A stretch of 64,000 bases of DNA from Natrarchaeobaculum aegyptiacum. GTDB lineage: Archaea > Halobacteriota > Halobacteria > Halobacteriales > Natrialbaceae. Numbering within the stretch: the first letter of the stretch is position 1; each line of letters starts with the position of its first letter. This document shows positions 1 to 64,000 of this stretch, in pieces. Where the stretch lies: contig NZ_CP019893.1 of NCBI RefSeq assembly GCF_002156705.1, forward strand, positions 1 to 64,000, written 5' to 3'. A program made the translations under genes and the position numbers. Under the pieces are notes generated by a model, which was not told where the DNA came from, searched no databases, and was given only the letters and a program-made list of their open reading frames with translations.

Positions 1-200
1 CCTTCCTCCACCCCGTTACACCCGCGACGGGGGTGTGGGTGCGCGTTCGTCGAAGATAGACACGCGAGGGATGCCGTTCATCAATAATTCAGCCAACGGC
101 TCGAATCAAACCGTCTCGAGCCGCTAACACGTCGAATTTACACCCGCGATCGATCTCCATACGCTTAAGGGGGTCCACTCGGAAGCCACGCGATACTGCA
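1..200. other. Non-coding region upstream of orc1/cdc6 with an inverted repeat
   Basis: No gene is seen before the Orc1/Cdc6 start at 201. An inverted repeat ACACCC (18-23) / GGGTGT (31-36) with a 7-base spacer lies within a C- and G-rich stretch. Haloarchaeal origins are often next to orc1/cdc6 genes, so this edge could be part of an origin, but I do not see a convincing origin recognition box or a long AT-rich unwinding element, and the region continues outside the window. Confidence 0.35.
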
Positions 201-1439
201 ATGTCCGCGAACGACGATCGTGATCCACTCTTTCGGTACGACGATCCGGTCTTTGCCGACGAGCGGTTGCTCGAGATCACGCACCTGCCCGGTCCGGACC
301 GAATCGTCGGACGCGACGACCAGATGCAGCGGGTTGCGGACGCCCTGAACCCTGCGATTTTCGGGAGCGAACCCAATCACCTGTTCATCTTCGGAAAGAC
401 GGGAACCGGCAAATCACTCATTTCGCGGTCGGTCACGAAGCGCGTGATCTCCGAGGCCGGACGCGACGGCGTCACGGTGAAGTACGCCTTCATCGACTGC
501 GGTGAGCAGAACACCGAGGCCTCGATCATCAAGACGATCGCTCAGATCGTCAACGAACCGTCAGCCAGCGGCATCTCGATTCCGGACCGCGGGCTGGGAA
601 CCGGCGACTACTACAAGCGTCTCTGGCAGGCTGTCGACCGCTGTACCGACGTGACCATCGTCATCCTGGACGAGATCGATATGCTCGAGGACGACGAGGT
701 GCTCAGAAAACTCTCGCGTGCGGGCGAGAACCGCCGTATTTCGACCTCGAGCATCGGCATCATCGGCATCTCGAACAAGATCGACTTCCCCGATCACCTC
801 TCCGAGCGCGTCAAGTCAAGTCTCTCGCGGGACGAACTCGTCTTCTCGCCGTACGACGCGAATCAGCTGGTCGAAATCCTCGAGAAGCGGCGCGACGCGT
901 TCCACGACGGTGTCCTCGCCGACGACGTGATTCCGCTCACCGCGGCCCTCGCAGCACAGGAACACGGTGACGCACGCAAGGCGATCGACATCCTCCGGAA
1001 CGCCGGCCGAATCGCCAAGAAGCAGAACGCGAGCCGGGTCGTGGCCGACCACGTCCGCGACGCAAAGGAGAAGACCGAAGCCGACCGGTTCAACGAACTG
1101 ATCGAGGGCTCCCCACAGCAGGCGAAGGCGATTCTCTACGCGCTGACGCTGCTCACCGAGAACAGCACCCAGAAGGAGTTCCCGACGAAGATCATCTACA
1201 ACCAGTACAAGGAGATTGCGGGACAACTCGAGTTCGACGTCCTCTCGGAACGACGCGTCCAGGAGATTCTGCAGGAGCAGAACTTCCTGAACGTGATCCA
1301 GTCCGAGCGCGAAGGACGCGGGCGCGGCCGTGGTGCCCACGCGAAACATCGCCTGCTCGAGAATCCGTCGATCGTCAAGAAAGTGCTCCTGCGCGATTCG
1401 CGGCTCGCGGTGCTCGACGAGGCGACGCGGTCGTCTTGA
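201..1439 (+). CDS. orc1: Orc1/Cdc6 family replication initiator (AAA+ ATPase)
   Basis: This 412-residue protein is an archaeal origin-binding and helicase-loading factor acting on the chromosome. Walker A (GKTGTGKS) is at residues 65-72 and Walker B (VILDEIDML) at about 154-162, followed by sensor regions and a C-terminal winged-helix domain (about 300-412) that normally binds origin boxes. The length is typical. Haloarchaea carry many orc1/cdc6 paralogues, only some of which serve active origins, so the family is certain but a role at a local origin is not. The ATG at 201 precedes a conserved-looking N-terminus (FRYDDPVFADERLLE). The gene is followed by a hairpin at 1510-1540 and a same-strand gene of unrelated type. 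Confidence 0.95.
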   Translation: MSANDDRDPLFRYDDPVFADERLLEITHLPGPDRIVGRDDQMQRVADALNPAIFGSEPNHLFIFGKTGTGKSLISRSVTKRVISEAGRDGVTVKYAFIDCGEQNTEASIIKTIAQIVNEPSASGISIPDRGLGTGDYYKRLWQAVDRCTDVTIVILDEIDMLEDDEVLRKLSRAGENRRISTSSIGIIGISNKIDFPDHLSERVKSSLSRDELVFSPYDANQLVEILEKRRDAFHDGVLADDVIPLTAALAAQEHGDARKAIDILRNAGRIAKKQNASRVVADHVRDAKEKTEADRFNELIEGSPQQAKAILYALTLLTENSTQKEFPTKIIYNQYKEIAGQLEFDVLSERRVQEILQEQNFLNVIQSEREGRGRGRGAHAKHRLLENPSIVKKVLLRDSRLAVLDEATRSS

Positions 1440-1509
1440 ACAGTCGGTCCGACTCTGATGGCGAAGTTCGTTCGTGATCGCTCCCGGTTCGCCCCGACAG
1501 ACCGTGATC

Positions 1510-1540
1510 TGGACGACCGTCCCAACCTCTAGGTCGTCCA
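1510..1540 (+). terminator. Perfect 9-bp inverted repeat after orc1/cdc6
   Basis: TGGACGACC at 1510-1518 is exactly complementary to GGTCGTCCA at 1532-1540, with a 13-base loop. It lies 71 bases after the orc1/cdc6 stop. There is no T-run after it, so it may be a transcript end, a processing site, or a protein-binding site rather than a classical terminator. Confidence 0.4.
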
Positions 1541-1579
1541 ATGTATCAAACGACGATTGAATACTTCTATTGGATTAAA

Positions 1580-1591
1580 GTGAACGTTCAC
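1580..1591. promoter_or_regulatory. 12-bp perfect palindrome in the promoter of the adenylating-enzyme homologue
   Basis: GTGAACGTTCAC at 1580-1591 is a perfect palindrome lying between an AT-rich stretch (about 1562-1579, containing TGGATTAAA) and the ATG at 1618. The position fits an operator just downstream of a TATA element. No regulator can be named. Confidence 0.3.
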
Positions 1592-1617
1592 GTATCGCCG
1601 ATCGAGACGTCTGGGCG

Positions 1618-3033
1618 ATGGTGAACATCGTCACGAAATTACAGGATACGGTGATGGCCAACCAGTCGGCAACGGCCATCGGGGGAGACGAGCCGGTGGA
1701 TTTCGGAACGCTCTGGTCGCAGACCGATCGGTTCGCCGGCGGGTTGCAGGATCGTGGAATTGTCGCCGGCGACGCGATCGCACTCCACCTCGAAGACGCT
1801 CGAGCGTTTCTCGTGGCCGTTTTCGGTGCGCTGCGCACCGGCTGCGTCCCGGTTGCGATACCGCCCGGAACCGATCCGAATGGGGTCGCCGACGTGGTCG
1901 ACGCGGTCGAGGCACGCGCCCTCGTGACCGACGCCGATCGGATCATGGCCGTCCTCAACCGGGCCGAATCCGTTCGCGTCGCGGTCGTCGTCGGGCGGGA
2001 GGCGCGGATGGGCGTCGACCTGTCGACGTTTCTCGAGAACGACGGGATGAACAGTGCAGGCTCACGGACGGGGATCGACGTGGTCAAACAGTCCGACGAC
2101 GACCTCGCGCTGATCGCCTTCGTCGACCGAGCGCACCGGATCCCGTCGATCGATCGCCCTCGGGTTCCGTCGGAGCGACTCGAGGGACTCTGCTTCGATC
2201 ACGAGGCATTGGCTGGCGCTGCAGACGTGGGGCGGTCGATCGGGTCGGTAGAGTCGCACCTTGGACTTCGCCCGATCACGTGCCCGCTCGAGTTCGGGGT
2301 CGGCGCGCTGGCCACGATCCTCGCGGGCGGTCGGTACGAACCCATCGGTCCGTGGGATCTCGAACGGGTCAGGGCACGCTGCGTGACGGGCGACGCCGCT
2401 CGAACGATCCTCACGCGGGAACAGGCCGACGCGCTCGACACGCTCGAGGACTTACCGATAGCCTGTCTCGTCCTCGAGTCGCTGTCGAGTGTCCCTGCCG
2501 GCCGACTCGTGACGGAGGGGGCTCGAGGCGAGTCCGGAGTGGCACTGGACACGGATGGCGTCCGTCGGCTGTACGGCGATCCGGCGACCGGGATCGTTCA
2601 CGCGAGTGGGTCCGTTCTCGAGGGGGAGCCGGCCGACGACGGGACCGTTCGGCCGCTTCCGGAGGTCGACGTCCGGTCGATCGACACCGACAGAGGGACA
2701 GAAATCGCCGTTGCAACCCCCGCGGGAGCAACGAAATGCGTGCGCCGAGACGATGGGAGTGAACCGCGAACCGAGGACGATGGGAGTGAACCGCGAACCG
2801 AGGACGATGGGAGTGAACTGCGAACCGAGGACGATGGGAGTGAACTGCGAACCGACGCGGACGGGACACAAATTGACACGGACGGGACGCGAATCGACGC
2901 CCTCGACGGGCGGCAGTGGGTCAGGCCGGGGATACTCGGTGTCTCGCTCGAGGGAGCGGCCACCGAGTATAGTAACGACTGCAACGATTCACACACTGAT
3001 CGCCGATTCGTCTGGCGATCAGGTGTGCACTGA
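1618..3033 (+). CDS. Degenerate AMP-forming (ANL superfamily) adenylating enzyme homologue
   Basis: The first 130 or so residues align by eye with the N-terminus of acyl-CoA synthetases and adenylation domains: a pattern of the type FGTLWSQTDRFAGGLQDRG, then DAIALHLED and the GAL/RTG region that normally precedes the catalytic core. The P-loop-like core that should read SGTTGxPKG is replaced by IAFVDRAHRIPS (about residues 167-178), and the conserved YGxTE and TGD motifs are absent. At 471 residues it is also shorter than a full enzyme, so catalysis is unlikely. A 27-bp tandem repeat (2749-2856) gives four copies of a DDGSE(P/L)RTE unit, and the final 22 or so codons and stop lie inside a dispersed palindromic element. 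It could be a pseudoenzyme or a decaying gene. Confidence 0.6.
   Translation: MVNIVTKLQDTVMANQSATAIGGDEPVDFGTLWSQTDRFAGGLQDRGIVAGDAIALHLEDARAFLVAVFGALRTGCVPVAIPPGTDPNGVADVVDAVEARALVTDADRIMAVLNRAESVRVAVVVGREARMGVDLSTFLENDGMNSAGSRTGIDVVKQSDDDLALIAFVDRAHRIPSIDRPRVPSERLEGLCFDHEALAGAADVGRSIGSVESHLGLRPITCPLEFGVGALATILAGGRYEPIGPWDLERVRARCVTGDAARTILTREQADALDTLEDLPIACLVLESLSSVPAGRLVTEGARGESGVALDTDGVRRLYGDPATGIVHASGSVLEGEPADDGTVRPLPEVDVRSIDTDRGTEIAVATPAGATKCVRRDDGSEPRTEDDGSEPRTEDDGSELRTEDDGSELRTDADGTQIDTDGTRIDALDGRQWVRPGILGVSLEGAATEYSNDCNDSHTDRRFVWRSGVH
2749..2856 (+). repeat. Four tandem 27-bp in-frame repeats
   Basis: Units start at 2749, 2776, 2803 and 2830. They differ by a C/T exchange (CCGCGA versus CTGCGA) and at the last base. 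Each unit encodes DDGSE(P/L)RT(E/D), an acidic linker near the C-terminus of the adenylating-enzyme homologue. A further degenerate DGTQIDT/DGTRIDA pair follows, suggesting older expansion. Confidence 0.9.
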
Positions 3034-3052
3034 CGTGCAGTGGCTACTATAG
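2968..3052 (+). repeat. Dispersed palindromic (MITE-like) element, copy 1
   Basis: About 85 bases with imperfect terminal inverted repeats. It begins TATAGTAACGACTGCA and its 3' end read on the other strand begins TATAGTAGCCACTGCA. Inside is a hairpin GATCGCC/GGCGATC. A second copy in the opposite orientation is at 47688-47771. No open reading frame of its own. The last codons and stop of the upstream gene fall inside it. Confidence 0.85.
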
Positions 3053-3172
3053 GAAACGGCCGGGAGACCGTGCGAGCAGACCGCAAGTCGCCCTGTGGAT
3101 GGTGTTTCGTTCGACTGGTGGCCGTACTGCCTCGACCGTGGTGCCTTTTAACCTCTGCTCCTCAGACGAACT

Positions 3173-4417
3173 ATGCACAGCGTCGACGCGGCGGGGCTCG
3201 GAATCGGCGACGAGTACCCGCCCCGGATCATGGGCGTGTTGAACGTCAGTGAGGAGTCACCGTACGATCCGAGCGTCTACGACGACCCCGGCGACGCCGC
3301 CCGGTACGTCGACGAGGAACTGATCGACGAGGGGGCAGACATCGTCGACATCGGTCTCGAGTCGGCGAACAAGCGCTTCGAGGTGCTCTCTGCAGCGGAG
3401 GAACTCGAGCGGTTGCACGTCGCCGTCGACACCATCGAGAGCGTCTCCGGCGACGCGGTCTTCTCGATCGAAACCCGCTACGCCGAGGTCGCCGAGGCGG
3501 CCCTCGACCAGGGGTTCGACATGGTCAACGACATCTGCGGGTTCGCCGATCCCGAGATGCCCGTCGTCTGTGAGGAGTACGACGTCGCGGTGGCGAAGAT
3601 GGCGAGTCCACCGGATCTCGAGCGGCCGGGTGCCGTCGAGGAGACCGACTGGGCCGCCCGGAAGTCTCCCGAGTGGGCCGAACGGGCGGACTACGTCGAT
3701 CAGGTGTACGAGGCGCTCACACAGAACGGCCTGACGGACAAGACGATCGTCGATCCGGCATTCGGTGGCTGGAGTGAGGCCCAGACGCTCGCAGACGACC
3801 GGGAGACGTTCCGACGGCTCCGGGAGTTCCGCGCGCTCGGGCGGCCGATGCTCGTCTCGATCAACCGCAAGAACTTCCTCGGTGACGTGGCAGGCCGCGA
3901 GACCGACGAGCGGCTCCCGGTCAGCCTCGCTGCGACCTCGATGGCCGTCGAACGCGGCGCACACGTGATCCGGACCCACGACGTCGCCGAAACGCGCGAC
4001 GCGGCGCTGATCGGCGACGCATTCACCGAACGATCGCGGGCGAGTGTCGAGGGCGTTTCAGCCACACGGCTGGACGTCCACTCGACGCGGGACCTCAGGA
4101 AGCACCTCGAGCAACGGGGCGTCGACCCGGACCTGGCAACCACTACCCACCAGGTGACCGTCGAACTCGAGGGCCTTTCTGCCGCGGAGTGGGCGGGACT
4201 CGAGTCGGTCGTCGGCGACCCCGCTGGCGACGGTCAGTCCCCGGTGTTCGTCACCCACGTCTCGGGAGACAGGGGGCTCGTGAGTGGCCCCGTCGACTCC
4301 CTCGAGACGGTCGCACGGCGACTCGAGGACGGTCCCGAAACCACCACGAAAGCCGACGAGAACGATTCGAAAGGCCTGCCGGCGGTGGGTTCGGTACTTG
4401 CAAGCCTGCTACAGTAA
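3173..4417 (+). CDS. folP: Dihydropteroate synthase family protein
   Basis: Residues 1-285 or so form the TIM-barrel of dihydropteroate synthase, which joins a pterin pyrophosphate to an aminobenzoate-type acceptor in folate or methanopterin synthesis. Visible motifs are IMGVLNVSEES near the N-terminus, GADIVDIGLESA (normally DxGxxS), MVNDICGF, DPAFGGW, and RTHDVAETRDA near the barrel end. A C-terminal extension of about 130 residues has no function I can name. At 414 residues it is longer than bacterial FolP but normal for haloarchaea. The ATG at 3173 is about 22 bases after a TATA-like CTTTTAAC, consistent with a leaderless transcript. The pterin pyrophosphokinase mptE lies downstream on the same strand, so the two likely serve one pathway. 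Confidence 0.88.
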   Translation: MHSVDAAGLGIGDEYPPRIMGVLNVSEESPYDPSVYDDPGDAARYVDEELIDEGADIVDIGLESANKRFEVLSAAEELERLHVAVDTIESVSGDAVFSIETRYAEVAEAALDQGFDMVNDICGFADPEMPVVCEEYDVAVAKMASPPDLERPGAVEETDWAARKSPEWAERADYVDQVYEALTQNGLTDKTIVDPAFGGWSEAQTLADDRETFRRLREFRALGRPMLVSINRKNFLGDVAGRETDERLPVSLAATSMAVERGAHVIRTHDVAETRDAALIGDAFTERSRASVEGVSATRLDVHSTRDLRKHLEQRGVDPDLATTTHQVTVELEGLSAAEWAGLESVVGDPAGDGQSPVFVTHVSGDRGLVSGPVDSLETVARRLEDGPETTTKADENDSKGLPAVGSVLASLLQ

Positions 4418-4422
4418 GAGAA

Positions 4423-4430
4423 AGCTTATA
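4423..4430 (+). promoter_or_regulatory. TATA box for the candidate structured RNA
   Basis: AGCTTATA lies directly after the folP stop codon (4415-4417). Archaeal transcription starts about 22-27 bases downstream of the TATA centre, which predicts a start at about 4450-4455. That coincides with the base of the hairpin described at 4453-4508. Confidence 0.5.
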
Positions 4431-4452
4431 CCATAGGCTTCGAAATGGAGGA

Positions 4453-4508
4453 GTGGACGCCGGGCGGCCTCCCGGGTAGGGGTACTTTGGAGGCGAATCC
4501 CGGCCCAC
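4453..4508 (+). ncRNA. Candidate structured RNA or mptE leader
   Basis: A nearly continuous stem of 16 pairs is visible: GTGG (4453-4456) with CCAC (4505-4508), GCCGGG (4459-4464) with CCCGGC (4499-4504), and GCCTCC (4467-4472) with GGAGGC (4489-4494). A 16-base loop and a small internal loop (CG opposite GAAT) complete it. It follows a TATA-like box at the expected distance. It may be an independent small RNA or the 5' leader of mptE, whose ATG is 166 bases downstream. It does not fit a tRNA, and the internal loop is too small for a normal H/ACA guide pocket. An overlapping 53-codon frame from 4445 lacks independent support. Confidence 0.5.
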
Positions 4509-4674
4509 AACACGGAATTATTGGGGTACAACGCTCCAGAGTGGCGACGCTGGTAACCGTGACAGACAGTTCCGAGAGCAGAAACGTCCGTCGACGAGCC
4601 GCGTGACCGTCAGACGCACGTCGTACGCCACTCGAGATGCCAATTCCCAAGGTGACGGCCACCCGAGGGGACGT

Positions 4675-5373
4675 ATGGAGTACGAGGAGTGGGAACCGGT
4701 CTACGAGGCGATCCGACGCGACTTCGGCTACCCCCGGGCGGGCGACGAACGGGCTCGAGACCGACTGGCCGAACTGACCGGGCCGTTCGATCTGGCACGA
4801 CTCGACGGCGTCCGGGACGCGACAGTCGTGATCGCCGGCGCTGGCCCGTCGCTCGAGGACGACGACGCACTCGAGCGTGCGGCCGGGGCCGACCAGGTGA
4901 TCGCTGCCTCGACGGCCGTCGACCGGCTCGAGGACGCAGGCGTCGACGTCGATTGCATGGTAACCGACCTCGACAAGAACCCGGAGACAGTCGTCAGGCT
5001 CACCGTGCGGGGGACGCCGGTCGCCGTCCACGCTCATGGCGATAACCTGCAGGCGGTGGAGTCGGTGGTTCCCCAGTGTGACGACGCGTTCGTCCTGCCG
5101 ACCACGCAGGTCGAACCCGTCGGTCCGGTCCGGAACGTCGGCGGGTTCACCGACGGTGACCGGGCGGCGTTTCTCGCCGACCACCTCGGTGCGGCCCGCC
5201 TGCAGTTCGCCGGCTGGGATTTCGACGACTCGACCGTCTCCGCGCCGAAAGGGCGCAAACTCGAGTGGGCCGAACGGTTGCTCTTCTGGCTCGAGCGTCG
5301 ACGCGGTGAGCGGTTCGACGTCCTCGATGGGAGACGCGACGGCATCGACGCGAGTGCGCTCCCGCTCGAGTAA
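4675..5373 (+). CDS. mptE: 6-hydroxymethyl-7,8-dihydropterin pyrophosphokinase, archaeal MptE type
   Basis: This protein of about 232 residues belongs to the archaeal enzyme family that pyrophosphorylates 6-hydroxymethyl-dihydropterin, the step before dihydropteroate synthase. It is unrelated to bacterial FolK. Family-typical segments are VVIAGAGPSLEDD, the metal-binding-type CMVTDLDKNPE, VHAHGDN, and the C-terminal QFAGWDFDD. The frame is open from 4603, but the ATG at 4675 gives the expected N-terminus (MEYEEWEPVYEAIRRDFGY), while the extra 24 residues upstream are basic and unlike the protein. It follows folP on the same strand, with the candidate RNA between them. Confidence 0.88.
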   Translation: MEYEEWEPVYEAIRRDFGYPRAGDERARDRLAELTGPFDLARLDGVRDATVVIAGAGPSLEDDDALERAAGADQVIAASTAVDRLEDAGVDVDCMVTDLDKNPETVVRLTVRGTPVAVHAHGDNLQAVESVVPQCDDAFVLPTTQVEPVGPVRNVGGFTDGDRAAFLADHLGAARLQFAGWDFDDSTVSAPKGRKLEWAERLLFWLERRRGERFDVLDGRRDGIDASALPLE

Positions 5374-5405
5374 CCGTCACGGAACGTCAGCTCGAAAAAG
5401 GATCG

Positions 5406-5612
5406 TCAGCGGATCCGGTGCGTTACGATGTCGTCCCGGCCGCAGTTCGGACAGCACGAAGTCGTCGGATCGACCGTCGTCCCGCACCGCCGACACTCCT
5501 CGACGGTCGCCGGCTCGGACGAGCGAAAGAGGACCGCAGAGATCGTCTCGCGAACCGTCGTCGGTCTCGATCGTCGCGTTCGACTCGAGCGTGTGGAACG
5601 TCGCATATCCAC
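5406..5612 (-). CDS. Small zinc-ribbon protein
   Basis: A 68-residue protein whose C-terminal half has two CxxC knuckles (CRRCG at about residues 40-44 and CCPNCG at 53-58), a typical haloarchaeal zinc ribbon likely to bind one zinc ion and possibly nucleic acid or protein. The N-terminal 20 residues are unusually Arg-rich for a haloarchaeal protein, so the true start could be nearer the conserved VRETISAVLFRSSEPATVEE stretch. However, only ATG codons at 5612 and 5606 are available, and an AT-rich AGAATAA lies upstream of them. Partner and function are unknown. It runs convergent with mptE. Confidence 0.65.
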   Translation of the reverse strand: MDMRRSTRSSRTRRSRPTTVRETISAVLFRSSEPATVEECRRCGTTVDPTTSCCPNCGRDDIVTHRIR

Positions 5613-5864
5613 CGTCCCACTACTGTCACTGTTCGTTATTCTCTGGTTACCGTGATTGACACGAAAAATGACTGTCTCGAGTCACTCGTTGTTCTGTGCG
5701 TGCCACTCGAGACTGATCGGAAGGTACTCGAGCGAGAGGCGGCTGCTGGTCGCCGTGGGACCGCAGAGCGACTGCTGGTGATCGCGTGGGAAGTTCGCGC
5801 GTGTGAAGAGGACGCGTCAGCGGGAACGGCCGCGTGAGTCTCGTGAGGGCCTGCGACAGCGGGC

Positions 5865-7034
5865 TCAGAAGAGGGCGTCGAGTTCGCCGCCGGTGTCGAC
5901 GAGGGAGGCGAACTCCTCGTCGGCCGACGCCTGGAGTTCGTCGGTGCGGTGTTTGGCATCGATCGCGACCTGCTGGAGTTTTTCGATGCGAGGGACGTCG
6001 GTCACCCCGGAGAGGAGGACGATCGAGCCGACCTCGTCGCGATGGGGAAGTGGGAAGTCACCACCGCGGATCTCCATACTCCCGGTCTCGCCCTCGAGCC
6101 ACTGGCGGCCGCGTTCGATTCCCTTGCGGTTGAGTTCCTCCGGCGGGCCGGTAGCGACCACGAGGCCGCGTTCGGCGCTGCCGACGTCACAGGGCAGGGT
6201 CAGCCGACCGAGGGTTGCCTTCCGGACGAGGCTCGTCAGGCGGGTCGTCGACTGTCCCTCGTCGAAGCCCTCCTCGTCGCCCGACCGGAGCGAAGAGAGC
6301 AGGCCGCCCTGTGTGTCTTCGACCGTCTCGCGAGCGTAGCCCACGGTTGCGACGCCGCCGTCGTTCAGTGTGTTGATGATCTCCGAGGAGTCGACGACGC
6401 TCTCGGCGACGTGATCGTCGTGACCGACTTCGCCGGCCGCAAAGAGAAGGCCGAATCGCTCGGCGATCTCGCGGTTGATGCGACCGTAGCCGTCGGCGAC
6501 GGACTCGCCAGCGCTGCGCCAGACGTCGTTGTCGAAGACGAGCAAACTGTCGACCTCACGGACGAACGTCTGGAACGAGCGGGCGGCGTTCAGGGTGTAG
6601 ATTCCACCCTCGTCGGTCGCCGGGAGGATACCGAGGCCGTAGACCGGCTGGTTGTAGATCCGCTGTAAGTGTTCGGCGAGGACTGGAGCGCCGCCCGAGC
6701 CCGTTCCGCCGCCCATACCGGCGACGATGAGGAAGGCGTCGACTTCGTAGGCGGCGATCCTGTCGATCGCCTCCTGGATCTCGTCGACGTCCTGTTCGGT
6801 CACCTGGGCGCCGAGTTCGTTGTCCGCGCCGACGCCGTGGCCTTTCACACGTGCCTGTCCGACCAGGACGCGGTTCGCTCGCGGAACGTTCTCGAGTCCG
6901 TGCAGGTCCGTCGTCGCTGAGTTGACGGCGATCGCCGATTCGACGAAGCCGCCACCGATTCGTTCGTCGAACTCGATGAACGAGTCGACGACTTTCCCGC
7001 CTGCCTGACCAAAACCGATGAGTGCGAGTTTCAT
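5865..7034 (-). CDS. cetZ: CetZ family tubulin-like cytoskeletal GTPase
   Basis: A 389-residue haloarchaeal tubulin/FtsZ superfamily protein. The family polymerises with GTP beneath the membrane and affects cell shape and motility. The nucleotide-binding N-terminus MKLALIGFGQAGGKVVDSF and the tubulin signature GGGTGSG (residues 108-114) are intact, followed by the GQARVKGHG region (residues 59-67) characteristic of CetZ rather than FtsZ. The length is normal. The ATG at 7034 was chosen over an in-frame upstream one at 7160 because the 42 extra residues are basic and non-homologous. I cannot say which CetZ paralogue it is. The 370-base region upstream carries its promoter. Confidence 0.93.
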   Translation of the reverse strand: MKLALIGFGQAGGKVVDSFIEFDERIGGGFVESAIAVNSATTDLHGLENVPRANRVLVGQARVKGHGVGADNELGAQVTEQDVDEIQEAIDRIAAYEVDAFLIVAGMGGGTGSGGAPVLAEHLQRIYNQPVYGLGILPATDEGGIYTLNAARSFQTFVREVDSLLVFDNDVWRSAGESVADGYGRINREIAERFGLLFAAGEVGHDDHVAESVVDSSEIINTLNDGGVATVGYARETVEDTQGGLLSSLRSGDEEGFDEGQSTTRLTSLVRKATLGRLTLPCDVGSAERGLVVATGPPEELNRKGIERGRQWLEGETGSMEIRGGDFPLPHRDEVGSIVLLSGVTDVPRIEKLQQVAIDAKHRTDELQASADEEFASLVDTGGELDALF

Positions 7035-7404
7035 GGTTGTCTCTCGTGGCCGGTCCCCTCGGTCGACGGCTGCGGGCGCGTTCCTCGGCGTCCGAGAGCG
7101 CCGAGTACGCCGTCGTGAACGCACAGTATCTGGCCCCGAACGGCCAGTAACTGCGTGCAAACCGTCGCGTTCGGCCGAGTGGGAACGGATGCCACGTGAC
7201 GACGGTGTCCAGTCGATGGCATTGTTATGGCCAACATATACTCGATCGCCGAACGTTCACGAACCCATAACAGTCCCGGTGGGTGAGTAGTCACGGACTA
7301 CCTCGTGATTCGGTCGGGATCGGTCGCGTCGGGCCGTGGGGCACCTCGTCGTCGGCCTGCAGGTTCAGAAACTCCTATACAGGACGATGGCCTACGGCCG
7401 TGGT
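7035..7404. promoter_or_regulatory. Divergent intergenic region between cetZ and a binding lipoprotein
   Basis: About 370 bases with no supported gene. A hairpin CTGGCC (7130-7135) / GGCCAG (7142-7147) and a TATA-like ATATA near 7236-7241 are visible, and GAACGTTC occurs at about 7252-7259. The rightward gene's promoter probably lies near 7365-7385 (CTCCTATACAGG). Confidence 0.35.
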
Positions 7405-9168
7405 ATGGAAGAGGGTCGGTCGACGCCGTCGAGACGAGGGTTTCTCGGGGGCGCATTCGCGATCGGCGTCGGCGGACTGGCCGGGTGCACCGAGCGATTG
7501 TGGTCGCGGGCCGAAGATACGGGGCCACAACAGGTCCAGGTGACGATCAAGACCCTTCCGGCGGACGACGACGCCATCGCCGCCAAGATACTCAGTCAGC
7601 TGCGGAGCAACTGCCAGGAGGCGGGGATCAACGCCGTTCACGAACCCGTCGCGGAGGCAGAACTCTACCGCGACGTGCTCCTCGAGGGTGACTACGACGT
7701 CGTGGTTTTCCGACATCCGGGGTTCGGCGAAGTCGACGCGCTCCGTGGGTTGCTCCACTCCGATTTCGTGACCGAGCGCGGCTGGCAGAACCCCTTTCAC
7801 TTCTCTGACGTCACGGTCGACGAGCTACTCGAGGCGCAACTGCAGGAGGACACGCGAGAGTCGGCGCTTACGGAACTCTTCGAGTACCTGAACGAGACGA
7901 TTCCGTACACGACCGTCGCCTTCCCACACCAGGTCGGTGGTGCACGGACCGACGTCGACGCCCCAGTTTCGCCACGCCGGGCGACCGAGTTCCTCGAACT
8001 CGTCGCCACCGAACCCGTCGACGGCTCACGCAGCGAGCCACTCGTCGTTGGCGTCTACGGTGACGGCCTGACCGAGCGGCTCAACCCGATCGTCGTCGAC
8101 CGCAACCGGATCGAGGGATTACTCGATCTGGTGTACGATCCGCTGGTTCGGCAGGTCCCAGCCGAGGACGGGTCGGACCCGAACGACCCCGAGTACGAAC
8201 TCTGGCTCGCCGACGAGATTTCCTGGGAGACCGACGGGCGACAGCGAGCCCGCGTTCGACTCCGTGAGGGGCTGACGTGGCACGACGGGGAACGCCTCGA
8301 CGCGAACGACGTCGAGTTTACGTGGCGATTCCTCGACGATACTTCCCTCGGTGACGTCGAGGGGGGCGTCCCGGCGCCGCGGTATCGAACCAGACAGACG
8401 CTCGTCGATTCGATGGACGTGATCGGACCGCGCACGCTCGAGATCGACTTTTCGACGACGGTCAGATCGGCGGCTACTAGCGCTCTCACGTGCCCGATTC
8501 TGCCGGAGCACGTCTGGGACCCACGGTCGACGGTGATCGCCGAACACCAGACCGAGGCGCTCGTCGACGACAACGAAGATCCGGTCGGGTCCGGGATGTA
8601 CGTCCTCACGGAGGTGACCGAAGACGAGATCGAACTCGAGCCGTTCGACGATCACGTCCTCAGAACCGGGTCCGCCGCTCGGCCAGCCGTGCTCGATGGC
8701 TTTCCCCAGTACGCCGGCATTCGGTTTCAGATCTATCCGAACGCCGCGTCGATGATCGAGGGCCTCGTCGAGGGTGACGTCGACGTCACGGCGGGAGCGG
8801 TACCGCCGAGCGCACTCGAGACGGTGATCGGCGAGCCCGGCGTCGAGGTCGTCGGTAACCGGACGGCGTCGTTCTACGTGATCGGGTACAACCATCACCA
8901 CCCGCAACTCGGCAATCCGCGATTTCGCCGCATCTTTTCGCGACTGGTCGACAGACAACACGTCGTCTCCGAACTGCTGTCGGGATACGCCGATCCACCG
9001 ACCGCGATCGAGTCCCTCGTTGGGATCCCACCGCGAGTCGGCGACGAGGCAGGTGAATCTCCGATTGCGGAGTTTCCCGGGTCGGACGGTGAGATACGAT
9101 CCGAACGGGTGCGGGCGATGTTCGAAGAGATCGGCTACCGATACGAGAACGACTCGCTGCTCGAGTGA
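7405..9168 (+). CDS. Peptide/nickel-type ABC transporter substrate-binding lipoprotein (SBP family 5)
   Basis: About 587 residues. The N-terminus has a Tat motif (SRRGFLGG) and a lipobox ending GLAGC, so the protein is exported folded and lipid-anchored. Internally it resembles DppA/OppA-type proteins: WETDGRQRARVRLREGLTWHDG and DANDVEFTWRFL are classical family-5 signatures. An unusual extra module of about 200 residues precedes that region. No permease or ATPase gene is adjacent, so it is an orphan in this window and its substrate cannot be inferred. In-frame ATGs at 7336 and 7387 are possible, but 7405 places the Tat motif at the normal distance. Confidence 0.82.
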   Translation: MEEGRSTPSRRGFLGGAFAIGVGGLAGCTERLWSRAEDTGPQQVQVTIKTLPADDDAIAAKILSQLRSNCQEAGINAVHEPVAEAELYRDVLLEGDYDVVVFRHPGFGEVDALRGLLHSDFVTERGWQNPFHFSDVTVDELLEAQLQEDTRESALTELFEYLNETIPYTTVAFPHQVGGARTDVDAPVSPRRATEFLELVATEPVDGSRSEPLVVGVYGDGLTERLNPIVVDRNRIEGLLDLVYDPLVRQVPAEDGSDPNDPEYELWLADEISWETDGRQRARVRLREGLTWHDGERLDANDVEFTWRFLDDTSLGDVEGGVPAPRYRTRQTLVDSMDVIGPRTLEIDFSTTVRSAATSALTCPILPEHVWDPRSTVIAEHQTEALVDDNEDPVGSGMYVLTEVTEDEIELEPFDDHVLRTGSAARPAVLDGFPQYAGIRFQIYPNAASMIEGLVEGDVDVTAGAVPPSALETVIGEPGVEVVGNRTASFYVIGYNHHHPQLGNPRFRRIFSRLVDRQHVVSELLSGYADPPTAIESLVGIPPRVGDEAGESPIAEFPGSDGEIRSERVRAMFEEIGYRYENDSLLE

Positions 9169-9365
9169 ACCTCGTGACCGCCGCTCCGGCGATCTGGAAC
9201 CGACGAGTCAGGTGATCGACGATCACCCGTCGGCCGACGAACCCAGAGTACATCAGTCGCGACAACCGGGTACACGACGCTCCCGGGGTTCGTGTGCGCA
9301 CGGAGACGTGGTCCGGGGTACCGATCCCTATTAGTAAATCCTCTCCCCTAGCCTCTACGTACGGA

Positions 9366-10241
9366 ATGTCCCTGCTGACCGTCGTGGTCGAACTCGCGGT
9401 CGTGGTCGCGGCGATGCTCGTTACCGCCGGGCTCGTCATCATCGGCCCCCGCCGACTGGCCGAAGCGAGTCGCGACCCACGGTGGCGGTTCGAGCGATGT
9501 GCCCCGCCGCTTATGATCCTCGCGGTCGTCCTCCTGATCCGCTGGTCGACCGTCGACGTGACGACGCGACTCGAGTGGCGGGTTATCGGGCAGAACATCA
9601 CGCCGTACCTGTTCGGGATCGAAGACGCGATCTTCCCGGCGAACCCGGTGAGTGTCCTCCAGTCGTTTTCGTCGCCGGAGGTGACGACGTTCTTCGTCTT
9701 CGTCTACATCTACGGCTACGCGTTCTTGCTGTTGTTCCCGTTTCTCGCGTACTTTGCACTCGAGGAGATGGACGACCTCTCGACGTTGATCCTCGCGTTC
9801 ACGGCGAACTACGCCATCGGGCTGTGTTGTTACATCCTCTTTATCGCATACGGGCCCCGAAATTTCGATCCGATACTCTTCGAGGGGTTGCTCTACGACG
9901 CGTTCCCGCAGTCGCGCCTGCTGACCAACCAGGTGAACCAGCCGACGAACGTCTTCCCGTCGTTACACACCTCACTGTCGATGACGGTCCTGTTCCTTGC
10001 GTGGCACTCCCGACAGAAGTATCCGGTCTGGCTTCCCGTCTCCGGCGTCCTCGCGATCAGCGTCGTCCTCTCGACGATGTACCTCGGAATCCACTGGTTC
10101 TCGGACGTCGTCGCGGGAACCGCCCTCGCGCTGGTGAGCGTCTATATCGGTCGCCACTATACCTTCAAGCGGATCCTCGGCGGTGCTCGCACGTACGTCG
10201 ACGCCATCCGGGACGCCAGACGACGACCCGACAGCGAGTGA
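9366..10241 (+). CDS. PAP2 superfamily membrane phosphatase
   Basis: A 291-residue integral membrane protein with about six transmembrane segments. Two of three phosphatidate phosphatase/acid phosphatase motifs are clear: FPSLHTS (PSxH type) and GIHWFSDVVAG (HxxxD type). The family hydrolyses lipid phosphates or transfers phospho-head-groups, and the layout resembles the inositol-phosphoceramide-synthase-like subgroup. Start at ATG 9366, since upstream codons encode no hydrophobic segment. A TATA-like CCTATTAGTAAA at about 9327-9338 precedes it. The substrate is unknown. The photolyase gene follows 62 bases downstream on the same strand but probably has its own promoter. Confidence 0.85.
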   Translation: MSLLTVVVELAVVVAAMLVTAGLVIIGPRRLAEASRDPRWRFERCAPPLMILAVVLLIRWSTVDVTTRLEWRVIGQNITPYLFGIEDAIFPANPVSVLQSFSSPEVTTFFVFVYIYGYAFLLLFPFLAYFALEEMDDLSTLILAFTANYAIGLCCYILFIAYGPRNFDPILFEGLLYDAFPQSRLLTNQVNQPTNVFPSLHTSLSMTVLFLAWHSRQKYPVWLPVSGVLAISVVLSTMYLGIHWFSDVVAGTALALVSVYIGRHYTFKRILGGARTYVDAIRDARRRPDSE

Positions 10242-10303
10242 GAAAGCTGTCCCACACGTCGTTTGGCCGGACCCTTTTGTAAGCGGTCGGTCTGGTCACG
10301 TAC

Positions 10304-11734
10304 ATGACCGTCTTCTGGCATCGTCGTGATCTCCGACTCGATGACAACCGCGGCCTCGAGCGGGCACTCGAGCGGTCCGAAGACCCCATCGTTCCGCTTT
10401 TCGTACTCGATCCGACCGTCCTCGAGCACGCGAGCCCGGTCCGCGTGGCGTGTCTGCTCGAGGCGGTGGGTGCACTTCGAGAGCGGTATCGGGACCTCGG
10501 GAGCGACCTGGTGATTCGCCGCGGCAAGGCGAGCGCGGTCGTCCCGGGTGTCGCCGCCGACGTGGGTTCCGAGCGGGTCGTCTGGAACCGCGACTACAGC
10601 GGCCTCGCAGCCGACCGGGACCGGGCCGTCGTGGCGGCGCTCGAGGACGACGACGTCACCTGGGAGTCGGTCCACGACGCGATCTGTCACGAACCGGGAT
10701 CGATCACGCCGAACGAGGGGACGCACTATCAGGTCTTTTCGTACTTCTGGAAGAAGTGGCGCGATCGGGACAAGCGCGATCCGGTCGCTCCCCCCGAGGC
10801 AGACCTGCTGGCTACCGTCGGTACCGACGGCGACGAGATCGGGGGTGTCGAAACCGGCACCCTCCCGTCGCGTACGGAGCTGGGATTCGAATCACCGGAA
10901 GCGAGTCTCCCGACGGTAACGCCTGCTGCAGCACGGACGCGACTCGAGACGTTCTGTGACGGACCGATCTACCAGTACGCCGACGTTCGTGACCTGCCTG
11001 CTGCAGGGGGAACGTCTCGACTCTCGATTCACCTCGCGTGGGGTACCATCGGTGTCCGTGACGTGTGGGCCGCGACCGAGCGGGCCGCCGATCGTGCCGG
11101 AGATGGTCAACGGGAGTCTGTGACCGCGTTCCAGCGCCAACTCGCCTGGCGGGAGTTTTACGCACACGTCCTCGCGTTCAACCCCGAAATCGTCACCGAG
11201 GACTTCGATCCGTATCCGGACGAGATCCCGTGGCGAGACGACACCGAGGCACTCGAGGCCTGGAAGCACGGCCGGACGGGGTTTCCGATCGTCGACGCCG
11301 GAATGCGCCAGCTTCGCGAGGAGGCGTGGATGCACAACCGGGTTCGCATGCTCGTCGCCTCCTTTCTCACGAAGCACCTGCTGCTCGACTGGCGGCATGG
11401 CTACGACTGGTTCAGACGGCACCTCGCGGATCACGACACGGCCAACGACGTCGGCGGCTGGCAGTGGGCGGCCTCGACCGGTACCGACGCCCAGCCGTAC
11501 TTCCGGGTGTTCAACCCCATCTCACAGTGCCAGGAGTACGACCCGGACGGCGAGTACGTCCGCCGGTACGTCCCGGAACTCGAGGACGTCCCCACCGACG
11601 CGATTCACGACTGGCCCGAACTCGAACAGGCCGACCGAGATCGGCTGGCCCCCGACTATCCCGACCCGATCGTCGACCACGCCGCGGGCCGAACACGTGC
11701 TATCGAGGCGTTCGAGCGGGCTCGTGGAGAGTGA
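10304..11734 (+). CDS. phr: Deoxyribodipyrimidine photolyase (class I)
   Basis: A 476-residue light-dependent DNA repair enzyme of the photolyase/cryptochrome family. The antenna domain starts VFWHRRDLRLDDNRGL. The FAD-binding domain contains LAWREFYAHVL, GFPIVDAGMRQL, WMHNRVRMLVASFL, LTKHLLLDWRHGYDWF and the WQWAASTGTDAQPYFR signature. All segments expected for cofactor binding and electron transfer to pyrimidine dimers are present and the length is typical. Haloarchaea commonly carry such enzymes because of sunlight exposure. CPD versus 6-4 specificity cannot be settled here, but CPD is likely. The gene has its own promoter region (10242-10303, CCTTTTGTAAG). Confidence 0.93.
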   Translation: MTVFWHRRDLRLDDNRGLERALERSEDPIVPLFVLDPTVLEHASPVRVACLLEAVGALRERYRDLGSDLVIRRGKASAVVPGVAADVGSERVVWNRDYSGLAADRDRAVVAALEDDDVTWESVHDAICHEPGSITPNEGTHYQVFSYFWKKWRDRDKRDPVAPPEADLLATVGTDGDEIGGVETGTLPSRTELGFESPEASLPTVTPAAARTRLETFCDGPIYQYADVRDLPAAGGTSRLSIHLAWGTIGVRDVWAATERAADRAGDGQRESVTAFQRQLAWREFYAHVLAFNPEIVTEDFDPYPDEIPWRDDTEALEAWKHGRTGFPIVDAGMRQLREEAWMHNRVRMLVASFLTKHLLLDWRHGYDWFRRHLADHDTANDVGGWQWAASTGTDAQPYFRVFNPISQCQEYDPDGEYVRRYVPELEDVPTDAIHDWPELEQADRDRLAPDYPDPIVDHAAGRTRAIEAFERARGE

Positions 11735-11814
11735 AGCGCTCGGCTTCCTGCGAACGAATTCGGCCGCTGCAACCCGGCAGTATCCTTATCCGTGCTGGTG
11801 GGATACCAACTGAC

Positions 11815-12111
11815 ATGCGCCCTCCAGACGAATCTCCGGTTCCCGACCGCGACGTCGAGCCGTCTCGAGCGATCGTCGAGGCCGTCGCCGAACGCGAAGG
11901 GGTCGACGTGACCGAGATCGAACCCCCGGCCTACGACCCACTCTACGCGGTCGTCAACCCCGAGGCGCTGGATCGACTCGTCGGCTCACCGGATGCACCC
12001 GGTGTTCACGTTCGATTCGAGTACGAGGGGTACGACGTCGTCGTGTCTCCGGACGGGCGCGTTTGGGTGTCGGATCCAGGCGACCCGTCCGAACGTCGAA
12101 TTGGCGAGTGA
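11815..12111 (+). CDS. HalOD1 output domain protein
   Basis: A 98-residue stand-alone HalOD1 domain, a haloarchaeal module first noticed as an output domain of response regulators. Family features: an N-terminal helix IVEAVAEREGVDVTEI, the signature PPAYDPLYAVVNPEALDRL, and a C-terminal beta-hairpin with VRFEYEGYDVVVSPDG. Two further proteins of this kind are at 29827-30123 and 37444-37776. The molecular role is not established. ATG 11815 gives a typical start and TATCCTTATC lies about 25-35 bases upstream. Confidence 0.8.
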   Translation: MRPPDESPVPDRDVEPSRAIVEAVAEREGVDVTEIEPPAYDPLYAVVNPEALDRLVGSPDAPGVHVRFEYEGYDVVVSPDGRVWVSDPGDPSERRIGE

Positions 12112-12355
12112 GATTGTCAACTGCGTCCGCTGGGGTACCCAGTCGACCGGCGACTGCGCTGTGCGGAAGTCTCTCGCTCCTCGAAATCCAATCGTCTCAG
12201 CGAACGATGACGCTGTTTTTGGAATTGTACACTCGTCACCTCGGCGACTGAGGCAGGGCAAATAAATCATATCATGCTATATTAAATTCGCGTCAGTACG
12301 GAGCCGGCCCTCGAGAACCCACCGAGACGTTCGTTCGAAGAAGAGACGCTGCCGG
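12112..12355. other. Convergent intergenic region without a recognised gene
   Basis: No supported gene is seen. An AT-rich stretch (about 12260-12290, containing AAATAAATCATATCATG) stands out against the GC-rich background and could be a transcript-end region for both convergent genes. Confidence 0.4.
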
Positions 12356-12550
12356 TCAGTCGTACTTTCGAAAGCCCATATCCCGGGCCATCTCTCGAAA
12401 CGACTGCCGACACAGCCAGATATCGTACTTGCCGATCAGTCCCTGTTCGCGGCCCGTATCTCTACAGACGCGCTGGTTGCCTGTCCGTCCATCGTTCGAG
12501 TCGCCACCGTCGGCTGACTCGCTCGTTGGTTCGGTCGAATCGGTCGTCAT
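12356..12550 (-). CDS. Ribosomal protein S14 (uS14) paralogue with half its zinc ligands replaced
   Basis: A 64-residue protein whose C-terminal half is unmistakably archaeal/eukaryal S14: [16 protein letters not shown] followed by [13 protein letters not shown]. In ordinary members the fold is held by CxxC and CxxC around one zinc. Here the first pair reads C29-R-D-T32 and the second C47-R-Q-S50, so two of four ligands are gone. The N-terminal 25 residues are an acidic Ser/Thr/Gly-rich extension. Zinc-free ribosomal protein paralogues are a known bacterial zinc-sparing response. The position at the end of an operon led by a COG0523 GTPase supports the same role here. It overlaps the preceding gene by 4 bases. 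The standard S14 gene is not in this window. Confidence 0.88.
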
Positions 12551-12804
12551 GTCAGCTCCTTCGCCCTTCGACGCAAGGACGGATCCACCGTCGTATCCGA
12601 CGCGAGCTCCTCGAGCACCGTCGTCGCGTTGCAGTCTGCAAGGGCGTTGAGGGCGTGCCGACGGAACTCTCCCCGGAGCCCACTCATCTGGACGAGAATA
12701 GCGAGATTCGTCGTCTCACCATCCTGCGCGAGTGAATCGATTGCCTCGTAGCGTTGCGGTCGTGAAACGTTCTTCGTGACTGCCGTCTGGAATGCTGTCG
12801 ACAT
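12547..12804 (-). CDS. Small HEAT-repeat-like protein in the COG0523 operon
   Basis: An 85-residue, apparently all-helical protein. Segments such as [41 protein letters not shown] and [24 protein letters not shown] are spaced like two to three short HEAT/armadillo helix pairs. No catalytic motif or signal peptide is seen, so it is probably cytoplasmic and protein-binding. It starts 18 bases after the stop of the preceding gene and overlaps the S14 paralogue by 4 bases, so translation is probably coupled. A partner among the operon products (GTPase or S14 variant) is a reasonable guess only. Confidence 0.7.
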
Positions 12805-12822
12805 TGGTTGTGGGTGTGGTCG

Positions 12823-13059
12823 TTAGCGGTGTTCTTCGAGCGTGCAGTACGAGCCTTCCTGAGCCGAAAGCCATGCTGTCGTCAGGGAATCTTCAGGTGC
12901 GACAGAGTAGATCGTACACAGGTCTGGATCCGAATCCGACGGCTCGACGATCGCGCGACACTCGGCTGCCGGGTGGGCAGCAGCCGACGAGCCTCCCGGA
13001 CCCGTGTGATCGGTCGGGTGGTAGCGGTCAATCCGCGATTCCGATTTCTTCTTGCCCAT
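12823..13059 (-). CDS. Haloarchaeal small protein of unknown function in the COG0523 operon
   Basis: A 78-residue protein. The C-terminal part (ECRAIVEPSDSDPDLCTIY, then LTTAWLSAQEGSYCTLEE) resembles a widespread haloarchaeal family of short proteins ending in a W(L/I)xAxEGS(Y/F)xxLE motif. I do not know a function for that family. The N-terminus has three His residues (HPTDH and AAAHP) and the protein has three Cys. It overlaps the 3' end of the GTPase gene by 32 bases, so it is surely co-transcribed. An in-frame fusion or an alternative later start is not supported. Confidence 0.65.
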   Translation of the reverse strand: MGKKKSESRIDRYHPTDHTGPGGSSAAAHPAAECRAIVEPSDSDPDLCTIYSVAPEDSLTTAWLSAQEGSYCTLEEHR

Positions 13060-14302
13060 TGGATTCGGGATCGTCCAGTTCGTCGTCGGCTGCGTCTGGT
13101 GGTTGCTCGAACGTCGGGAAGCGGTCCTCGAATGCCCCCCAGTCGGCGTCCATCTCCTCGTCGGTGAGCAAACACAGTTCGAAGTGATTGCGGATCGATT
13201 CGTGATCCATCTCGGTCCCGATGACGACCAATCGGGTGCCTCGATCGCCCCATTCGTCGTCCCACGTCTCTTCCAGTTCGGGATGGGCCTCGAACTGCGC
13301 CTCGCGTTCCTCGGGCGGCAGTGTCGCGATCCAGTTCCCGGCAGGAGCGACGCGAATCGACTGTCCGGCCACGTTGAACATCAGCGCCATCTCCTCTCGG
13401 CCGGCGAGCCAGAAGTGGCCCTTCGAGCGAACGACGTCGTCTGGGAACGAATCAAGGAAGTCGGCGAACCGCTCGGGATGGAACGGTCGCCGCGCCTCGA
13501 AGACGAACGAGGTCACGCCGTGTTCTTCTTCGGCCGATTCGTGAGGCTCCTGAAGTTCCTGAATCCAGCCAGCCGATCGGCTCGCGTCCTCGAAATCGAA
13601 CCGGCCAGTGTCGACGATCTCGTCGACGTCGATCCTACCGTGCGTCGTCCGCACGATCTCGGCTCGAGGCTGTAACGTCTCGAGCGTTGCCTCGATCTCG
13701 ACGAGCGTCGCCTCGTCGACGAGGTCACACTTGTTCAACAGCAAGACGTCACAGAACTCCACCTGTTCGACGAGCAGGTCGCCGAGGTGTTTTTTCGTTC
13801 CGTCGTCGTCGAGGATCTCGTCAGACTGCATCGCCTCGTGAAACTGGTGGGCATCGACGACCGTCACCGTCGTGTCGAGGTGGCAGTTCTCGAGGGGTTC
13901 GATGCCCGTCTCCTCGTAGAATTCGGTGGGATCGAGGTCCGACTGGTCGAACCCGAGTGTGAGCGTCTGGGCGACTGGCAACGGTTCGGCAACGCCAGTC
14001 GATTCGACGACGATACCGTCGAATTCCCGGTCGCGAGTGAGTTCACCGATCGCATCGAGCAGGTCACCGCGCAGTTCACAGCAGATACAGCCGTTCGAGA
14101 GTTCGACCAGTTCTTCTTCCTCGGCAGAGATGTCGGACGATTCGGCGACGAGGTCCGCGTCGACGTTCACCTCGCCCATGTCGTTGACGAGGACGGCGAG
14201 ATCGCGGTCGCCGCTCTCCCGCAATACGTGGTTGAGTGTGGTCGTCTTTCCGGCACCGAGCGTCCCGGATAGCACTGTCACGGGGATCGTCTTTGCCTCC
14301 AT
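13028..14302 (-). CDS. CobW/COG0523 (G3E) GTPase, likely zinc metallochaperone
   Basis: A 424-residue P-loop GTPase. GTLGAGKT (residues 13-20) is the Walker A, the family metal-site motif CICC sits at residues 72-75 within NGCICCELRGDL, EStGVAEP follows, and NKCDL is the guanine-specificity motif. The C-terminal CobW_C domain includes GHFWLAGR. Length and C-terminal region match the ZigA/YciC (ZagA) subgroup, which delivers zinc to client proteins during zinc shortage, rather than cobalamin-synthesis CobW or urease UreG. No cobalamin or nitrile hydratase genes are nearby. It heads an operon ending in the S14 paralogue. Its promoter lies in the AT-rich divergent region 14303-14406. Confidence 0.88.
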   Translation of the reverse strand: MEAKTIPVTVLSGTLGAGKTTTLNHVLRESGDRDLAVLVNDMGEVNVDADLVAESSDISAEEEELVELSNGCICCELRGDLLDAIGELTRDREFDGIVVESTGVAEPLPVAQTLTLGFDQSDLDPTEFYEETGIEPLENCHLDTTVTVVDAHQFHEAMQSDEILDDDGTKKHLGDLLVEQVEFCDVLLLNKCDLVDEATLVEIEATLETLQPRAEIVRTTHGRIDVDEIVDTGRFDFEDASRSAGWIQELQEPHESAEEEHGVTSFVFEARRPFHPERFADFLDSFPDDVVRSKGHFWLAGREEMALMFNVAGQSIRVAPAGNWIATLPPEEREAQFEAHPELEETWDDEWGDRGTRLVVIGTEMDHESIRNHFELCLLTDEEMDADWGAFEDRFPTFEQPPDAADDELDDPESNGQEEIGIAD

Positions 14303-14406
14303 GTGGTATCAACCACGGACTCAAACCTGATATATATTATTATCTAGTTCGATTTTCTTATTAATGCCTGGGGCGTTTCGACGAGTACCAACGCGATGGA
14401 CTCTCT
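14303..14406. promoter_or_regulatory. Divergent AT-rich promoter of zinc locus A
   Basis: This 104-base region serves the GTPase operon to the left and the FAD/NAD(P)-binding gene to the right. At 14329-14344 there is an imperfect palindrome with outer halves GATA and TATC around eight A/T bases, followed by more A/T (14345-14364, with TTCTTATTAATG). Related GATAWT-type words occur upstream of the exported-protein genes (15898-15923 and 16738-16784), so a shared operator is possible. A/T-rich promoter elements alone could also explain it. Confidence 0.45.
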
Positions 14407-15675
14407 ATGACGACAGACAATTCGACTCACACGGTTAGCTGTACCATCGTCGGCGGTGGAATCCACGGGACGCACCTGGCTCAGCGACTTCTCGAAGACA
14501 CTCCACTCGAGCCGTCCGATGTCCTCATCGTCGATCCTCACGACCGATTACTGGCATCGTTCCGCGAGAAGGCGAAGTCGTGCCGTATGAAGGGACTTCG
14601 ATCGTCGTTCGTTCACCACGTCGGCACCGATCCGTTCGGTCTCGAGCGGTTCGCCGAAGCGAACGAACGGGAAAGCGAACTCGTTCCGACGGTGGACTAC
14701 CCGCCGCGACCCTCGCTCGACCTCTTTCTGGACTATTCGGACGCCGTGATCGAACGCAAACACCTCGAGTCGTTGCACCGTCGAGCCACCGTGGACGGGA
14801 TTCACGAACGCCCCGGAACGACGGGGCTCCGGCTCGAGACGAGCGCGGGTCCCATCGAGACCGACCACTGCGTGCTGGCGATCGGCCACGGTAACCAGTA
14901 TCGCTGGCCTGCGTGGGCGACCGGTCTCGACGAGGTCGAGCACGTCTGGGAGGGATTCGAACCCGACGCGTCGGCCGATCGAACGATCGTCGTCGGTGGC
15001 GGTATCACGGCCGCGCAACTCGCGTGTGCGCTGAGCGAGACCCAGTCCGTTGCCCTGCTCTCACGACACCCGCTCGAGTGGGAGGTTTCGGAAGCGGCTC
15101 CGCCGTGGATCAACTGGGAGCACGTCAAACACAACCTCCACACGCTTCCACCCGGCTCGAGCGAGCGACTCGATCTCGTCTCCGACGCTCGAAATACGGC
15201 GACCGTTCCACCCTACTTCTACGAGGAGGTCGCTGACCGAATCGACGACGGCGTACTCACGCTCTCACAGGGGGACGTCGAGTCTGCGACGGTCGACGAC
15301 GGCACCGTCCGACTGTCCCTCGACCACGGGCTCGAGGTACTGGGTGATCGTGTCGTTCTCGCGACTGGATTCGAGCCGGTGTTCGAACACCCGTTCGTCG
15401 ACCGAATCGCCGAGCGACTCGAGATGGTCCGCGGGCATCGAGGGATCCCTGTCCTCGACGACGAGACGCTCGCCTGGCGATCCGATGACGGCCGATTCGT
15501 CCCGCTGTACGTTTCTGGAGCGCTCGCGATGGGATCGGTGGGTCCGTATGCGCCCAACATTCCGGGAGCCAGACGGGCCGGTGATCGGATTACGGCTGCT
15601 ATTGCTCGGCGGCTTCGACGGCCCGGAAACGATGGGGTGGACGATTCGATACCCACACCGGAACCGTTCGATTGA
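14407..15675 (+). CDS. FAD/NAD(P)-binding oxidoreductase (monooxygenase-like), divergent from the COG0523 operon
   Basis: A 422-residue flavoprotein with two dinucleotide-binding glycine motifs: IVGGGIHG (residues 14-21) for FAD and IVVGGGITAAQLA (about 195-207) for NAD(P)H. It ends with a typical ATGFEP segment and a C-terminal FAD contact region (GPYAPNIPGARRAGDRI). The layout resembles single-component flavin monooxygenases and the SidA/IucD N-hydroxylase-like group, but substrate residues cannot be read by eye. It shares a promoter region with the zinc-type GTPase and precedes the exported His-rich proteins, which suggests a part in metal homeostasis, for example metallophore or thiol chemistry. 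This is an inference from context. Confidence 0.75.
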   Translation: MTTDNSTHTVSCTIVGGGIHGTHLAQRLLEDTPLEPSDVLIVDPHDRLLASFREKAKSCRMKGLRSSFVHHVGTDPFGLERFAEANERESELVPTVDYPPRPSLDLFLDYSDAVIERKHLESLHRRATVDGIHERPGTTGLRLETSAGPIETDHCVLAIGHGNQYRWPAWATGLDEVEHVWEGFEPDASADRTIVVGGGITAAQLACALSETQSVALLSRHPLEWEVSEAAPPWINWEHVKHNLHTLPPGSSERLDLVSDARNTATVPPYFYEEVADRIDDGVLTLSQGDVESATVDDGTVRLSLDHGLEVLGDRVVLATGFEPVFEHPFVDRIAERLEMVRGHRGIPVLDDETLAWRSDDGRFVPLYVSGALAMGSVGPYAPNIPGARRAGDRITAAIARRLRRPGNDGVDDSIPTPEPFD

Positions 15676-15897
15676 TCCACCACACGGGATGGCCGCGAAC
15701 CGGACGACGGACGTCCCTGCCGTCGGTCTCAAACATCGCGGAATCACCGTTCAGAAGGGATAGTGCCGGTGCTCACACTGGAAAGCAGTGGCGCGCTGCA
15801 AGCTGCTGCGACAGATCGTGACCGACGTCCGCTGGGACGCCCACAGTGTACTGGCGTCGCATCCCCCTCCCCAGTCTGCCTGACATCTTGCCCGAGA

Positions 15898-15923
15898 GAT
15901 ATTAAAACCAATTCAGATAATAA
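15898..15923 (+). promoter_or_regulatory. AT-rich promoter or operator of the HAC-domain lipoprotein
   Basis: GATATTAA (15898-15905) and GATAATAAC (15915-15923) lie 32-57 bases before the ATG at 15955. They could include the TATA box and resemble the GATA/TATC words in the divergent promoter at 14329-14344. Confidence 0.35.
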
Positions 15924-15954
15924 CAATTTTACGCAATCGGCGGGAGTATCGATC

Positions 15955-16575
15955 ATGGATCTAACACGACGGCGAGCACTCAAAGTGGGTGCCGGTGCGC
16001 TATCGATCACGATTGCCGGGTGTACCGCAGATTCACCAGCGGAAGCACCCGACGACGAAGACGATCTCGAGCAGACACCGGAGCAGCCAGACGAAACCGA
16101 CACTGCGGACGAATCAGCTCCAGACGAACCATCGGAGCGTGCCGACGAAGACCAGGACGAAGACGACGAGACCGACGAGGCGGTGGCTGGATCGAACCCA
16201 GAGACGCAGTCACTGGAACTGCTGGCCGAAGCGAGCGTCGACCACGATCACGCGTGCTTTCATGCCGAGTACGACGACCGAACGCCGCTCGAGGCTGGTG
16301 ATTCGGTCGAGGAATCTCCAACCGAGAGCCACACACACGTCATCTGGGATGTCACGTACGACGGCGATAGTGGATACGTTCGGTTCGATGCGGACGCACA
16401 CGCCCACGGCGGACCGATCGTCTTCTACACAGCCGGTGGTTCGGCCACCCCTGTCGACGGAACCGAACTCGTACAGGACACCGTTCCAGACGAGGACTGT
16501 AGTAAGTTGGACGAATATCTCCAGGTCGAACCCGACGACGGCCAGATCGTCCTCGAGGTGACCACCCTGGAGTGA
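15955..16575 (+). CDS. Tat lipoprotein with one HAC-x-H domain (candidate extracellular metal-binding protein)
   Basis: A 206-residue exported protein. The N-terminus has a Tat signal (LTRRRALKVG) and lipobox (ITIAGC), so it is anchored outside the membrane. An acidic, repetitive linker covers residues 25-85 or so. Residues 88-206 form a domain found five times in this window: VDHDHACFH, a D-x-R-x-x-L-x-AG turn, HTHVIWDV, GYVRFD, a His-rich DAHAHGG, VFYTAGG and a second Cys in EDC. His and acidic residues cluster in positions able to bind zinc. I recognise no described family. The in-frame ORF begins at 15763, but ATG 15955 is the only start giving a Tat signal. Confidence 0.8.
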   Translation: MDLTRRRALKVGAGALSITIAGCTADSPAEAPDDEDDLEQTPEQPDETDTADESAPDEPSERADEDQDEDDETDEAVAGSNPETQSLELLAEASVDHDHACFHAEYDDRTPLEAGDSVEESPTESHTHVIWDVTYDGDSGYVRFDADAHAHGGPIVFYTAGGSATPVDGTELVQDTVPDEDCSKLDEYLQVEPDDGQIVLEVTTLE

Positions 16576-16815
16576 CCGCTTAACTGCGGAGTCCGTCGTT
16601 GTCGTCACGACGGTCGATCGACGAGTCAGAACGCGGCTCTCCCAGCGCTCTCTGTACGGCCAGCCTCGAGAACGAGCACGTTTCGCTAGCGGTGGCTGTT
16701 CGCCCGTGTGCATCGTGGGCAGTAACTCTTCTCGAATGATAATTAGTCCAAGCCAATATTAAAAGACCTCCAAATCATAATATCTTTAAACAGTTAAAGC
16801 CACGTTGTTATTGTA
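16576..16815. promoter_or_regulatory. Intergenic region with AT-rich promoter for the 929-residue exported protein
   Basis: Within these 240 bases the last 80 are markedly AT-rich: GATAATTAG at 16738-16746, CCAATATTAAAAG at about 16753-16765, and TCATAATATC at 16775-16784. The last of these reads GATATTATGA on the other strand. A TATA element is probably included (TATCTTTAAA). The words resemble those at 14329-14344. Confidence 0.45.
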
Positions 16816-19605
16816 ATGACTCTCGATAACCAACAGGTAGGCCGGCAGACACTCAAATGTGGAGCGATCTTGCTCGTCGCACTGGTAATTGGCAGTGCCA
16901 CACTCGTCGGTGGGGTTGGTGCCGTAGGCGACGTGCCGCCCGAAGAGGCTGAGGGTCCTGAATTGCTCATCGAAACAAATGTCGATAACGATCATGCATG
17001 TACACATGACGAAGCAGACAACAGGACAGCGCTCGATGCGGGTGACTCACCCGAAGACGCACCTGTCGTAACGGACGATCACGTCATCTGGAACGTCACC
17101 ACCGACGGGGGCGAGGGATTCGTTCGGTTCGACAACACTGAGCACGAATCGTACCCTGGCCTCGACTCGTGGGTCTTCTACTACGCTGACGCTGACCTAG
17201 AGCCCACCGACGGCGAGGTTCTGGAGACTGGAGACGTGCCTGAGTGTGGCCTCGATAACTACGCCAATGTTTCCACGCCCGAAGACGGAGTGTTCGATCT
17301 GCAGATCACGAGCGATGAATACGAAGAAGTCGACGACGCTGCCGGAGAGATCAACGTCGAGGACGACATCAACGCTGACGACGAGAGCTTCGACGTGACG
17401 ACGTCGGACTACACGGAGCTCACTGACGGGGTCGTGCTCGTCGAGGACGGCCAGGATAACGGGGAAACCTACGACTCAGTCGGCGACGGGGAAACGCTCA
17501 CCGTTGACGTTGTCGACGCTGGCTTCGACCTCAACGACGGAGAGGACGTTACCGCAACGCTGTACGAAAGCGATAGTCAGGAGAACGAACTCGACACCGA
17601 CAGCACGACCGTCGAGGAGGCCGTCGGTGACGAGATCGAGGAGTTCGAAATCGTTGACCGCAGCACGGACGAAGTGGCTGCGTACGTCCACGGCGACCAC
17701 TGGCACGACGAACTGCCGCACGTCGACGAGGGAGCGGACGTCTCACTCGGTGCGAACATCGAGGATGCCGACGGTGAGGAGATCGACCTGAGCGACGAGG
17801 AATACTCGCTCGGGATCGAACTCGCCGACGAAGCTGAGGAAGATGTCGTCACCTTCCACGAGCACGGCGACCACGTCCACATCGAGGGCGAAGAGGAAGG
17901 CCACACTGAGGTCGTCTTCCAGCTCGTCCACGACGGCCACGTCGAGTACGAGACGCCCTCGATAGCGGTCGAAGTCGAACACGACGAGGACGAGACCGAG
18001 TTCGAGGAGGTCAGCACCTTCGAACTTCACCAAGACGGTGAGACAGTCGCCTCGATAGATGGAGGCGAGTGGGATGGTGAGCTTCCCGCTATCGAAGAGC
18101 CACCGTTTGATGATCGCTTTGTCGCTGTTACGCTTACTGCTACTGCTGAAGACGAGCACGGGAACGAAATTGAGCTCGGTTCCGACTCTCCCTACGAGGT
18201 CGGAGTTGAGCCTGACGACGATGCCGCTGCAGAACTGCTAAGTATTGATGAGCATGGAGACAGCGTTGTACTGGATGGTGAAGGTAGTGGCACAGCCGAT
18301 GTCACGTTCCAGATCCGCGACGCGGATGGCGTCGAGTATGAGACTCCTGTGGCGAGTGTCGATGTAGACGTGCCACCAGGGGTCAAGTTCCTTGTAGAGA
18401 CGAATGTCGACCACGGCCATGCTGCAACCCACGGGCTATACGATGGGCGGACGGCGCTCGACGCTGGTGCTGCACCCGGTGACGGCCCAGTGCTAGTGGA
18501 TGATCACGTCATCTGGAACGTCACATATGACGGGACTGCAGGCTACGTCACGTACGACAGTGACGGACACGATATTTATCCTGGCCTCGACTCGTGGGTC
18601 TTCTATATCGCTGACGGCGAAGCAGAACCCGTTAACGCAGAGGTTCTCGAACGCGGTGAAGTTGAGGGGGTTGAAACCGATACTCTCGAAGAATATATTA
18701 AGGTTGAAACGCCAGACGATGGGACGATCGACTTCCAAGTCAGCAGGGACCTTTCGGCGAACAGTACCACTACAGAGAACGAGTTCGCGGGTATCGTTGC
18801 TGACGACGAGCCGTTGCCGGTCGCTGCTGACGGACTCACCGATGCGGATGGAGCCACTATCGATGACGACGAGGCAACGGTTCAACTAGTTCGCGACGGG
18901 ACGGTACTCGCTCAAACGCACGGCGTGTCGATCGACGACGGCGAAATCTCCGACGCGACGATCGACACCGAAGCGATCGCCGACGACGTCGAACCCGGAC
19001 CGGCGACGGTCGAGATTGCGGGAGTCGAGACCGAGACCGAGGCGCAGGTCGAACTCGTCCACGAAGCGCACTCCCTCGAAAACGGATTCACCACCACATC
19101 GCTGCCACAGCCGGCGGCCCTACACACCGAATCGGTTGACACGATCGAGTGGTGGGACACTGACAACCAGAGTTACGTCAGTCTCGGAGCACAGTACGGC
19201 GACGGTGACACCATCGCTAACCCGGATGACATGCACCGCGGACTGTACATTGGGGCAGCAGATGATGCGAGACTCGGGTACGAATTCGAGACCGATAGCA
19301 AACCAGCCCCGGGTGACGCCCACCTCTCCAACGGATGGCACCTCGCGAGTTCCAACTTCGCAGTCGGTGAGGACGATGGGACTCGAACCCTCGAGAAGGA
19401 CCTGGTGAACGTCGATCCGGCTGCCGACGGTGTCACGGTCTTCGACTACGAGCAGCGGACACAGCTAGACCCATCGGCATCGATCGCTGGATTTGACACG
19501 TACTGGGTGTACGTCGATGATCCCGAGCGAACCGACCGTGGGATCGTCAGACCGAACTACGATCCAGTTGACCGGTCGGATATTCTCCACGGAACGGACG
19601 AATAA
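16816..19605 (+). CDS. Large exported protein with two HAC-x-H domains and two HWH-type beta domains
   Basis: 929 residues with a Sec-type signal peptide (CGAILLVALVIGSATLVGG). Order: HAC-x-H domain (about 48-163), an acidic domain (165-270), an HWH domain (275-390) with HGDHWHDELP, HEHGDHVHIEG and LVHDGHVEYETP, then a second HWH-type domain (395-520) in which most His are lost. A second HAC-x-H domain (523-643) follows, but with Ala in place of the first Cys. The rest is a C-terminal beta-rich region (about 700-929). The HWH domain also occurs inside ZnuA at 47904-49298. Most likely secreted or loosely attached and metal-binding. No C-terminal anchor or catalytic motif is seen. The next gene starts 30 bases downstream and is probably co-transcribed. 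Confidence 0.8.
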   Translation: MTLDNQQVGRQTLKCGAILLVALVIGSATLVGGVGAVGDVPPEEAEGPELLIETNVDNDHACTHDEADNRTALDAGDSPEDAPVVTDDHVIWNVTTDGGEGFVRFDNTEHESYPGLDSWVFYYADADLEPTDGEVLETGDVPECGLDNYANVSTPEDGVFDLQITSDEYEEVDDAAGEINVEDDINADDESFDVTTSDYTELTDGVVLVEDGQDNGETYDSVGDGETLTVDVVDAGFDLNDGEDVTATLYESDSQENELDTDSTTVEEAVGDEIEEFEIVDRSTDEVAAYVHGDHWHDELPHVDEGADVSLGANIEDADGEEIDLSDEEYSLGIELADEAEEDVVTFHEHGDHVHIEGEEEGHTEVVFQLVHDGHVEYETPSIAVEVEHDEDETEFEEVSTFELHQDGETVASIDGGEWDGELPAIEEPPFDDRFVAVTLTATAEDEHGNEIELGSDSPYEVGVEPDDDAAAELLSIDEHGDSVVLDGEGSGTADVTFQIRDADGVEYETPVASVDVDVPPGVKFLVETNVDHGHAATHGLYDGRTALDAGAAPGDGPVLVDDHVIWNVTYDGTAGYVTYDSDGHDIYPGLDSWVFYIADGEAEPVNAEVLERGEVEGVETDTLEEYIKVETPDDGTIDFQVSRDLSANSTTTENEFAGIVADDEPLPVAADGLTDADGATIDDDEATVQLVRDGTVLAQTHGVSIDDGEISDATIDTEAIADDVEPGPATVEIAGVETETEAQVELVHEAHSLENGFTTTSLPQPAALHTESVDTIEWWDTDNQSYVSLGAQYGDGDTIANPDDMHRGLYIGAADDARLGYEFETDSKPAPGDAHLSNGWHLASSNFAVGEDDGTRTLEKDLVNVDPAADGVTVFDYEQRTQLDPSASIAGFDTYWVYVDDPERTDRGIVRPNYDPVDRSDILHGTDE

Positions 19606-19635
19606 ACTGACCGAAAGTCCATAACTCACATTTTC

Positions 19636-21390
19636 ATGAAATACTTCAGATTACTCGTCATTGCAATCGTTGTCGGATTCGTAGCCACAGCTGGTGGTAT
19701 GACTGTTGCAGCCGCACAGGGCGATCCACCGGGCCCACCGGCAAGTTTCTACGGTGAAGCCGTCGATGAAGATGGGAATGCTGCAGACAGTGGGACGACG
19801 ATCGTTGCTGTCGTTGAGGGAGAGGTTGAGGGGCAAATTGCCGTCGAAACCGCAGGTGAGTACGGTGGCCCCGATGCCTTCGACGAAAAACTGAGTCTAG
19901 ATAGCGCTGCGGGGAATGAAGTATCGTTCCGCGTCGAAGATGCATCAGGTCCGGCAGCGCTCGAGGATCCAGTCGATTTAGCGCCCGGACTGAGCGAACA
20001 AGACCTCACGTTCCCTGCCGGGACGTTCGACGACAGCCCGGACAATGGGGATGATGGAAACGGCGGTAGCGGCGACGACGGCGATGATACAGATGTCGGC
20101 TCCGGAACTGTCGAGTTCCTCATCGAAACAGACATCGATAACGATCACGCATGCACTCATGGGGAATACGACGAGCGCACACCGCTCGAAGCGGGCAACT
20201 CACCTGACGATGCACCCGTGGTTGTAAAAGATCACGTCATCTGGGAGGTCACCTACGAGGGTGACGAGGGATACATCCGGTTCGATAACAACGAGCACGA
20301 TGTGTACCCTGGCCTCGACTCGTGGGTCTTCTATCAGGCCGGTGCCGACCTGTCGCCCACCGACGGAACCGTTCTCGAAACTGGAGACGTGGATGAGTGT
20401 CCATCGCTTGACGGATACATGGAGGTCGAGACACCATCCGACGGAGTCTTCGATATCGAAGTTACCGAAGACGGCGACGTCACAGGACCGGCCAGCGGTC
20501 GAGAAGACGATCAAGAAGAGGAAGACGAGGAAGACGAGGAAGAAGACGAGACGGATGACGAGGAAGTCACCGTCGAAGATGTGGTTGAGACGGTCGACGA
20601 GGCTGAACCAGATGGTAAAGCAGAAATCGAGATCGATGAAGATGCTGACGGGAGTGACGAAAATATCACTGTCGGCACCGGTGATGAAACCGAGAGTGTC
20701 GAAGAGATTGTACTTGCGGATTACGTGGAGTCGGTGAGCATCGAGGAGTACACCGAGAACGACGAAGTCGTCGAAACCACGACAGCGTCAATCAAACAGT
20801 ACCTCACCGAAAATATCCAAAAGGACGTGGAGGAGGATGGCGAAGAGACAGATGCCGATGACAATGCTACTGCAGACGTCGACACGCCTGAGGTAACTGT
20901 TAGCACCGTCGCCCGAATCACCGTCGGTGACGATGGCGGGGAAGACACACCTGCGGCAGTCACGATGAGTGTCGCTGCTGACGATATTAACGAGTCCGAA
21001 CAGACGAGTATCTTCCACCAGACCGATGGTGGCTGGGAAGAGTTGCCAACTGAGGTCAAAGAAGAAACTGACGAAAAGGTCGTCTTCAGCGGTGAAACCA
21101 GCGGCTTCTCACTGTTCGCCGTCGCCGAGGTCGAGGGCGAACATGAAGAGGACACTGAATCAGACCCGGATTCTGAACCGGACTCCCAGCCGGACCCAGA
21201 TCCTGAACCGGACTCTCAACTCGAGCCTGAGACCGAACCCGAAGGCGAAGGGGACAGTGACTCGGTCGAGGAATCCGATGACTCTATACCCGGATTTGGG
21301 ATGATAACCGCAGTTGGTGTGCTTCTTGGAGCGATTGTCGCCCGCCTTGGATGGCGTCCAGGAGATCTGGGGCAGCAGAACAGGAATTAG
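19636..21390 (+). CDS. PGF-CTERM surface protein with one HAC-x-H domain
   Basis: 584 residues. A Sec signal peptide (LLVIAIVVGFVATAGG) is followed by a short beta domain (about 30-130). Then come an acidic Gly/Asp linker, a HAC-x-H domain (160-275: DIDNDHACTH, DHVIWEV, GYIRFD, YPGLDSWVFY, DEC), a poly-Glu/Asp stretch, a PGF-pre-PGF-type domain (about 350-510, with GETSGFSLFAVAE), and a Pro/Glu/Asp spacer. The C-terminus is PGF-x-hydrophobic-Arg (PGF at about residue 552), the archaeosortase recognition and lipid-anchoring tail. So it displays a putative metal-binding domain on the cell surface. It follows the 929-residue protein after 30 bases. Confidence 0.83.
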   Translation: MKYFRLLVIAIVVGFVATAGGMTVAAAQGDPPGPPASFYGEAVDEDGNAADSGTTIVAVVEGEVEGQIAVETAGEYGGPDAFDEKLSLDSAAGNEVSFRVEDASGPAALEDPVDLAPGLSEQDLTFPAGTFDDSPDNGDDGNGGSGDDGDDTDVGSGTVEFLIETDIDNDHACTHGEYDERTPLEAGNSPDDAPVVVKDHVIWEVTYEGDEGYIRFDNNEHDVYPGLDSWVFYQAGADLSPTDGTVLETGDVDECPSLDGYMEVETPSDGVFDIEVTEDGDVTGPASGREDDQEEEDEEDEEEDETDDEEVTVEDVVETVDEAEPDGKAEIEIDEDADGSDENITVGTGDETESVEEIVLADYVESVSIEEYTENDEVVETTTASIKQYLTENIQKDVEEDGEETDADDNATADVDTPEVTVSTVARITVGDDGGEDTPAAVTMSVAADDINESEQTSIFHQTDGGWEELPTEVKEETDEKVVFSGETSGFSLFAVAEVEGEHEEDTESDPDSEPDSQPDPDPEPDSQLEPETEPEGEGDSDSVEESDDSIPGFGMITAVGVLLGAIVARLGWRPGDLGQQNRN

Positions 21391-21710
21391 AGTGTTCTAA
21401 ATTCTACAATCGTTTATCACTTGCAGTTTATACGTAATATGTATTTCACTACTCGAGTTTAGCAACTGCGCCGGATTCGAACGGTCAGTATCGTCACACA
21501 GTGAGTATACCGGGACCAACAAATCGGCATTTACCGAAGTCGGAACACAGGGTCAGGTAGACCACGAATCCGTCGAAAACAGGAGGTCCGAGCAGACTGG
21601 GACAGTGAATCTGCGTCTCGAATTGATGAACGTGACGCGCCCGACGGACGTGACGGTCCGGCAGCCGGGTCTGGCAATTCGACGGTTCTGTGGCGTTACT
21701 CGCGGTTGTA
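21391..21710. other. Non-coding flank between the surface protein and the insertion sequence
   Basis: About 320 bases. The first 70 are AT-rich and may hold the transcript end. The remainder has roughly average composition, and an open frame without a start codon runs into the IS end. I see no homology to anything and no promoter. It could be the remnant of sequence interrupted by the IS. Confidence 0.35.
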
Positions 21711-21768
21711 CCCGTCCAACTCGCCCGACAGCGATCGGTGAGCTAGTAGCTTCCCAAGCGTCGAGTGA

Positions 21769-22476
21769 CTAGTTCTCGGCCTCTTCGAGAGTCGGATAGA
21801 GTCGGTGTAGTTTCGTTCGAGCGTCCTCGTTTCTGAATTGCCAGTTGATCGTGACATCGACCTCATTGCGCTCGGCTTCCCACGCAGCGACCTCCGACTG
21901 GAGGGTCGCTGCGTCGGGAATGCGGCGGTTGAGACACTGGCTCTGGAGTGAACTCCAGACGAGTTCGGCCATATTCAGCCAGCTGCCGTGCGTGGGCGTG
22001 TAGTAGAACTCGAACCGGTCGAGATACTCGCGTGCTGTTTCGGGCGGGAAGAACCGATAGAACGCGGCGGGATTGTGCGTGCTGAGGTTGTCCAGGACTA
22101 CCCGGATGCGGTCTGCATCCGGGTAGTCGTTAGCGATCGCTACCATGCAGTCGATCCACTCGGACGTTCGTCGGCGTTCCGTCACGTGAAGGCGACACTG
22201 GCCGGTCAACGGCTCAGTCGCAACGTGGAGCATCCGGGTTCCGTTGCGTTCGTAGTGATGATCTGTTCGAGCGACCGCTCCTGGTGACGCCGGGAGCGGG
22301 TCGCGGACCTGCTTGCGAAGTTCCTTGCTGGACTCGTCGAAACAGACGACTGGACGGCTCTCGTCGTATGGTTCTTCGTACAGCGAAAGGATCGTTTCCA
22401 TCCGATAGACGAACTCGGCGTTCTCTTTGGGTGGAATCAGCCAGTACTCAGAGCGGTGTGGCTTCAGGTCGTTTTT
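21769..22476 (-). CDS. IS630 family transposase, C-terminal catalytic reading frame (DDE)
   Basis: This frame continues the transposase after the A-run (NDLKPHRSEYWLIPPKENAEFVYRM by frame reading). The three catalytic acidic residues are visible: Asp in VVCFDESS, Asp in RVVLDNLSTH, and Glu in GSWLNMAELVWSSLQ. About 235 residues in total. The first ATG in this frame is at 22401, too late for a complete domain, which supports production by frameshifting from the upstream frame. Catalytic residues and length are intact, so it is likely recent. Confidence 0.85.
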   Translation of the reverse strand, partial: KNDLKPHRSEYWLIPPKENAEFVYRMETILSLYEEPYDESRPVVCFDESSKELRKQVRDPLPASPGAVARTDHHYERNGTRMLHVATEPLTGQCRLHVTERRRTSEWIDCMVAIANDYPDADRIRVVLDNLSTHNPAAFYRFFPPETAREYLDRFEFYYTPTHGSWLNMAELVWSSLQSQCLNRRIPDAATLQSEVAAWEAERNEVDVTINWQFRNEDARTKLHRLYPTLEEAEN

Positions 22477-22900
22477 TTAGACGCTGGCGGACAGCTTCCT
22501 CGGAGATCGAGTCGAACTCGATCTCCTCGAGAGTAACAAGACGATCGGCGAGCAGGGCGTACGTCCAGCGCGTGCGGCCGTCCGGTGGCTCTGAGCAGGC
22601 AAGTGCAACGAGGTGAGCTTCGGCTCGGCCGTCGAGTTTCGGCTCGTAGTCACGATCGGGCTTGCGGCGATGAATCGCCGCAATCCCTCGCTCGGTGTAC
22701 GCTTTGCGCGCCCGATGGGGTGTCCCGACCGAACAGCCGACGTGCTCACAGATGGCCGCATCTGTGAGCCCGTCGTCAGCCTTCAGAAGGATCCGTGCAC
22801 GGGTGATGTCCTCTGCTCGGTGTGTGCCCTTCGTAACGAACTCCTCGAGTTCAGCACGTTCTTCGTCAGAAAGATCGACAGTGTACTTCTTTCGGCTCAT
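22448..22900 (-). CDS. IS630 family transposase, N-terminal (DNA-binding) reading frame
   Basis: A 150-residue first frame with helix-turn-helix segments (LTDAAICEHVGCSVGTPHRARKAYTERG) typical of the Tc1/IS630 DNA-binding half, followed by the linker toward the catalytic domain (RWTYALLADRL and ISEEAVRQRLKK). At 22472-22478 the coding strand has seven A's. In the zero frame translation ends 10 codons later. Reading one base fewer at this tract joins it to the catalytic frame. IS630 elements often use slippage at such A-runs, so the two frames may still make one active protein, but an inactivating insertion is also possible. Confidence 0.85.
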   Translation of the reverse strand: MSRKKYTVDLSDEERAELEEFVTKGTHRAEDITRARILLKADDGLTDAAICEHVGCSVGTPHRARKAYTERGIAAIHRRKPDRDYEPKLDGRAEAHLVALACSEPPDGRTRWTYALLADRLVTLEEIEFDSISEEAVRQRLKKRPEATPL

Positions 22901-23096
22901 TCCTATAGATACGTGCCCAGAGGATATAACCTAGCTGTCCACGGTTGGGACGGTACTAGCAGACAACTAATTTGGTGGCTGGCTCCCCACCGATATCTCG
23001 CAGGTCGTGACTGGTGTGGAACTGCCGTGACCAGTGAGTTCGCGGGTTGAGACAGGCAGTGGCGACACGAGGGGGATCGAGATGTGATCGTCGAGC

Positions 23097-24158
23097 TCAC
23101 TCTGTGAGTGACACCGGCTGGCTGGCCTCGCTCGAGCGGTAGATAGCGTCGATGACGCGCTGGACGGTGAGCGCCTGTTCGACGCTCTCGTCGATCCCTT
23201 CATCGCGCGTGACGTGGTCGAAGAAGGTCTCGAGTTCGGCCCGGTGGGTGTCGTTCTCCCGGGCGTCGATACTGGTATCGACGAGGTGGTTCGTCCCGGC
23301 GTCGCTCGCCGAGTAGAATCGCAGATCGCCTTCGAGCAGGTCGAACGTCGCCGCCGATTCGGTGCCGTGGACGACGAACTCGTGGGACGTGGGGCGGTTG
23401 GTGGCCCACGCGACCTCGAGGCTGACGGATCGATCGTCACTACAGCGGATGAACGCACTCGCCGAGTCGTCGACGTCGAACCCCGCCGGACCGGCGTCGT
23501 CTGCCCACATCTCGAGGTAGGCGTAGTCCTCGCGTGCACCGAAGAGGCTGCGCGTGACGCCGACGACGTCCTCGACGTCAGGGTACTCGAGGAGGTACAG
23601 CGCCAGGTCGATGGCGTGGACACCGAGGTCGATGAGCGCGCCACCACCGGCGATTCCCTGGCGGGTAAACCACGTTCCGCGGCCGGGGATCCCGCGCCGT
23701 CGGACGTAATTGGCTTCGACGTGGGTGACCGTCCCGAGGTCGCCGCTGGCGATGCGTTCGGTGATGATCTCGACGGTGTTTGCGAATCGGTTGTTGAATC
23801 CGACCATCCCACAGGCATCGGACTCTCGCGCGGCTTCGACGATTCGTTCGGCACTCGTTGGCGTGTGTGCCAGTGGTTTCTCGAGGAGAACGTGGAGGTC
23901 TCGTTCGAAGGCTGCGACGGCGTATCGTTCGTGGTATCGATTCGGCGTCGTGACGATGACGGCGTCGACCGCGTCGTACAGCGCCTCGTGGTCCTCGTAC
24001 ACTTCGACGTCGTATCGTCGGGAAAAGCGGCGTCTTGCCTCGGCGGCAACGTCCATGCCGCCGACCAGGGGAACCCCGAGGTCGAGCAATCGCTCCGCGT
24101 GGTACTGGCCGATGTTTCCGAGGCCGACGATGCCGGTTCTGACGTCGCGTCGTTCCAT
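23097..24158 (-). CDS. Gfo/Idh/MocA family oxidoreductase
   Basis: 353 residues. An N-terminal Rossmann domain starts RTGIVGLGNIGQYHAERL (GxGxxG), with the family EKP motif in LEKPLAHT where the Lys acts in catalysis, followed by the C-terminal alpha/beta substrate domain with GIPGRGTWFTRQGIAGGGALIDLGVHAIDL. These enzymes oxidise or reduce sugars and cyclitols such as inositol with NAD(P). It lies 92 bases after a sugar-type ABC ATPase gene on the same strand, implying the imported sugar or polyol is its substrate. ATG 24158 was chosen over 24179 because the conserved MERRDVRTGIVG start begins there. The substrate is not determinable. Confidence 0.9.
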   Translation of the reverse strand: MERRDVRTGIVGLGNIGQYHAERLLDLGVPLVGGMDVAAEARRRFSRRYDVEVYEDHEALYDAVDAVIVTTPNRYHERYAVAAFERDLHVLLEKPLAHTPTSAERIVEAARESDACGMVGFNNRFANTVEIITERIASGDLGTVTHVEANYVRRRGIPGRGTWFTRQGIAGGGALIDLGVHAIDLALYLLEYPDVEDVVGVTRSLFGAREDYAYLEMWADDAGPAGFDVDDSASAFIRCSDDRSVSLEVAWATNRPTSHEFVVHGTESAATFDLLEGDLRFYSASDAGTNHLVDTSIDARENDTHRAELETFFDHVTRDEGIDESVEQALTVQRVIDAIYRSSEASQPVSLTE

Positions 24159-24250
24159 ATCCCTTGGTCCCCCGATCACGCACGATATATTGATGTTCGC
24201 TATATCAAATTAGGAGTGCAACCCTTTCCCTCCATCGCCTCCGGACGGAA

Positions 24251-25447
24251 TTACTCGGCCTCCGTTGGTGGTGGACCGGAGGCCTGGTCCGATCGATCGG
24301 TGACGCCGTGTGCCAGCGCGTCTCCGGTTTCGGCGTCGAACAGGTGGATCTTCGAGCGATCGAGGACCACCTCCACGGACTGATTCTCGCTCACGTCGGT
24401 GTCCGGCGTGACGCTCATGAGCAACTGGTCTTCGGCCGTGGCCGGATCGTCGGCCATCGACCGGTCGGCCTCCTCGGCCAGGAGCACGTAGACGAACATC
24501 TCGTCGCCCATCGGCTCGATGACGTCGGCCCGGCCCTCGATCGGATCGGTGACCGACGACAGCGAGTCGGCACCGCTCACGAGGTGGACGTCCTCGGGAC
24601 GGATGCCGAGCGTGATCCGATCACCGTCGGAGATGTCACCGAGAGTGGTCAGATCGAGATCGGGGTCGACGGCGACGTCGACGTGAGGGAGTTCGATTCC
24701 GTCGGGTCCGAGGTCCCCCTCGAAGAAGTTCATCGACGGCGAGCCGATGAAGCCAGCGACGAACCGGTTCGCCGGCTCGTTGTAGCACTCGAGTGGCGGG
24801 GCGATCTGCTGGAGTCGCCCCTCGTTCAGGACGGCGATGCGGTCGGACATCGTCATCGCCTCGGCCTGGTCGTGGGTGACGTAGATGATCGTGGTCCCGA
24901 GCTGGCGGTGGAGTCGCTGGAGTTCGGTGCGCATGTGGACTCGGAGTTTGGCGTCTAAGTTCGCAAGCGGTTCGTCCATCAGGAAGACGTCCGGATTGCG
25001 GACGATCGCCCGGGCGATCGCAACCCGCTGTCGTTGACCGCCGGATAACTCGTCGGGCATCCGCTCGAGCATTCCTTCGAGCTGGACGATCTCTGCGGCG
25101 CGTTCGACGCGGCGGCGAACCTCCTCGTCGTCGTAGCTGCGCAACTGCAGGCCGAAGGAGACGTTGTCGTAGACGTCCATGTGGGGAAACAGCGCGATGT
25201 TCTGGAAGACCATCGCGACGCCCCTGTCTTTGGGTGCGAGGGTCGTGACGTCGTCGTCGCCGATGAATACCGACCCCGAAGTGGGTTTGGTGAGGCCGGC
25301 GACCGTCTCCATCGTCGTCGACTTCCCACAGCCCGAGGGGCCGACGAACGTGACGAACTCGCCGTCTTCGACCTCGAGGCTGACGTCGTCGACGGCGGTG
25401 GTGTCCTCGTAGCGTTTCGTGACGTTCTCGAGTGTGACGCGTGCCAT
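24251..25447 (-). CDS. ABC transporter ATPase of the MalK/UgpC/MsmX type
   Basis: 398 residues. Walker A is GPSGCGKST, the Q-loop and signature ELSGGQRQRVAIARAIV follow, and Walker B is VFLMDEPLANLDA. A C-terminal OB-type regulatory domain (about 240-398, with GIRPEDVHL) is typical of carbohydrate importers. It energises the two permeases encoded immediately upstream in the same operon (6-base gap). The EEADRSMADDPATAEDQL stretch in the C-terminal domain is an acidic insertion common in haloarchaea. Substrate is probably a sugar, polyol or glycerol derivative. Confidence 0.93.
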   Translation of the reverse strand: MARVTLENVTKRYEDTTAVDDVSLEVEDGEFVTFVGPSGCGKSTTMETVAGLTKPTSGSVFIGDDDVTTLAPKDRGVAMVFQNIALFPHMDVYDNVSFGLQLRSYDDEEVRRRVERAAEIVQLEGMLERMPDELSGGQRQRVAIARAIVRNPDVFLMDEPLANLDAKLRVHMRTELQRLHRQLGTTIIYVTHDQAEAMTMSDRIAVLNEGRLQQIAPPLECYNEPANRFVAGFIGSPSMNFFEGDLGPDGIELPHVDVAVDPDLDLTTLGDISDGDRITLGIRPEDVHLVSGADSLSSVTDPIEGRADVIEPMGDEMFVYVLLAEEADRSMADDPATAEDQLLMSVTPDTDVSENQSVEVVLDRSKIHLFDAETGDALAHGVTDRSDQASGPPPTEAE

Positions 25448-25453
25448 GGTGAG

Positions 25454-26449
25454 TTACTCCTTGAGTGCGCCGGCGGTCAGCCCGCTGACGATCTTCTCCT
25501 GTGCGAGGATGACGAGGATCGCCACGGGGATCACGCCGATGATGCTCGCAGCGGCCATGAGGTGGTACATGACCTCGTACTGACCCTGGTAGGCGAGGAT
25601 CCCCTCGAGCAGCGGGGCCCAGTTTTCGACCTGCCCGTCCGTCATCAGAAACGAGAAGAAGAACTCGTTGTAGACGGCGATAAACGTCAACACACCGGCG
25701 GTCGCGACGCCGGGGGCCGACAGCGGGACGATCACGCGAAAGAGTGCGCCCAGTCGAGTGGTGCCCTCGACGCGGGCGGCGTCCTCGAGCCCGTCGGGGA
25801 TCTGGGAGTAGAAGACGGTGAGGATGAAGATGGCAAGCGGCATGAAGATCGCCGACAGCGGGAGCACCATCGCCCCCGGCGTGTTGTAGAGAGTCCCGTC
25901 GCCGGTGATCGGCTCGAGCGCGAGGAACTGGGTGTTGAAGAGGTCGTTCAGCGGGATGAAAAACGCCGCTGGTGGGAAAAAGGAGATCACGAGCACGAGC
26001 AGTAACAGCGGCACTTTGCCGGGGAACTCGAGTCGACCGAAGGCGTATCCCGCCAGGCTCGCGACGACGAGGACGAGCACGGTCGAGGCGGCGGCGATGA
26101 CGAAGCTATTGAACACGTACCAGTGGAACGGAATCGTCTGGAAGACCTCGACGAACGCGCCCGGATTGAAGCCGTTCGGCGTGAAGATGACGTCCTGTAA
26201 CTGACCCTCTGGCGTCAGCGCGACCATGAGCAACCAGTAGAACGGAAAGAGCGTCGTGACGAGGAAGAAAATCGCCGCGACGTAGAACATCGCCCGGTAG
26301 ACGCGACTGGGGTCGCTGATCGAACTCGCGACCCATCGCTGGAGCGGTCCGCGCTCTAGGTCGGCCTCGTGGGCGTCGGTGAGGACGTCGGCGTTCGACG
26401 CCGTCTCGCCACCTGACTGGGTGTCGGCCGGATCGACGTCGCGAGCCAT
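25454..26449 (-). CDS. ABC sugar permease, MalG/CUT1 type
   Basis: 331 residues with about six transmembrane segments. The EAA loop that contacts the ATPase is visible as LEDAARVEGTTRLGALFRVIVPLSAPG. An acidic cytoplasmic N-terminus of about 60 residues precedes the first membrane segment (YVAAIFFLVTTLFPFYWLLM). The ATG at 26449 overlaps the stop of the upstream permease gene (ATGA), indicating translational coupling. The 95-residue in-frame extension to 26734 is Arg-rich shadow sequence of the other permease and was excluded. Confidence 0.92.
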   Translation of the reverse strand: MARDVDPADTQSGGETASNADVLTDAHEADLERGPLQRWVASSISDPSRVYRAMFYVAAIFFLVTTLFPFYWLLMVALTPEGQLQDVIFTPNGFNPGAFVEVFQTIPFHWYVFNSFVIAAASTVLVLVVASLAGYAFGRLEFPGKVPLLLLVLVISFFPPAAFFIPLNDLFNTQFLALEPITGDGTLYNTPGAMVLPLSAIFMPLAIFILTVFYSQIPDGLEDAARVEGTTRLGALFRVIVPLSAPGVATAGVLTFIAVYNEFFFSFLMTDGQVENWAPLLEGILAYQGQYEVMYHLMAAASIIGVIPVAILVILAQEKIVSGLTAGALKE

Positions 26450-27492
26450 CAGTAGATCCCTCCCTCGGTGTCGCGGAAGAACACCACGTACACCGAGATG
26501 ATGATCCCGATGACGACGGCGGTCGAGAACGCGACGGCGGCCGCGGTCGCGTAGATCCGGGTGCCGCCGAACATCGCCTCGACGACGAGGCAGGTCAACG
26601 ACGGCAGGGTCGTACAGCCGGCACTCGATTCGATCAGTCCGTAGACGCGCATGGCGTCCATCGTTCGGAACAGCATCGCGACGAGGAGTGCGGGCAACAC
26701 GAGTGGGAGCGTGATGCGTTTGAACCGTTGCCACGGGGACGCCCCCGCCACGCGCGCGACGTCGTAGAGACTCCGGTCGACGCTCTGGAGCCCTGCGAGG
26801 ATGAGCAGGGCCATGAACGCCGAGGACTTCCAGACGTCGGCAATCAGGATGATGATGAACGCATCCTGGCTATCCGCCAGCGGATTCGGCCCGAAGACGC
26901 CGAGCCACTGCATGACGTCGGTACCGAAGCCCACCTCGGGCTGGAACAGCAGGAAGAAGATCATCCCCTGGATGACGATCGGGACGGCCCACGGCAGGAT
27001 GATCGCCACCCGGACCCACCGGCGACCACGGAATTCCTGATCGAGCACGTAAGCCTGTCCGAACCCGATGATCGTCTCGAGGGTGACGCTGATGACGGCG
27101 AACGCGATGGTGACGAACAGCGCCTGCTGGAGGAATGGCGTTCCGAGTTCGACGAACGGGAACGACGTCGAGAGGCCGACGTCGACGAACTGTCGGGCGA
27201 GTCGCGCGTTCCCGGTGAGGATGTCGACGTAGTTGTCGAGGCCGACGAAGTCGCCGAGCGGCTCGGCACCCCGGGTCTGATCCTCTCGGAGCGAGGTGAC
27301 GAGCGTCGCGAGCAACGGGTAGAACGCGATCAGCGTCAACAGCGCGAACGCCGGAAGTAACAGGAGGTACGCGTAGGCCGCCTCGCTCAGGTTCTCCATC
27401 CAGTTGACGACGACGTTACCGGTCTGGCCCCTGTCGGTCCCGTCGTCGGCGTCTAACAACGGGTCGCCGTCGGGATCCGTCTCAGCCGCCAT
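26449..27492 (-). CDS. ABC sugar permease, MalF/CUT1 type
   Basis: 347 residues, about six to seven transmembrane segments, starting with AYLLLLPAFALLTLIAFYPLL. The EAA loop reads YDVARVAGASPWQRFKRITLPLVLPALL. It pairs with the MalG-type permease downstream (1-base overlap) and overlaps the binding-protein gene upstream by 11 bases, so the whole transporter is translated from one message. The N-terminal 30 residues are acidic and cytoplasmic. Confidence 0.92.
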   Translation of the reverse strand: MAAETDPDGDPLLDADDGTDRGQTGNVVVNWMENLSEAAYAYLLLLPAFALLTLIAFYPLLATLVTSLREDQTRGAEPLGDFVGLDNYVDILTGNARLARQFVDVGLSTSFPFVELGTPFLQQALFVTIAFAVISVTLETIIGFGQAYVLDQEFRGRRWVRVAIILPWAVPIVIQGMIFFLLFQPEVGFGTDVMQWLGVFGPNPLADSQDAFIIILIADVWKSSAFMALLILAGLQSVDRSLYDVARVAGASPWQRFKRITLPLVLPALLVAMLFRTMDAMRVYGLIESSAGCTTLPSLTCLVVEAMFGGTRIYATAAAVAFSTAVVIGIIISVYVVFFRDTEGGIY

Positions 27493-28951
27493 CGCGCTGG
27501 GCCACCTCCGATTCGCTCGCCTCGAGTCGACCCGCGAGGTCGGCCATCGCCTCGGCCGGCGCTTTGACCCCGCGATAGGCGGCGTTGAGCTCCTGGTAGA
27601 TCAGCGCCGACTGTTCCGGCCAGACGTCGGTGACCGGTCGGGAGAGAGCGTTCTCGCTCGCGCGCTCGATCTGCGGGGCGTACCGCGCCATGGGACCGAT
27701 TTCACCCTCGTCGGCCTCGGTCACGAGTTCGACGTTCGGCGGCAGGAAGCCACCGAGTTCGAAAATCGTCAGCATGACCTCGTCGTGGGTGAACGCCTCG
27801 AGTACCTGCAGGGCCTCGTCGTGGCGGTCAGTGTAGGGACTGATGACGAGGTTCCAGCCACCCAGCGCGGAGGAAGTCCCACCGACGCCGTCGTACTCGG
27901 CCTCGTCGTCGGGCACGCCGACTGGCATCGTCGTGACGCCGAGGTCCTCACCGAAGACCTCCTCGTCGCCGGTTTCGGAGATGGCGAACGCCCAGTTGCG
28001 GTGGGCGACCGCGTTGCCGGCCTCGAACGGCCCGAGTGACTCCTGTTCGGTCCACTGGACGATCGCACTCGGACAGATCTCCGGGTAGCCCTCGAGGGCG
28101 TTCGGGTCGTCGGCGTCGATGAACGTCCGCATCATCCGGATGGCGTCGATCACGGTCTCGTCGTCGACCGTGATGGGGCGGTCGCCGGCGGTGAACAGGT
28201 TGTCTGCGCCGCCGAAGTACGCACCGCCCCACGAGGTCATCACCTCGTTGAACGAACAGCAGGCGAGTCCCTCGTAGGCGTCCGCCTGCGTCGTAAAGCC
28301 GTACTGGACGCCGCTGTCGTCGTTGGCGTCGGCGACGGCCGTCGCGAACGCCTCCCACGAGGGTGGCTCGTCGTCCCAGTCGCCCGTCTCGTGGCCAGCG
28401 TCGTCGATCAGGTCGCGCCGGTAGAGCACGAACCCCAGGTCGGGAAACAGCGGCAGGCCGTGCAAGTCGTCGGTCGCCGGATCGCGCGCCGTTTCGAGGA
28501 TCGCCTCGAGGTACTCACTCTCGACGTGGTCGACGACGTCGTCGGGCAGTTCCTCGGTCAGGTTGGTCGTCTGTTCCCGGAGGATAAACGGCACCGTCCA
28601 GCCGCTGTCCATCATGTGGATGTCAGGGGGTGCCCGGCCGGCCTGCAAGGCGGCCTGAGCTCCCTCCATCCGGGCGTCTGAGTCACTGACGACCGTCTGG
28701 ATCTCTATCTCGATGTCCTCGTCGAGCCCGGCTTCCCAGAGGGCCTCCTGGATGGAGTCGCCATCGTCTGGGTACATGATCCCCTCGACGTCCGTCGCCG
28801 CGGTCATGACGACGGTCCCGTCGCGCGTGCCTCGCCCGAGACAGCCCGCGATGGCGAGACCGCCCGTCGCGCTCACCCCCGCAGTCGCCTCGAGAACCCG
28901 GCGACGGGACCATGGTCGTCTCGAGTCTCCCGTCGGTGGCGTCTCACCCAT
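27482..28951 (-). CDS. Extracellular sugar-type solute-binding Tat lipoprotein (SBP family 1)
   Basis: 489 residues. Tat motif SRRRVLEATAG and lipobox LAIAGC show export and lipid anchoring. The mature protein resembles MalE/UgpB-type binding proteins: QAALQAGRAPPDIHMMD, DLHGLPLFPDLGFVLYRRDL and PPSWEAFATAVADANDD are family segments. It is the first gene of the operon SBP - permease - permease - ATPase - Gfo/Idh/MocA oxidoreductase. The promoter should lie in the short region 28952-29052. Ligand unknown; the oxidoreductase suggests a sugar or cyclitol. Confidence 0.9.
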   Translation of the reverse strand: MGETPPTGDSRRPWSRRRVLEATAGVSATGGLAIAGCLGRGTRDGTVVMTAATDVEGIMYPDDGDSIQEALWEAGLDEDIEIEIQTVVSDSDARMEGAQAALQAGRAPPDIHMMDSGWTVPFILREQTTNLTEELPDDVVDHVESEYLEAILETARDPATDDLHGLPLFPDLGFVLYRRDLIDDAGHETGDWDDEPPSWEAFATAVADANDDSGVQYGFTTQADAYEGLACCSFNEVMTSWGGAYFGGADNLFTAGDRPITVDDETVIDAIRMMRTFIDADDPNALEGYPEICPSAIVQWTEQESLGPFEAGNAVAHRNWAFAISETGDEEVFGEDLGVTTMPVGVPDDEAEYDGVGGTSSALGGWNLVISPYTDRHDEALQVLEAFTHDEVMLTIFELGGFLPPNVELVTEADEGEIGPMARYAPQIERASENALSRPVTDVWPEQSALIYQELNAAYRGVKAPAEAMADLAGRLEASESEVAQRDGG

Positions 28952-29052
28952 GCCCTCGCGGAGACCACCCTCGCGACAATAATGCTTGGGCAGGACCGAC
29001 GTACGAAACGGAGACAGTCAGGCTCGAAGAGGGATTCAACGGGCGATTACTG

Positions 29053-29652
29053 CTACAAGAGCGGGACGACCATCGCGAACTCGTAGGCAAAGAGGTGATT
29101 GAGCATCACGTAGGTCACGACCCCGAGGACGAGACTGAGGATCCACGAGGCGGCGGCGATCCGACCGACGCGGGCGTGAGCCGTTCCGCGTAACTCTCGG
29201 GGCGTGTGGGAAAGCCCGAGCAGCAGGGCATAGAGGACGACCGGCACGGCGACGATCGAGAGGACGACGTGGATCGCCAGCATGATCAGGTACGCGCTCC
29301 GCACGAGCGGCGGGCCGACGAACACTTTCTCGCCGCCACCGCCGACTCTGAGCAGGTAGACGACCAGGAACAGCAGGATCAACGCGAATGCCCCGATCAT
29401 CGCGTACCGGTGTTTCTCGACCTCGTCGGCCCGGATCCAGTACCAGCCGAGGACGAGCAGGATCGTCGTCGCCGCGTTGATGACCGCGATGGCGTGGGTG
29501 AGGAGGTTCACCTGCGCCTCGGTGAGGTCTGGATAGATGGGCACGTCGAGGACGAAGGTTCCGATCACGAGTGCGTAGCCGACGATCGTCAGGAAGATCG
29601 TGATGCCGATCGGCCGCTCTCGAATCCGCCGTCTCGCAGCCGCTGTTGCCAT
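29053..29652 (-). CDS. DUF420 family membrane protein
   Basis: 199 residues with about five transmembrane helices. The segment EVEKHRYAMIGAFALI and the conserved His residues in NLLTHAIAVINA and AIHVVLSIVAVPVVLYAL match the DUF420 (COG2322, YozB/CtaM-like) family of predicted membrane proteins, often linked to cytochrome oxidase assembly in bacteria. No respiratory genes are adjacent here, so the role is open. Start at ATG 29652 follows a short basic cytoplasmic N-terminus (AAARRRIRERP). Confidence 0.8.
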   Translation of the reverse strand: MATAAARRRIRERPIGITIFLTIVGYALVIGTFVLDVPIYPDLTEAQVNLLTHAIAVINAATTILLVLGWYWIRADEVEKHRYAMIGAFALILLFLVVYLLRVGGGGEKVFVGPPLVRSAYLIMLAIHVVLSIVAVPVVLYALLLGLSHTPRELRGTAHARVGRIAAASWILSLVLGVVTYVMLNHLFAYEFAMVVPLL

Positions 29653-29826
29653 TGTCGGGGCTTAGGAGCCCCATCCTATCTGTCTTGCCCTTCTGTCGTG
29701 GTTCGATCGTCGAAATTGTGGCGGATCAGGGCTACCGTCAGGCGCGCCTCTCCACTCGAGTGCGACCAGCCGGACGCCCGTCGAACATAGACGAGAGCAG
29801 CCCGCTCGAGCGTCGGTTCGCTCGTG

Positions 29827-30123
29827 TTACTCGTCGGGTTCGACGTCTGCGGGGTCGCGAACGACTACCGAGCCGTCGCTCGCGACGGTGACGACGTAGC
29901 CACAGTAGCTGAACGTCACACAACCGGTCGGCCGGGGTGCACCGTCGGCTCGATCGCTGAAGAGGGCGTCGAGCGAGTCCGGGTCCACCACCGCGTGGAG
30001 CGGGTCGTACGCCGGCGGCCGCAGGTCGGCTGGATCGATCCCCTCCGCGTCGGCCACGGCGTCGATCACCGTCTGACTCGGCGGTTTCGTCACCGTCTCG
30101 TCGACGCTGTCACCACCCTCCAT
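29827..30123 (-). CDS. HalOD1 output domain protein
   Basis: 98 residues, second stand-alone HalOD1 protein of the window. The diagnostic LRPPAYDPLHAVVDPDSLDALF and the beta-hairpin VTFSYCGYVVTVASDGSVVV are present. It lies alone between DUF420 and leuS on the same strand, with more than 170 bases on each side. Function unknown. Confidence 0.8.
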   Translation of the reverse strand: MEGGDSVDETVTKPPSQTVIDAVADAEGIDPADLRPPAYDPLHAVVDPDSLDALFSDRADGAPRPTGCVTFSYCGYVVTVASDGSVVVRDPADVEPDE

Positions 30124-30332
30124 CGTATCGTTCCCGTATCGAACCCGCCTGAATAAACCTGTCCTTCCCGGTCGACGAAGTGATAGGTTAATGCGATCGT
30201 ACCTTCGATATCGAAGGATCGTCCGGACGATTGATGAGTGTCAGAGCGTGACACTGGTGGGGGATCGGTGCCGGCGGATCACACCGGACACGTGACAACG
30301 AGGCTAGCCGTACTCGTCGGGGAGTCCGGGAC

Positions 30333-33113
30333 TCACTCGATCCGAATCGCCGGTTTCCCCGGCCTCGCTTTCTCCGCGAGGTCCCCGTCGTCGGTCGCTC
30401 GTCGAACGGTGACGTCGGCACCGAATTCGTCGACGAGCAGCCACGCGGCGCGCTCGAGGATCGCCCGCTCGCGATCGGCGGGCAACGGCCGGTCGAGCCC
30501 TCGGCCCGTACGTTGCTCGAGCAGGCCGCCGACGAACCGGCCGACGGTCTCCCGGTCCGGGACGGACACGTCGGATTCGGAAAGGGACTCGATGAGGGCG
30601 TCGCCATCGATCGGCTCGTCTGTCCCCTGCTCGCGTGCGAGCTCGACCGCGCGGTAGTTCCAGTCGGGGGCGACGACGAGGTCGATCCGCTCCGGTTCGT
30701 CGATGGCTGCGACGTCGACGATGTCGCGAACGTCCTCGAGCGTGGTCTCGACGAATCGACGTTCGGTCGCGTATTCGTCGGCGTCGCTCCGTGGCTCGGG
30801 CCAGTCGGCCTCGACGGCCAGTCCGTCGCCGCGCAGTTTGTTCCAGACCTCCTCGGCGAGGTGTGGTGCCATCGGCGCGATCAGCGCGGCGAGGGTCAAC
30901 AGGCCGCGGCGGTAGCACTCCCCGTGGGGCTGGTCGTACTCGCGGTAGCGTCGCAGGAGTCGCGCGAGTTCCTGGATCTCGGTCGCTGCACGGTGGAAGC
31001 GAAACCGTTCGTACTCGTCGGTGACGGCAGCGATCGTCCGATCGATCTCCCGGTCGAGATACTCGTCGTGGGGCTGGCGCTCGACGCGCGGCTCACCTTC
31101 CTCGACGAACGCCGAGGCCATCCGGTAGAGCGTCTGCTGGAGGTCGTAGGCCCCGCGAACGTTGTTGGCCGTCCACTCGAAGTCCTGTTCGGGATGGGCC
31201 GCCGAGAGGACGAACAGTCGGGTGGTCTCCGCACCGTACTCGAGCGGCGCGACGACGTTGCCCTTCGAGGTGGACATCTTCTCGCCGTCGTAGAGGACCG
31301 TCCCCTGGCTGACGAGCCGTTCGACCGGTTCGCGGACGTCGTGGAGGCCGAGGTCGGCGAGCGCCCGCATCATGAAGCGGATATAGAGCAGGTGGAGGAC
31401 GGCGTGTTCCTCGCCGCCGACGTAGACGTCGATGGGCAGGGTCTCGTCGACCAGGTCGCCGTCGAACGGCGCATCCTCGAGGTCCGGCGAGAGAAACCGC
31501 AGGAAGTACCACGAGGAGTCGACGAAGGTGTCCATCGTATCGGTCTCGCGTGTCGCCTCGGCACCGCAGTCGGGACAGGTCGTCTCCTTCCACTCCCCCG
31601 CTTCGTCGAGCGGGTTGCCCGTCGTGTGGACGAATTCCGGCAACTCGACCGGCAGGTCGTCCTCGGGGACGAGGACCGGCCCACAGTCCTCGCAGTGGAC
31701 GACCGGAATCGGCGTCCCCCAGTAGCGCTGGCGGGAGATCAACCAGTCGCGTAGCCGATACGTGACGTCGCTCTCGAGTGCGTCGTGCTCCTCGAGCAGC
31801 CGTTCGCGGGCCGTCTCGGTCTCGAGGCCGTCGTACTCGCCACCGTCTTCGACGATCCCCTCACCGGTGTAGGGGGCAGACTCGAGGTCGACCGCGTCGG
31901 TTGCGTCCCTCGGCGTGACGACGCCCTCGATCGGCAGGTCGTGGTCGCGAGCGAAGGCGTGGTCGCGTTCGTTGTGGGCGGGGACGCCCATGACGGCCCC
32001 GGTGCCGACGTCCTCGAGGACGTAGCCGGCGACGTAGACGGGGAGTTGCTCACCCGTCAGTGGGTTGATCGCCGTCGCGTCGGTTTCGACGGCGGAGAGC
32101 CCGACGTCTTCCGGTGGCGTTTCTCTGGTGGTTTCGACGTACTCGCGGACCGCGTCGTCGCGCTCGGCGAGGTCGGCGGCCAGTTCGTGGCCCGGCGAAA
32201 CCGCGAGGAAGGTCGCGCCGAAGATGGTCTCCGGGCGAGTGCTGAAGACGTCGATGCTCTGGTCGACGGTGTCGGAATCTCTCGGGTCGGCCTCCTCGCC
32301 GCGTTCGCTCGAGCCCCGTGGCGGCTCGCTCTCCGAGCCCCATGGCGGCTCGCTCACTCCAAACGTAATCCGCGCACCTTCCTGTCGGCCAATCCAGTTT
32401 CGCTGGATCTCCCTGACGCCCTCGGGCCACTCCTCGAGTTCCTCGAGGCCGTCGTGGAGGTCCTCGGCGTAGTCGGTGATGGTGAAGAACCACTGGTCGA
32501 GTTCCCGGCGACCGACGGGGGTTTCACACCGCCAGCAGACCCGGCCGTCGTCGGTCTCGGTAACCTGTGCCTCCGCCAGCACGGTCTCGCAGTCGGGACA
32601 CCAGTTGACCGCGGCGGCCTCGTACTCGACGAGCCCCGCCTCGTGGAGGCGTGCGAACAGCCACTGGTTCCAGCGGTAGTAGTCGGGTTCGCAGGTGGTG
32701 ATCTCGCGGGACCAGTCGTAGCCGAAGCCCATCGTCTCGAGTTCCTCGCGCATGCGGCGGATACAGGCCTGTGTCCACGATTCGGGATCGCTCGCCCGTT
32801 CGTAAGCGGCGTTCTCGGCGGGGAGGCCGAAGGCGTCCCAGCCCATCGGGTGGAGGACGTCGTCGCCCTGCATGCGTCGATACCGGGCGTAGGCGTCCGT
32901 GATCGCGTAGTTTCGGACGTGGCCCATGTGGAGCGTACCCGAGGTGTAAGGAAACATCCCGAGGACGTACGTCGGGTCCGTGGCGTCCTCGTCGAGTTCG
33001 TACACCTCGTCGCGCTCCCAGACGTACTGCCAGAACTCCTGTGCCTGCTCGTGGTCGTAGTGGCCCGTCATACACTCGAGTACTCCGTTGTCAGGAGTGG
33101 GTGTGCTGGCCAT
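30333..33113 (-). CDS. leuS: Leucyl-tRNA synthetase
   Basis: About 926 residues, a class I aminoacyl-tRNA synthetase charging tRNA-Leu. The HIGH motif appears as TLHMGHVRNY, the editing CP1 domain has the Thr-rich STRPETIFGATF, zinc-binding-type Cys pairs occur (CPDCETVLAEA and CWRC; CEDCGP and CPDCG), and the KMSKS loop is KMSTSKGNVV. Unusually, a repetitive linker of about 30 residues (SEPPWGSESEPPRGSSERG) interrupts the region just before the editing motif, encoded by a 24-base direct repeat at 32311-32355. ATG 33113 is preceded by GGGGGAG. An in-frame ATG at 33071 is an alternative start nearer the conserved region. Confidence 0.94.
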   Translation of the reverse strand: MASTPTPDNGVLECMTGHYDHEQAQEFWQYVWERDEVYELDEDATDPTYVLGMFPYTSGTLHMGHVRNYAITDAYARYRRMQGDDVLHPMGWDAFGLPAENAAYERASDPESWTQACIRRMREELETMGFGYDWSREITTCEPDYYRWNQWLFARLHEAGLVEYEAAAVNWCPDCETVLAEAQVTETDDGRVCWRCETPVGRRELDQWFFTITDYAEDLHDGLEELEEWPEGVREIQRNWIGRQEGARITFGVSEPPWGSESEPPRGSSERGEEADPRDSDTVDQSIDVFSTRPETIFGATFLAVSPGHELAADLAERDDAVREYVETTRETPPEDVGLSAVETDATAINPLTGEQLPVYVAGYVLEDVGTGAVMGVPAHNERDHAFARDHDLPIEGVVTPRDATDAVDLESAPYTGEGIVEDGGEYDGLETETARERLLEEHDALESDVTYRLRDWLISRQRYWGTPIPVVHCEDCGPVLVPEDDLPVELPEFVHTTGNPLDEAGEWKETTCPDCGAEATRETDTMDTFVDSSWYFLRFLSPDLEDAPFDGDLVDETLPIDVYVGGEEHAVLHLLYIRFMMRALADLGLHDVREPVERLVSQGTVLYDGEKMSTSKGNVVAPLEYGAETTRLFVLSAAHPEQDFEWTANNVRGAYDLQQTLYRMASAFVEEGEPRVERQPHDEYLDREIDRTIAAVTDEYERFRFHRAATEIQELARLLRRYREYDQPHGECYRRGLLTLAALIAPMAPHLAEEVWNKLRGDGLAVEADWPEPRSDADEYATERRFVETTLEDVRDIVDVAAIDEPERIDLVVAPDWNYRAVELAREQGTDEPIDGDALIESLSESDVSVPDRETVGRFVGGLLEQRTGRGLDRPLPADRERAILERAAWLLVDEFGADVTVRRATDDGDLAEKARPGKPAIRIE

Positions 33114-33276
33114 ATGATTGTTCTCCCCCGGACGTGCGTGCGTCGACGGCCCCGGGCCGGTCATCCCGAACCGTGTGCTCGGCGAGCGGCGACGCTCTCG
33201 AGCGCGCAGAAAAAGCGACGGAGGGAAGCGCCGACGAAATTGTGGGTCGAACCGTAGCCGGCAGACCGATAGCGGC

Positions 33277-33759
33277 CTACTGCGTACCGGCCGGCGCGCC
33301 GGTTCGGACGTCACTGCGGGCGTCGTAGGCGATGTACGCCGCGAGGATCGCCGTCAGGATGCCGGCGACGACGGAACTCCAGATGAGTCCCTCGCCTGCG
33401 ACCTCGAGGCCGTCAATCGCGAACTCCCCGGCCATGGCGAACGGCGACACGAGCACCCACAGGCCGAGTAACGCCACGAGCGACATCACGCCGAGGCTCG
33501 TCGGGTGGTCGGCCACGTGGCGGTAGAAGTTGTACCCGGCCAGCAGGAAGATCCCCGCCCCCACGATCACGCTACTCCAGAGCATGCTCGCTGCTGCCTC
33601 GTAGAGGAACGGGGAGATCGCGATCCACAGGCCGATCAGCGAGACGAACCCGCTGAGCCACTTTCGCCCCTGTGCGTCTGACGTCCGGTCGGCGCTTCGT
33701 TGCTCGGTCGATCGGTCGGTTCCACGGTCGTCGGTCGGATCTGCGCTCGAGTCACTCAC
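33277..33759 (-). CDS. SPW repeat membrane protein
   Basis: 160 residues. After an acidic/polar N-terminus (about 32 residues) come four to five transmembrane helices containing two SPW-type repeats (GLWIAISPF and GLWVLVSPF) followed by matching WSSVIVGAG and WSSVVAGIL segments. The family is found in many prokaryotes with no established function. It ends 163 bases before the leuS start on the same strand. Confidence 0.85.
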   Translation of the reverse strand: MSDSSADPTDDRGTDRSTEQRSADRTSDAQGRKWLSGFVSLIGLWIAISPFLYEAAASMLWSSVIVGAGIFLLAGYNFYRHVADHPTSLGVMSLVALLGLWVLVSPFAMAGEFAIDGLEVAGEGLIWSSVVAGILTAILAAYIAYDARSDVRTGAPAGTQ

Positions 33760-34053
33760 GGTTTCTCACCGACTCGGCCTACGACCGATCCAGTGAAAAA
33801 GCGACTCGACCGTTCCAGCGAGATCGGCGAAACGGCCGCCAAGGGCTCTCGAGCGCCCGGAGACGGAACGATCGGTATCTCCACCCAGTGACGTGTTACG
33901 ATCGGCCAATCGACCACTGGTCGCTCGCCACCGGCAGTGGTAATCCGTAGTTACCGACTCGAGTGGATTTACTTCTCGTTTTGTCCCGGTTGTTGGTCCA
34001 ATCGGCCGTGCAGCCGGGTTGGGCCCGGGTGTCTGACCGCACCAGGGGAGGCG
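33760..34053. other. Intergenic region without a recognised gene
   Basis: About 290 bases between the SPW-protein start and the stop of the UspA gene. No conserved frame, RNA or repeat is recognised. Confidence 0.35.
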
Positions 34054-34470
34054 CTACCGAACGATGGTCACGGGCACGGGTGCCCGGCGCGCGACAGCTT
34101 CGGCGACGCTTCCCAGAAGCACCCGGGAGGCCCCCGAGCGGCCCTGACTCCCGATGACGATGCGATCGACGCCTTCCTCCTCGACGTAAGCGACGATCTC
34201 TCGAGACGGCTGCCCGATCGTCGTCTCCGTTTCGAGGGTCACGTCGTAGTCGGCGGCCAGCTCCTCGGCCTCCGAGAGCAACTCCTCGGCGGCCGCCTCG
34301 CGACTGTCGATGATCGCCTCGTAGGCATAGACGCCACCCTCTCCGTACAGTGCCGTACTCGGGTCGATAACGTGCAATGCAGTTAGCTGTGCCCCGGGAT
34401 TGTCCTCGAGCGCGTGTTCGAGGGCGGCCCAGGCCGGCTCGGAGTCGTCGAGCGGAACCAGAATGTGCAT
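34054..34470 (-). CDS. Universal stress protein (UspA family)
   Basis: 138 residues with the complete Usp fold. The N-terminus is MHILVPLDDSEPAW, and the ATP-binding motif appears as GSQGRSGASRVLLGSVAEAV (GxxGx9GS/T type), ending in PVPVTIVR. Cytoplasmic nucleotide-binding stress protein; many paralogues are usual in haloarchaea. The region upstream (34471-34500) contains GTGATATAAG as a probable TATA element. A predicted transporter gene is transcribed toward it. Confidence 0.93.
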   Translation of the reverse strand: MHILVPLDDSEPAWAALEHALEDNPGAQLTALHVIDPSTALYGEGGVYAYEAIIDSREAAAEELLSEAEELAADYDVTLETETTIGQPSREIVAYVEEEGVDRIVIGSQGRSGASRVLLGSVAEAVARRAPVPVTIVR

Positions 34471-34573
34471 GGTTAGCAGTTCGTTCCCGGGTGATATAAG
34501 CGCAGGGTCGATTCCCGCGGGTGGGCAGTATCGTCCGACGCCGCCGGGCGGCCGGAGCTTCTCCGCTGACCGA

Positions 34574-35587
34574 TCAGGTGCTCGTTGGCTCGAGTTCCTC
34601 CCAGTGATCGTCGAGGACGTTCACCGCGGCGAGCAGGGCGCCGAGCAGGACTGGTCCGAAGAACAGGCCCATGATCCCGAACCCGTAGATGCCACCGAGG
34701 ACGCCGAGGATGATGATCGCCGGGCTGAGTTGGGCGTAGCGGTCGACGACGATCGGGCGGAGGTAGTCGTCCGTCAGCCCGACGATGATCAGGCTGTAGA
34801 TGCCGAGTGCGATCGCGAGGATTGGCTCGCCGGTCACGAAGAGGTAGCCGACGGCGGGGCCCCACACGAGGAATGCGCCGACCAGCGGGACGATCGCGAG
34901 GACGATCATCACGAACGTCCAGAACACCGCGTTCGGGATACCCGTCGCGATAAATCCGAGGCCACCCATTGCGCCCTGTGCGATCGCGATCAGGACGTGG
35001 CCGGCGAGAACTGCCCACATCACCTCGTCGAGCGCGGCGTACAGGTCGTCCTGTACGTCGTCGGGCAACGGCGTCCGACCGCGAAGCCACTCGAGGAGCG
35101 CGTCGCCTTCCTTGAGCAGGTAGTAGAGCAAGAACAGCGTCAGGCCGAGGCCGATCACCGTGTGGGTGACGAGGCCGAACCACGCGGTCGTCTGGTCGAC
35201 GAGGATGCTCCCGATCTCCTGTGCCGAGTCGGCCACCGCCCCCACGATGTCGACGTCGATGCCGAGTTCGTCTTCGACCCAGCCTTCGAGTTCGGCGACG
35301 CCGACGTCGTCCGGGTCGACGTTCTGGAGAACGTTCGCGGCGTCGTCGGCGACGAAAACGGCCACGATCGCGAACGGGACGATGAATCCGACGAGCGCGA
35401 GAACGAGGAGCGCGAACGCGGCGACCCCGGCCGGGACGACGGTCTCGAGTCGTCGCTGCAGCGGCGTCAGGACGAACGCGATGAGGACCGCTGCCAGCAC
35501 GTATCCGAGGAACGGCGCGACCAGTTGCCACGAGAAGTACGCGAAGACGACGACGAGAACGAGCAGGTACCCTTTGCTCCGGTTCAC
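34574..35587 (-). CDS. AI-2E family transporter (PerM/YdiK-like)
   Basis: 337 residues with about eight transmembrane segments. The C-terminal segment IMGLFFGPVLLGALLAAVNVL and the central periplasmic-type loop are family features. Members export small molecules, or act as Na+/H+ antiporters in some extremophiles, so the substrate is uncertain. The frame is open to 35938, but a GTG at 35587, preceded by GGAGGTG, gives a start directly before the first membrane helix (GYLLVLVVVFAYFSWQLV). The upstream extension is basic and rejected. Confidence 0.85.
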   Translation of the reverse strand: MNRSKGYLLVLVVVFAYFSWQLVAPFLGYVLAAVLIAFVLTPLQRRLETVVPAGVAAFALLVLALVGFIVPFAIVAVFVADDAANVLQNVDPDDVGVAELEGWVEDELGIDVDIVGAVADSAQEIGSILVDQTTAWFGLVTHTVIGLGLTLFLLYYLLKEGDALLEWLRGRTPLPDDVQDDLYAALDEVMWAVLAGHVLIAIAQGAMGGLGFIATGIPNAVFWTFVMIVLAIVPLVGAFLVWGPAVGYLFVTGEPILAIALGIYSLIIVGLTDDYLRPIVVDRYAQLSPAIIILGVLGGIYGFGIMGLFFGPVLLGALLAAVNVLDDHWEELEPTST

Positions 35588-35730
35588 GTGCCTTCGTCCC
35601 ACCTCCGGAGGGATAACGCTGCTACCGACCGGTAACGACGCGTAAGTGTCGTCAACGGATGAACGAGTGAGCACGCCGGCAGCGGGTGTCGGTCGGAGTA
35701 CTTTTGTCGGTTCGACGTCTTCGCTCGCCC

Positions 35731-36582
35731 GTGACAGAAGGCGAGTGGCACGGCGACCGGGCGGCGGTCCTCGAGCGCGACGAGCACACCTGCAGACGAT
35801 GTGGGACGACCGTCGACGAGGACCCCGCTGGATTGCGCCTCTACCCCGTCGGCGACGTTCCCCGTGAGGGGGCGATCCACCAGAGCGCTCTCGTGACCGT
35901 CTGTACTTCCTGTTTCGGCGCGCTCCGGGCCGAGCCACAGGACGGCGGCTACGACGACGCGACGCTGTTCGACCTCGTCCGCAAGGCCACCGAACGCGAG
36001 GGTGTGACCGTCACCGCCGTCGCCGCGTTCGCCTCGTTGACGACCGGACTTCCCGATGCACTCGAGGAGTCGGGTGCTGAGAACGAGGCTGCACCCGCTT
36101 CACCCGCCGATATCGCCGACATCGCTGCAGAATATCGACAGGCCAGACGCGAGGTCCTGCTCGCCATCGACTCCGTCGACGCGACCCTCGAGCACCTCCA
36201 CGCGGTCGACTCCGACGCGCTCGAGGCCGACCTCGCCGACGCCCTGCGGGAATTTACGGGGACGACGACCAAACTCCAGTCGGAACTCCGCGGAATCGTC
36301 GCCCTCGGCGAGACCGTCGTCGCCGGGCTCGAGCGCTGCCCCGGCTGTTTCGATCCGCTGGTGCCGGGTAACCATATCTGTGCGGTCTGCGGGCTCGAGC
36401 GCGTCGACGTCGACGACTGGACGACGACGGACGAAGCCGGCGAACGTGTCGTTCAGTTCGAGGCGCTCTACGGCGCGATCAACCAGACGCTGCAGACGGC
36501 CTCTGGAACGACCGAGGCGTTGACCGAACGGACGGCGATCGTCGCCGAGCAGTTGCAGTCGGAGCAAGCGAGACTCGAGTGA
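35731..36582 (+). CDS. HNH-like zinc-finger protein with C-terminal zinc ribbon
   Basis: About 283 residues. The N-terminus resembles HNH nucleases in haloarchaea: VLERDEHTCRRCGTT, then HQSALVTVCTSC. The middle (about 110-200) is predicted coiled-coil or helical. A second Cys cluster, CPGCF and CAVCGLE, follows and the C-terminus is helical. Whether the catalytic His-Asn-His set is complete cannot be confirmed; the first His is in IHQSAL. GTG 35731 is the preferred start (reads M-TEGEWHGDRAAVLERD), since the upstream ATG at 35686 adds a non-acidic stretch. It diverges from the AI-2E gene. Confidence 0.65.
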   Translation: MTEGEWHGDRAAVLERDEHTCRRCGTTVDEDPAGLRLYPVGDVPREGAIHQSALVTVCTSCFGALRAEPQDGGYDDATLFDLVRKATEREGVTVTAVAAFASLTTGLPDALEESGAENEAAPASPADIADIAAEYRQARREVLLAIDSVDATLEHLHAVDSDALEADLADALREFTGTTTKLQSELRGIVALGETVVAGLERCPGCFDPLVPGNHICAVCGLERVDVDDWTTTDEAGERVVQFEALYGAINQTLQTASGTTEALTERTAIVAEQLQSEQARLE

Positions 36583-36598
36583 GAATACAGCGACTGAG

Positions 36599-37327
36599 CT
36601 ACAGCCGAGTGGCGGCCTCGAGCGTGATGTCGATCGCTCGGCCGACGTTGTTCTTCGCCTTTTCGGGGAGTTCGTCCTCGTCGGTCTCGGTCCCCTTCTG
36701 GGTGCCCTCGACGAGGTTGCCGTCGACGGTACAGATCGCGCCGGCACGCAGGCCGTTGCGTCGGGCGAGGGTGAAGATCGCAGCGGCTTCCATCTCGACG
36801 GCGAGCATGCCTGCGGCCTCCCACTCGGCGACGTACTCGTCGGTCTCGGCGTAGAAGGCGTCGTCCGTGGTGATCGGGCCGACGTGGACATCTTCGCCGT
36901 TTGCCTCGGCGGCATCGACCAGCGCCGAGAGGACCTCGTAGTCGGGGACTGCCGGGTACTCGACGTTCTCGTATCGCTTGGTCGTCCCCTCGTCTTTGGC
37001 CGCACCCGTTGCGACGATCATGTCGCCGATCTCGATCCCCGACTGGAGCGCACCCGTCGTGCCGACGCGAAGGAAGGTCTCGACGCCGACGTTCGCCAGT
37101 TCCTCGACGGCGATGGCTGCCGACGGACTCCCGATGCCGGTCGAACAGATCGTCAGGTCGCGACCGTCGTAGGTCGCGTTGACCAGTCTGTACTCGCGGT
37201 TTTCTGCGACCACTTCGGCCTCGTCACAGTGGTCAGCAATTCGATCGACACGGCCCGGATCACCGGGGACGAGCGCCAGGTCCGTCAGATCGCCTTCCTC
37301 GACGAGCAGGTGCGGTTGCGTTCCCAT
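36599..37327 (-). CDS. udp: Nucleoside phosphorylase, uridine phosphorylase family
   Basis: 242 residues. Family features are VPGDPGRVDRIAD near the N-terminus, ICSTGIGSPSAAIAVEELA in the phosphate/ribose-binding region, VGTTGALQSGI, and AVEMEAAAIFTLARRNGL near the nucleoside site. It cleaves nucleosides with phosphate to a base and ribose-1-phosphate. Nearby genes encode a PfkB kinase, ribose-1,5-bisphosphate isomerase and DeoC, supporting nucleoside catabolism. Actual nucleoside specificity (uridine or guanosine type) is not settled. ATG 37327 was chosen; the 40-residue upstream extension is Arg/Gly-rich shadow. Confidence 0.9.
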   Translation of the reverse strand: MGTQPHLLVEEGDLTDLALVPGDPGRVDRIADHCDEAEVVAENREYRLVNATYDGRDLTICSTGIGSPSAAIAVEELANVGVETFLRVGTTGALQSGIEIGDMIVATGAAKDEGTTKRYENVEYPAVPDYEVLSALVDAAEANGEDVHVGPITTDDAFYAETDEYVAEWEAAGMLAVEMEAAAIFTLARRNGLRAGAICTVDGNLVEGTQKGTETDEDELPEKAKNNVGRAIDITLEAATRL

Positions 37328-37443
37328 AGCACGGGCTTTGCCCGGTGGCGAGAAAAATCGTTCGAGAGACGGCGGGGGCGGGGACCGTCGCCCGCACCCG
37401 GTTCTCCCCACGTCGCGTGCTCCTCGCCCCCGTTCGCAACCGC

Positions 37444-37776
37444 TCACTCGAGCGGGCAGATCTCGACCGTGCCTGACTCGACCCTGACCAGTGCGTCGTC
37501 GACGACGAACTCGACACGCCGAACCGATCGGTCGGTTCCGCGCGCAGCCTCGGTCGGTGTCTCGACGCCGCTTCGTGAGTTCGTAAAGAACGCGTCGAGG
37601 GCTTCCGGATCCACGTGGTCGTAGAGGGGGACGCTCGAGCCGAGGACGTCTTCCTGACGGTACTCGGCGAGGGCGGTGGCGACGGCGATACTGGGCGATT
37701 CTCCCTTCGAACGATCGTAGCGGACGCGCTGACCGGCCGGGCGCCCATTGGAGTCACAGATCCTTCCTTCCGTCAT
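37444..37776 (-). CDS. HalOD1 output domain protein (divergent)
   Basis: 110 residues. The central segment VPLYDHVDPEALDAFF and the hairpin VEFVVDDALVRVESGTVEI match the HalOD1 pattern, with an N-terminal helix SIAVATALAEYRQED in place. It lacks the usual PPAYDP spelling. Third HalOD1 protein in the window, upstream of the nucleoside phosphorylase on the same strand with a 116-base gap. It might regulate or simply neighbour that gene. Confidence 0.7.
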   Translation of the reverse strand: MTEGRICDSNGRPAGQRVRYDRSKGESPSIAVATALAEYRQEDVLGSSVPLYDHVDPEALDAFFTNSRSGVETPTEAARGTDRSVRRVEFVVDDALVRVESGTVEICPLE

Positions 37777-37939
37777 GTCTCTCAGTCACGTCGCCGTGAC
37801 GTGCTATCTGTGTGACCAACGTCCCGACTCATATAGTTACCGTCAGACGACACCTGATGAGAACCGGATTCCGGTCGGTAGGCGGCCCTTAACCCCACTA
37901 TCTACCGTGAAATGTGGTGTGACGTCGCACGACATAATG

Positions 37940-38821
37940 TCACCATCGAGACTCGAGAAACGCCCCGACGCGGTCCACGCTGGGAACGTGCTGGGTCCCC
38001 GTTCGTCGTGCCGCGAGTGCGCCACAGGCGTTTGCGTACTCGAGTGCGCGCTCGAATCCACCGCCGTCGATCCTGACCGCGATGAAACCGGCGGCGAAGG
38101 CGTCGCCCGCGCCCGCGGTGTCGACGGGGTCGACGTCGAATCCGGCGTGCTCGCAGGTTCCAGACGGTGAATGGACCACTGCGCCGTCGCTGCCGCGTTT
38201 CTCGACGACCACGCGGTCGGCGTACGGCGAGTCGACGTACTCGCCGTCGAACAGGGCTGTCACCTCGTTTCCGTTGGCGAAGATCACGTCGCTGGCTGCC
38301 AGGACCTCGTCGTACTGCCGGTCTGCGACCCGGCGCCCGGGATCGAAACTGACCGTCACGCCAGCCTCGCGAGCGAGCGTCGCGATTCGAGCGGCCGTCT
38401 CCGGCCGTTGACTCGTCAGGTGGACGTGGTCGGCCGACTGCACTCGATCGGGATCGACCTGCGACGGTCTGATCGCTTCGTTGTCACCGTTCCCGCCGAG
38501 GATCGCGACTTCGCCGCCGTCGTCGACGAGCAGGTATTTCACCGCCGTCTCGCCGCCTTCGACCGTCCGAACGCCCTCGAGGTCGACGCCGGTGCGCTCG
38601 AGTTCGCGGCGGGCGAGCAGTCCGTGGTCGTCGTCGCCGACGCTCCCGACGAGGGCAGTGTCGACCTCGAGGGCGGCGAGCGCCGCGGCGACGTTGGCGG
38701 CGCTGCCGCCGCCGGACTGGTGTCGCGAGCGAATTCGTGACTCGCCGTCGGGAGCGGGCAACCGGTCGACGCGCAGGGTCACGTCCCAGTTGACGTGGCC
38801 GGCGGTGAGCACGGTGACCAT
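37940..38821 (-). CDS. PfkB/ribokinase family sugar or sugar-phosphate kinase
   Basis: 293 residues. PfkB signature 1 is GGGSAANVAAALAALE and signature 2, with the catalytic Asp, is DTAGAGDAFAAGF. Substrate-side segments are GHVNWDVTLRVDRLPAPD at the N-terminus. In haloarchaea a PfkB member phosphorylates ribose-1-phosphate to ribose-1,5-bisphosphate in the pentose bisphosphate pathway. This gene lies between a nucleoside phosphorylase and ribose-1,5-bisphosphate isomerase and is a good candidate for that activity, but a ribokinase cannot be excluded. ATG 38821 begins the conserved N-terminus; the in-frame extension was rejected. Confidence 0.85.
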   Translation of the reverse strand: MVTVLTAGHVNWDVTLRVDRLPAPDGESRIRSRHQSGGGSAANVAAALAALEVDTALVGSVGDDDHGLLARRELERTGVDLEGVRTVEGGETAVKYLLVDDGGEVAILGGNGDNEAIRPSQVDPDRVQSADHVHLTSQRPETAARIATLAREAGVTVSFDPGRRVADRQYDEVLAASDVIFANGNEVTALFDGEYVDSPYADRVVVEKRGSDGAVVHSPSGTCEHAGFDVDPVDTAGAGDAFAAGFIAVRIDGGGFERALEYANACGALAARRTGTQHVPSVDRVGAFLESRW

Positions 38822-38855
38822 TCGACTTCGAGTAACGGCCGGGCAGGGGAAAAAT

Positions 38856-39677
38856 CTAGCCGACCATGAAGAGCAAGACGTTGTGGACGCCGGGGCCGAG
38901 ACCGACGGCGGCGATGAACGCAAGCAGCAGCCTCGCCTGCCGGGGGGCTTCCCTGACGAACTCACGGAAGAGCCCCAGTACGACCAGCGCGAGCACGACC
39001 TTCACGAGGACGAACAGCCAGCCAGCACCGACGTACTCGGCGGTCGGCAGTCCCCCGGCAGTCTCGAGGACGAGCCGAGAGAGCGGGACCTCCTCGTGTG
39101 CGCCGAGGACGTCGTAGCCGACGGCGGTCGTGACGCCGTCGAGGGCGTGCCCGAAGACGACGATGGCGCCGGTGACGCCGGTCGTGGCGGCGACGTCGGT
39201 GAACCAGAGGCCGAGGGCGAGCCACGCGAGCGCAGTGACGATACCGGCGACGACGGTCGCGATGACCGGCCAGAACGGCTGGAACGTGCCGACCTCGAGG
39301 CTCGTCACGATCGCGAACATCGCGAAGACGACGAAGAAGCCGGTCCCGGTGATACCGAGGAACCGCTCGATCGTCGGCTGGAGTCCAGCGGCGTGAAGCA
39401 GGATGCCGCCGATCCAGGCGAGGCCGGCGACGACCGCGGAGACGAGGTAAACGCTCGGCGTCGCGAACATGATGGCGATCTCCGGCGGATAGGCCTCGAG
39501 CCGGTGCAAGACGTGCAACGTCGATCCGAACATCATCCACGGCGTAAACGCGAGCACCGTCCGGTCGGTCACCGGCGGGTCGAGCGACCACAGGAACGCG
39601 ACCACCCCACCGAGGATCACGAGCGTGGGCCCGAGAAGGTACCACGGTGGCAGCACGAACCCCTCTGGAAGGACCAT
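38856..39677 (-). CDS. DUF63 family membrane protein
   Basis: 273 residues with about eight transmembrane helices and the DUF63 features: an N-terminal PEGFVLPPWYLLGPTL, the AFTPWMMFGSTLHVL segment, and ATTVGYDVLGAHEEVPLSR-like loops with GHALDGVTTAVGYD. The archaeal family has no known function. It ends 34 bases before the PfkB gene start on the same strand and may be co-transcribed. Confidence 0.85.
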   Translation of the reverse strand: MVLPEGFVLPPWYLLGPTLVILGGVVAFLWSLDPPVTDRTVLAFTPWMMFGSTLHVLHRLEAYPPEIAIMFATPSVYLVSAVVAGLAWIGGILLHAAGLQPTIERFLGITGTGFFVVFAMFAIVTSLEVGTFQPFWPVIATVVAGIVTALAWLALGLWFTDVAATTGVTGAIVVFGHALDGVTTAVGYDVLGAHEEVPLSRLVLETAGGLPTAEYVGAGWLFVLVKVVLALVVLGLFREFVREAPRQARLLLAFIAAVGLGPGVHNVLLFMVG

Positions 39678-39815
39678 GGTCCTACTGGTCGGGACCAGTG
39701 ACTAACACGTTTCGGTTGCGGTTGGGGTTACTGTTAGGCCCTCGAGTGAAAAAACGAGCGTTGCAGGGGTGCTCGAGGCCGGCCGGATCCGTGAGTTTGC
39801 TCGAGTCGCCCGCGG

Positions 39816-40793
39816 TCAGGGTCGCCAGGGCTCGCCGGTCGAGTGGCCGAACAGTTCGCGCATGAGGACGACGATGCTCTCGGGTGGGAACTGCCCGCGT
39901 TCTGTCACGATCGCGTCGACGTGTCGCGGTGGCGTGACGTCGAACGCCGGGTTCTCGACGGTCAGCCCGTCTGGATCGCTCTCGCCGACGATCTCGGCGC
40001 GTTCTTCGTCCGAGAGGACTTCGGATTCGGCGCGTCGCTCGATCTCGACGGTGTGACCGGTCATCGTGTCCGGATGCAGTTTGATCGTCTGGGCGGCGAC
40101 CACCACGGGCACGCCGCGCTCGCGGGCCATCACTGCCAGCCCGCTGGTGCCGATCTTGTTGACCACGCTGCCGTCGGCGGCGATGCTGTCGGCACCGACG
40201 AGGACGTGATCGGCCCGCTCGAGCGACCGCCGGGCAGCGTTGTCGACGACGAGCGACACCGGGACGCCCCACTCGCGCAACTCGCGGGCGGTGATGTGAC
40301 CCTGCTTGCGGGGCCGGGTCTCCTTGACGATGGCCTCGATTTCCTTTCCCTCCTCGAGGGCGGCCTCGACGCAGGCGAGGGCGTCGGTCGAGTGACAGTG
40401 CGTGAGGACGACGTCGCCGTCGCGCAGTCGGTTGGCGCCGACCTCCCCGAGGCGAGACTGGGCCTGCTCGAGATCGGTGCGGAACTCCTCGGCGTGTGCG
40501 ATCGTAGACGACCGGAGGTCCGAGACGGTCGTCCCCTCCATCCCGTGGAGGACGTACCGGAGGGCGTTCGGGAGGCTCACCGCGGTCGGTCGCGTCTCGT
40601 AGAGGGTCCGTGCAGCCCGGCGGAGCGCCGCGCGAAACGCCTCGGGACTGCCGGCGTCCGTCTGTCTCGCCTGGGTAGCGAGTGCCTCGGCAGCCGCGTC
40701 GGCGATCGCCGCGGCACCGCGAATCTCCATCTCGGCGATCGCCCGCGCGGTCTCCTCGACGGCCGGGTCGACGCGGGCGTCAGCTGGTGCCAT
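39816..40793 (-). CDS. Ribose-1,5-bisphosphate isomerase (eIF2B-related family)
   Basis: 325 residues. The sequence matches archaeal R15P isomerases: LTHCHSTDALACVEAA, ETRPRKQGHITARELREWGVPV, VDNAARRSLERADHVLVGADSIAADGSVVNKIGTSGLA, and the C-terminal ENPAFDVTPPRHVDAIVTE. It converts ribose-1,5-bisphosphate to ribulose-1,5-bisphosphate, feeding type III RuBisCO or a phosphatase, and so links nucleosides to central carbon metabolism. RuBisCO is not in the window. ATG 40793 was chosen over the Arg-rich upstream extension to 41066. Divergent from deoC (116 bases apart). Confidence 0.92.
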   Translation of the reverse strand: MAPADARVDPAVEETARAIAEMEIRGAAAIADAAAEALATQARQTDAGSPEAFRAALRRAARTLYETRPTAVSLPNALRYVLHGMEGTTVSDLRSSTIAHAEEFRTDLEQAQSRLGEVGANRLRDGDVVLTHCHSTDALACVEAALEEGKEIEAIVKETRPRKQGHITARELREWGVPVSLVVDNAARRSLERADHVLVGADSIAADGSVVNKIGTSGLAVMARERGVPVVVAAQTIKLHPDTMTGHTVEIERRAESEVLSDEERAEIVGESDPDGLTVENPAFDVTPPRHVDAIVTERGQFPPESIVVLMRELFGHSTGEPWRP

Positions 40794-40909
40794 GGGGTGG
40801 CATTCCCGCCGAGCGGTGAAAAACGATCGGGCGGTCGACGAACTGGGAAGTGCGACCGGGGAAGCGAACGATCGATCGGATTTTTGCCCTCCCGGAAACT
40901 CTCTCCGCC

Positions 40910-41584
40910 ATGGACCAGAGCGACCTCGCCCCGCTGATCGATCATACCGTTCTCGGGCCCGAGACGACCCCCGCAGACGTCCAGCGAGTCCTCGGGGAGG
41001 CCGCCGAGTACGGGATGAACGCCTGCATCCCGCCGTTTGCGGTCGAGTCGGCCGCCCGGCAGGCACCGGACGTGACGATCGCCACGGTCGTCGGGTTCCC
41101 CCACGGACAGCACGACCACGACGTGAAGCGCCGCGAAGGTGTCCTCGCCTGGAAGGCGGGCGCTGACGAACTCGACGTCGTGGTCAACGTCGGCCTCCTG
41201 AAAGCCGGCGAAGACGACCGCGTCCGGGCGGAACTCGCGGAACTGGTCGCCGCCGTTCCGGTACCGGTGAAGGTCATCGTCGAGGCACCGCTGCTCACCG
41301 ACGATGAACTCCACCGGGCCTGCGAGGCCGCCGTCGCAGCGGACGCGACGATGGTCAAGACCGCGACGGGGTTCGCCGATCCGAACGCCGCAGCGCGCGT
41401 CGACGACGACGCAACTCCCGGCGCGACGATCGCCGACGTCGAACTGATGAGCGAGTACCTTCCCGTCAAGGCCAGCGGCGGCATCGGCAGCTACGACCGG
41501 GCGATGGCAATGCTCGAGGCGGGCGCCGAGCGCATCGGTGCCTCGAGTGGCGTCGCCATTCTCGAGGGGGCACCGGAGCCGTGA
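40910..41584 (+). CDS. deoC: Deoxyribose-phosphate aldolase
   Basis: 224 residues, TIM-barrel aldolase splitting 2-deoxyribose-5-phosphate into acetaldehyde and glyceraldehyde-3-phosphate. Key segments: [35 protein letters not shown], the Schiff-base Lys in MVKTATGF, and [17 protein letters not shown]. Complete and of normal length. The stop overlaps the GTG start of the next kinase gene, so both are translated together. A TATA-like ATCGGATTTTTGC precedes the start. Confidence 0.95.
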
Positions 41585-42597
41585 CCGAGGATATCCTCGT
41601 CGCAGGCGAGACGCTGATCGACTTCCTGCCCGGGCGGCCGGGACCGCTCGCGGACGTCTCCGGGTTCGACCGGCGACCCGGCGGCGCGCCGGCGAACGTC
41701 GCCGTCGCGCTCGCAAAGCTCGAGCGGCCACCGCTGTTCTGGACGCGCGTCGGGACCGATCCATTCGGCCGGTACCTCGAGGGGGTGCTCGAAAGCCACG
41801 ACCTCCCCGACCGGTTCCTCGAGCGCGACCCCGACGCGAAGACGACGCTCGCGTTCGTCACCCACGACGCCGCGGGCGACCGGGCGTTCACCTTCTACCG
41901 GGACGACACCGCGGACACGCGCATGGAACCGGGCCGGGTCCCCGACGAGACGCTCGCGGACCTCGAGTGGGTCCACGCAGGCGGCGTGGCGCTCTCGAGC
42001 GGTCGGTCGCGCGAAGCGACGCTCGACCTGCTCGCGCGGGCGGCCGCGGCAGACTGTACGGTCTCGTTCGATCCGAACGCGCGAGCGGAACTCTGGCCCG
42101 ACGAGGAGACCTTCCGCACTGTCTGCCGTGAGGCCCTCGCCCACGTCGACGTCTGGAAGGCCACCGTCGAGGAACTCGAGGCGCTCGGGTTCGGCGACGG
42201 CGAGGTGCGACCCGAGGAGATCGCACGCGACGCTCTGGCGTTTTCGGACGGGAAAGGCGACGGGAGCGAGTGCGGAGGTGAGGGCCCACACACGGTGCTC
42301 GTCACTCGCGGCGGTGATGGTGCCGTCGCCGTCGCGTCCGAGCGGGCACCGTGGAACGCCACGGGCGAATCGCCGGCTATCGTCGACCACCGCGGATACC
42401 CGGCCGAGGTCGTCGACACGACGGGCGCGGGCGACGCCTTCCTCGCCGGTTCCATCGCTGCCCTGTTCGAGGGACGGCCACTCGAGTCGTCTCTGGCGTT
42501 CGCGAACGCGGTCGCGGCGACGGCGACCACCGCTGCCGGGGCGATGGCCGCGTTGCCCACCCGCGAGGCGGTCGACTCGATGCTCGAGGGTCGCTGA
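41581..42597 (+). CDS. PfkB family carbohydrate kinase (fructokinase-like)
   Basis: 338 residues starting at GTG 41581, which overlaps the deoC stop (GTGA). N-terminus [14 protein letters not shown], signature 1 [15 protein letters not shown], and catalytic signature 2 [13 protein letters not shown] are intact. The pattern is fructokinase-like, but coupling with deoC suggests a role with (deoxy)ribose or another sugar from nucleosides. A short Gly/acidic insertion ([12 protein letters not shown]) lies before the ATP-binding region, as is common in haloarchaeal proteins. Confidence 0.88.
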
Positions 42598-42664
42598 CCG
42601 GCCGGATCACCGCTCGGCCGGTGCAAGCAGCCAGCCTAACCGGGCTCGGTCCGCTCGTGGTTGT

Positions 42665-43789
42665 ATGGCCACCAGCGTCCGGGACGCACTCGGATTCGGC
42701 AAACGCGTCGTCGACGGCGTACAGGAGACGAACGTCCCGTTCATGGCCGCGAGCATCGCCTATCAGGCGTTTATTTCGTTGCTCCCGTTGCTCGTACTCG
42801 TGTTCTTTCTGGTGACGATCGTCGGCGACGAGCAGTTCGCCGCGTCGGTGACCGAGACGACCGAGGGTATGCTCCCCGAGAGCGGGCAGCTCCTCATCGA
42901 GGAAGCGATCACGGATTCGCCGGCGACTGCGGGATCGACGCTGCTCGGGGTCGTCGTCCTGCTCTGGGGTTCGCTGAAGATCTTCAGGGGGCTCGACACC
43001 GCATTCTCGGAGATCTTCGGGCCGACGGACGACGGCTCGTTCGTCCGCGACCTGCTCGACGCCCTGATCGTCTTCGGTGCGATCGGCGGTGCCCTGCTCG
43101 CGGCCGCGGCCGCGGGAATCGCATTCGCGTTCGTCCCGGCGTTCCCTTTCGACGGCGTCGTCCAGTCTTCGATCCTCGTCGTCGTCCTCGTGCTCGCGTT
43201 TTTCCCGATGTACTACGTCTTCCCCGACGTCGACGTCTCGCCCAGACAGGTACTCCCCGGCGTGCTCGTCGCCGCCGTCGGCTGGATGGCCCTCCAGTCG
43301 CTCTTTCGGGTCTACGTCGGCTTCGCCGCCGATTCCGACGCCGCCGGCCCGATCGGTGGCATTCTCCTGTTGCTCACGTGGCTCTACTTCGGTGCCCTCG
43401 TGTTGCTCGCTGGCGGCGTCGTCAACGCCGTGGGAACCGGCCACCTCGAGCCGAGCGACGACGAGGACGAGGCAGAGTCGATAGCCGATCCGGACCGCGA
43501 ACCGTTCGTCGACGACGACCAGGTACGCGAACGGCTCAGTACCCGAACAGAACGCCTCGAGCGCGAACGCGACCTCTTGCGTAACGACGTTCGGGCCCAG
43601 CGCTCGCGACGCTACCGACTCGAGGACCGGGTCGACGACCTCGAGTCGACGGTTCGGGACCTCGAACGGGAGAACGAGCGACTCCGGCGGGAGCGTAATC
43701 GGCGGGAGTCCCCGAGCTGGCGACGGTCGCTCCAGAACGCGCTCGCGCACGTCCGTCACGTTCGTGTCGGGTCGGTCGAGCGGGAGTGA
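42665..43789 (+). CDS. YihY/UPF0761 family membrane protein
   Basis: 374 residues. The YihY/BrkB domain occupies about residues 15-265: VPFMAASIAYQAFISLLPLLVLV, a conserved LWGSLKIFRGLDTAFSEIF, PDVDVSPRQVLPGVLVAAVGWM, and LLLLTWLYFGALVLLAGGVVNAV. There are about six transmembrane helices. The C-terminal 110 residues are an acidic region followed by an Arg/Glu-rich coiled coil (RERLSTRTERLERERDLLRND). The family function is not established. Start at ATG 42665 directly before the conserved region. Confidence 0.88.
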   Translation: MATSVRDALGFGKRVVDGVQETNVPFMAASIAYQAFISLLPLLVLVFFLVTIVGDEQFAASVTETTEGMLPESGQLLIEEAITDSPATAGSTLLGVVVLLWGSLKIFRGLDTAFSEIFGPTDDGSFVRDLLDALIVFGAIGGALLAAAAAGIAFAFVPAFPFDGVVQSSILVVVLVLAFFPMYYVFPDVDVSPRQVLPGVLVAAVGWMALQSLFRVYVGFAADSDAAGPIGGILLLLTWLYFGALVLLAGGVVNAVGTGHLEPSDDEDEAESIADPDREPFVDDDQVRERLSTRTERLERERDLLRNDVRAQRSRRYRLEDRVDDLESTVRDLERENERLRRERNRRESPSWRRSLQNALAHVRHVRVGSVERE

Positions 43790-43832
43790 TCGCTGGAACG
43801 GTATCGGGTGAAAGTCGAGACATTGTAGTAGC

Positions 43833-44276
43833 GTGCGCGCACAGCCACAGCCCGTGTCGTATCCCGTCCGGAACGCTCGCGCCCGCATTCTCGAGGACCA
43901 CGACGACGTTATCGGCGAGGTCGAACGATGTGCCGACGCCGTCGCCGCCGCCTGGGACGACGCCGACACGAGAGCGCGCGAGGACGTCACCGACCCCATG
44001 TCCGCAGCACTCGAGGCGACCGGCACACTCGAGCAGCTTCCGGGAGTGCTCGCCGACGCCGTCGAGGCGGCAGGTGGTCACCTTCGAGCGCCGCCGGTCG
44101 CCGCACCGCCGTACGTCGTCGTCACGAGCCGCGGACCGGTACTCCGGGCGACGCTCGAGATGGGGCGGCTCGTGATTCGATTCGACGCCTTCGAGGTGGT
44201 CCGGCACCCGGGGGCCGACGACCCACCGACCTACCGGCGACGGGACGACCTCCGACTGACCGTCAGTCTGGGGTGA
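43833..44276 (+). CDS. Haloarchaeal conserved hypothetical protein
   Basis: 147 residues starting at GTG 43833. An N-terminal helical half (NARARILEDHDDVIGEVERCADAVAAAW) is followed by a beta-rich half (APPYVVVTSRGPVLRATLEMGRLVIRFDAFEV). Composition and codon use are those of a real haloarchaeal gene. No motif of known function; no membrane or signal segment. It is 43 bases downstream of the YihY gene and 34 bases upstream of ybaK on the same strand. Confidence 0.7.
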   Translation: MRAQPQPVSYPVRNARARILEDHDDVIGEVERCADAVAAAWDDADTRAREDVTDPMSAALEATGTLEQLPGVLADAVEAAGGHLRAPPVAAPPYVVVTSRGPVLRATLEMGRLVIRFDAFEVVRHPGADDPPTYRRRDDLRLTVSLG

Positions 44277-44310
44277 ACGTTTTTGCCGTGCCGGTCGAAA
44301 CGACCCGGCG

Positions 44311-44787
44311 ATGCACGCACGCGCAGCAGCGTTCGCCGAGCGCACACGCGAAGAGTACGACTTCGAACCGGACGTCGAGGAGTTTCCCGAGGGGACGAAG
44401 ACCGCCGAGGACGCTGCCGCGGCGGTTGGCTGTGACGTCGCACAGATCGCGAGTTCGCTGGTGTTCGACGTCGACGGCTCGCTGGTCGTTTCGGTCACCA
44501 GCGGCGCGAATCGAGTCGACGAAACGGCGCTCGGGGCGGCCTTCGACGCCAGCAGTGACGAGGTCTCGATGGCCGATCCGGACCGCATCCGCGAGGCGGT
44601 TGGCTGGTCGATCGGTGGTGTCCCGCCGTTCTGTCACGATCGATCGATTCCCGTCGTGATCGACGAGACGCTGCTCGAGTTCGAGACCGTCTGGGCTGCG
44701 GCGGGAACGCCGGAAGCCGTGTTCCCGATCGATCCCGAACGGCTGTGCAGGTATGCCGATGCTGAACCCGCCGTTGTGTCGAGGTAA
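44311..44787 (+). CDS. YbaK/EbsC family aminoacyl-tRNA deacylase-like protein
   Basis: 158 residues. Family features: TKTAEDAAAAVGCDVAQIASSLVF, the VTSGANRVDE region, and IGGVPPFCHD, IPVVIDETLLEFETVWAAAGTPEAVFPIDPERL. YbaK/ProX-type proteins remove wrongly attached amino acids from tRNA-Pro or tRNA-Cys. The Lys corresponding to catalytic positions is in EGTKTAED. Which tRNA is edited is not determinable. Confidence 0.9.
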   Translation: MHARAAAFAERTREEYDFEPDVEEFPEGTKTAEDAAAAVGCDVAQIASSLVFDVDGSLVVSVTSGANRVDETALGAAFDASSDEVSMADPDRIREAVGWSIGGVPPFCHDRSIPVVIDETLLEFETVWAAAGTPEAVFPIDPERLCRYADAEPAVVSR

Positions 44788-44903
44788 CACGCGGCCGCCG
44801 ATTTCGGGCGGGCCGGCGATGTGCGGTCGTGAGCCGCGTATTCCGTTGTTAACATCGACAGTTTGATTACCAACCCATCGCACTTTCCCACCACAGACTA
44901 ACA

Positions 44904-45728
44904 ATGTCGATCGATCAGAATACGTTGACGCGGCGGAAGGTGCTCGCGACGTCCGGTTCGCTATCGGTGCTCGGGGTGGCTGGTTGTCTCGATGGTGAAG
45001 ACGAGCCAGCCGACGATGCGGGGGCGGCAGCTGATGATGGAGACGACGACTCCGCTGACGCCGACGGAACGGAGACGGGCGAGTCGACCGTTACGTTGCT
45101 CGTCGAAAGTGCCGGTGGTCACGGTCACGACCACGACGACCACGATCACGACGACCACGATCACGACGACCACGACCACGACGACCACGACCACGACGAC
45201 CACGATCACGACGACCACGACCACGACGACCACGACCACGACGACCACGGCCTGAGCGAACACGAGATCGACCACGCCTGCGGCCACATGGAGTTCGACG
45301 AACGAGAACCCCTTTCGGCCGGTGGTGATGAAGACGACGCGCCAACGATCTCCGACACGCACCAGCCGTTCGACGTTGCCCTCGACGGCGGAGAAGGGTA
45401 CGTCATCTTCGAGGTCGACGACCACGATCACGACGACCACGACCACGACGACCACGACGACCACGACCACGACGACCACGATCACGACGACCACGATCAC
45501 GACGACCACGATCACGACGACCACGATCACGACGACCACGACCACGACCACGATCACGACAACGGAACCTTCGCGTTCTTCTCCGACGTCGCCGGCGCAA
45601 TCGAAGTCGTCGACGGGCACGTCGAGTACGAGACCGACCACGTCGACGAGTGTGACTACATAGAAGAGTACTCGGTCGTCGAACTCCACGACGGACGTGC
45701 CGTTCTTCGGCTCAGCGCCGACCAGTAA
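44904..45728 (+). CDS. Tat lipoprotein with a HAC-x-H domain interrupted by long DHDHD repeats (candidate metal sponge)
   Basis: 274 residues. Tat signal (LTRRKVLATSG) and lipobox (LGVAGC) indicate a lipid-anchored exported protein. After an acidic linker the HAC-x-H domain begins at about 69 and is split by two His/Asp runs: about 71-115 and 172-218, each a period-five DHDHD repeat, giving dozens of His. Between them lie EIDHACGHMEFDERE and GEGYVIFEVD, and after them FAFFSDVAG and HVDEC. The second run replaces the YPGLDSW segment of the other copies. High-capacity zinc (or copper/nickel) binding is the simplest reading. Promoter is in 44788-44903; the GATA-type words of locus A are not seen there. 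Confidence 0.85.
   Translation: MSIDQNTLTRRKVLATSGSLSVLGVAGCLDGEDEPADDAGAAADDGDDDSADADGTETGESTVTLLVESAGGHGHDHDDHDHDDHDHDDHDHDDHDHDDHDHDDHDHDDHDHDDHGLSEHEIDHACGHMEFDEREPLSAGGDEDDAPTISDTHQPFDVALDGGEGYVIFEVDDHDHDDHDHDDHDDHDHDDHDHDDHDHDDHDHDDHDHDDHDHDHDHDNGTFAFFSDVAGAIEVVDGHVEYETDHVDECDYIEEYSVVELHDGRAVLRLSADQ
45115..45248 (+). repeat. In-frame 15-base tandem repeats encoding DHDHD (first run)
   Basis: Units of GACCACGATCACGAC or with GACCACGACCACGAC alternate, about nine units. The GAT/GAC third-base choices vary between units, indicating expansion followed by drift. Translated in the lipoprotein frame as repeated Asp-His-Asp-His-Asp. Confidence 0.95.
45419..45560 (+). repeat. In-frame 15-base tandem repeats encoding DHDHD (second run)
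   Basis: A second array of the same 15-base unit within the same gene, about nine units with one shortened unit (DDHDDHD near 45450). Separated from the first by the central part of the HAC-x-H domain. Confidence 0.95.
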
Positions 45729-45863
45729 TCGTCGCTCGTCGACTTTTCTACCGACTCGAGGGGTGACACTGAATCCCCGTGTTGGCGTCCCTGCGAAACC
45801 GCAATGCGGGTCGCGGATGCACTGGGACAGACGGGCGGGTCGGTGTCTGGGTGCGACCGGATG

Positions 45864-47453
45864 TCAGTCGCTGCAGGTGTGTCGATAGATGTGCTCGGTA
45901 TCGGTTTCGCGGTCTGTCGGCCGGTCGAGGGTATCCAGCGTAATCTCCTCTGTGACCTCGAACATCCTGATGTGCGAGAGTTCGACGTCGTGTTCGTCGG
46001 CGTAGACGGTACAGATGTGGTCGCCGAAATTCGCGGGTAGTTCGTCGTCAGGCCCCGACCGTCGCACGCTGTTCATGAAAAACCGTTGGCGGTACGTATC
46101 GTGCTGTGTCTGGAGCTGGGCGTCTGGTCGGTCCCAGGTGAACTCCCTGTCGTTGAAGACGTCGAGGCGATCCCCGTCGGTCGTCTGCGCACCGAAGACG
46201 TAGTATCGGTCGGTCGTCCGTGGCTGGGGAGCAAAGACGCTCCACTCTGGCTGGACGATGCCGAGACTTTCTGCGGTCATATGCACGTACTCGCCGCCCG
46301 GCGTCTCCGCGACCTCGTGATTGAGTCGATGCTGGTCGTAACTCCCGTCGTCGACGATCGCGCCAGCGTTGAGCACGAGGACCGCGACGATCATCCCAAG
46401 TGCGACGACGACCAGCGCGAGTGTCACAGTGGCGACGACACGCTTCAGGACATCGAACCGTTCGGGTCCAAGCTGTCGGTCCGGGAGTGACCGAGCGACC
46501 CGTCGCAACGTTTCCCAGGGAACGACCTCGACGGGATCGACGCCGAGGCGTCGGCACAGACGGCGACCGTCCTGCCAAAAGGCCGCTGGCACGAACAACG
46601 CGAGACCAGCCAGTGCGACGTATGCGAACGCGCCGATCCGGACCGTGAGTGCGAACGAGAGGTGACCACCGACGAAAAGCACAAGCAGCGGGAGTCGTAG
46701 ACGGCCACGGAGAGCGACGAGCAACCAGCCCCCCAACAGCATGTAGAACCACAGCATCCCACCGTAGGTCAGAAGCGTCGGGAACTCACGGAGAACGTCC
46801 CCGAGGAGGAACGTCATTTCGTCGATACCGAACACGAGCGGCGCGGCCTCCCCGCTTCGCCATAACGCGGATTCGCTCTTGTGAACCCCGTTGAGGACGT
46901 ACATGAAGACCATCTGCCCGAGCGCGAGAGCCGATGCAACACCCACGACAGACCGTCGTGGTACGCGATCGGCATGGACGGCGTCGACCGACCAGCGCTC
47001 ACCGAGGGGGAGAAAGATCGCCCAGAAGAGCAACAGACGAAACAGGGTGTCCGCATAGCTGAGGACGAACGGGTTGTGGTGATCGAGTGAGACGACGAAC
47101 AGAAACGATAGAATTGTGGCTGTTCGAGTCCGATAACCCACGATCAGAGCCAGCGCGAACAGTACCTGCAACCCCAGTAGCCCGGCGATGAGTGAGGGGT
47201 CGCTCGTGAGATAATATACCGAGATGGCGTACTCTGGCGTGTTCTCCCGTGCGACTCTCTGTGTAACGACGCCGCCGTCGGTGTAGTAAAACGAGAAGTT
47301 TCGGGCCCGGAGGAACACGTCGGCAACGATGAGTACTCCGACGAGGATCCGGAATACTGCGAGTGACCGAGCGTCGATGCGGAAGCAATCGAGAACGTAC
47401 TCACGGGCAGAGACGGCGAGTCGAGCGAGAGACGGGCGTGTCCTGCGGTTCAC
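45864..47453 (-). CDS. HTTM domain membrane protein
   Basis: About 529 residues. The HTTM (vitamin-K-dependent gamma-carboxylase-related) membrane domain covers about 20-330 with multiple helices. Conserved-looking pieces are RIDARSLAVFRILVGVLIV, FSFYYTDGGVVT, SLDHHNPFVLSYADTLFRLLLFWAIFLPLG, and FMYVLNGVHKS. A C-terminal extracytoplasmic domain (about 390-529: EWSVFAPQPRTTDRYYVFGAQTTDG) follows another helix. HTTM enzymes other than carboxylase are poorly known. GTG 47453 (M-NRRTRPSLARLA) is preferred because the upstream in-frame 65 residues lack haloarchaeal composition. It lies between the His-rich lipoprotein and znuA, on the opposite strand to both. Confidence 0.82.
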   Translation of the reverse strand: MNRRTRPSLARLAVSAREYVLDCFRIDARSLAVFRILVGVLIVADVFLRARNFSFYYTDGGVVTQRVARENTPEYAISVYYLTSDPSLIAGLLGLQVLFALALIVGYRTRTATILSFLFVVSLDHHNPFVLSYADTLFRLLLFWAIFLPLGERWSVDAVHADRVPRRSVVGVASALALGQMVFMYVLNGVHKSESALWRSGEAAPLVFGIDEMTFLLGDVLREFPTLLTYGGMLWFYMLLGGWLLVALRGRLRLPLLVLFVGGHLSFALTVRIGAFAYVALAGLALFVPAAFWQDGRRLCRRLGVDPVEVVPWETLRRVARSLPDRQLGPERFDVLKRVVATVTLALVVVALGMIVAVLVLNAGAIVDDGSYDQHRLNHEVAETPGGEYVHMTAESLGIVQPEWSVFAPQPRTTDRYYVFGAQTTDGDRLDVFNDREFTWDRPDAQLQTQHDTYRQRFFMNSVRRSGPDDELPANFGDHICTVYADEHDVELSHIRMFEVTEEITLDTLDRPTDRETDTEHIYRHTCSD

Positions 47454-47903
47454 GATTGACACCCGGTGAGCGTTACCGGACGAGTTGGGTATTAATTCCA
47501 ACGACGGGTTTAATATCGTGCCGATGTTGGCGGAGACCCTGAATAACGAGGGAACTGCCCTCGAGAACGCTATCAAACTCCGTTCTCGATAGTCGATAGG
47601 ACGCCACGGAGGAGACTGGACGTCTCGAGAGGGTGACTTCGTACGCAACTCGGCCCCGGGAGAGACGACAGATGGGCCGCCATCGAGCTATACTAGCCAC
47701 TGCACGTCAGTGCACACCTGATCGTCAGACGGATCGACGATCGGTGTGTAACTCGTCGCAGTTGGTACTATGCCATGGAACCGGACGACGAGATCGACAG
47801 GCACTGACCAGGTTGCTAGGACAGACTCCTGTCACCGCCACGAATTATTAAATAGAGAGAGTTAAATAATAATACTTTTAACGGAGCGCCGCCAGCTACC
47901 GAT
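47454..47903. promoter_or_regulatory. Divergent region between the HTTM gene and znuA
   Basis: 450 bases without a supported gene. It holds the palindromic element at 47688-47771 and, at 47841-47881, a very AT-rich znuA promoter with CGAATTATTAAATAG and TTAAATAATAATACTTTTAA. The latter words resemble the A/T-rich elements upstream of the locus A genes. The HTTM promoter (minus strand) probably lies near 47480-47520 (TTAATACCC on that strand). Confidence 0.5.
47688..47771 (-). repeat. Dispersed palindromic (MITE-like) element, copy 2
   Basis: Reverse orientation relative to the copy at 2968-3052. The shared core reads CCACTGCACGTCAGTGCACACCTGATCG on this strand's plus listing (47697 onward). 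Ends are CTATACTAG and GGTACTATG. About 84 bases, similar along the full length to copy 1 with scattered substitutions. It is non-coding here. Confidence 0.85.
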
Positions 47904-49298
47904 ATGGATTTCACACGGCGATCAGTCCTCACGACCGGTGCTGGAGCTGTTACGCTCGGGACGCTCGCCGGCTGTCTGAGCGACCCTCTGGAGAGCGGGA
48001 GCGGCGAGGGTGGATACGCCGCGTTCTTCGCACTCTGGGACTGGGCTAACCAGGTCGCAGGCGACGAGATCGAGTTCGAAAATCCCGTCGACACGGGGGA
48101 GATGGGTCACGGCTGGGAGCCCGACGGCAACCTCGCCCCGGAAATCGCCTCGAGCAAGGTCTTCGTTTATCTCGACACGCCGGAGTTTGCCTGGGCACAG
48201 GACGTCGTCGCGGACCTCGAACGGGACTACGAGGGCGAAGTCGAAGTTATCGACGGTCTCGAGGGGATGGGGCCGTACCTCATCCCGTTCGACGGTGGCG
48301 AGGACGATGCGCTGCCTGAACCCGACCACGACCACGAGTTCGATCCCGACGACGTTTCTCGAGACCGCTTCGACTTCTACGACCTCCGATCGAACGACCA
48401 GCTGGGGTACTGGCACATCGATCACTGGCACGGCGGTGTCCCCGACGTTCCCGTCGACGACAGCGTCCCGATCGGGGCGGTCTTCAGGGACAACCGGGAG
48501 CGTGTCGTCCCGCTCGGTCCCAACGAGGCGTTTCAGTTCGACGCGCGGCTGGCAGCGGGAGCACCCGATGACGTTCTCGAAATCGAGTCTCACGGCGATT
48601 CGGTCTCGTTGATCGGTCACGAGACGGGGGCAACGGAGATCGTCTTCGAGCTTCGACACGAGAACGAGGTCGTCTACGACACCGACGCAGCCCCGATGAG
48701 CATCGACGTCGTCGAGGAGGTCGACGGCGGTGCTGGGGAGTTCCACGATCCACACACCTGGGTCGATCCCGTTCTCGCACAGCGGATGGTCGACACTATC
48801 GCAGATGGCCTCGCCGACGTCGACCCGGACAACGCCGACGTCTACGCCGCAAACGCCGAGGATTACAAGAACCGCCTCGCCGACATCGACAGACAGTTCG
48901 AGGAACTCACAGAGAACGCCGAGCGCGACGTCGCCGTGTTCGTCGCCCACGATTCGTTCCAGTACGTCGAACGACGGTACGATTTCGAGTTACACACGCC
49001 AGTGGGCATCACACCCGACGCCGCCGAGTCCCTCGACGACGTCGCCGACATGATCGATGTCGTCGAGGAACACGACATCGACACGATTCTCTACGACCCG
49101 TTCGAGGCGCCGGACGACGAACAGATGCCGAGCGCAGCCCGAATGCTGTTGGAGAACAGCCCCGCAACCAACGCCGAACCGCTCACTCCAGCCGAGGGAA
49201 CGACCCACGAGTGGGCCGACCAGGGCTGGGGCTGGGTCGAACAGATGGAAGAAGTGAACATTCCCTCGCTCGAGAAGGCGCTGGGTGTCCACGAGTAA
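47904..49298 (+). CDS. znuA: Zinc-type ABC substrate-binding lipoprotein (ZnuA) with an inserted HWH domain
   Basis: 464 residues. Tat signal FTRRSVLTTG and lipobox LAGC give an anchored exported protein. The cluster A-I metal-binding fold is split: an N-terminal lobe (about 30-138) with the first His in EMGHGWEP, and a C-terminal lobe (about 276-464) with ligand His in FHDPHTWVDP and AHDSFQY and the acidic ligand near ILYDPFEAP. Between them, residues about 139-275 hold an HWH beta domain (YWHIDHWHGGVP, IESHGDSVSL, RHENEVVYDT) related to domains of the exported protein at 16816-19605. Bacterial ZnuA has a short His-rich loop at this point. Followed by znuC and znuB on the same strand. Confidence 0.9.
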   Translation: MDFTRRSVLTTGAGAVTLGTLAGCLSDPLESGSGEGGYAAFFALWDWANQVAGDEIEFENPVDTGEMGHGWEPDGNLAPEIASSKVFVYLDTPEFAWAQDVVADLERDYEGEVEVIDGLEGMGPYLIPFDGGEDDALPEPDHDHEFDPDDVSRDRFDFYDLRSNDQLGYWHIDHWHGGVPDVPVDDSVPIGAVFRDNRERVVPLGPNEAFQFDARLAAGAPDDVLEIESHGDSVSLIGHETGATEIVFELRHENEVVYDTDAAPMSIDVVEEVDGGAGEFHDPHTWVDPVLAQRMVDTIADGLADVDPDNADVYAANAEDYKNRLADIDRQFEELTENAERDVAVFVAHDSFQYVERRYDFELHTPVGITPDAAESLDDVADMIDVVEEHDIDTILYDPFEAPDDEQMPSAARMLLENSPATNAEPLTPAEGTTHEWADQGWGWVEQMEEVNIPSLEKALGVHE

Positions 49299-49395
49299 TG
49301 ACCTCACGGCTTCACTGCACCACTGCCACCGTCGGTCACCGACGCCAGATAGAAGAACTAAACCGGTCGGCACTCGAGAATCCAGTAGGATCACC

Positions 49396-50139
49396 GTGAG
49401 TCAGGTCGTCACCGTCGAGCACGTTTCGTTTGCCTACGGCGAAAAACTCGCCATCGATGACATATCGCTGTCCGTCGAGCAGGGAGACTTCCTCGGGCTT
49501 ATCGGCCCGAACGGTTCGGGCAAGACGACGTTATTGCATCTCATGCTCGGCCTCCAGCAGCCAGATCACGGCACCGTCGAGCTGTTCGGTGAACCGGCCC
49601 AGGAGTTCGAGGATGGCCAGCGCATCGGCTACGTCGCCCAGCGCTCGACCGACAGAGGCGGGACGATGCCGATTACCGTTCGCGAGGCGGTGACGATGGG
49701 CCGGTTCGCACACGTCGGCCATTCGCGACTGAGCGACGAGGATCACCGGATCGTCGAGGAGGCCCTCGAGACCGTCGGCGTCGCGGACCTTGCCGGTCGG
49801 CGGATCAACCAGCTCTCGGGTGGACAGCGACAGCGTGCGTTTATCGCGCGGGCACTCGCCTCCGAGGCCGATCTGCTCGCACTCGACGAACCCACCGTCG
49901 GCGTCGACGCCGAATCCCGCGATCAGTTCTACGGCCTGCTCGACGACCTCAACCGGCGGGGAATCACGATCATCCTCATCGAACACGATATCGACGTCCT
50001 GACCAGACACGTGAACAAGATCGCCTGTATCAACACGGAACTGTACCACCACGGAGATACCGTCTCGTTCCTCGAGAGCGACGCGTTAGCGGAGGCCTAC
50101 GGCGCGGCCCACGGCGTCGTCGAACACGACCACCCATGA
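49396..50139 (+). CDS. znuC: Zinc-type ABC transporter ATPase (ZnuC)
   Basis: 247 residues. Walker A GPNGSGKTT, Q-loop VAQRS, signature LSGGQRQRAFIARAL and Walker B LLALDEPTVG match metal-importer ATPases. GTG 49396 is the likely start (M-SQVVTVEHVSFAYG), because the ATG 111 bases earlier would overlap znuA by 14 bases and add an atypical 37-residue stretch. The C-terminus has several His (YHHGDT, AHGVVEHDHP), usual in ZnuC. The stop overlaps the znuB start (ATGA). Confidence 0.92.
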   Translation: MSQVVTVEHVSFAYGEKLAIDDISLSVEQGDFLGLIGPNGSGKTTLLHLMLGLQQPDHGTVELFGEPAQEFEDGQRIGYVAQRSTDRGGTMPITVREAVTMGRFAHVGHSRLSDEDHRIVEEALETVGVADLAGRRINQLSGGQRQRAFIARALASEADLLALDEPTVGVDAESRDQFYGLLDDLNRRGITIILIEHDIDVLTRHVNKIACINTELYHHGDTVSFLESDALAEAYGAAHGVVEHDHP

Positions 50140-51236
50140 GCCTGGATACACGAACCGAGGAGCAAGTCGAGCGAAGCAGTAGCCGCCTCGCGTGGTTCCT
50201 CGGCGACTCGACGCGGGAACGACTCGAGTTCGGCGGCATCGTCGTGACGGGGCTGCTCGCGACCCTGATGATCGGCTTCATCCTCCTCGACTGGCTCCGG
50301 TTTGCGCCAGAGTGGGCCGCGGTCGGTCCCTACGCGGCAGTGGCCTTCGAGCAGTTCCGGATCGTGGGGGCCTGGATGGACGTATACCTCGGGACGAACG
50401 TCTTCCGTCACCCGTTCATGTGGCGGGCGATCGCGACGGGCGTCCTCATCGGGATCGTCGCACCGCTGGTCGGGACCTACCTTGTGCACCGCCAGATGGC
50501 GCTCATCGGTGAAACGCTGGCCCACACGGCGTTTGCGGGCGTCGCAGTTGGCCTCCTGTTTATCGCCGTTACGGGCTGGCACGGTTCGCTGCTGCTCGTC
50601 GCACTCGTCGTCAGCGCGCTCGGAGCGATCGGTCTCCAGCGGCTGACCGACCGGACCAACACCTACGGAGACGTCCCCATCGCAATCGTCCTGAGCGGGA
50701 GCTTTGCCGTCGGCACGTTACTCATCAGCTGGGGTCGTGACTTCGCCGCGATGGCGATCGACATCGAGGGGTTCCTGTTCGGGAGCCTCGCGATCGTCAC
50801 CGTCGAGGGAGCACGGATGGTCGCTGTCCTCACCGTCGCTGTCGTCGCCGTCGTCGCCGTTACCTACAAACAGCTGCTCTTCATCACGTTCGACGAACAG
50901 GCCGCTCGCGTCGCACGGCTGAACGTCGACCGGTACAACACCCTGTTGATCGTCATGACTGCGGTGGTCGTCGTCGGTGCCATGCAAATTCTTGGCGTGA
51001 TCCTCGTCGCCGCGATGCTCGTGATCCCGGTTGCAACCGCCTCACAGCTCGCCCACAGCTTCCGGGAGACGCTGTACCTCTCGATTATCTTCGGCCAGAT
51101 CGCGATCCTCGGCGGCCTCGCGTTCTCGATCGCTGCGAGTCTTCCCCCCGGTGGGGCGATCGTCGTGGTTGCGATCGGCTTTTACCTCCTGGCGATCGCG
51201 TTTTCTGGCCGATCGACGGCGATCTCGATGCACTGA
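50136..51236 (+). CDS. znuB: Zinc-type ABC transporter permease (ZnuB)
   Basis: 366 residues with about eight to nine transmembrane helices. Cluster 9 family features: GIVAPLVGTYLVHRQMALIGETLAHTAFAGVAVGLL, LFGSLAIVTVEGAR, and MQILGVILVAAMLVIPVATASQLA. The N-terminal 50 residues are polar and longer than in bacteria. Overlaps znuC by 4 bases, so the transporter is one translational unit. It ends 73 bases before the next gene, which has its own promoter. Confidence 0.93.
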   Translation: MSLDTRTEEQVERSSSRLAWFLGDSTRERLEFGGIVVTGLLATLMIGFILLDWLRFAPEWAAVGPYAAVAFEQFRIVGAWMDVYLGTNVFRHPFMWRAIATGVLIGIVAPLVGTYLVHRQMALIGETLAHTAFAGVAVGLLFIAVTGWHGSLLLVALVVSALGAIGLQRLTDRTNTYGDVPIAIVLSGSFAVGTLLISWGRDFAAMAIDIEGFLFGSLAIVTVEGARMVAVLTVAVVAVVAVTYKQLLFITFDEQAARVARLNVDRYNTLLIVMTAVVVVGAMQILGVILVAAMLVIPVATASQLAHSFRETLYLSIIFGQIAILGGLAFSIAASLPPGGAIVVVAIGFYLLAIAFSGRSTAISMH

Positions 51237-51309
51237 TCGTCGAGAGGTCACTCCCCGCACCCGGGAACGGGAGGGGCCTTTATCCTGACACGCGGTGAAC
51301 CCAGATTCG

Positions 51310-53421
51310 ATGGGACGGGTATCCGACCTCTTTGCTCCCGAGACCGTCGCCGTCGTCGGCGCGACCGACCGCGAGGGCGCCGTCGGACGAGCGATTCTCG
51401 AGAACCTCCGGGCTGATTTCGACGGTGACGTCGTTCCGATCAATCCCGGACAGGACGAGTTGCTGGGCCTCGAGTGCTACCCGGACGTCTCGAGCGCCCC
51501 ACCGGTCGACCTCGCCGTGGTCGTCGTACCGCCACCGGCCGTCCTCGAGGCGATCGAGGACGTCGGTGAGGCTGGCACCGAACACGTCGTGGTCATTACC
51601 GCCGGGTTCGCAGAGACCGGAAGCGAGGGTGCCAGACGCGAACGGGAGTTACGCGAGCTGGCCGACGCGTACGACCTGAACGTCGTCGGCCCGAACAGCC
51701 TCGGGATCATGTCGACTCCGGTCGGGATGAACGCCACGTTCGGCCCCGAGAACGCCCGCGAGGGCTCGATCTCGTTTATGAGTCAGTCGGGGGCGTTCAT
51801 CACGGCCGTGCTCGACTGGGCGAACGAACAGGGAATCGGCTTCCGTGACGTCGTCTCACTCGGCAACAAGGCCGTCCTCGACGAGGGCGACTTCGTGGAC
51901 GCCTGGGGGGCGGATCCGGACACCGACGTCGTCATCGGCTACCTCGAGGGGATCGACGACGGCGCCGAGTTCGTCCGCACGGCCCGCGACGTCACCGACG
52001 AGACGCCGATCGTCCTCGTGAAGTCGGGCCGAACCGACGCCGGCGCGCAGGCTGCGTCCTCGCACACGGGCGCGATCGCTGGCAGCGAGCAGGCCTACGA
52101 GGCCGGCCTCGAGCAGGCCGGCGTCCTCCGGGCTCACTCCGTCCAGGAACTGTTCGACACCGCGCGAGCGCTGGCCGGCCTGCCGGTGCCCGACGGAGAC
52201 GGCGTTGCAGTCGTTACCAACGCGGGCGGGCCGGGCGTCCTCACGACGGACGCGGTCGGTGACTCTTACCTCGAGATGGCAACCTTCACAGACGAGACGA
52301 TCGATCGGCTCGAAGCGGCCTTGCCCGACGAGGCGAACGTCTACAACCCGATCGACGCACTCGGCGACGCAGATACTGGTCGTTTCGCCACGGCGCTCGA
52401 GATCGTCCTCGAGGATCCGAACGTAGACAGCGCGATCGTCGTCAGTGCGCCGACGGCCACCCTCACGTACGACCGGCTCGCCGAGGTGGTGATCGAGGCC
52501 CAGCAAACTCACGAGAAGCCGGTCGTCACCTCCCTGATGGGCGGCCAGCGCGCCCGGGCGGCCGAGGAAGTGCTCCGGGAGTTCGGTATCCCGAACTACT
52601 TCGATCCCTCACGAGCGGTGACCGGCCTCGACGCCCTCGCGCGGTTCAGGGACGTCAGGCGACGCGAGCGCGACGAGCCCGAAACGTTCGACGTCGACCG
52701 CGACCGGGCGCGAGAGATCCTTGCCCGGGCCGACGACCGGGTCGATAACCGACTCGGCATCGAGTCGATGGACCTCCTCGAGGCCTACGGTATCCCAACG
52801 CCAGACGGCGAGGTCGTCGACGATCCGGCCCACGCACGTGAACTCGCGGAGACGATCGATGGCGACGTCGTGATGAAGATCGTCAGCCCGGACATCTCCC
52901 ACAAGTCCGACATCGGCGGGGTCAAGATCGGCGTCCCCGACGACGAGGTCGAAGACGCCTACGAGGATCTGGTCTCGCGAGCCCGCGCCTACCAGCCCGA
53001 CGCGCGGGTCCTCGGCGTTCAGGTCCAGGAACTCATCGACCTCGAGGGGACGACGGAGACGATCGTCGGGATGAACCGCGATCCGCAGTTCGGCCCGCTG
53101 TTGCTCTTCGGGCTGGGTGGTATCTTCGTCGAAATTCTCGAGGACACGGCGGTTCGGGTCGCCCCGATCGGCGAAGACGAGTCTCGCTCGATGATCGAGG
53201 AAATTCAGGCGACACCGCTGTTGCGCGGCGCTCGTGGCCGCGATCCTGCGGACGTCGACGGCGTCGTCGAGACGATCCAGCGACTCTCACAGCTGGTGAC
53301 CGACTTCCCGCAGATCCTCGAACTGGACGTGAACCCGCTCGTGGCCGGCCCCGACGGCGTACAGGCGATCGACCTCAGACTGACCGTGGACACGGAGACC
53401 GAGACAGAGACCGATGACTGA
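51310..53421 (+). CDS. acd: ADP-forming acetyl-CoA/acyl-CoA synthetase, fused alpha-beta
   Basis: About 703 residues. The CoA-binding Rossmann domain begins FAPETVAVVGATDREGAVG, the ligase domain has MSQSGAFITAVLDWANEQG and the phospho-His segment SSHTGAIAGSEQAYEAGL, and the C-terminal ATP-grasp half has KIVSPDISHKSDIGGVKIG and GLGGIFVEIL. This is the single-chain form typical of haloarchaea, making acetate and ATP from acetyl-CoA. ATG 51310 sits about 27 bases after the TATA-like CCTTTATCC, consistent with a leaderless start. GTG 51295 is possible. Confidence 0.94.
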   Translation: MGRVSDLFAPETVAVVGATDREGAVGRAILENLRADFDGDVVPINPGQDELLGLECYPDVSSAPPVDLAVVVVPPPAVLEAIEDVGEAGTEHVVVITAGFAETGSEGARRERELRELADAYDLNVVGPNSLGIMSTPVGMNATFGPENAREGSISFMSQSGAFITAVLDWANEQGIGFRDVVSLGNKAVLDEGDFVDAWGADPDTDVVIGYLEGIDDGAEFVRTARDVTDETPIVLVKSGRTDAGAQAASSHTGAIAGSEQAYEAGLEQAGVLRAHSVQELFDTARALAGLPVPDGDGVAVVTNAGGPGVLTTDAVGDSYLEMATFTDETIDRLEAALPDEANVYNPIDALGDADTGRFATALEIVLEDPNVDSAIVVSAPTATLTYDRLAEVVIEAQQTHEKPVVTSLMGGQRARAAEEVLREFGIPNYFDPSRAVTGLDALARFRDVRRRERDEPETFDVDRDRAREILARADDRVDNRLGIESMDLLEAYGIPTPDGEVVDDPAHARELAETIDGDVVMKIVSPDISHKSDIGGVKIGVPDDEVEDAYEDLVSRARAYQPDARVLGVQVQELIDLEGTTETIVGMNRDPQFGPLLLFGLGGIFVEILEDTAVRVAPIGEDESRSMIEEIQATPLLRGARGRDPADVDGVVETIQRLSQLVTDFPQILELDVNPLVAGPDGVQAIDLRLTVDTETETETDD

Positions 53422-54559
53422 TACGAACGACATCGAGACGACAGACAGCGGCACCGAGGACGACTCTGAATCACCATCGCAGACCGGAACCACCGACCGG
53501 ATGGCCGACGCCATCCTCGTCGCCTCCCTCGAGGAGAGCACTGGCAAGACCGCGATCACGCTGGCGCTGGCCGGGATCGCTCGCGAGGCAGGCGAGCGGG
53601 TCGGCTACATGAAACCGAAGGGGACCCGTCTGCAGAGTAACGTCGGGAAAACCCTCGACGCAGACCCCTTGCTCGCCCAGGAACTGCTCGGCATCGAGGA
53701 CGACCTGCAGGACCTGGAGCCGATCGTCTACTCGCCGACGTTCGTCGAGCAGGTGATCCGCGGGCGGGAAGAGCCAGCAGCGCTTCGGGACCGGGTCGAG
53801 GAGGCGTTTACGACGCTCACAGCTGATCGCGACCGGCTGTTCGTCGAGGGCGCTGGCCGGTACGATCGGGGGGCGCTCGTCGACCTCACCGACCCAGACG
53901 TTGCGGACCTGTTCGACGCCCGCGCCATCCTGATCGCACCGTTTTCCGACCCGGGTGACGTCGACGACGTGCTGATCGCCTGCGAGGCGTTCGGCGACCG
54001 GCTCGCCGGCGTCGTCTTCAACGACGTCGCCGACGCCGTCTACGATCAGCTCGAGACCGACGTCGTCCCGTTCCTCGAGGGGCGGGGGATCGACGTGCTG
54101 GGCGTCCTCCCGAGCGAACGCGACCTCTCCGGGGTGACGGTCGCCGACCTCGCGGACGAACTCGGTGCACGGCTCCTCGTCGAGGAGGGGACCGACGCCT
54201 ACGTCGACCGGTTCGCAGTCGGCGCGATGGGGGGCGACAGCGCGCTGCGGCACTTCCGCCGGACGAGAGACGCCGCCGTCATCACCGGCGGTGATCGGGC
54301 CGACATCCACACGGCGGCGCTCGAGGCCCCGGGCGTTCGATGTCTCATCCTCACCGGTGGCCACCGGCCGTCGGGTGCGATCCTCGGACAGGCCGCCGAG
54401 AAGGGTCTCGCCATCCTCTCGGTGCAGACGGACACCCTCACCACGGTCGAGCGCGCCGAAGACGTGGTCCGGAGCGGACGAACCCAGGACGAAGAGACCG
54501 TCGGTCGGATGGAATCGCTGCTCGTCGACCACGCCGCCGTCGACGCCATCCTCGAGTAA
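53414..54559 (+). CDS. BioD-like/DRTGG domain protein (phosphotransacetylase N-terminal-like)
   Basis: 381 residues. An acidic N-terminal tail (about 30) precedes a BioD-like P-loop domain (VASLEESTGKTAITLALAG) and, from about residue 240, a DRTGG domain (AAVITGGDRADIHTAALE). This arrangement equals the N-terminal regulatory part of long phosphotransacetylases but without the catalytic transferase domain. It overlaps the acd stop by 8 bases. Coupling with ADP-forming acetyl-CoA synthetase suggests control of acetate/acetyl-CoA flow, as an inference. No catalytic role can be assigned. Confidence 0.87.
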   Translation: MTDTNDIETTDSGTEDDSESPSQTGTTDRMADAILVASLEESTGKTAITLALAGIAREAGERVGYMKPKGTRLQSNVGKTLDADPLLAQELLGIEDDLQDLEPIVYSPTFVEQVIRGREEPAALRDRVEEAFTTLTADRDRLFVEGAGRYDRGALVDLTDPDVADLFDARAILIAPFSDPGDVDDVLIACEAFGDRLAGVVFNDVADAVYDQLETDVVPFLEGRGIDVLGVLPSERDLSGVTVADLADELGARLLVEEGTDAYVDRFAVGAMGGDSALRHFRRTRDAAVITGGDRADIHTAALEAPGVRCLILTGGHRPSGAILGQAAEKGLAILSVQTDTLTTVERAEDVVRSGRTQDEETVGRMESLLVDHAAVDAILE

Positions 54560-54654
54560 GGCGGTTTTCGCGAGGATTACGGTTCGATCCAGTTGCGTCT
54601 GACGACAGTCACGTCTGACCAAGAATTAAGAGCCAGCCGCGCATGGAGTCGGAC

Positions 54655-54948
54655 ATGGACGACACTCCGCAAGAGATCACCTCGCTCGTCGGCCGCGAGG
54701 TCTACTCGAACAGCGGCGTCTTCGTCGGCGAAGTCGAAGACCTCCAGTTGAACCTAAACGGCGAAGCCGTCACCGGTCTCGCGCTCGGCAGCCTCAACTC
54801 CGAACTGTTTCGCGACGAATCGCGAGCCGGACAGGGCGTCATCGTCCCCTACCGCTGGGTTCGCGCGGTCGGGGACGTCGTGCTCGTCAACGACGTGGTC
54901 GAGCGCGTCCGCGACCCGGACGAAGAACAGGACGAACTGGTCGCCTGA
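54655..54948 (+). CDS. PRC-barrel protein, CdpB-like
   Basis: About 97 residues from ATG 54655 (an ATG at 54643 is also in frame). Residues 8-85 are a PRC-barrel: SLVGREVYSNSGVFVGEVEDLQLNLNG, VTGLALG, GVIVPYRWVRAVGDVVLVNDVVERV. Similar small haloarchaeal PRC-barrel proteins (CdpB1 and CdpB2) bind SepF at the FtsZ division ring. The sequence looks very like those, but I assign it only by resemblance. A convergent DHH protein gene follows. TATA-like AAGAATTAAG precedes it. Confidence 0.8.
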   Translation: MDDTPQEITSLVGREVYSNSGVFVGEVEDLQLNLNGEAVTGLALGSLNSELFRDESRAGQGVIVPYRWVRAVGDVVLVNDVVERVRDPDEEQDELVA

Positions 54949-55103
54949 GTCGATCGGAACCAGCTTTCGATTCCTCGCTTTCCGTGACTCGTCATCGTCA
55001 GGTCGCCCCCTCGAACCGTCGACCCTCAGGTCCTGACTGGGGTCGGTAGGCGTGTTCACCACGGCCGACGGGGGACGACGTCTCGAGCCCGATCCGGGCC
55101 CGC

Positions 55104-56552
55104 TCAGGAGCCGTTCGATCCCTCGGACCCGTCGACGCCCATCGCGTCGAAGAGGGTCCGTTTGACCGCCTCTTCGGTCAATTCGAGCAGCGTATCCCGC
55201 GTGTCGTCTGAAATCTCGATTCCCGTGAAGATGCCGAGTGGAATCTCAGCGCTGGCCTGGGTCGAGTGGCCCGCGGTCTCGCCCATCTCGCCGTAGGCGT
55301 CCTCGAGCACCTTGCCGATGTTGATGCGAATGTCCTTCGAGCGGCCGGCGAGGAAGATGGTCTCGTCGGCGATGCCGAAGACGGCGGTGGTGGTGACTCC
55401 CTCGAGGTTCAGCAGGTGGCTCGCCGCCTGCGTCAGGGCCTCGCGGTCGCGGACGAGTCCAGCGTTGGAGACGAGGTGGCTCCCCTGAACGTCCCGGTTG
55501 GCGATGGCTTCTGCGAGCACGTCCAGCGTTTCGGGGGACATCGACGGGGATTCGACCTGCTCTAGGGTGTCGTGATTGGCGAAGGGGTAGAGGTAGGCTG
55601 CGGCGGTGAGGTCTGCGGGGGTCGTGTCACGTTTGAAATCGAGTGTCTCCGCGCGAATGCCGTAAAGAAGCGCCGTGGCGACCTCCTCGGAGACGTTGAC
55701 GTCGAACTCCTGGATGTACTTGGTGACGATCGTCGACGTCGAGGACATGTTCGGTCGGATGTCGACGAACTCCGGTTCGTACTCGGTGTCGGCCTCGTGG
55801 TGGTCGATCAGCACGTCGGCCGAGAGGTCGATCTCGCTCGAGGTGCCGTGGTCGACGAGCGCGACGGTGTCGTACACCGACTGGTCGTCGATTTCCTCCC
55901 ACTGGACGAGGTCGATACCGAGCAGGTTTACGAACGCACGATTCTCCTGATGGCCAACGTCGCCGAGGTAGATGACGTCCGACTCGACGCCAAGATGCTC
56001 GGCGATGGCCTGCAACGCTGCTGCAGAGGCGATCGAGTCCGGATCAGGGCTGTCCTGCGTGAGGATCGCCAGCCGGGAGGAGGTCTCCTCGATCAACGAC
56101 GCGAGCATTCCCGCGTTGTACTCCAGTTCGCCCGACTCGAGGGCGCGCAGCGCCGATTCGGCGATGACTGCGGAGGGGTTGATAACGACGTCTGCGCCGA
56201 GGTCCTCGAGTTCGTCGCCCGAGACGGGATCGCTCGCCCGGGCGACGACGAACTGGTCGCGATCGGTCTCGCGGATGTTCGAGACGGCCCGTTTGTTCGA
56301 TTCGACGTCCGAGGCGAGGATGAGAATGACGTCGCGGTCGGCGACGAGGTCTGCGGCCTCGGTTTCGCGGATGTCCGCCGTCCGGGCGTCCATGTCCTGG
56401 TCGCGCAGGGACTCGACCCGGCTCTCGTCCCGGTCGACGATCAGGACGTCCTTGCCCTGTTCGACGAGTTCCTCTGCGACGGCGTAGCCGACGCTCCCAC
56501 AGCCAAGGATCGCGTAGTCAGAAATCGCCGAGATCGTAACCCCCGTACTCAT
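55104..56552 (-). CDS. TrkA-N / DHH-DHHA1 phosphoesterase-like protein
   Basis: 482 residues. An N-terminal Rossmann TrkA-N domain (YAILGCGSVGYAVAEELVEQGKDVLIVDRD) is followed by a DHH domain (LTQDSPDPDSIASAAALQAIAEHL, then VDHG and LIDHHEADTEYEPEFVDIRP) and DHHA1 (GHSTQASAEIPLGIF). DHH proteins hydrolyse phosphodiesters such as short RNA or cyclic dinucleotides; the Asp/His metal ligands are present. The substrate is unknown. The TrkA-N domain suggests control by NAD(H) or a nucleotide. ATG 56552 was chosen (M-STGVTISAISDYAILG). Confidence 0.88.
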   Translation of the reverse strand: MSTGVTISAISDYAILGCGSVGYAVAEELVEQGKDVLIVDRDESRVESLRDQDMDARTADIRETEAADLVADRDVILILASDVESNKRAVSNIRETDRDQFVVARASDPVSGDELEDLGADVVINPSAVIAESALRALESGELEYNAGMLASLIEETSSRLAILTQDSPDPDSIASAAALQAIAEHLGVESDVIYLGDVGHQENRAFVNLLGIDLVQWEEIDDQSVYDTVALVDHGTSSEIDLSADVLIDHHEADTEYEPEFVDIRPNMSSTSTIVTKYIQEFDVNVSEEVATALLYGIRAETLDFKRDTTPADLTAAAYLYPFANHDTLEQVESPSMSPETLDVLAEAIANRDVQGSHLVSNAGLVRDREALTQAASHLLNLEGVTTTAVFGIADETIFLAGRSKDIRINIGKVLEDAYGEMGETAGHSTQASAEIPLGIFTGIEISDDTRDTLLELTEEAVKRTLFDAMGVDGSEGSNGS

Positions 56553-56757
56553 TGTCTCTGTGGTCGGCCCGACCACACTTAACGCTCCCGAAGATTCCTA
56601 TCTGACGTCATCACGGCGACGAGTCAGGCGAGTCGAACGGTTCCGGGAGTCCGGTTGTAGGCGCGACACTCGAGTGGTGAGCCGCCCGTGGCCCGCTCTG
56701 GCACGGCGGAATCCAAGGGAAACGTATTTGAGCGGCCACCCGAAAGTTCGTGGTACA

Positions 56758-56831
56758 GGGCCGGTAGCTCAGTTAGGCAGAGCGTCTGACTCTTAATCAG
56801 ACGGTCGCGTGTTCAAATCGCGCCCGGCCCG
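56758..56831 (+). tRNA. tRNA-Lys (CTT anticodon)
   Basis: 74 bases that fold fully: acceptor GGGCCGG (56758-56764) with CCGGCCC (56824-56830), discriminator G 56831; D-arm with TAGCTCAGTTAGGCAGAG; anticodon stem TCTGA/TCAGA with loop CTCTTAA and anticodon CTT at 56792-56794; T-loop TTCAAAT. CCA is not encoded. AACGTATTTGAG upstream (about 56721-56732) may hold the promoter. Confidence 0.97.
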
Positions 56832-57274
56832 TGCAACGAACTGGTGAGCGTAGCGAACCTGTGAGTGAACCGGCAGGCACGATTTGAACGCAGGGAGAGC
56901 GCAGTTTCGCGAACGAAGTGAGCGAGGAAGCGATCGACCGTGTGTTCAAATCGCGCCCGGCCCGCGTTCCTGTCGCGAATAAACCCGTGAGCGGTGCAAA
57001 CGGAACCGGCGGGATTTGAACTGGACGAGTCGCAGCCCGCGCAACGAAGTGAACAGGAACGTCTCGGCGTCGGTCATAATCGCACTCGGCCCACCCTGTC
57101 GTGAATACATCCGTGGAGAGTCACAACGAGCGCTCTCGAGCGGCGGTATCCGCTCGAGTGCCACCACCTCGAGTATCGCCGTCTCGAGTGGAGCGTCTCG
57201 AGTACCGCGGTTCGGCGGTACCTGCTCGAGGATCTCCACCTCGACTATCTGGTCCTAGATAGAAAGCCACGAGT
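56832..57274 (+). repeat. Tandem decayed copies of the tRNA-Lys 3' end (about 132-base period)
   Basis: The 23 bases ending the tRNA (56809-56831, GTGTTCAAATCGCGCCCGGC plus CCG) recur exactly at 56942-56964 and in degraded form at 57074-57093 (TCATAATCGCACTCGGCCCA). Between them, GATTTGAAC occurs at 56881 and 57013, so the whole unit of about 132 bases is repeated. Such duplicated tRNA ends are typical footprints of site-specific integration. No integrase or coding frame is seen here. Confidence 0.75.
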
Positions 57275-58843
57275 TCACCCGCTCGAGTCGGTTGTTCCGG
57301 TTCGAATCTCGAACCGGGCTCCGTCCGTCGAACTGTCGGTGACCGAGATGGTCCACCCGTGACTCTCACAGATCCGCTCCACCGTCCCGAGCCCGAGGCC
57401 GGTTCCATCGGCTCGAGTCGAGTATCCGGAGTCGAACACCTGCTGACGATCGGTCGGTGGGATACCGACGCCGTCGTCTTCGACGGCGAATCCGGCATCG
57501 TCTGCGAGCGGTGTGACGCGGACAGTCAGGTCCCCGGTGCTACCTCGGTCCCCGGGCCCGTGTTCGAGAGCGTTTCGAAAGAGGTTCTCGAGTACCTGCT
57601 GCAGTCGACTGGCGTTCGCCAGGACCGTCAGCCCCTCGGCTTGAGCGTCGACCTCGAGAGTCGCGCCCTCGGTGTCGACCATCCCCCAGGCCTTCCACGC
57701 GATGGCCTCGAGGTCGACCCGGGTCACGTCTGCGGGGTCGACCGCGTCGTCTGCCCGGGCGAACGCGAGGAGGTCGCTGATCAGGACCTCCATGCGCTGG
57801 TGGGAGGCCTCGACTTCCGCGAGCGCGTCGCTGTCGCACGCGTCCTGTGCGACCTCGAGATAGCCCTGGGCGACGCTGAGCGGGTTTCGGAGGTCGTGGG
57901 AGACGATGCTCGAGAACTCCTCGAGGCGGTCGTTCTGGCGCTCGAGGGCACGTCGCTGACTGCGAAGTTCCGACTCCCTGTCGACGCGGTCGAGGACGGC
58001 TCCAGCCGCAGAGGCGAGGAGTTTGGCCGTCGAGACGTCGACGTCGTCGAACGCGTCTGGTTCGCGGGAGCCGACGTTGAGCACGCCGTGGGTTCCGAGC
58101 GGGAGGATCATCTCGCTTCGGACGGGCGTATCCTCGTTGTAACGTCCCGGCTCTTCTCGCAGGTCGGGGAAGACGTGCGTGGATCCGTTCTCGAACGCCT
58201 CCCAGGAGAGTCCCTCGCCGGCACGGTAGACCGGTGGCTCTTCGAAGACGGCGGCGCCATCGTCCGTGATGGCCACCGGATCGAGGGTGTTCGATTCCTC
58301 GTCGTAGAGCCACGCGGCGGTAAAGGGCATCTCGAGTTCGGAGGCCGCGAGGTCGACGATGAGTTCGCAGACGTCGTCGTGGGTTTCGGCCTCGACGAAG
58401 CGGCTGGTCGCCCGCTGGAGGGCCTCGATGCGGTCGGCCCGGCGCTGGTTACGAACGTCGTAGACGCCGACGAGGAAGCCGCCCAGTGCGCCGCCGGTCG
58501 CAGCAGTCGCGAGCTGGAAGCCGGCGTCGGCCGGGAGGTGGCCGGCCAGTAACTGGTGAGCGGTGATCGTCCCGACGACGGCGGTGATCGCGACAGCGCC
58601 GAGCGCGGTCCACACGCCGAGTCGGACGGTGTATCCGGCTGCAAATCGCCGTCGAATCGCCCAGACCGCGGCGTAGCACAGGACGAGTGAGAGTGCGAGT
58701 GGGAAGACGACACCGACGACGGTCGCGAGAAGCGGTTTGTCGTGGACGACGACGTGGGCGACGTGGAGACTCGAGAGGAGCAGTCCGAGCAGCCCAACGA
58801 GAAGAGCGGCGACGAAATCGGTCGGACGAATCCTCTCGGTCAC
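57275..58843 (-). CDS. Membrane sensor histidine kinase with GAF domain
   Basis: About 522 residues. Four or so transmembrane helices (about 10-125: FVAALLVGLLGLLLSSLHV, VVGVVFPLALSLVLCYAAVWAI), then a GAF domain (about 145-290), a HisKA domain with phospho-His in SIVSHDLRNPLSVAQGY, and an HATPase domain with the N-box LFRNALEHG, G1 VEDDGVGIP and G2 TGLGLGTV. GTG 58843 is preferred (M-TERIRPTDFV); a TTG at 58858 would add five residues. No response regulator is adjacent, which is usual in haloarchaea. The signal sensed is unknown. Confidence 0.92.
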   Translation of the reverse strand: MTERIRPTDFVAALLVGLLGLLLSSLHVAHVVVHDKPLLATVVGVVFPLALSLVLCYAAVWAIRRRFAAGYTVRLGVWTALGAVAITAVVGTITAHQLLAGHLPADAGFQLATAATGGALGGFLVGVYDVRNQRRADRIEALQRATSRFVEAETHDDVCELIVDLAASELEMPFTAAWLYDEESNTLDPVAITDDGAAVFEEPPVYRAGEGLSWEAFENGSTHVFPDLREEPGRYNEDTPVRSEMILPLGTHGVLNVGSREPDAFDDVDVSTAKLLASAAGAVLDRVDRESELRSQRRALERQNDRLEEFSSIVSHDLRNPLSVAQGYLEVAQDACDSDALAEVEASHQRMEVLISDLLAFARADDAVDPADVTRVDLEAIAWKAWGMVDTEGATLEVDAQAEGLTVLANASRLQQVLENLFRNALEHGPGDRGSTGDLTVRVTPLADDAGFAVEDDGVGIPPTDRQQVFDSGYSTRADGTGLGLGTVERICESHGWTISVTDSSTDGARFEIRTGTTDSSG

Positions 58844-59202
58844 TGTTGAACTGGACAATCGTACCCACGCACGGTATAGAAGTGTATCGACCGACGAACT
58901 GTCATCGAAGAAATCAGTCCGTTCGACAGCCGAGGACCATCTTCCATACGTTGCTCGAGCGTCCGAATCGGGCGAAACGCGACGGTCGAGCCGGTTCGGG
59001 ACTCGAGTCGTCGCTGGACTGGGAAGTCGGCGTCGGTGGGCCGGATGTCACTGGAACTGTTGTCGGTGGTTCGAACGGCTCTAGAATCGGTGCTGTGGGA
59101 GGCGACGACGAACCGGGGGGACGTCCGCCGATGCCGAAGCGGTGGAGGACGGTAATCGCTCGACCTCCGCCTGAACACGGAGGTACGCGCTATCGGTCTG
59201 TA
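58844..59202. other. Intergenic region without a recognised gene
   Basis: About 360 bases upstream of the kinase. Open frames across it have no conserved features or haloarchaeal codon pattern. No repeat or RNA is recognised. Confidence 0.4.
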
Positions 59203-59370
59203 TCAGGGCCAGCAGTCGACGGTCAGCGACGTTGCGATCCAGCCATCGGGGTTGTCACGTTCGACGAAGACGGCCTTTCCCGGACGGGGTTCGTGTCTCG
59301 TGACGATCGCCGAGGGCTCGCTGGGTTCGTCGTCGACGTCTCGGTCCTGCCGTGGGACGGGGGATTCCAT
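59203..59370 (-). CDS. Very small haloarchaeal protein (55 residues)
   Basis: A 55-codon frame with ATG at 59370 and TGA at 59203-59205. The protein is acidic with a plausible haloarchaeal pattern: an N-terminal Asp/Glu/Pro stretch and a C-terminal GKAVFVERDNPDGWIATSLTV motif. The latter resembles a class of short haloarchaeal proteins with a V(F/V)xE-x5-WI(A/S)S-type ending. A TATA-like TTTTTAGATTTAG (about 59392-59404, minus strand) lies at leaderless distance. Function unknown; divergent from the macro-domain gene. Confidence 0.7.
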   Translation of the reverse strand: MESPVPRQDRDVDDEPSEPSAIVTRHEPRPGKAVFVERDNPDGWIATSLTVDCWP

Positions 59371-59535
59371 CGAGATGAGTTAGGCTCCCCTAAATCTAAA
59401 AAGGTTTTGGTCAGCCTAAGAACTGGATTCTGGCTCACATTGTGTCCTGACAACGCCCGAGGCGGTTCGAACCCGCTCGAGGGGTTGGACGCGGCGGGAC
59501 GAACTTTCAACCCGGTGCAGCGTGTACCGCCGCGC

Positions 59536-60075
59536 ATGGAGTTCGACGTCATTCAGGGCGACATCGCAGCACAGTCCGCGGATGCGCTGGTCAACGCCGC
59601 CGGGACCAGCCTCCGAATGGGATCGGGCGTCGCTGGCGCGCTCCGTCGACGAGCGGGCGAGGAGCTCAACGAGGAAGCCATGGAGACGGGACCAGTCGAC
59701 CTCGGCGACGTCGCGGTTACCGACGCCTACGAGCTGGACGCCGAGTACGTGATCCACGCCGCCGCGATGCCCCACTACGGAGACGGACAGGCGACCGAGG
59801 AGAGCATTCGCGACGCGACCCGGAACACACTCGAGACGGCCGACGACCTCGAGTGCGAATCGATCGTTCTCCCGGCACTCGGCTGCGGTGTGGCTGGCTT
59901 CGACCTCGCCGACGGAGCTGCGATCATCGGTGAGGAGATCGACCACTACGAGCCCGAAACCCTCGAGGAGGTGCGGTTGATCGCGTACAGCGACGAGGAG
60001 TACGACACCGTTCGGGCTGCCGTCGGGAAGGCAGAGCGATCCGAGATGATCGACGAGAGCGACGCGGATCGGTGA
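59536..60075 (+). CDS. Macro domain protein (ADP-ribose hydrolase family)
   Basis: 179 residues. Macro-domain features: MEFDVIQGDIAAQSADALVNAAGTSLRMGSGVAGALRRRAG at the start, where the ADP-ribose-binding Asp and Asn are in GDI and VNAA. ECESIVLPALGCGVAGFDLADGA covers the phosphate loop. Such proteins bind or hydrolyse ADP-ribosyl groups or O-acetyl-ADP-ribose. The C-terminus is helical and acidic. ATG 59536 was chosen; the long in-frame extension upstream to 58687 has no haloarchaeal character. Confidence 0.92.
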   Translation: MEFDVIQGDIAAQSADALVNAAGTSLRMGSGVAGALRRRAGEELNEEAMETGPVDLGDVAVTDAYELDAEYVIHAAAMPHYGDGQATEESIRDATRNTLETADDLECESIVLPALGCGVAGFDLADGAAIIGEEIDHYEPETLEEVRLIAYSDEEYDTVRAAVGKAERSEMIDESDADR

Positions 60076-60476
60076 CGGTCCGGAACTCGGGCGCGAGTGC
60101 AACTGCAGTTGGACGCGACTCGAGGAACGTATTTGGCCGACTGTCTCATTAGTGTGCCATCTGGTGTCGGTCGTTCAGTAATCGGGCCGCGGAACGGGTG
60201 ATCAAGTTCAGTTTTTCGAGTCAATTGCCGGCTGGCCGGTGGCAGTATCATGCAGAATCTACAACCTCGCTTGAGTTGATTCGATTACACATAGTGGGGA
60301 TGCAGTCAGGCGGCGACGACCGGGAGTGATCGATTCGGTGGGGGCAGCCGAACGCGACCACTCGGTGGTGGCTCGATCGTGTACTGACTGGGTACCCGGG
60401 TCGACCGAGTCCGTTCCGACGCGCCGGTGGTCTGGGCTGTCAGGTCGCGACCGTCCGACTGCGTTCGAACATCATC
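60076..60476. other. Intergenic region with a perfect palindrome, no gene recognised
   Basis: About 400 bases before the tctC-like gene. A 12-bp perfect palindrome CAACTGCAGTTG lies at 60100-60111, 25 bases after the macro gene stop, possibly a transcript end. TATA-like elements include GATTCGATTACACATAG (about 60278-60294). Nothing else is recognised. Confidence 0.35.
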
Positions 60477-61503
60477 ATGGCACTCGATACAATCGGCCGA
60501 CGGGAACTCCTCGCAGCAGGGGTCGTGGGACTGTCCGGAGCCGGCGCGTACGGTGCCGAGGCGTTCGGCGTCACCGACTCGTTCGGCGGGAGCCAGATAA
60601 CGGCCATCGTCCCCTGGGCGCAGGGTGGCGGGACGGATCGTTCGCTTCGAATCACGACGCCGTCGTGGTCCGATTTACTCGACGTCGAGTTCGTCGTCGA
60701 GAACTATCCCGGTGGGTCCACGCAGGTCGGCGGTGAAGAACTGTACTACGCGGAGCCAGACGGGTTCACGGTCGCGATGTGGAACATGCCTCAGATGCAG
60801 GCGACGTGGCTGTTTCAGGACGCCCCCTATCGAATGGAAGGGTTCGATTACCTCGGTACCCACCACTGGGACCCGACGATGTGGTTCGCACCGCCCGACA
60901 GCCCGTACGACGACCTCGAGGGATTCATCGAGTACGCCCGGACCGAGGGAGCGACGGTTGGGATCACCGCGGCGATCGGAAACACGGCCCTGTCGGCGCT
61001 GCTCGTCGAGGACGCGTACGACCTCGATCTGACAGTGGTCAATATGGAGGGGGGGGTCGGGCGTCAGGCAGGCAGTACTCGCGGGCGACGTCGACGCGGG
61101 CGTCAACCAGCCGTGGGCGTTCAACCCCGACCACGTCGGCGACGTGATCGCCCTCGGTTCACACACCGACGAGCCCCAGGAACTCTGGCCGGACGTCCCC
61201 TCGTTCGGCGAACTTGGGCTGGACGACGTTCCGCTGGTCGAGGAGGGGCTCGGACAGTGGAAACTCATGGTGTTACCGGACGGCGTTCGCGACCGCCACC
61301 CCGACCGGTTCGAGGAACTGTCGGAGACCTACGCCGCGGTGTTCGACGACGAACAGTTCCAGCACGAAGCCGAAGAGCAGGGAGGATTGGACCAGATCCT
61401 CGACTACCGCGGCCCCGAAGAGACGAGACGCGAAGTCGAAGAGACCTCCCAGTTCATGGAGCAGTACGCCGAGGTCGTCGAGGATTTCATCTACGATCGA
61501 TAG
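60477..61503 (+). pseudogene. Tripartite tricarboxylate transporter binding protein (TctC) with a frameshift
   Basis: Residues 1-190 read TctC-like: Tat-type signal (IGRRELLAAG), TAIVPWAQGGGTDRS, VENYPGGSTQVGGEE, and so on. At 61049-61056 there are eight G's. In frame the sequence becomes Arg-rich nonsense. With seven G's it would read MEGGSGVRQAVLAGDVDAGV and continue through GSHTDEPQELWPDVPSF to a normal end at 61503 (the 61144-61503 frame). So one G is extra: a real mutation, phase variation, or sequencing error. The protein would normally capture a carboxylate outside the cell for TctAB. tctB and tctA follow intact. Confidence 0.85.
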
Positions 61504-61508
61504 AACGC

Positions 61509-62069
61509 ATGACGAGTATCAGACCGCCGACCGTCACCGTCTCGCTCGGCCCCCGGACCGTCGACGTCGACACGGGAGAACTCCTGTTTCCTGTCCTGGT
61601 ACTGGCGTTTTGCCTGTACTACTGGTGGGACACGATCGGGTTGCCTGACCTGTCGATGCTGTACGCCGGCCCGCTGCTGTACGCGACCGCCGCGCTCGCG
61701 GTCCTTACCATCCTGCTGCAGGCGGTATCGGTCGACGACGGCACAGAACGCAGTCGCGAACCGACGGCGACCCACGCGCCCGAACCGGAGCCGGGGCCCC
61801 ACGCTGATTCCGAAGAGGACGCGGCACTCGAGGCTGCTGACCGGGAGTCCCCCTTCACCGTCCGGAACGCCATCGCGCTGGTCGCGCTCACGGCAGGGTA
61901 CATCGTGGCACTCGAGCCGGTCGGCTTCCTCGCTGCGACCGTCGTCTTCCTCGCGACGACGCTGTTCCTGTTCGGCGAGCGCAATCCGGTCGCGATCGCG
62001 GCGTACTCGATCGGCTTCGCGTTCGTCGTCTGGCTCGTGTTCGTCTACTGGCTGATGGTCCCACTGTAA
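61509..62069 (+). CDS. tctB: Tripartite tricarboxylate transporter small membrane subunit (TctB)
   Basis: 186 residues with four predicted transmembrane helices (VLVLAFCLYYW, LLYATAALAVLTILL, AIALVALTAGYIVAL, AYSIGFAFVVWLVFVYWLMVPL) and an acidic loop between the second and third. The ATG at 61509 is 5 bases after the tctC stop. Its stop (TAA) overlaps the tctA ATG. By chance the shifted tctC frame is the same as this one, so with eight G's translation could continue from tctC into tctB without a stop. Confidence 0.87.
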   Translation: MTSIRPPTVTVSLGPRTVDVDTGELLFPVLVLAFCLYYWWDTIGLPDLSMLYAGPLLYATAALAVLTILLQAVSVDDGTERSREPTATHAPEPEPGPHADSEEDAALEAADRESPFTVRNAIALVALTAGYIVALEPVGFLAATVVFLATTLFLFGERNPVAIAAYSIGFAFVVWLVFVYWLMVPL

Positions 62070-63568
62070 TGGAGATTGGAATGCTACTCGCACCCGCGCT
62101 CTTCGACGGTGCACTCGGCATCCTCGCGAGTCCGACCATCCTGTTCGCGATCGTCCTCGGGACGGCTGTCGGGATCGTCTTCGGCTCGATTCCCGGGTTC
62201 TCCGCGACGATGACGATCGTCCTGTTCACGCCGGTTACGATTCCTTTCGAGCCGACGACGGCGCTGATCTTCCTGGTGTCGGCCTACGGCGGCGCAGTCT
62301 ACGGCGGATCGATCCCGGCGATCCTCATCAACACACCGGGCGCACCGGGGTCGATCGTCACGTGCTGGGACGGCTACGAACTCACCAGACAGGGCCGGTC
62401 GGTGTACGCCCTCGCAGTGTCGGCGATCGTCTCCGGCTTCGCCGGCCTGATCGCGGCCGTCTTCCTGCTGGTGTTCGCGCCGCCGATATCCTCGTTCGCA
62501 CTCAACTTCGGACCCCCGGAGATGTTCCTGCTCTCGGTGTTCGCGCTGACGATCATCCCGGCTGCGAAGGGGTCGTCGCTCTCGAAGGCACTCCTCGCCG
62601 GCGCGTTCGGCCTCCTGATCGGCACGATCGGAAACGATCCCCAGCTCTCCCAGTCGCGGGCGACGTTCGACCAGACGGCGCTGCTCGAGGGCGTCGACTT
62701 CGTGGTCGTCCTCATCGGGCTGTTCGTCCTCGCGGAAGTCTTCCGGCTGGCCTACCGGGGCAGCGTCGTCGCCAGTCAGGAGAACGTCCGGGGTGGGGCC
62801 TCGGAGGTGTACGAGGCGGCACGGACCGTCGCCTCGAAGCCCGTCGCGTTCGTCCGCGGGACGCTGATCGGGACGTTCATCGGTTCGCTTCCGGGTGCAG
62901 GTGCCGACGTCGCGAACTTCGTCTCCTACAACGAGGCCAAACGCTGGGCGGACGACGAACTGGCCGATCGGTTCGGCTCGGGCGCTATCGAGGGGGTCAT
63001 CGCGGCCGACTCGAGCAACAACGCCACACAGGGTGGCGCACTGATTCCAACGCTCACGCTCGGAATCCCGGGGAGCGGGGCGACGGCTGCGTTGCTCGGT
63101 GCGGTAGCCCTCCACGGCCTGAACCCCGGGCCGGGACTGTTCGACGCGTCCGGCGACGTCGTCTACGCGATGATCCTCTCGCTGTTCGTCGGCAACCTGC
63201 TGATCCTGCTGTACGGCATCTCGGGATCGCAGTACTTCGGCAAGCTCGCGTACATTCCGATCCGGTACATCATCCCGGCGGTCGCGGTGCTTGCGATCGT
63301 CGGCGGCTTCGCGGTGCGAAACGCTCCGGTCGACCTCTACATCGTGCTCATCTTCGGACTGGTCGGGGTCCTGTTCGTCGCCTACGAGTACCCGCTCGTC
63401 AGCCTCGTGCTGGGAGTGATTCTCGGTGACATCGCCGAGTCCGGGTTCGTCACCGGTTGGCTGCTGACCGGCGAGAGCGTCACCGCCTTCCTGTTCAACA
63501 GCACCATCGCCGTGGGCCTCCTGGTCCTGATCGTGCTCTCGCTCGTCGCGACGGTGTTACAAAACTGA
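62069..63568 (+). CDS. tctA: Tripartite tricarboxylate transporter large permease (TctA)
   Basis: 499 residues with about 11-12 helices. Family signatures are GSIPGFSATMTIVLFTPVTIPFEP, YGGAVYGGSIPAILINTPGAPGS, and in the second half GTFIGSLPGAGADVANFVSYNEAKRW, NNATQGGALIPTLTLGIPGSGATAALLGAV. The transporter uses ion gradients with TctC and TctB to import citrate or similar carboxylates. Complete and of normal length. The ligand is not determinable. Confidence 0.94.
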   Translation: MEIGMLLAPALFDGALGILASPTILFAIVLGTAVGIVFGSIPGFSATMTIVLFTPVTIPFEPTTALIFLVSAYGGAVYGGSIPAILINTPGAPGSIVTCWDGYELTRQGRSVYALAVSAIVSGFAGLIAAVFLLVFAPPISSFALNFGPPEMFLLSVFALTIIPAAKGSSLSKALLAGAFGLLIGTIGNDPQLSQSRATFDQTALLEGVDFVVVLIGLFVLAEVFRLAYRGSVVASQENVRGGASEVYEAARTVASKPVAFVRGTLIGTFIGSLPGAGADVANFVSYNEAKRWADDELADRFGSGAIEGVIAADSSNNATQGGALIPTLTLGIPGSGATAALLGAVALHGLNPGPGLFDASGDVVYAMILSLFVGNLLILLYGISGSQYFGKLAYIPIRYIIPAVAVLAIVGGFAVRNAPVDLYIVLIFGLVGVLFVAYEYPLVSLVLGVILGDIAESGFVTGWLLTGESVTAFLFNSTIAVGLLVLIVLSLVATVLQN

Positions 63569-64000
63569 GTAGTCCTGCTGGTTCGAGCCGGAATCGTTGC
63601 CCACGGTCGCCTCGGCGTCGATCGCGGCGATCGTTTCGGACAGCACCTGCTCACCGAATTCTGTGGGCTCGTCTTGGTCTCCCGCGTCGGCGACCTCGTA
63701 GAACTGTACGCGCGAACGGTTCCAGGAACCGTGGTCGATCTCTTCGGCCGCGATGACCCCCTCACACTCGGGAAGCTCGAGTCGCTCGATCGTCTCCGCG
63801 CCGGCCTCGATGGCAAAGCGGAGGCTGCCACCGTCGACACCCTCGTCGACCGAGCTCGGGAGGTGCAGCGGCCGGCGGATCGACGCGCGAATCGTCGACT
63901 CGTCGGCAGTGGTTTCGGGGCCGGACAGCTTGAGGACCACCTCGTCGCCGGCGGTTCGCTCGAGTAACTGTGCTGCGATTTCGTCTGGCGTCTGTGTCGG
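63557..64000 (-). CDS. Haloarchaeal hypothetical protein, partial at the right edge
   Basis: At least 147 residues; the frame is open to the window edge (it reads PTQTPDEIAAQLLERTAGDE before VVLKLSGPETT), so the true start is outside. The C-terminal part has RLELPECEGVIAAEEIDHGSWNRSRVQFYEV, acidic and conserved-looking. No membrane or catalytic motif is recognised. The GTG at 63940 is an internal candidate start but is unlikely. It overlaps the tctA 3' end by 12 bases, convergently. Confidence 0.65.
   Translation of the reverse strand, partial: PTQTPDEIAAQLLERTAGDEVVLKLSGPETTADESTIRASIRRPLHLPSSVDEGVDGGSLRFAIEAGAETIERLELPECEGVIAAEEIDHGSWNRSRVQFYEVADAGDQDEPTEFGEQVLSETIAAIDAEATVGNDSGSNQQDYSVL

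Follow-up and report, generated by a model that had tools for sequence, protein, structure and literature searches.

We identified a discrete, predicted Ig-like domain, here called the HWH domain, that is inserted in a ZnuA-type substrate-binding lipoprotein of the haloarchaeon Natrarchaeobaculum aegyptiacum and recurs in an exported protein encoded in the same window, the 64,000-nucleotide stretch analyzed here from a single-contig 3.93-Mb haloarchaeal genome (Table 1). Conservation, genomic linkage and a rare promoter element are consistent with a system in which the insert probably captures zinc and loads it into ZnuA while co-regulated surface proteins feed or buffer it, most likely by passing zinc on. 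Zinc capture at the archaeal surface is little studied, and the module described here offers a domain outside Pfam and NCBIfam, a defined triad, a set of partner proteins, and a promoter element pointing to a regulon.

A predicted Ig-like insert in ZnuA

The ZnuA-type protein begins with a twin-arginine signal and the lipobox AGC (Cys at 24), and PF01297 spans residues 39–404 with a score above its gathering cut-off (149 versus 29 bits). Its gene is followed by those of an ATPase and an ABC-3 permease, and the closest NCBIfam profiles, all below cut-off, are AztC for the binding protein, AztA for the ATPase and AztB for the permease. A full-length AlphaFold model with 69 homologues as input (mean pLDDT 89.7, pTM 0.83) reveals a two-lobe architecture with a long joining helix at residues 308–337 and core ligands H69, H284, H349 and D398, and Foldseek matches the core to AdcA, AdcAII, YcdH and AztC with E-values down to 1e-16. 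The core ligands and the family suggest that the metal of this system is zinc.

Table 1. Features of the zinc-associated loci, with nucleotide positions in the window except for the last row, which gives genome coordinates
Feature	Position	Strand	Basis or remark
ATTAAA-N10-ATAATA	15901..15922	+	upstream of DHA lipoprotein
DHA-domain lipoprotein (start MDLTRR)	15955..16575	+	
ATTAAA-N13-ATAATA	16758..16782	+	upstream of exported protein
Exported protein, 929 aa, two HWH and two DHA domains	16816..19605	+	
HWH copy 1 of exported protein, triad intact (HGDHWH)	17614..17988	+	
HWH copy 2 of exported protein, triad lost (GGEWDG)	17983..18378	+	
DHA-domain surface protein, PGF-type C-terminus	19636..21390	+	TIGR04213 4e-8; PGF tail read in translation
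Lipoprotein with long (HDDHD)n tracts, weak DHA match	44904..45728	+	translation; DHA profile 48 bits
ATTAAA-N13-ATAATA	47847..47871	+	upstream of znuA
ZnuA-type substrate-binding lipoprotein, 464 aa, with inserted domain	47904..49298	+	PF01297 E=2e-43
Core ligand H69 (GHGWEP)	48108..48110	+	68/68 where aligned
Inserted Ig-like domain (HWH domain), residues about 155–270	48366..48713	+	AlphaFold; homology to exported protein
Triad H171-x-x-H174-W175-H176 (HIDHWH), predicted metal site	48414..48431	+	conservation; beta-hairpin (model)
Core ligand H284 (DPHTW)	48753..48755	+	Lys in 11 class-B (DAKFF/DVKFF) ZnuAs
Core ligand H349	48948..48950	+	69/69 in ZnuA alignment
Core ligand D398	49095..49097	+	69/69 in ZnuA alignment
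ZnuC/AztA-type ATPase	49285..50139	+	PF00005; AztA is best NCBIfam, below its cut-off
ZnuB/AztB-type (ABC-3) permease	50136..51236	+	PF00950 E=7e-57
Second insert-bearing ZnuA, the genome's own paralogue (L071)	G000:C1:555209-556459		class B

The insert is discrete and extra to the ZnuA fold. It lies between H69 and H284, which confirms an earlier note on this DNA that had placed it between the first and second metal-ligand histidines, and it occupies the position of the His-rich loop of bacterial ZnuA. That note had taken residues of about 139–275 to form a whole domain; structure prediction of ZnuA agrees that a domain is present, tightens its limits, and confidently assigns it an all-beta, Ig-like sandwich of about 115 aa (pLDDT about 89–97 within ZnuA; 95.8 for the isolated domain predicted from 62 copies). 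Among the best 50 Foldseek matches of the insert, Ig-like, Rib and S-layer domains predominate, with a TM of about 0.45, and its sequence gives weak matches to solved structures (best E 0.058). Profile searches of the insert matched no Pfam or NCBIfam family, and the HWH domain, absent from both, may have been described earlier outside the open-licence literature.

Comparison of the insert with the exported protein bears out the proposed match to two tandem domains there (residues about 275–520), with E-values for copies 1 and 2 of 1e-13 and 3e-7 in composition-adjusted blastp and of 1.6e-14 and 2.6e-8 in phmmer. An independent whole-genome search found the same places again and added a second insert-bearing ZnuA at G000:C1:555626. 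In the AlphaFold model the HxxHWH motif spans a hairpin between strands 165–171 and 174–177, and no other part of the domain is as well conserved among ZnuAs: H171, H174 and W175 are present in all 69 insert-bearing ZnuAs, where they are better conserved than core ligand H284, and H176 is present in 63, with Asp in the remaining six. Of the motif pattern first quoted to relate the copies, the ESHGDS and RHENEV motifs are variable and only HxxHWH is invariant; exported copy 2, though homologous, has lost the triad. Stand-alone copies of the domain contain more additional histidines than ZnuA copies, and His tracts often lie beside the domain. This conserved hairpin triad and its context suggest that HxxHWH binds zinc.

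A second class of insert-bearing ZnuA proteins, class B, comprises 11 sequences with the motif DAKFF or DVKFF, including the genome's own paralogue, in which Lys stands at the place of H284. Nearly all class-B proteins have His-rich stretches beside the HWH domain, and the paralogue has them on both sides. The suggestion that the domain stands in place of the His-rich loop therefore holds for the window ZnuA, but in class B the His-rich stretches are kept around it.

Partner proteins and a rare promoter element

Three adjacent proteins of the exported-protein locus share a second unlisted domain, DHA (DHAC-H ... DHVIWNVTYDG ... YPGLDSWVFY), which also adjoins znuA in relatives. The triad of exported-protein copy 2 is lost in the window protein and in relatives L073, L074 and L100, and all three copies are intact in L066. 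The lipoprotein with HDDHD tracts is located 2.2 kb upstream of znuA, weak-DHA proteins stand immediately 5′ of znuA in L045, L046, L076 and L077, and this lipoprotein is likely part of the zinc system. An HTTM-domain membrane protein (45864–47648, − strand) is encoded on the opposite strand between it and znuA; relatives have the lipoprotein immediately 5′ of znuA. About 26 kb separate the exported-protein locus from the znu operon in the window, a gap that contains an IS-type transposase and unrelated genes; the transposase is IS630-like, consists of two ORFs (DDE_3 and HTH; 21769–22900), and lies just 3′ of the PGF-type protein.

Fetched regions of 51 genomes with the domain contain 58 insert-bearing ZnuAs and 56 stand-alone HWH proteins. 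For 38 of these stand-alone proteins an insert-bearing ZnuA is encoded no more than 5 kb away; 35 of them are on the same strand, mostly less than 250 bp upstream, and many such partners are lipoproteins with HDDDHDHD tracts. One relative (genome G032, locus L074) encodes a DHA-domain protein, an orthologue of the exported protein, a PGF-type protein, ZnuA and ZnuCB in one contiguous run. The domain was expected to occur only in zinc contexts, and mostly it does lie in zinc loci, but for 16/56 stand-alone proteins no zinc context is visible, and a distant copy, L143, is without the histidines. Neighbors of unlinked stand-alone copies are ordinary, including a kinase, FGAM synthase, Arg-tRNA synthetase and an enolase-like protein; an Nramp transporter is encoded 1.7 kb from one unlinked copy.

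Inspection of upstream sequences yielded the search pattern ATTAAA-N9-14-ATAATA, and because this pattern was derived from window promoters the window matches alone are no test of it. The element has only four matches in the 3.93-Mb genome, three of them in the window and the fourth at G000:C1:2229952 upstream of a dipeptide/nickel-type ABC permease. Related loci totalling 1.59 Mb contain 13 distinct exact matches, 10 of them outside the window, and every one falls where an HWH, DHA or insert-ZnuA gene begins. With up to two mismatches allowed, the element occurs upstream of 54/74 insert-bearing ZnuAs versus 47/2000 random stretches and 1/66 permeases, although these element counts overstate the evidence because related promoters are not independent. 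Class-A ZnuAs carry it in 54 of 61 cases, with a spacing of 13 in 53 and a position 67–72 nt before the twin-arginine codons; the count in class B is 1/11. Since its spacing is fixed and it occurs upstream of unrelated genes, the element is best explained as a shared operator or specialized promoter, which suggests co-regulation of znuA and the surface proteins. The earlier note held that the domain physically connects the two loci. The loci are indeed tied by the shared domain, its very strong linkage to znu loci across genomes, the rare promoter element, the contiguous run in the relative and the His-rich HWH lipoproteins adjoining znuA; a shared domain, though, is not a physical connection, and it fits parallel zinc capture just as well.

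Distribution, descent and proposed zinc capture

The HWH domain is found in 51 of 292 haloarchaeal genomes and 22 of 77 genera. PF01297 is found in 241/292, and most of the matches listed lack the length needed for the insert; because insertless ZnuA-family proteins are common in the same archaeal class, the HWH domain is an accessory. Named relatives with the domain belong largely to alkaliphile genera, among them Natronorubrum, Natronolimnohabitans and Natrialba. A tblastn search found no copy of the insert in PLSDB plasmids. In a tree of 172 domain copies the window insert is among 58 ZnuA copies that form a supported clade, and the label of ZnuA versus stand-alone changes nine times, at least five of them forced by supported branches, in a tree limited by few columns and possible gene conversion. 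A tree of the ZnuA core with the insert removed splits the insert-bearing proteins of haloarchaea into two groups, with the Izimaplasma protein far off, and may leave room for one haloarchaeal origin. Three cases, all resting on metagenome bins, extend the range of the domain: an Izimaplasma ZnuA (L067, metagenome contig) whose core looks bacterial and whose loop contains two copies, a Thermoplasmata ZnuA (L062:394-2040) with a copy in the loop and a second at the C-terminus, and a Myxococcales-binned contig (L064) that encodes a three-copy lipoprotein with no znu genes nearby.

We propose that the HxxHWH hairpin would bind Zn(II) next to the cleft of ZnuA and that bound zinc would then be loaded into the core site formed by H69, H284, H349 and D398, so that the insert would take over the job of the flexible His-rich loop that it replaces in this class. 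Lipoproteins and exported or surface proteins with one to three domain copies, often near poly-His/Asp tracts, would enrich zinc outside the cell, at its surface, and most likely hand it over to ZnuA, from which ZnuBC would import it. The sequences themselves show the homology, the conserved triad, the genomic linkage and the shared promoter element, and the fold is predicted from them; zinc binding, loading of the core, co-regulation and zinc release by surface proteins to ZnuA are the steps that we infer. Direct protein-to-protein hand-off is plausible by analogy with the streptococcal protein PhtD, from which zinc passes to AdcAII in vitro with no stable complex seen (PMC3842936).

Hand-off and parallel capture are the two live options. 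Parallel capture, in which surface proteins buffer zinc and ZnuA takes free zinc released nearby with no direct hand-off, stands at only slightly less than an even chance: for 27/58 insert-bearing ZnuAs no HWH protein is encoded on the same strand within 5 kb, which means that a partner is not obligatory, the lack of a stable PhtD–AdcAII complex fits it as well, and in Corynebacterium diphtheriae without the transporter, ZnuF and ZnuG may act to sequester zinc (PMC12445094). Against it stand the close operon linkage and the presence of one domain in both donor and acceptor, which suggest a matched interface. The insert might instead be a docking domain for homotypic contact between surface protein and ZnuA, or for the S-layer, with a triad that is structural and not a transit site. 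Such a role would suit Ig-like domains, which often mediate contacts, the nearest Rib and S-layer Ig-like folds, and the retention of exported copy 2 after loss of its triad, but it is rather unlikely given that the triad is the best-conserved part of the domain in ZnuA and that His tracts often flank the domain. Import of another metal (Mn, Ni or Co) in place of zinc seems quite improbable: the PF01297 and ABC-3 families do include Mn and Fe importers and class B has Lys for the second core His, but the window ZnuA core resembles that of zinc-type proteins in having three His and one Asp, the closest, sub-cut-off NCBIfam profiles are those of a zinc system, and the partner lipoproteins are poly-His proteins. 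Chance similarity between acidic halophile proteins through a neutral Ig-like insertion has practically nothing left to recommend it, since Asp/Glu-rich bias can inflate scores but the composition-adjusted blastp match, conserved triad, linkage and promoter element all reject it.

Beyond capture of zinc by the insert, loading of ZnuA and supply by surface proteins, we tentatively put forward a wider model, whose prospects fall somewhat short of even. The HWH domain would be a mobile zinc-capture domain, different from the Pht and anchored-repeat domains, that is recurrently inserted in the same ZnuA loop, in haloarchaea and in the Thermoplasmata and Izimaplasma metagenome assemblies. Zinc would be relayed from domain to domain, starting at the surface proteins and ending at ZnuA, with a single dedicated operator in control, and this archaeal system would have arisen by convergence with its actinobacterial and streptococcal counterparts.

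Comparison with known zinc systems

One close parallel in arrangement is the streptococcal polyhistidine-triad (Pht)/AdcAII system. Both systems place HxxHxH on a beta-hairpin (HIDHWH and HGDHWH here, by prediction), repeat the motif in surface proteins, and form an operon with a zinc-binding lipoprotein. To our knowledge, AdcAII itself is without the triad domain. The folds differ, in that the solved PhtD domain consists of two small sheets with flanking helices rather than an Ig-like sandwich. The zinc ligands of PhtD, H83 on strand 2 and H86 and H88 on strand 3, are placed like the residues of the HxxHWH hairpin (PMC3842936). The PF04270 profile matches 3 of 62 HWH copies (best E 0.0023; where shown, 16.5 bits against a cut-off of 27 and over the motif only), and no Pht structure is among the best 50 Foldseek matches of the HWH domain. 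TIGR03769 has no match in the window genome and none over cut-off in 292 haloarchaeal genomes, and the TIGR03772 match is confined to the ZnuA core at residues 282–401. The HWH domain belongs to neither the PF04270 nor the TIGR03769 family.

Two further systems add zinc-recruiting parts to ZnuA-type proteins. AdcA has a C-terminal ZinT fused to ZnuA as an accessory domain, and the Thermoplasmata ZnuA carries an HWH copy at the same end; ZinT, however, is not an HWH domain, and the window domain is an internal insertion. AztA, AztB and AztC are the best NCBIfam matches of the window znu genes, although below cut-off, and we know of no domain common to AztC and AztD. The accessory protein AztD hands zinc directly to AztC (PMC6689063).

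The actinobacterial anchored-repeat transporter (TIGR03769/03770/03771/03772) likewise has a metal motif common to its binding protein and co-regulated surface proteins, in tandem in some, but the motif is HxD/HxH and not HxxHxH, and anchoring is by sortase or membrane as opposed to lipoprotein or PGF-type here. In C. diphtheriae this motif is present in ZnuA, besides the core ligands H63, H317 and H383, and in the membrane or surface proteins ZnuE, ZnuF and ZnuG (PMC12445094, PMC6711530). The system, which also includes CmrA, is zinc- and Zur-regulated, and its surface proteins are reported to bind zinc (PMC12445094). If the archaeal system is confirmed, the Pht triad, the actinobacterial HxD/HxH motif and the archaeal HWH domain would represent three apparently unrelated surface domains that converged on aiding ZnuA-type proteins; in two of the three cases the binding protein has the domain as well.
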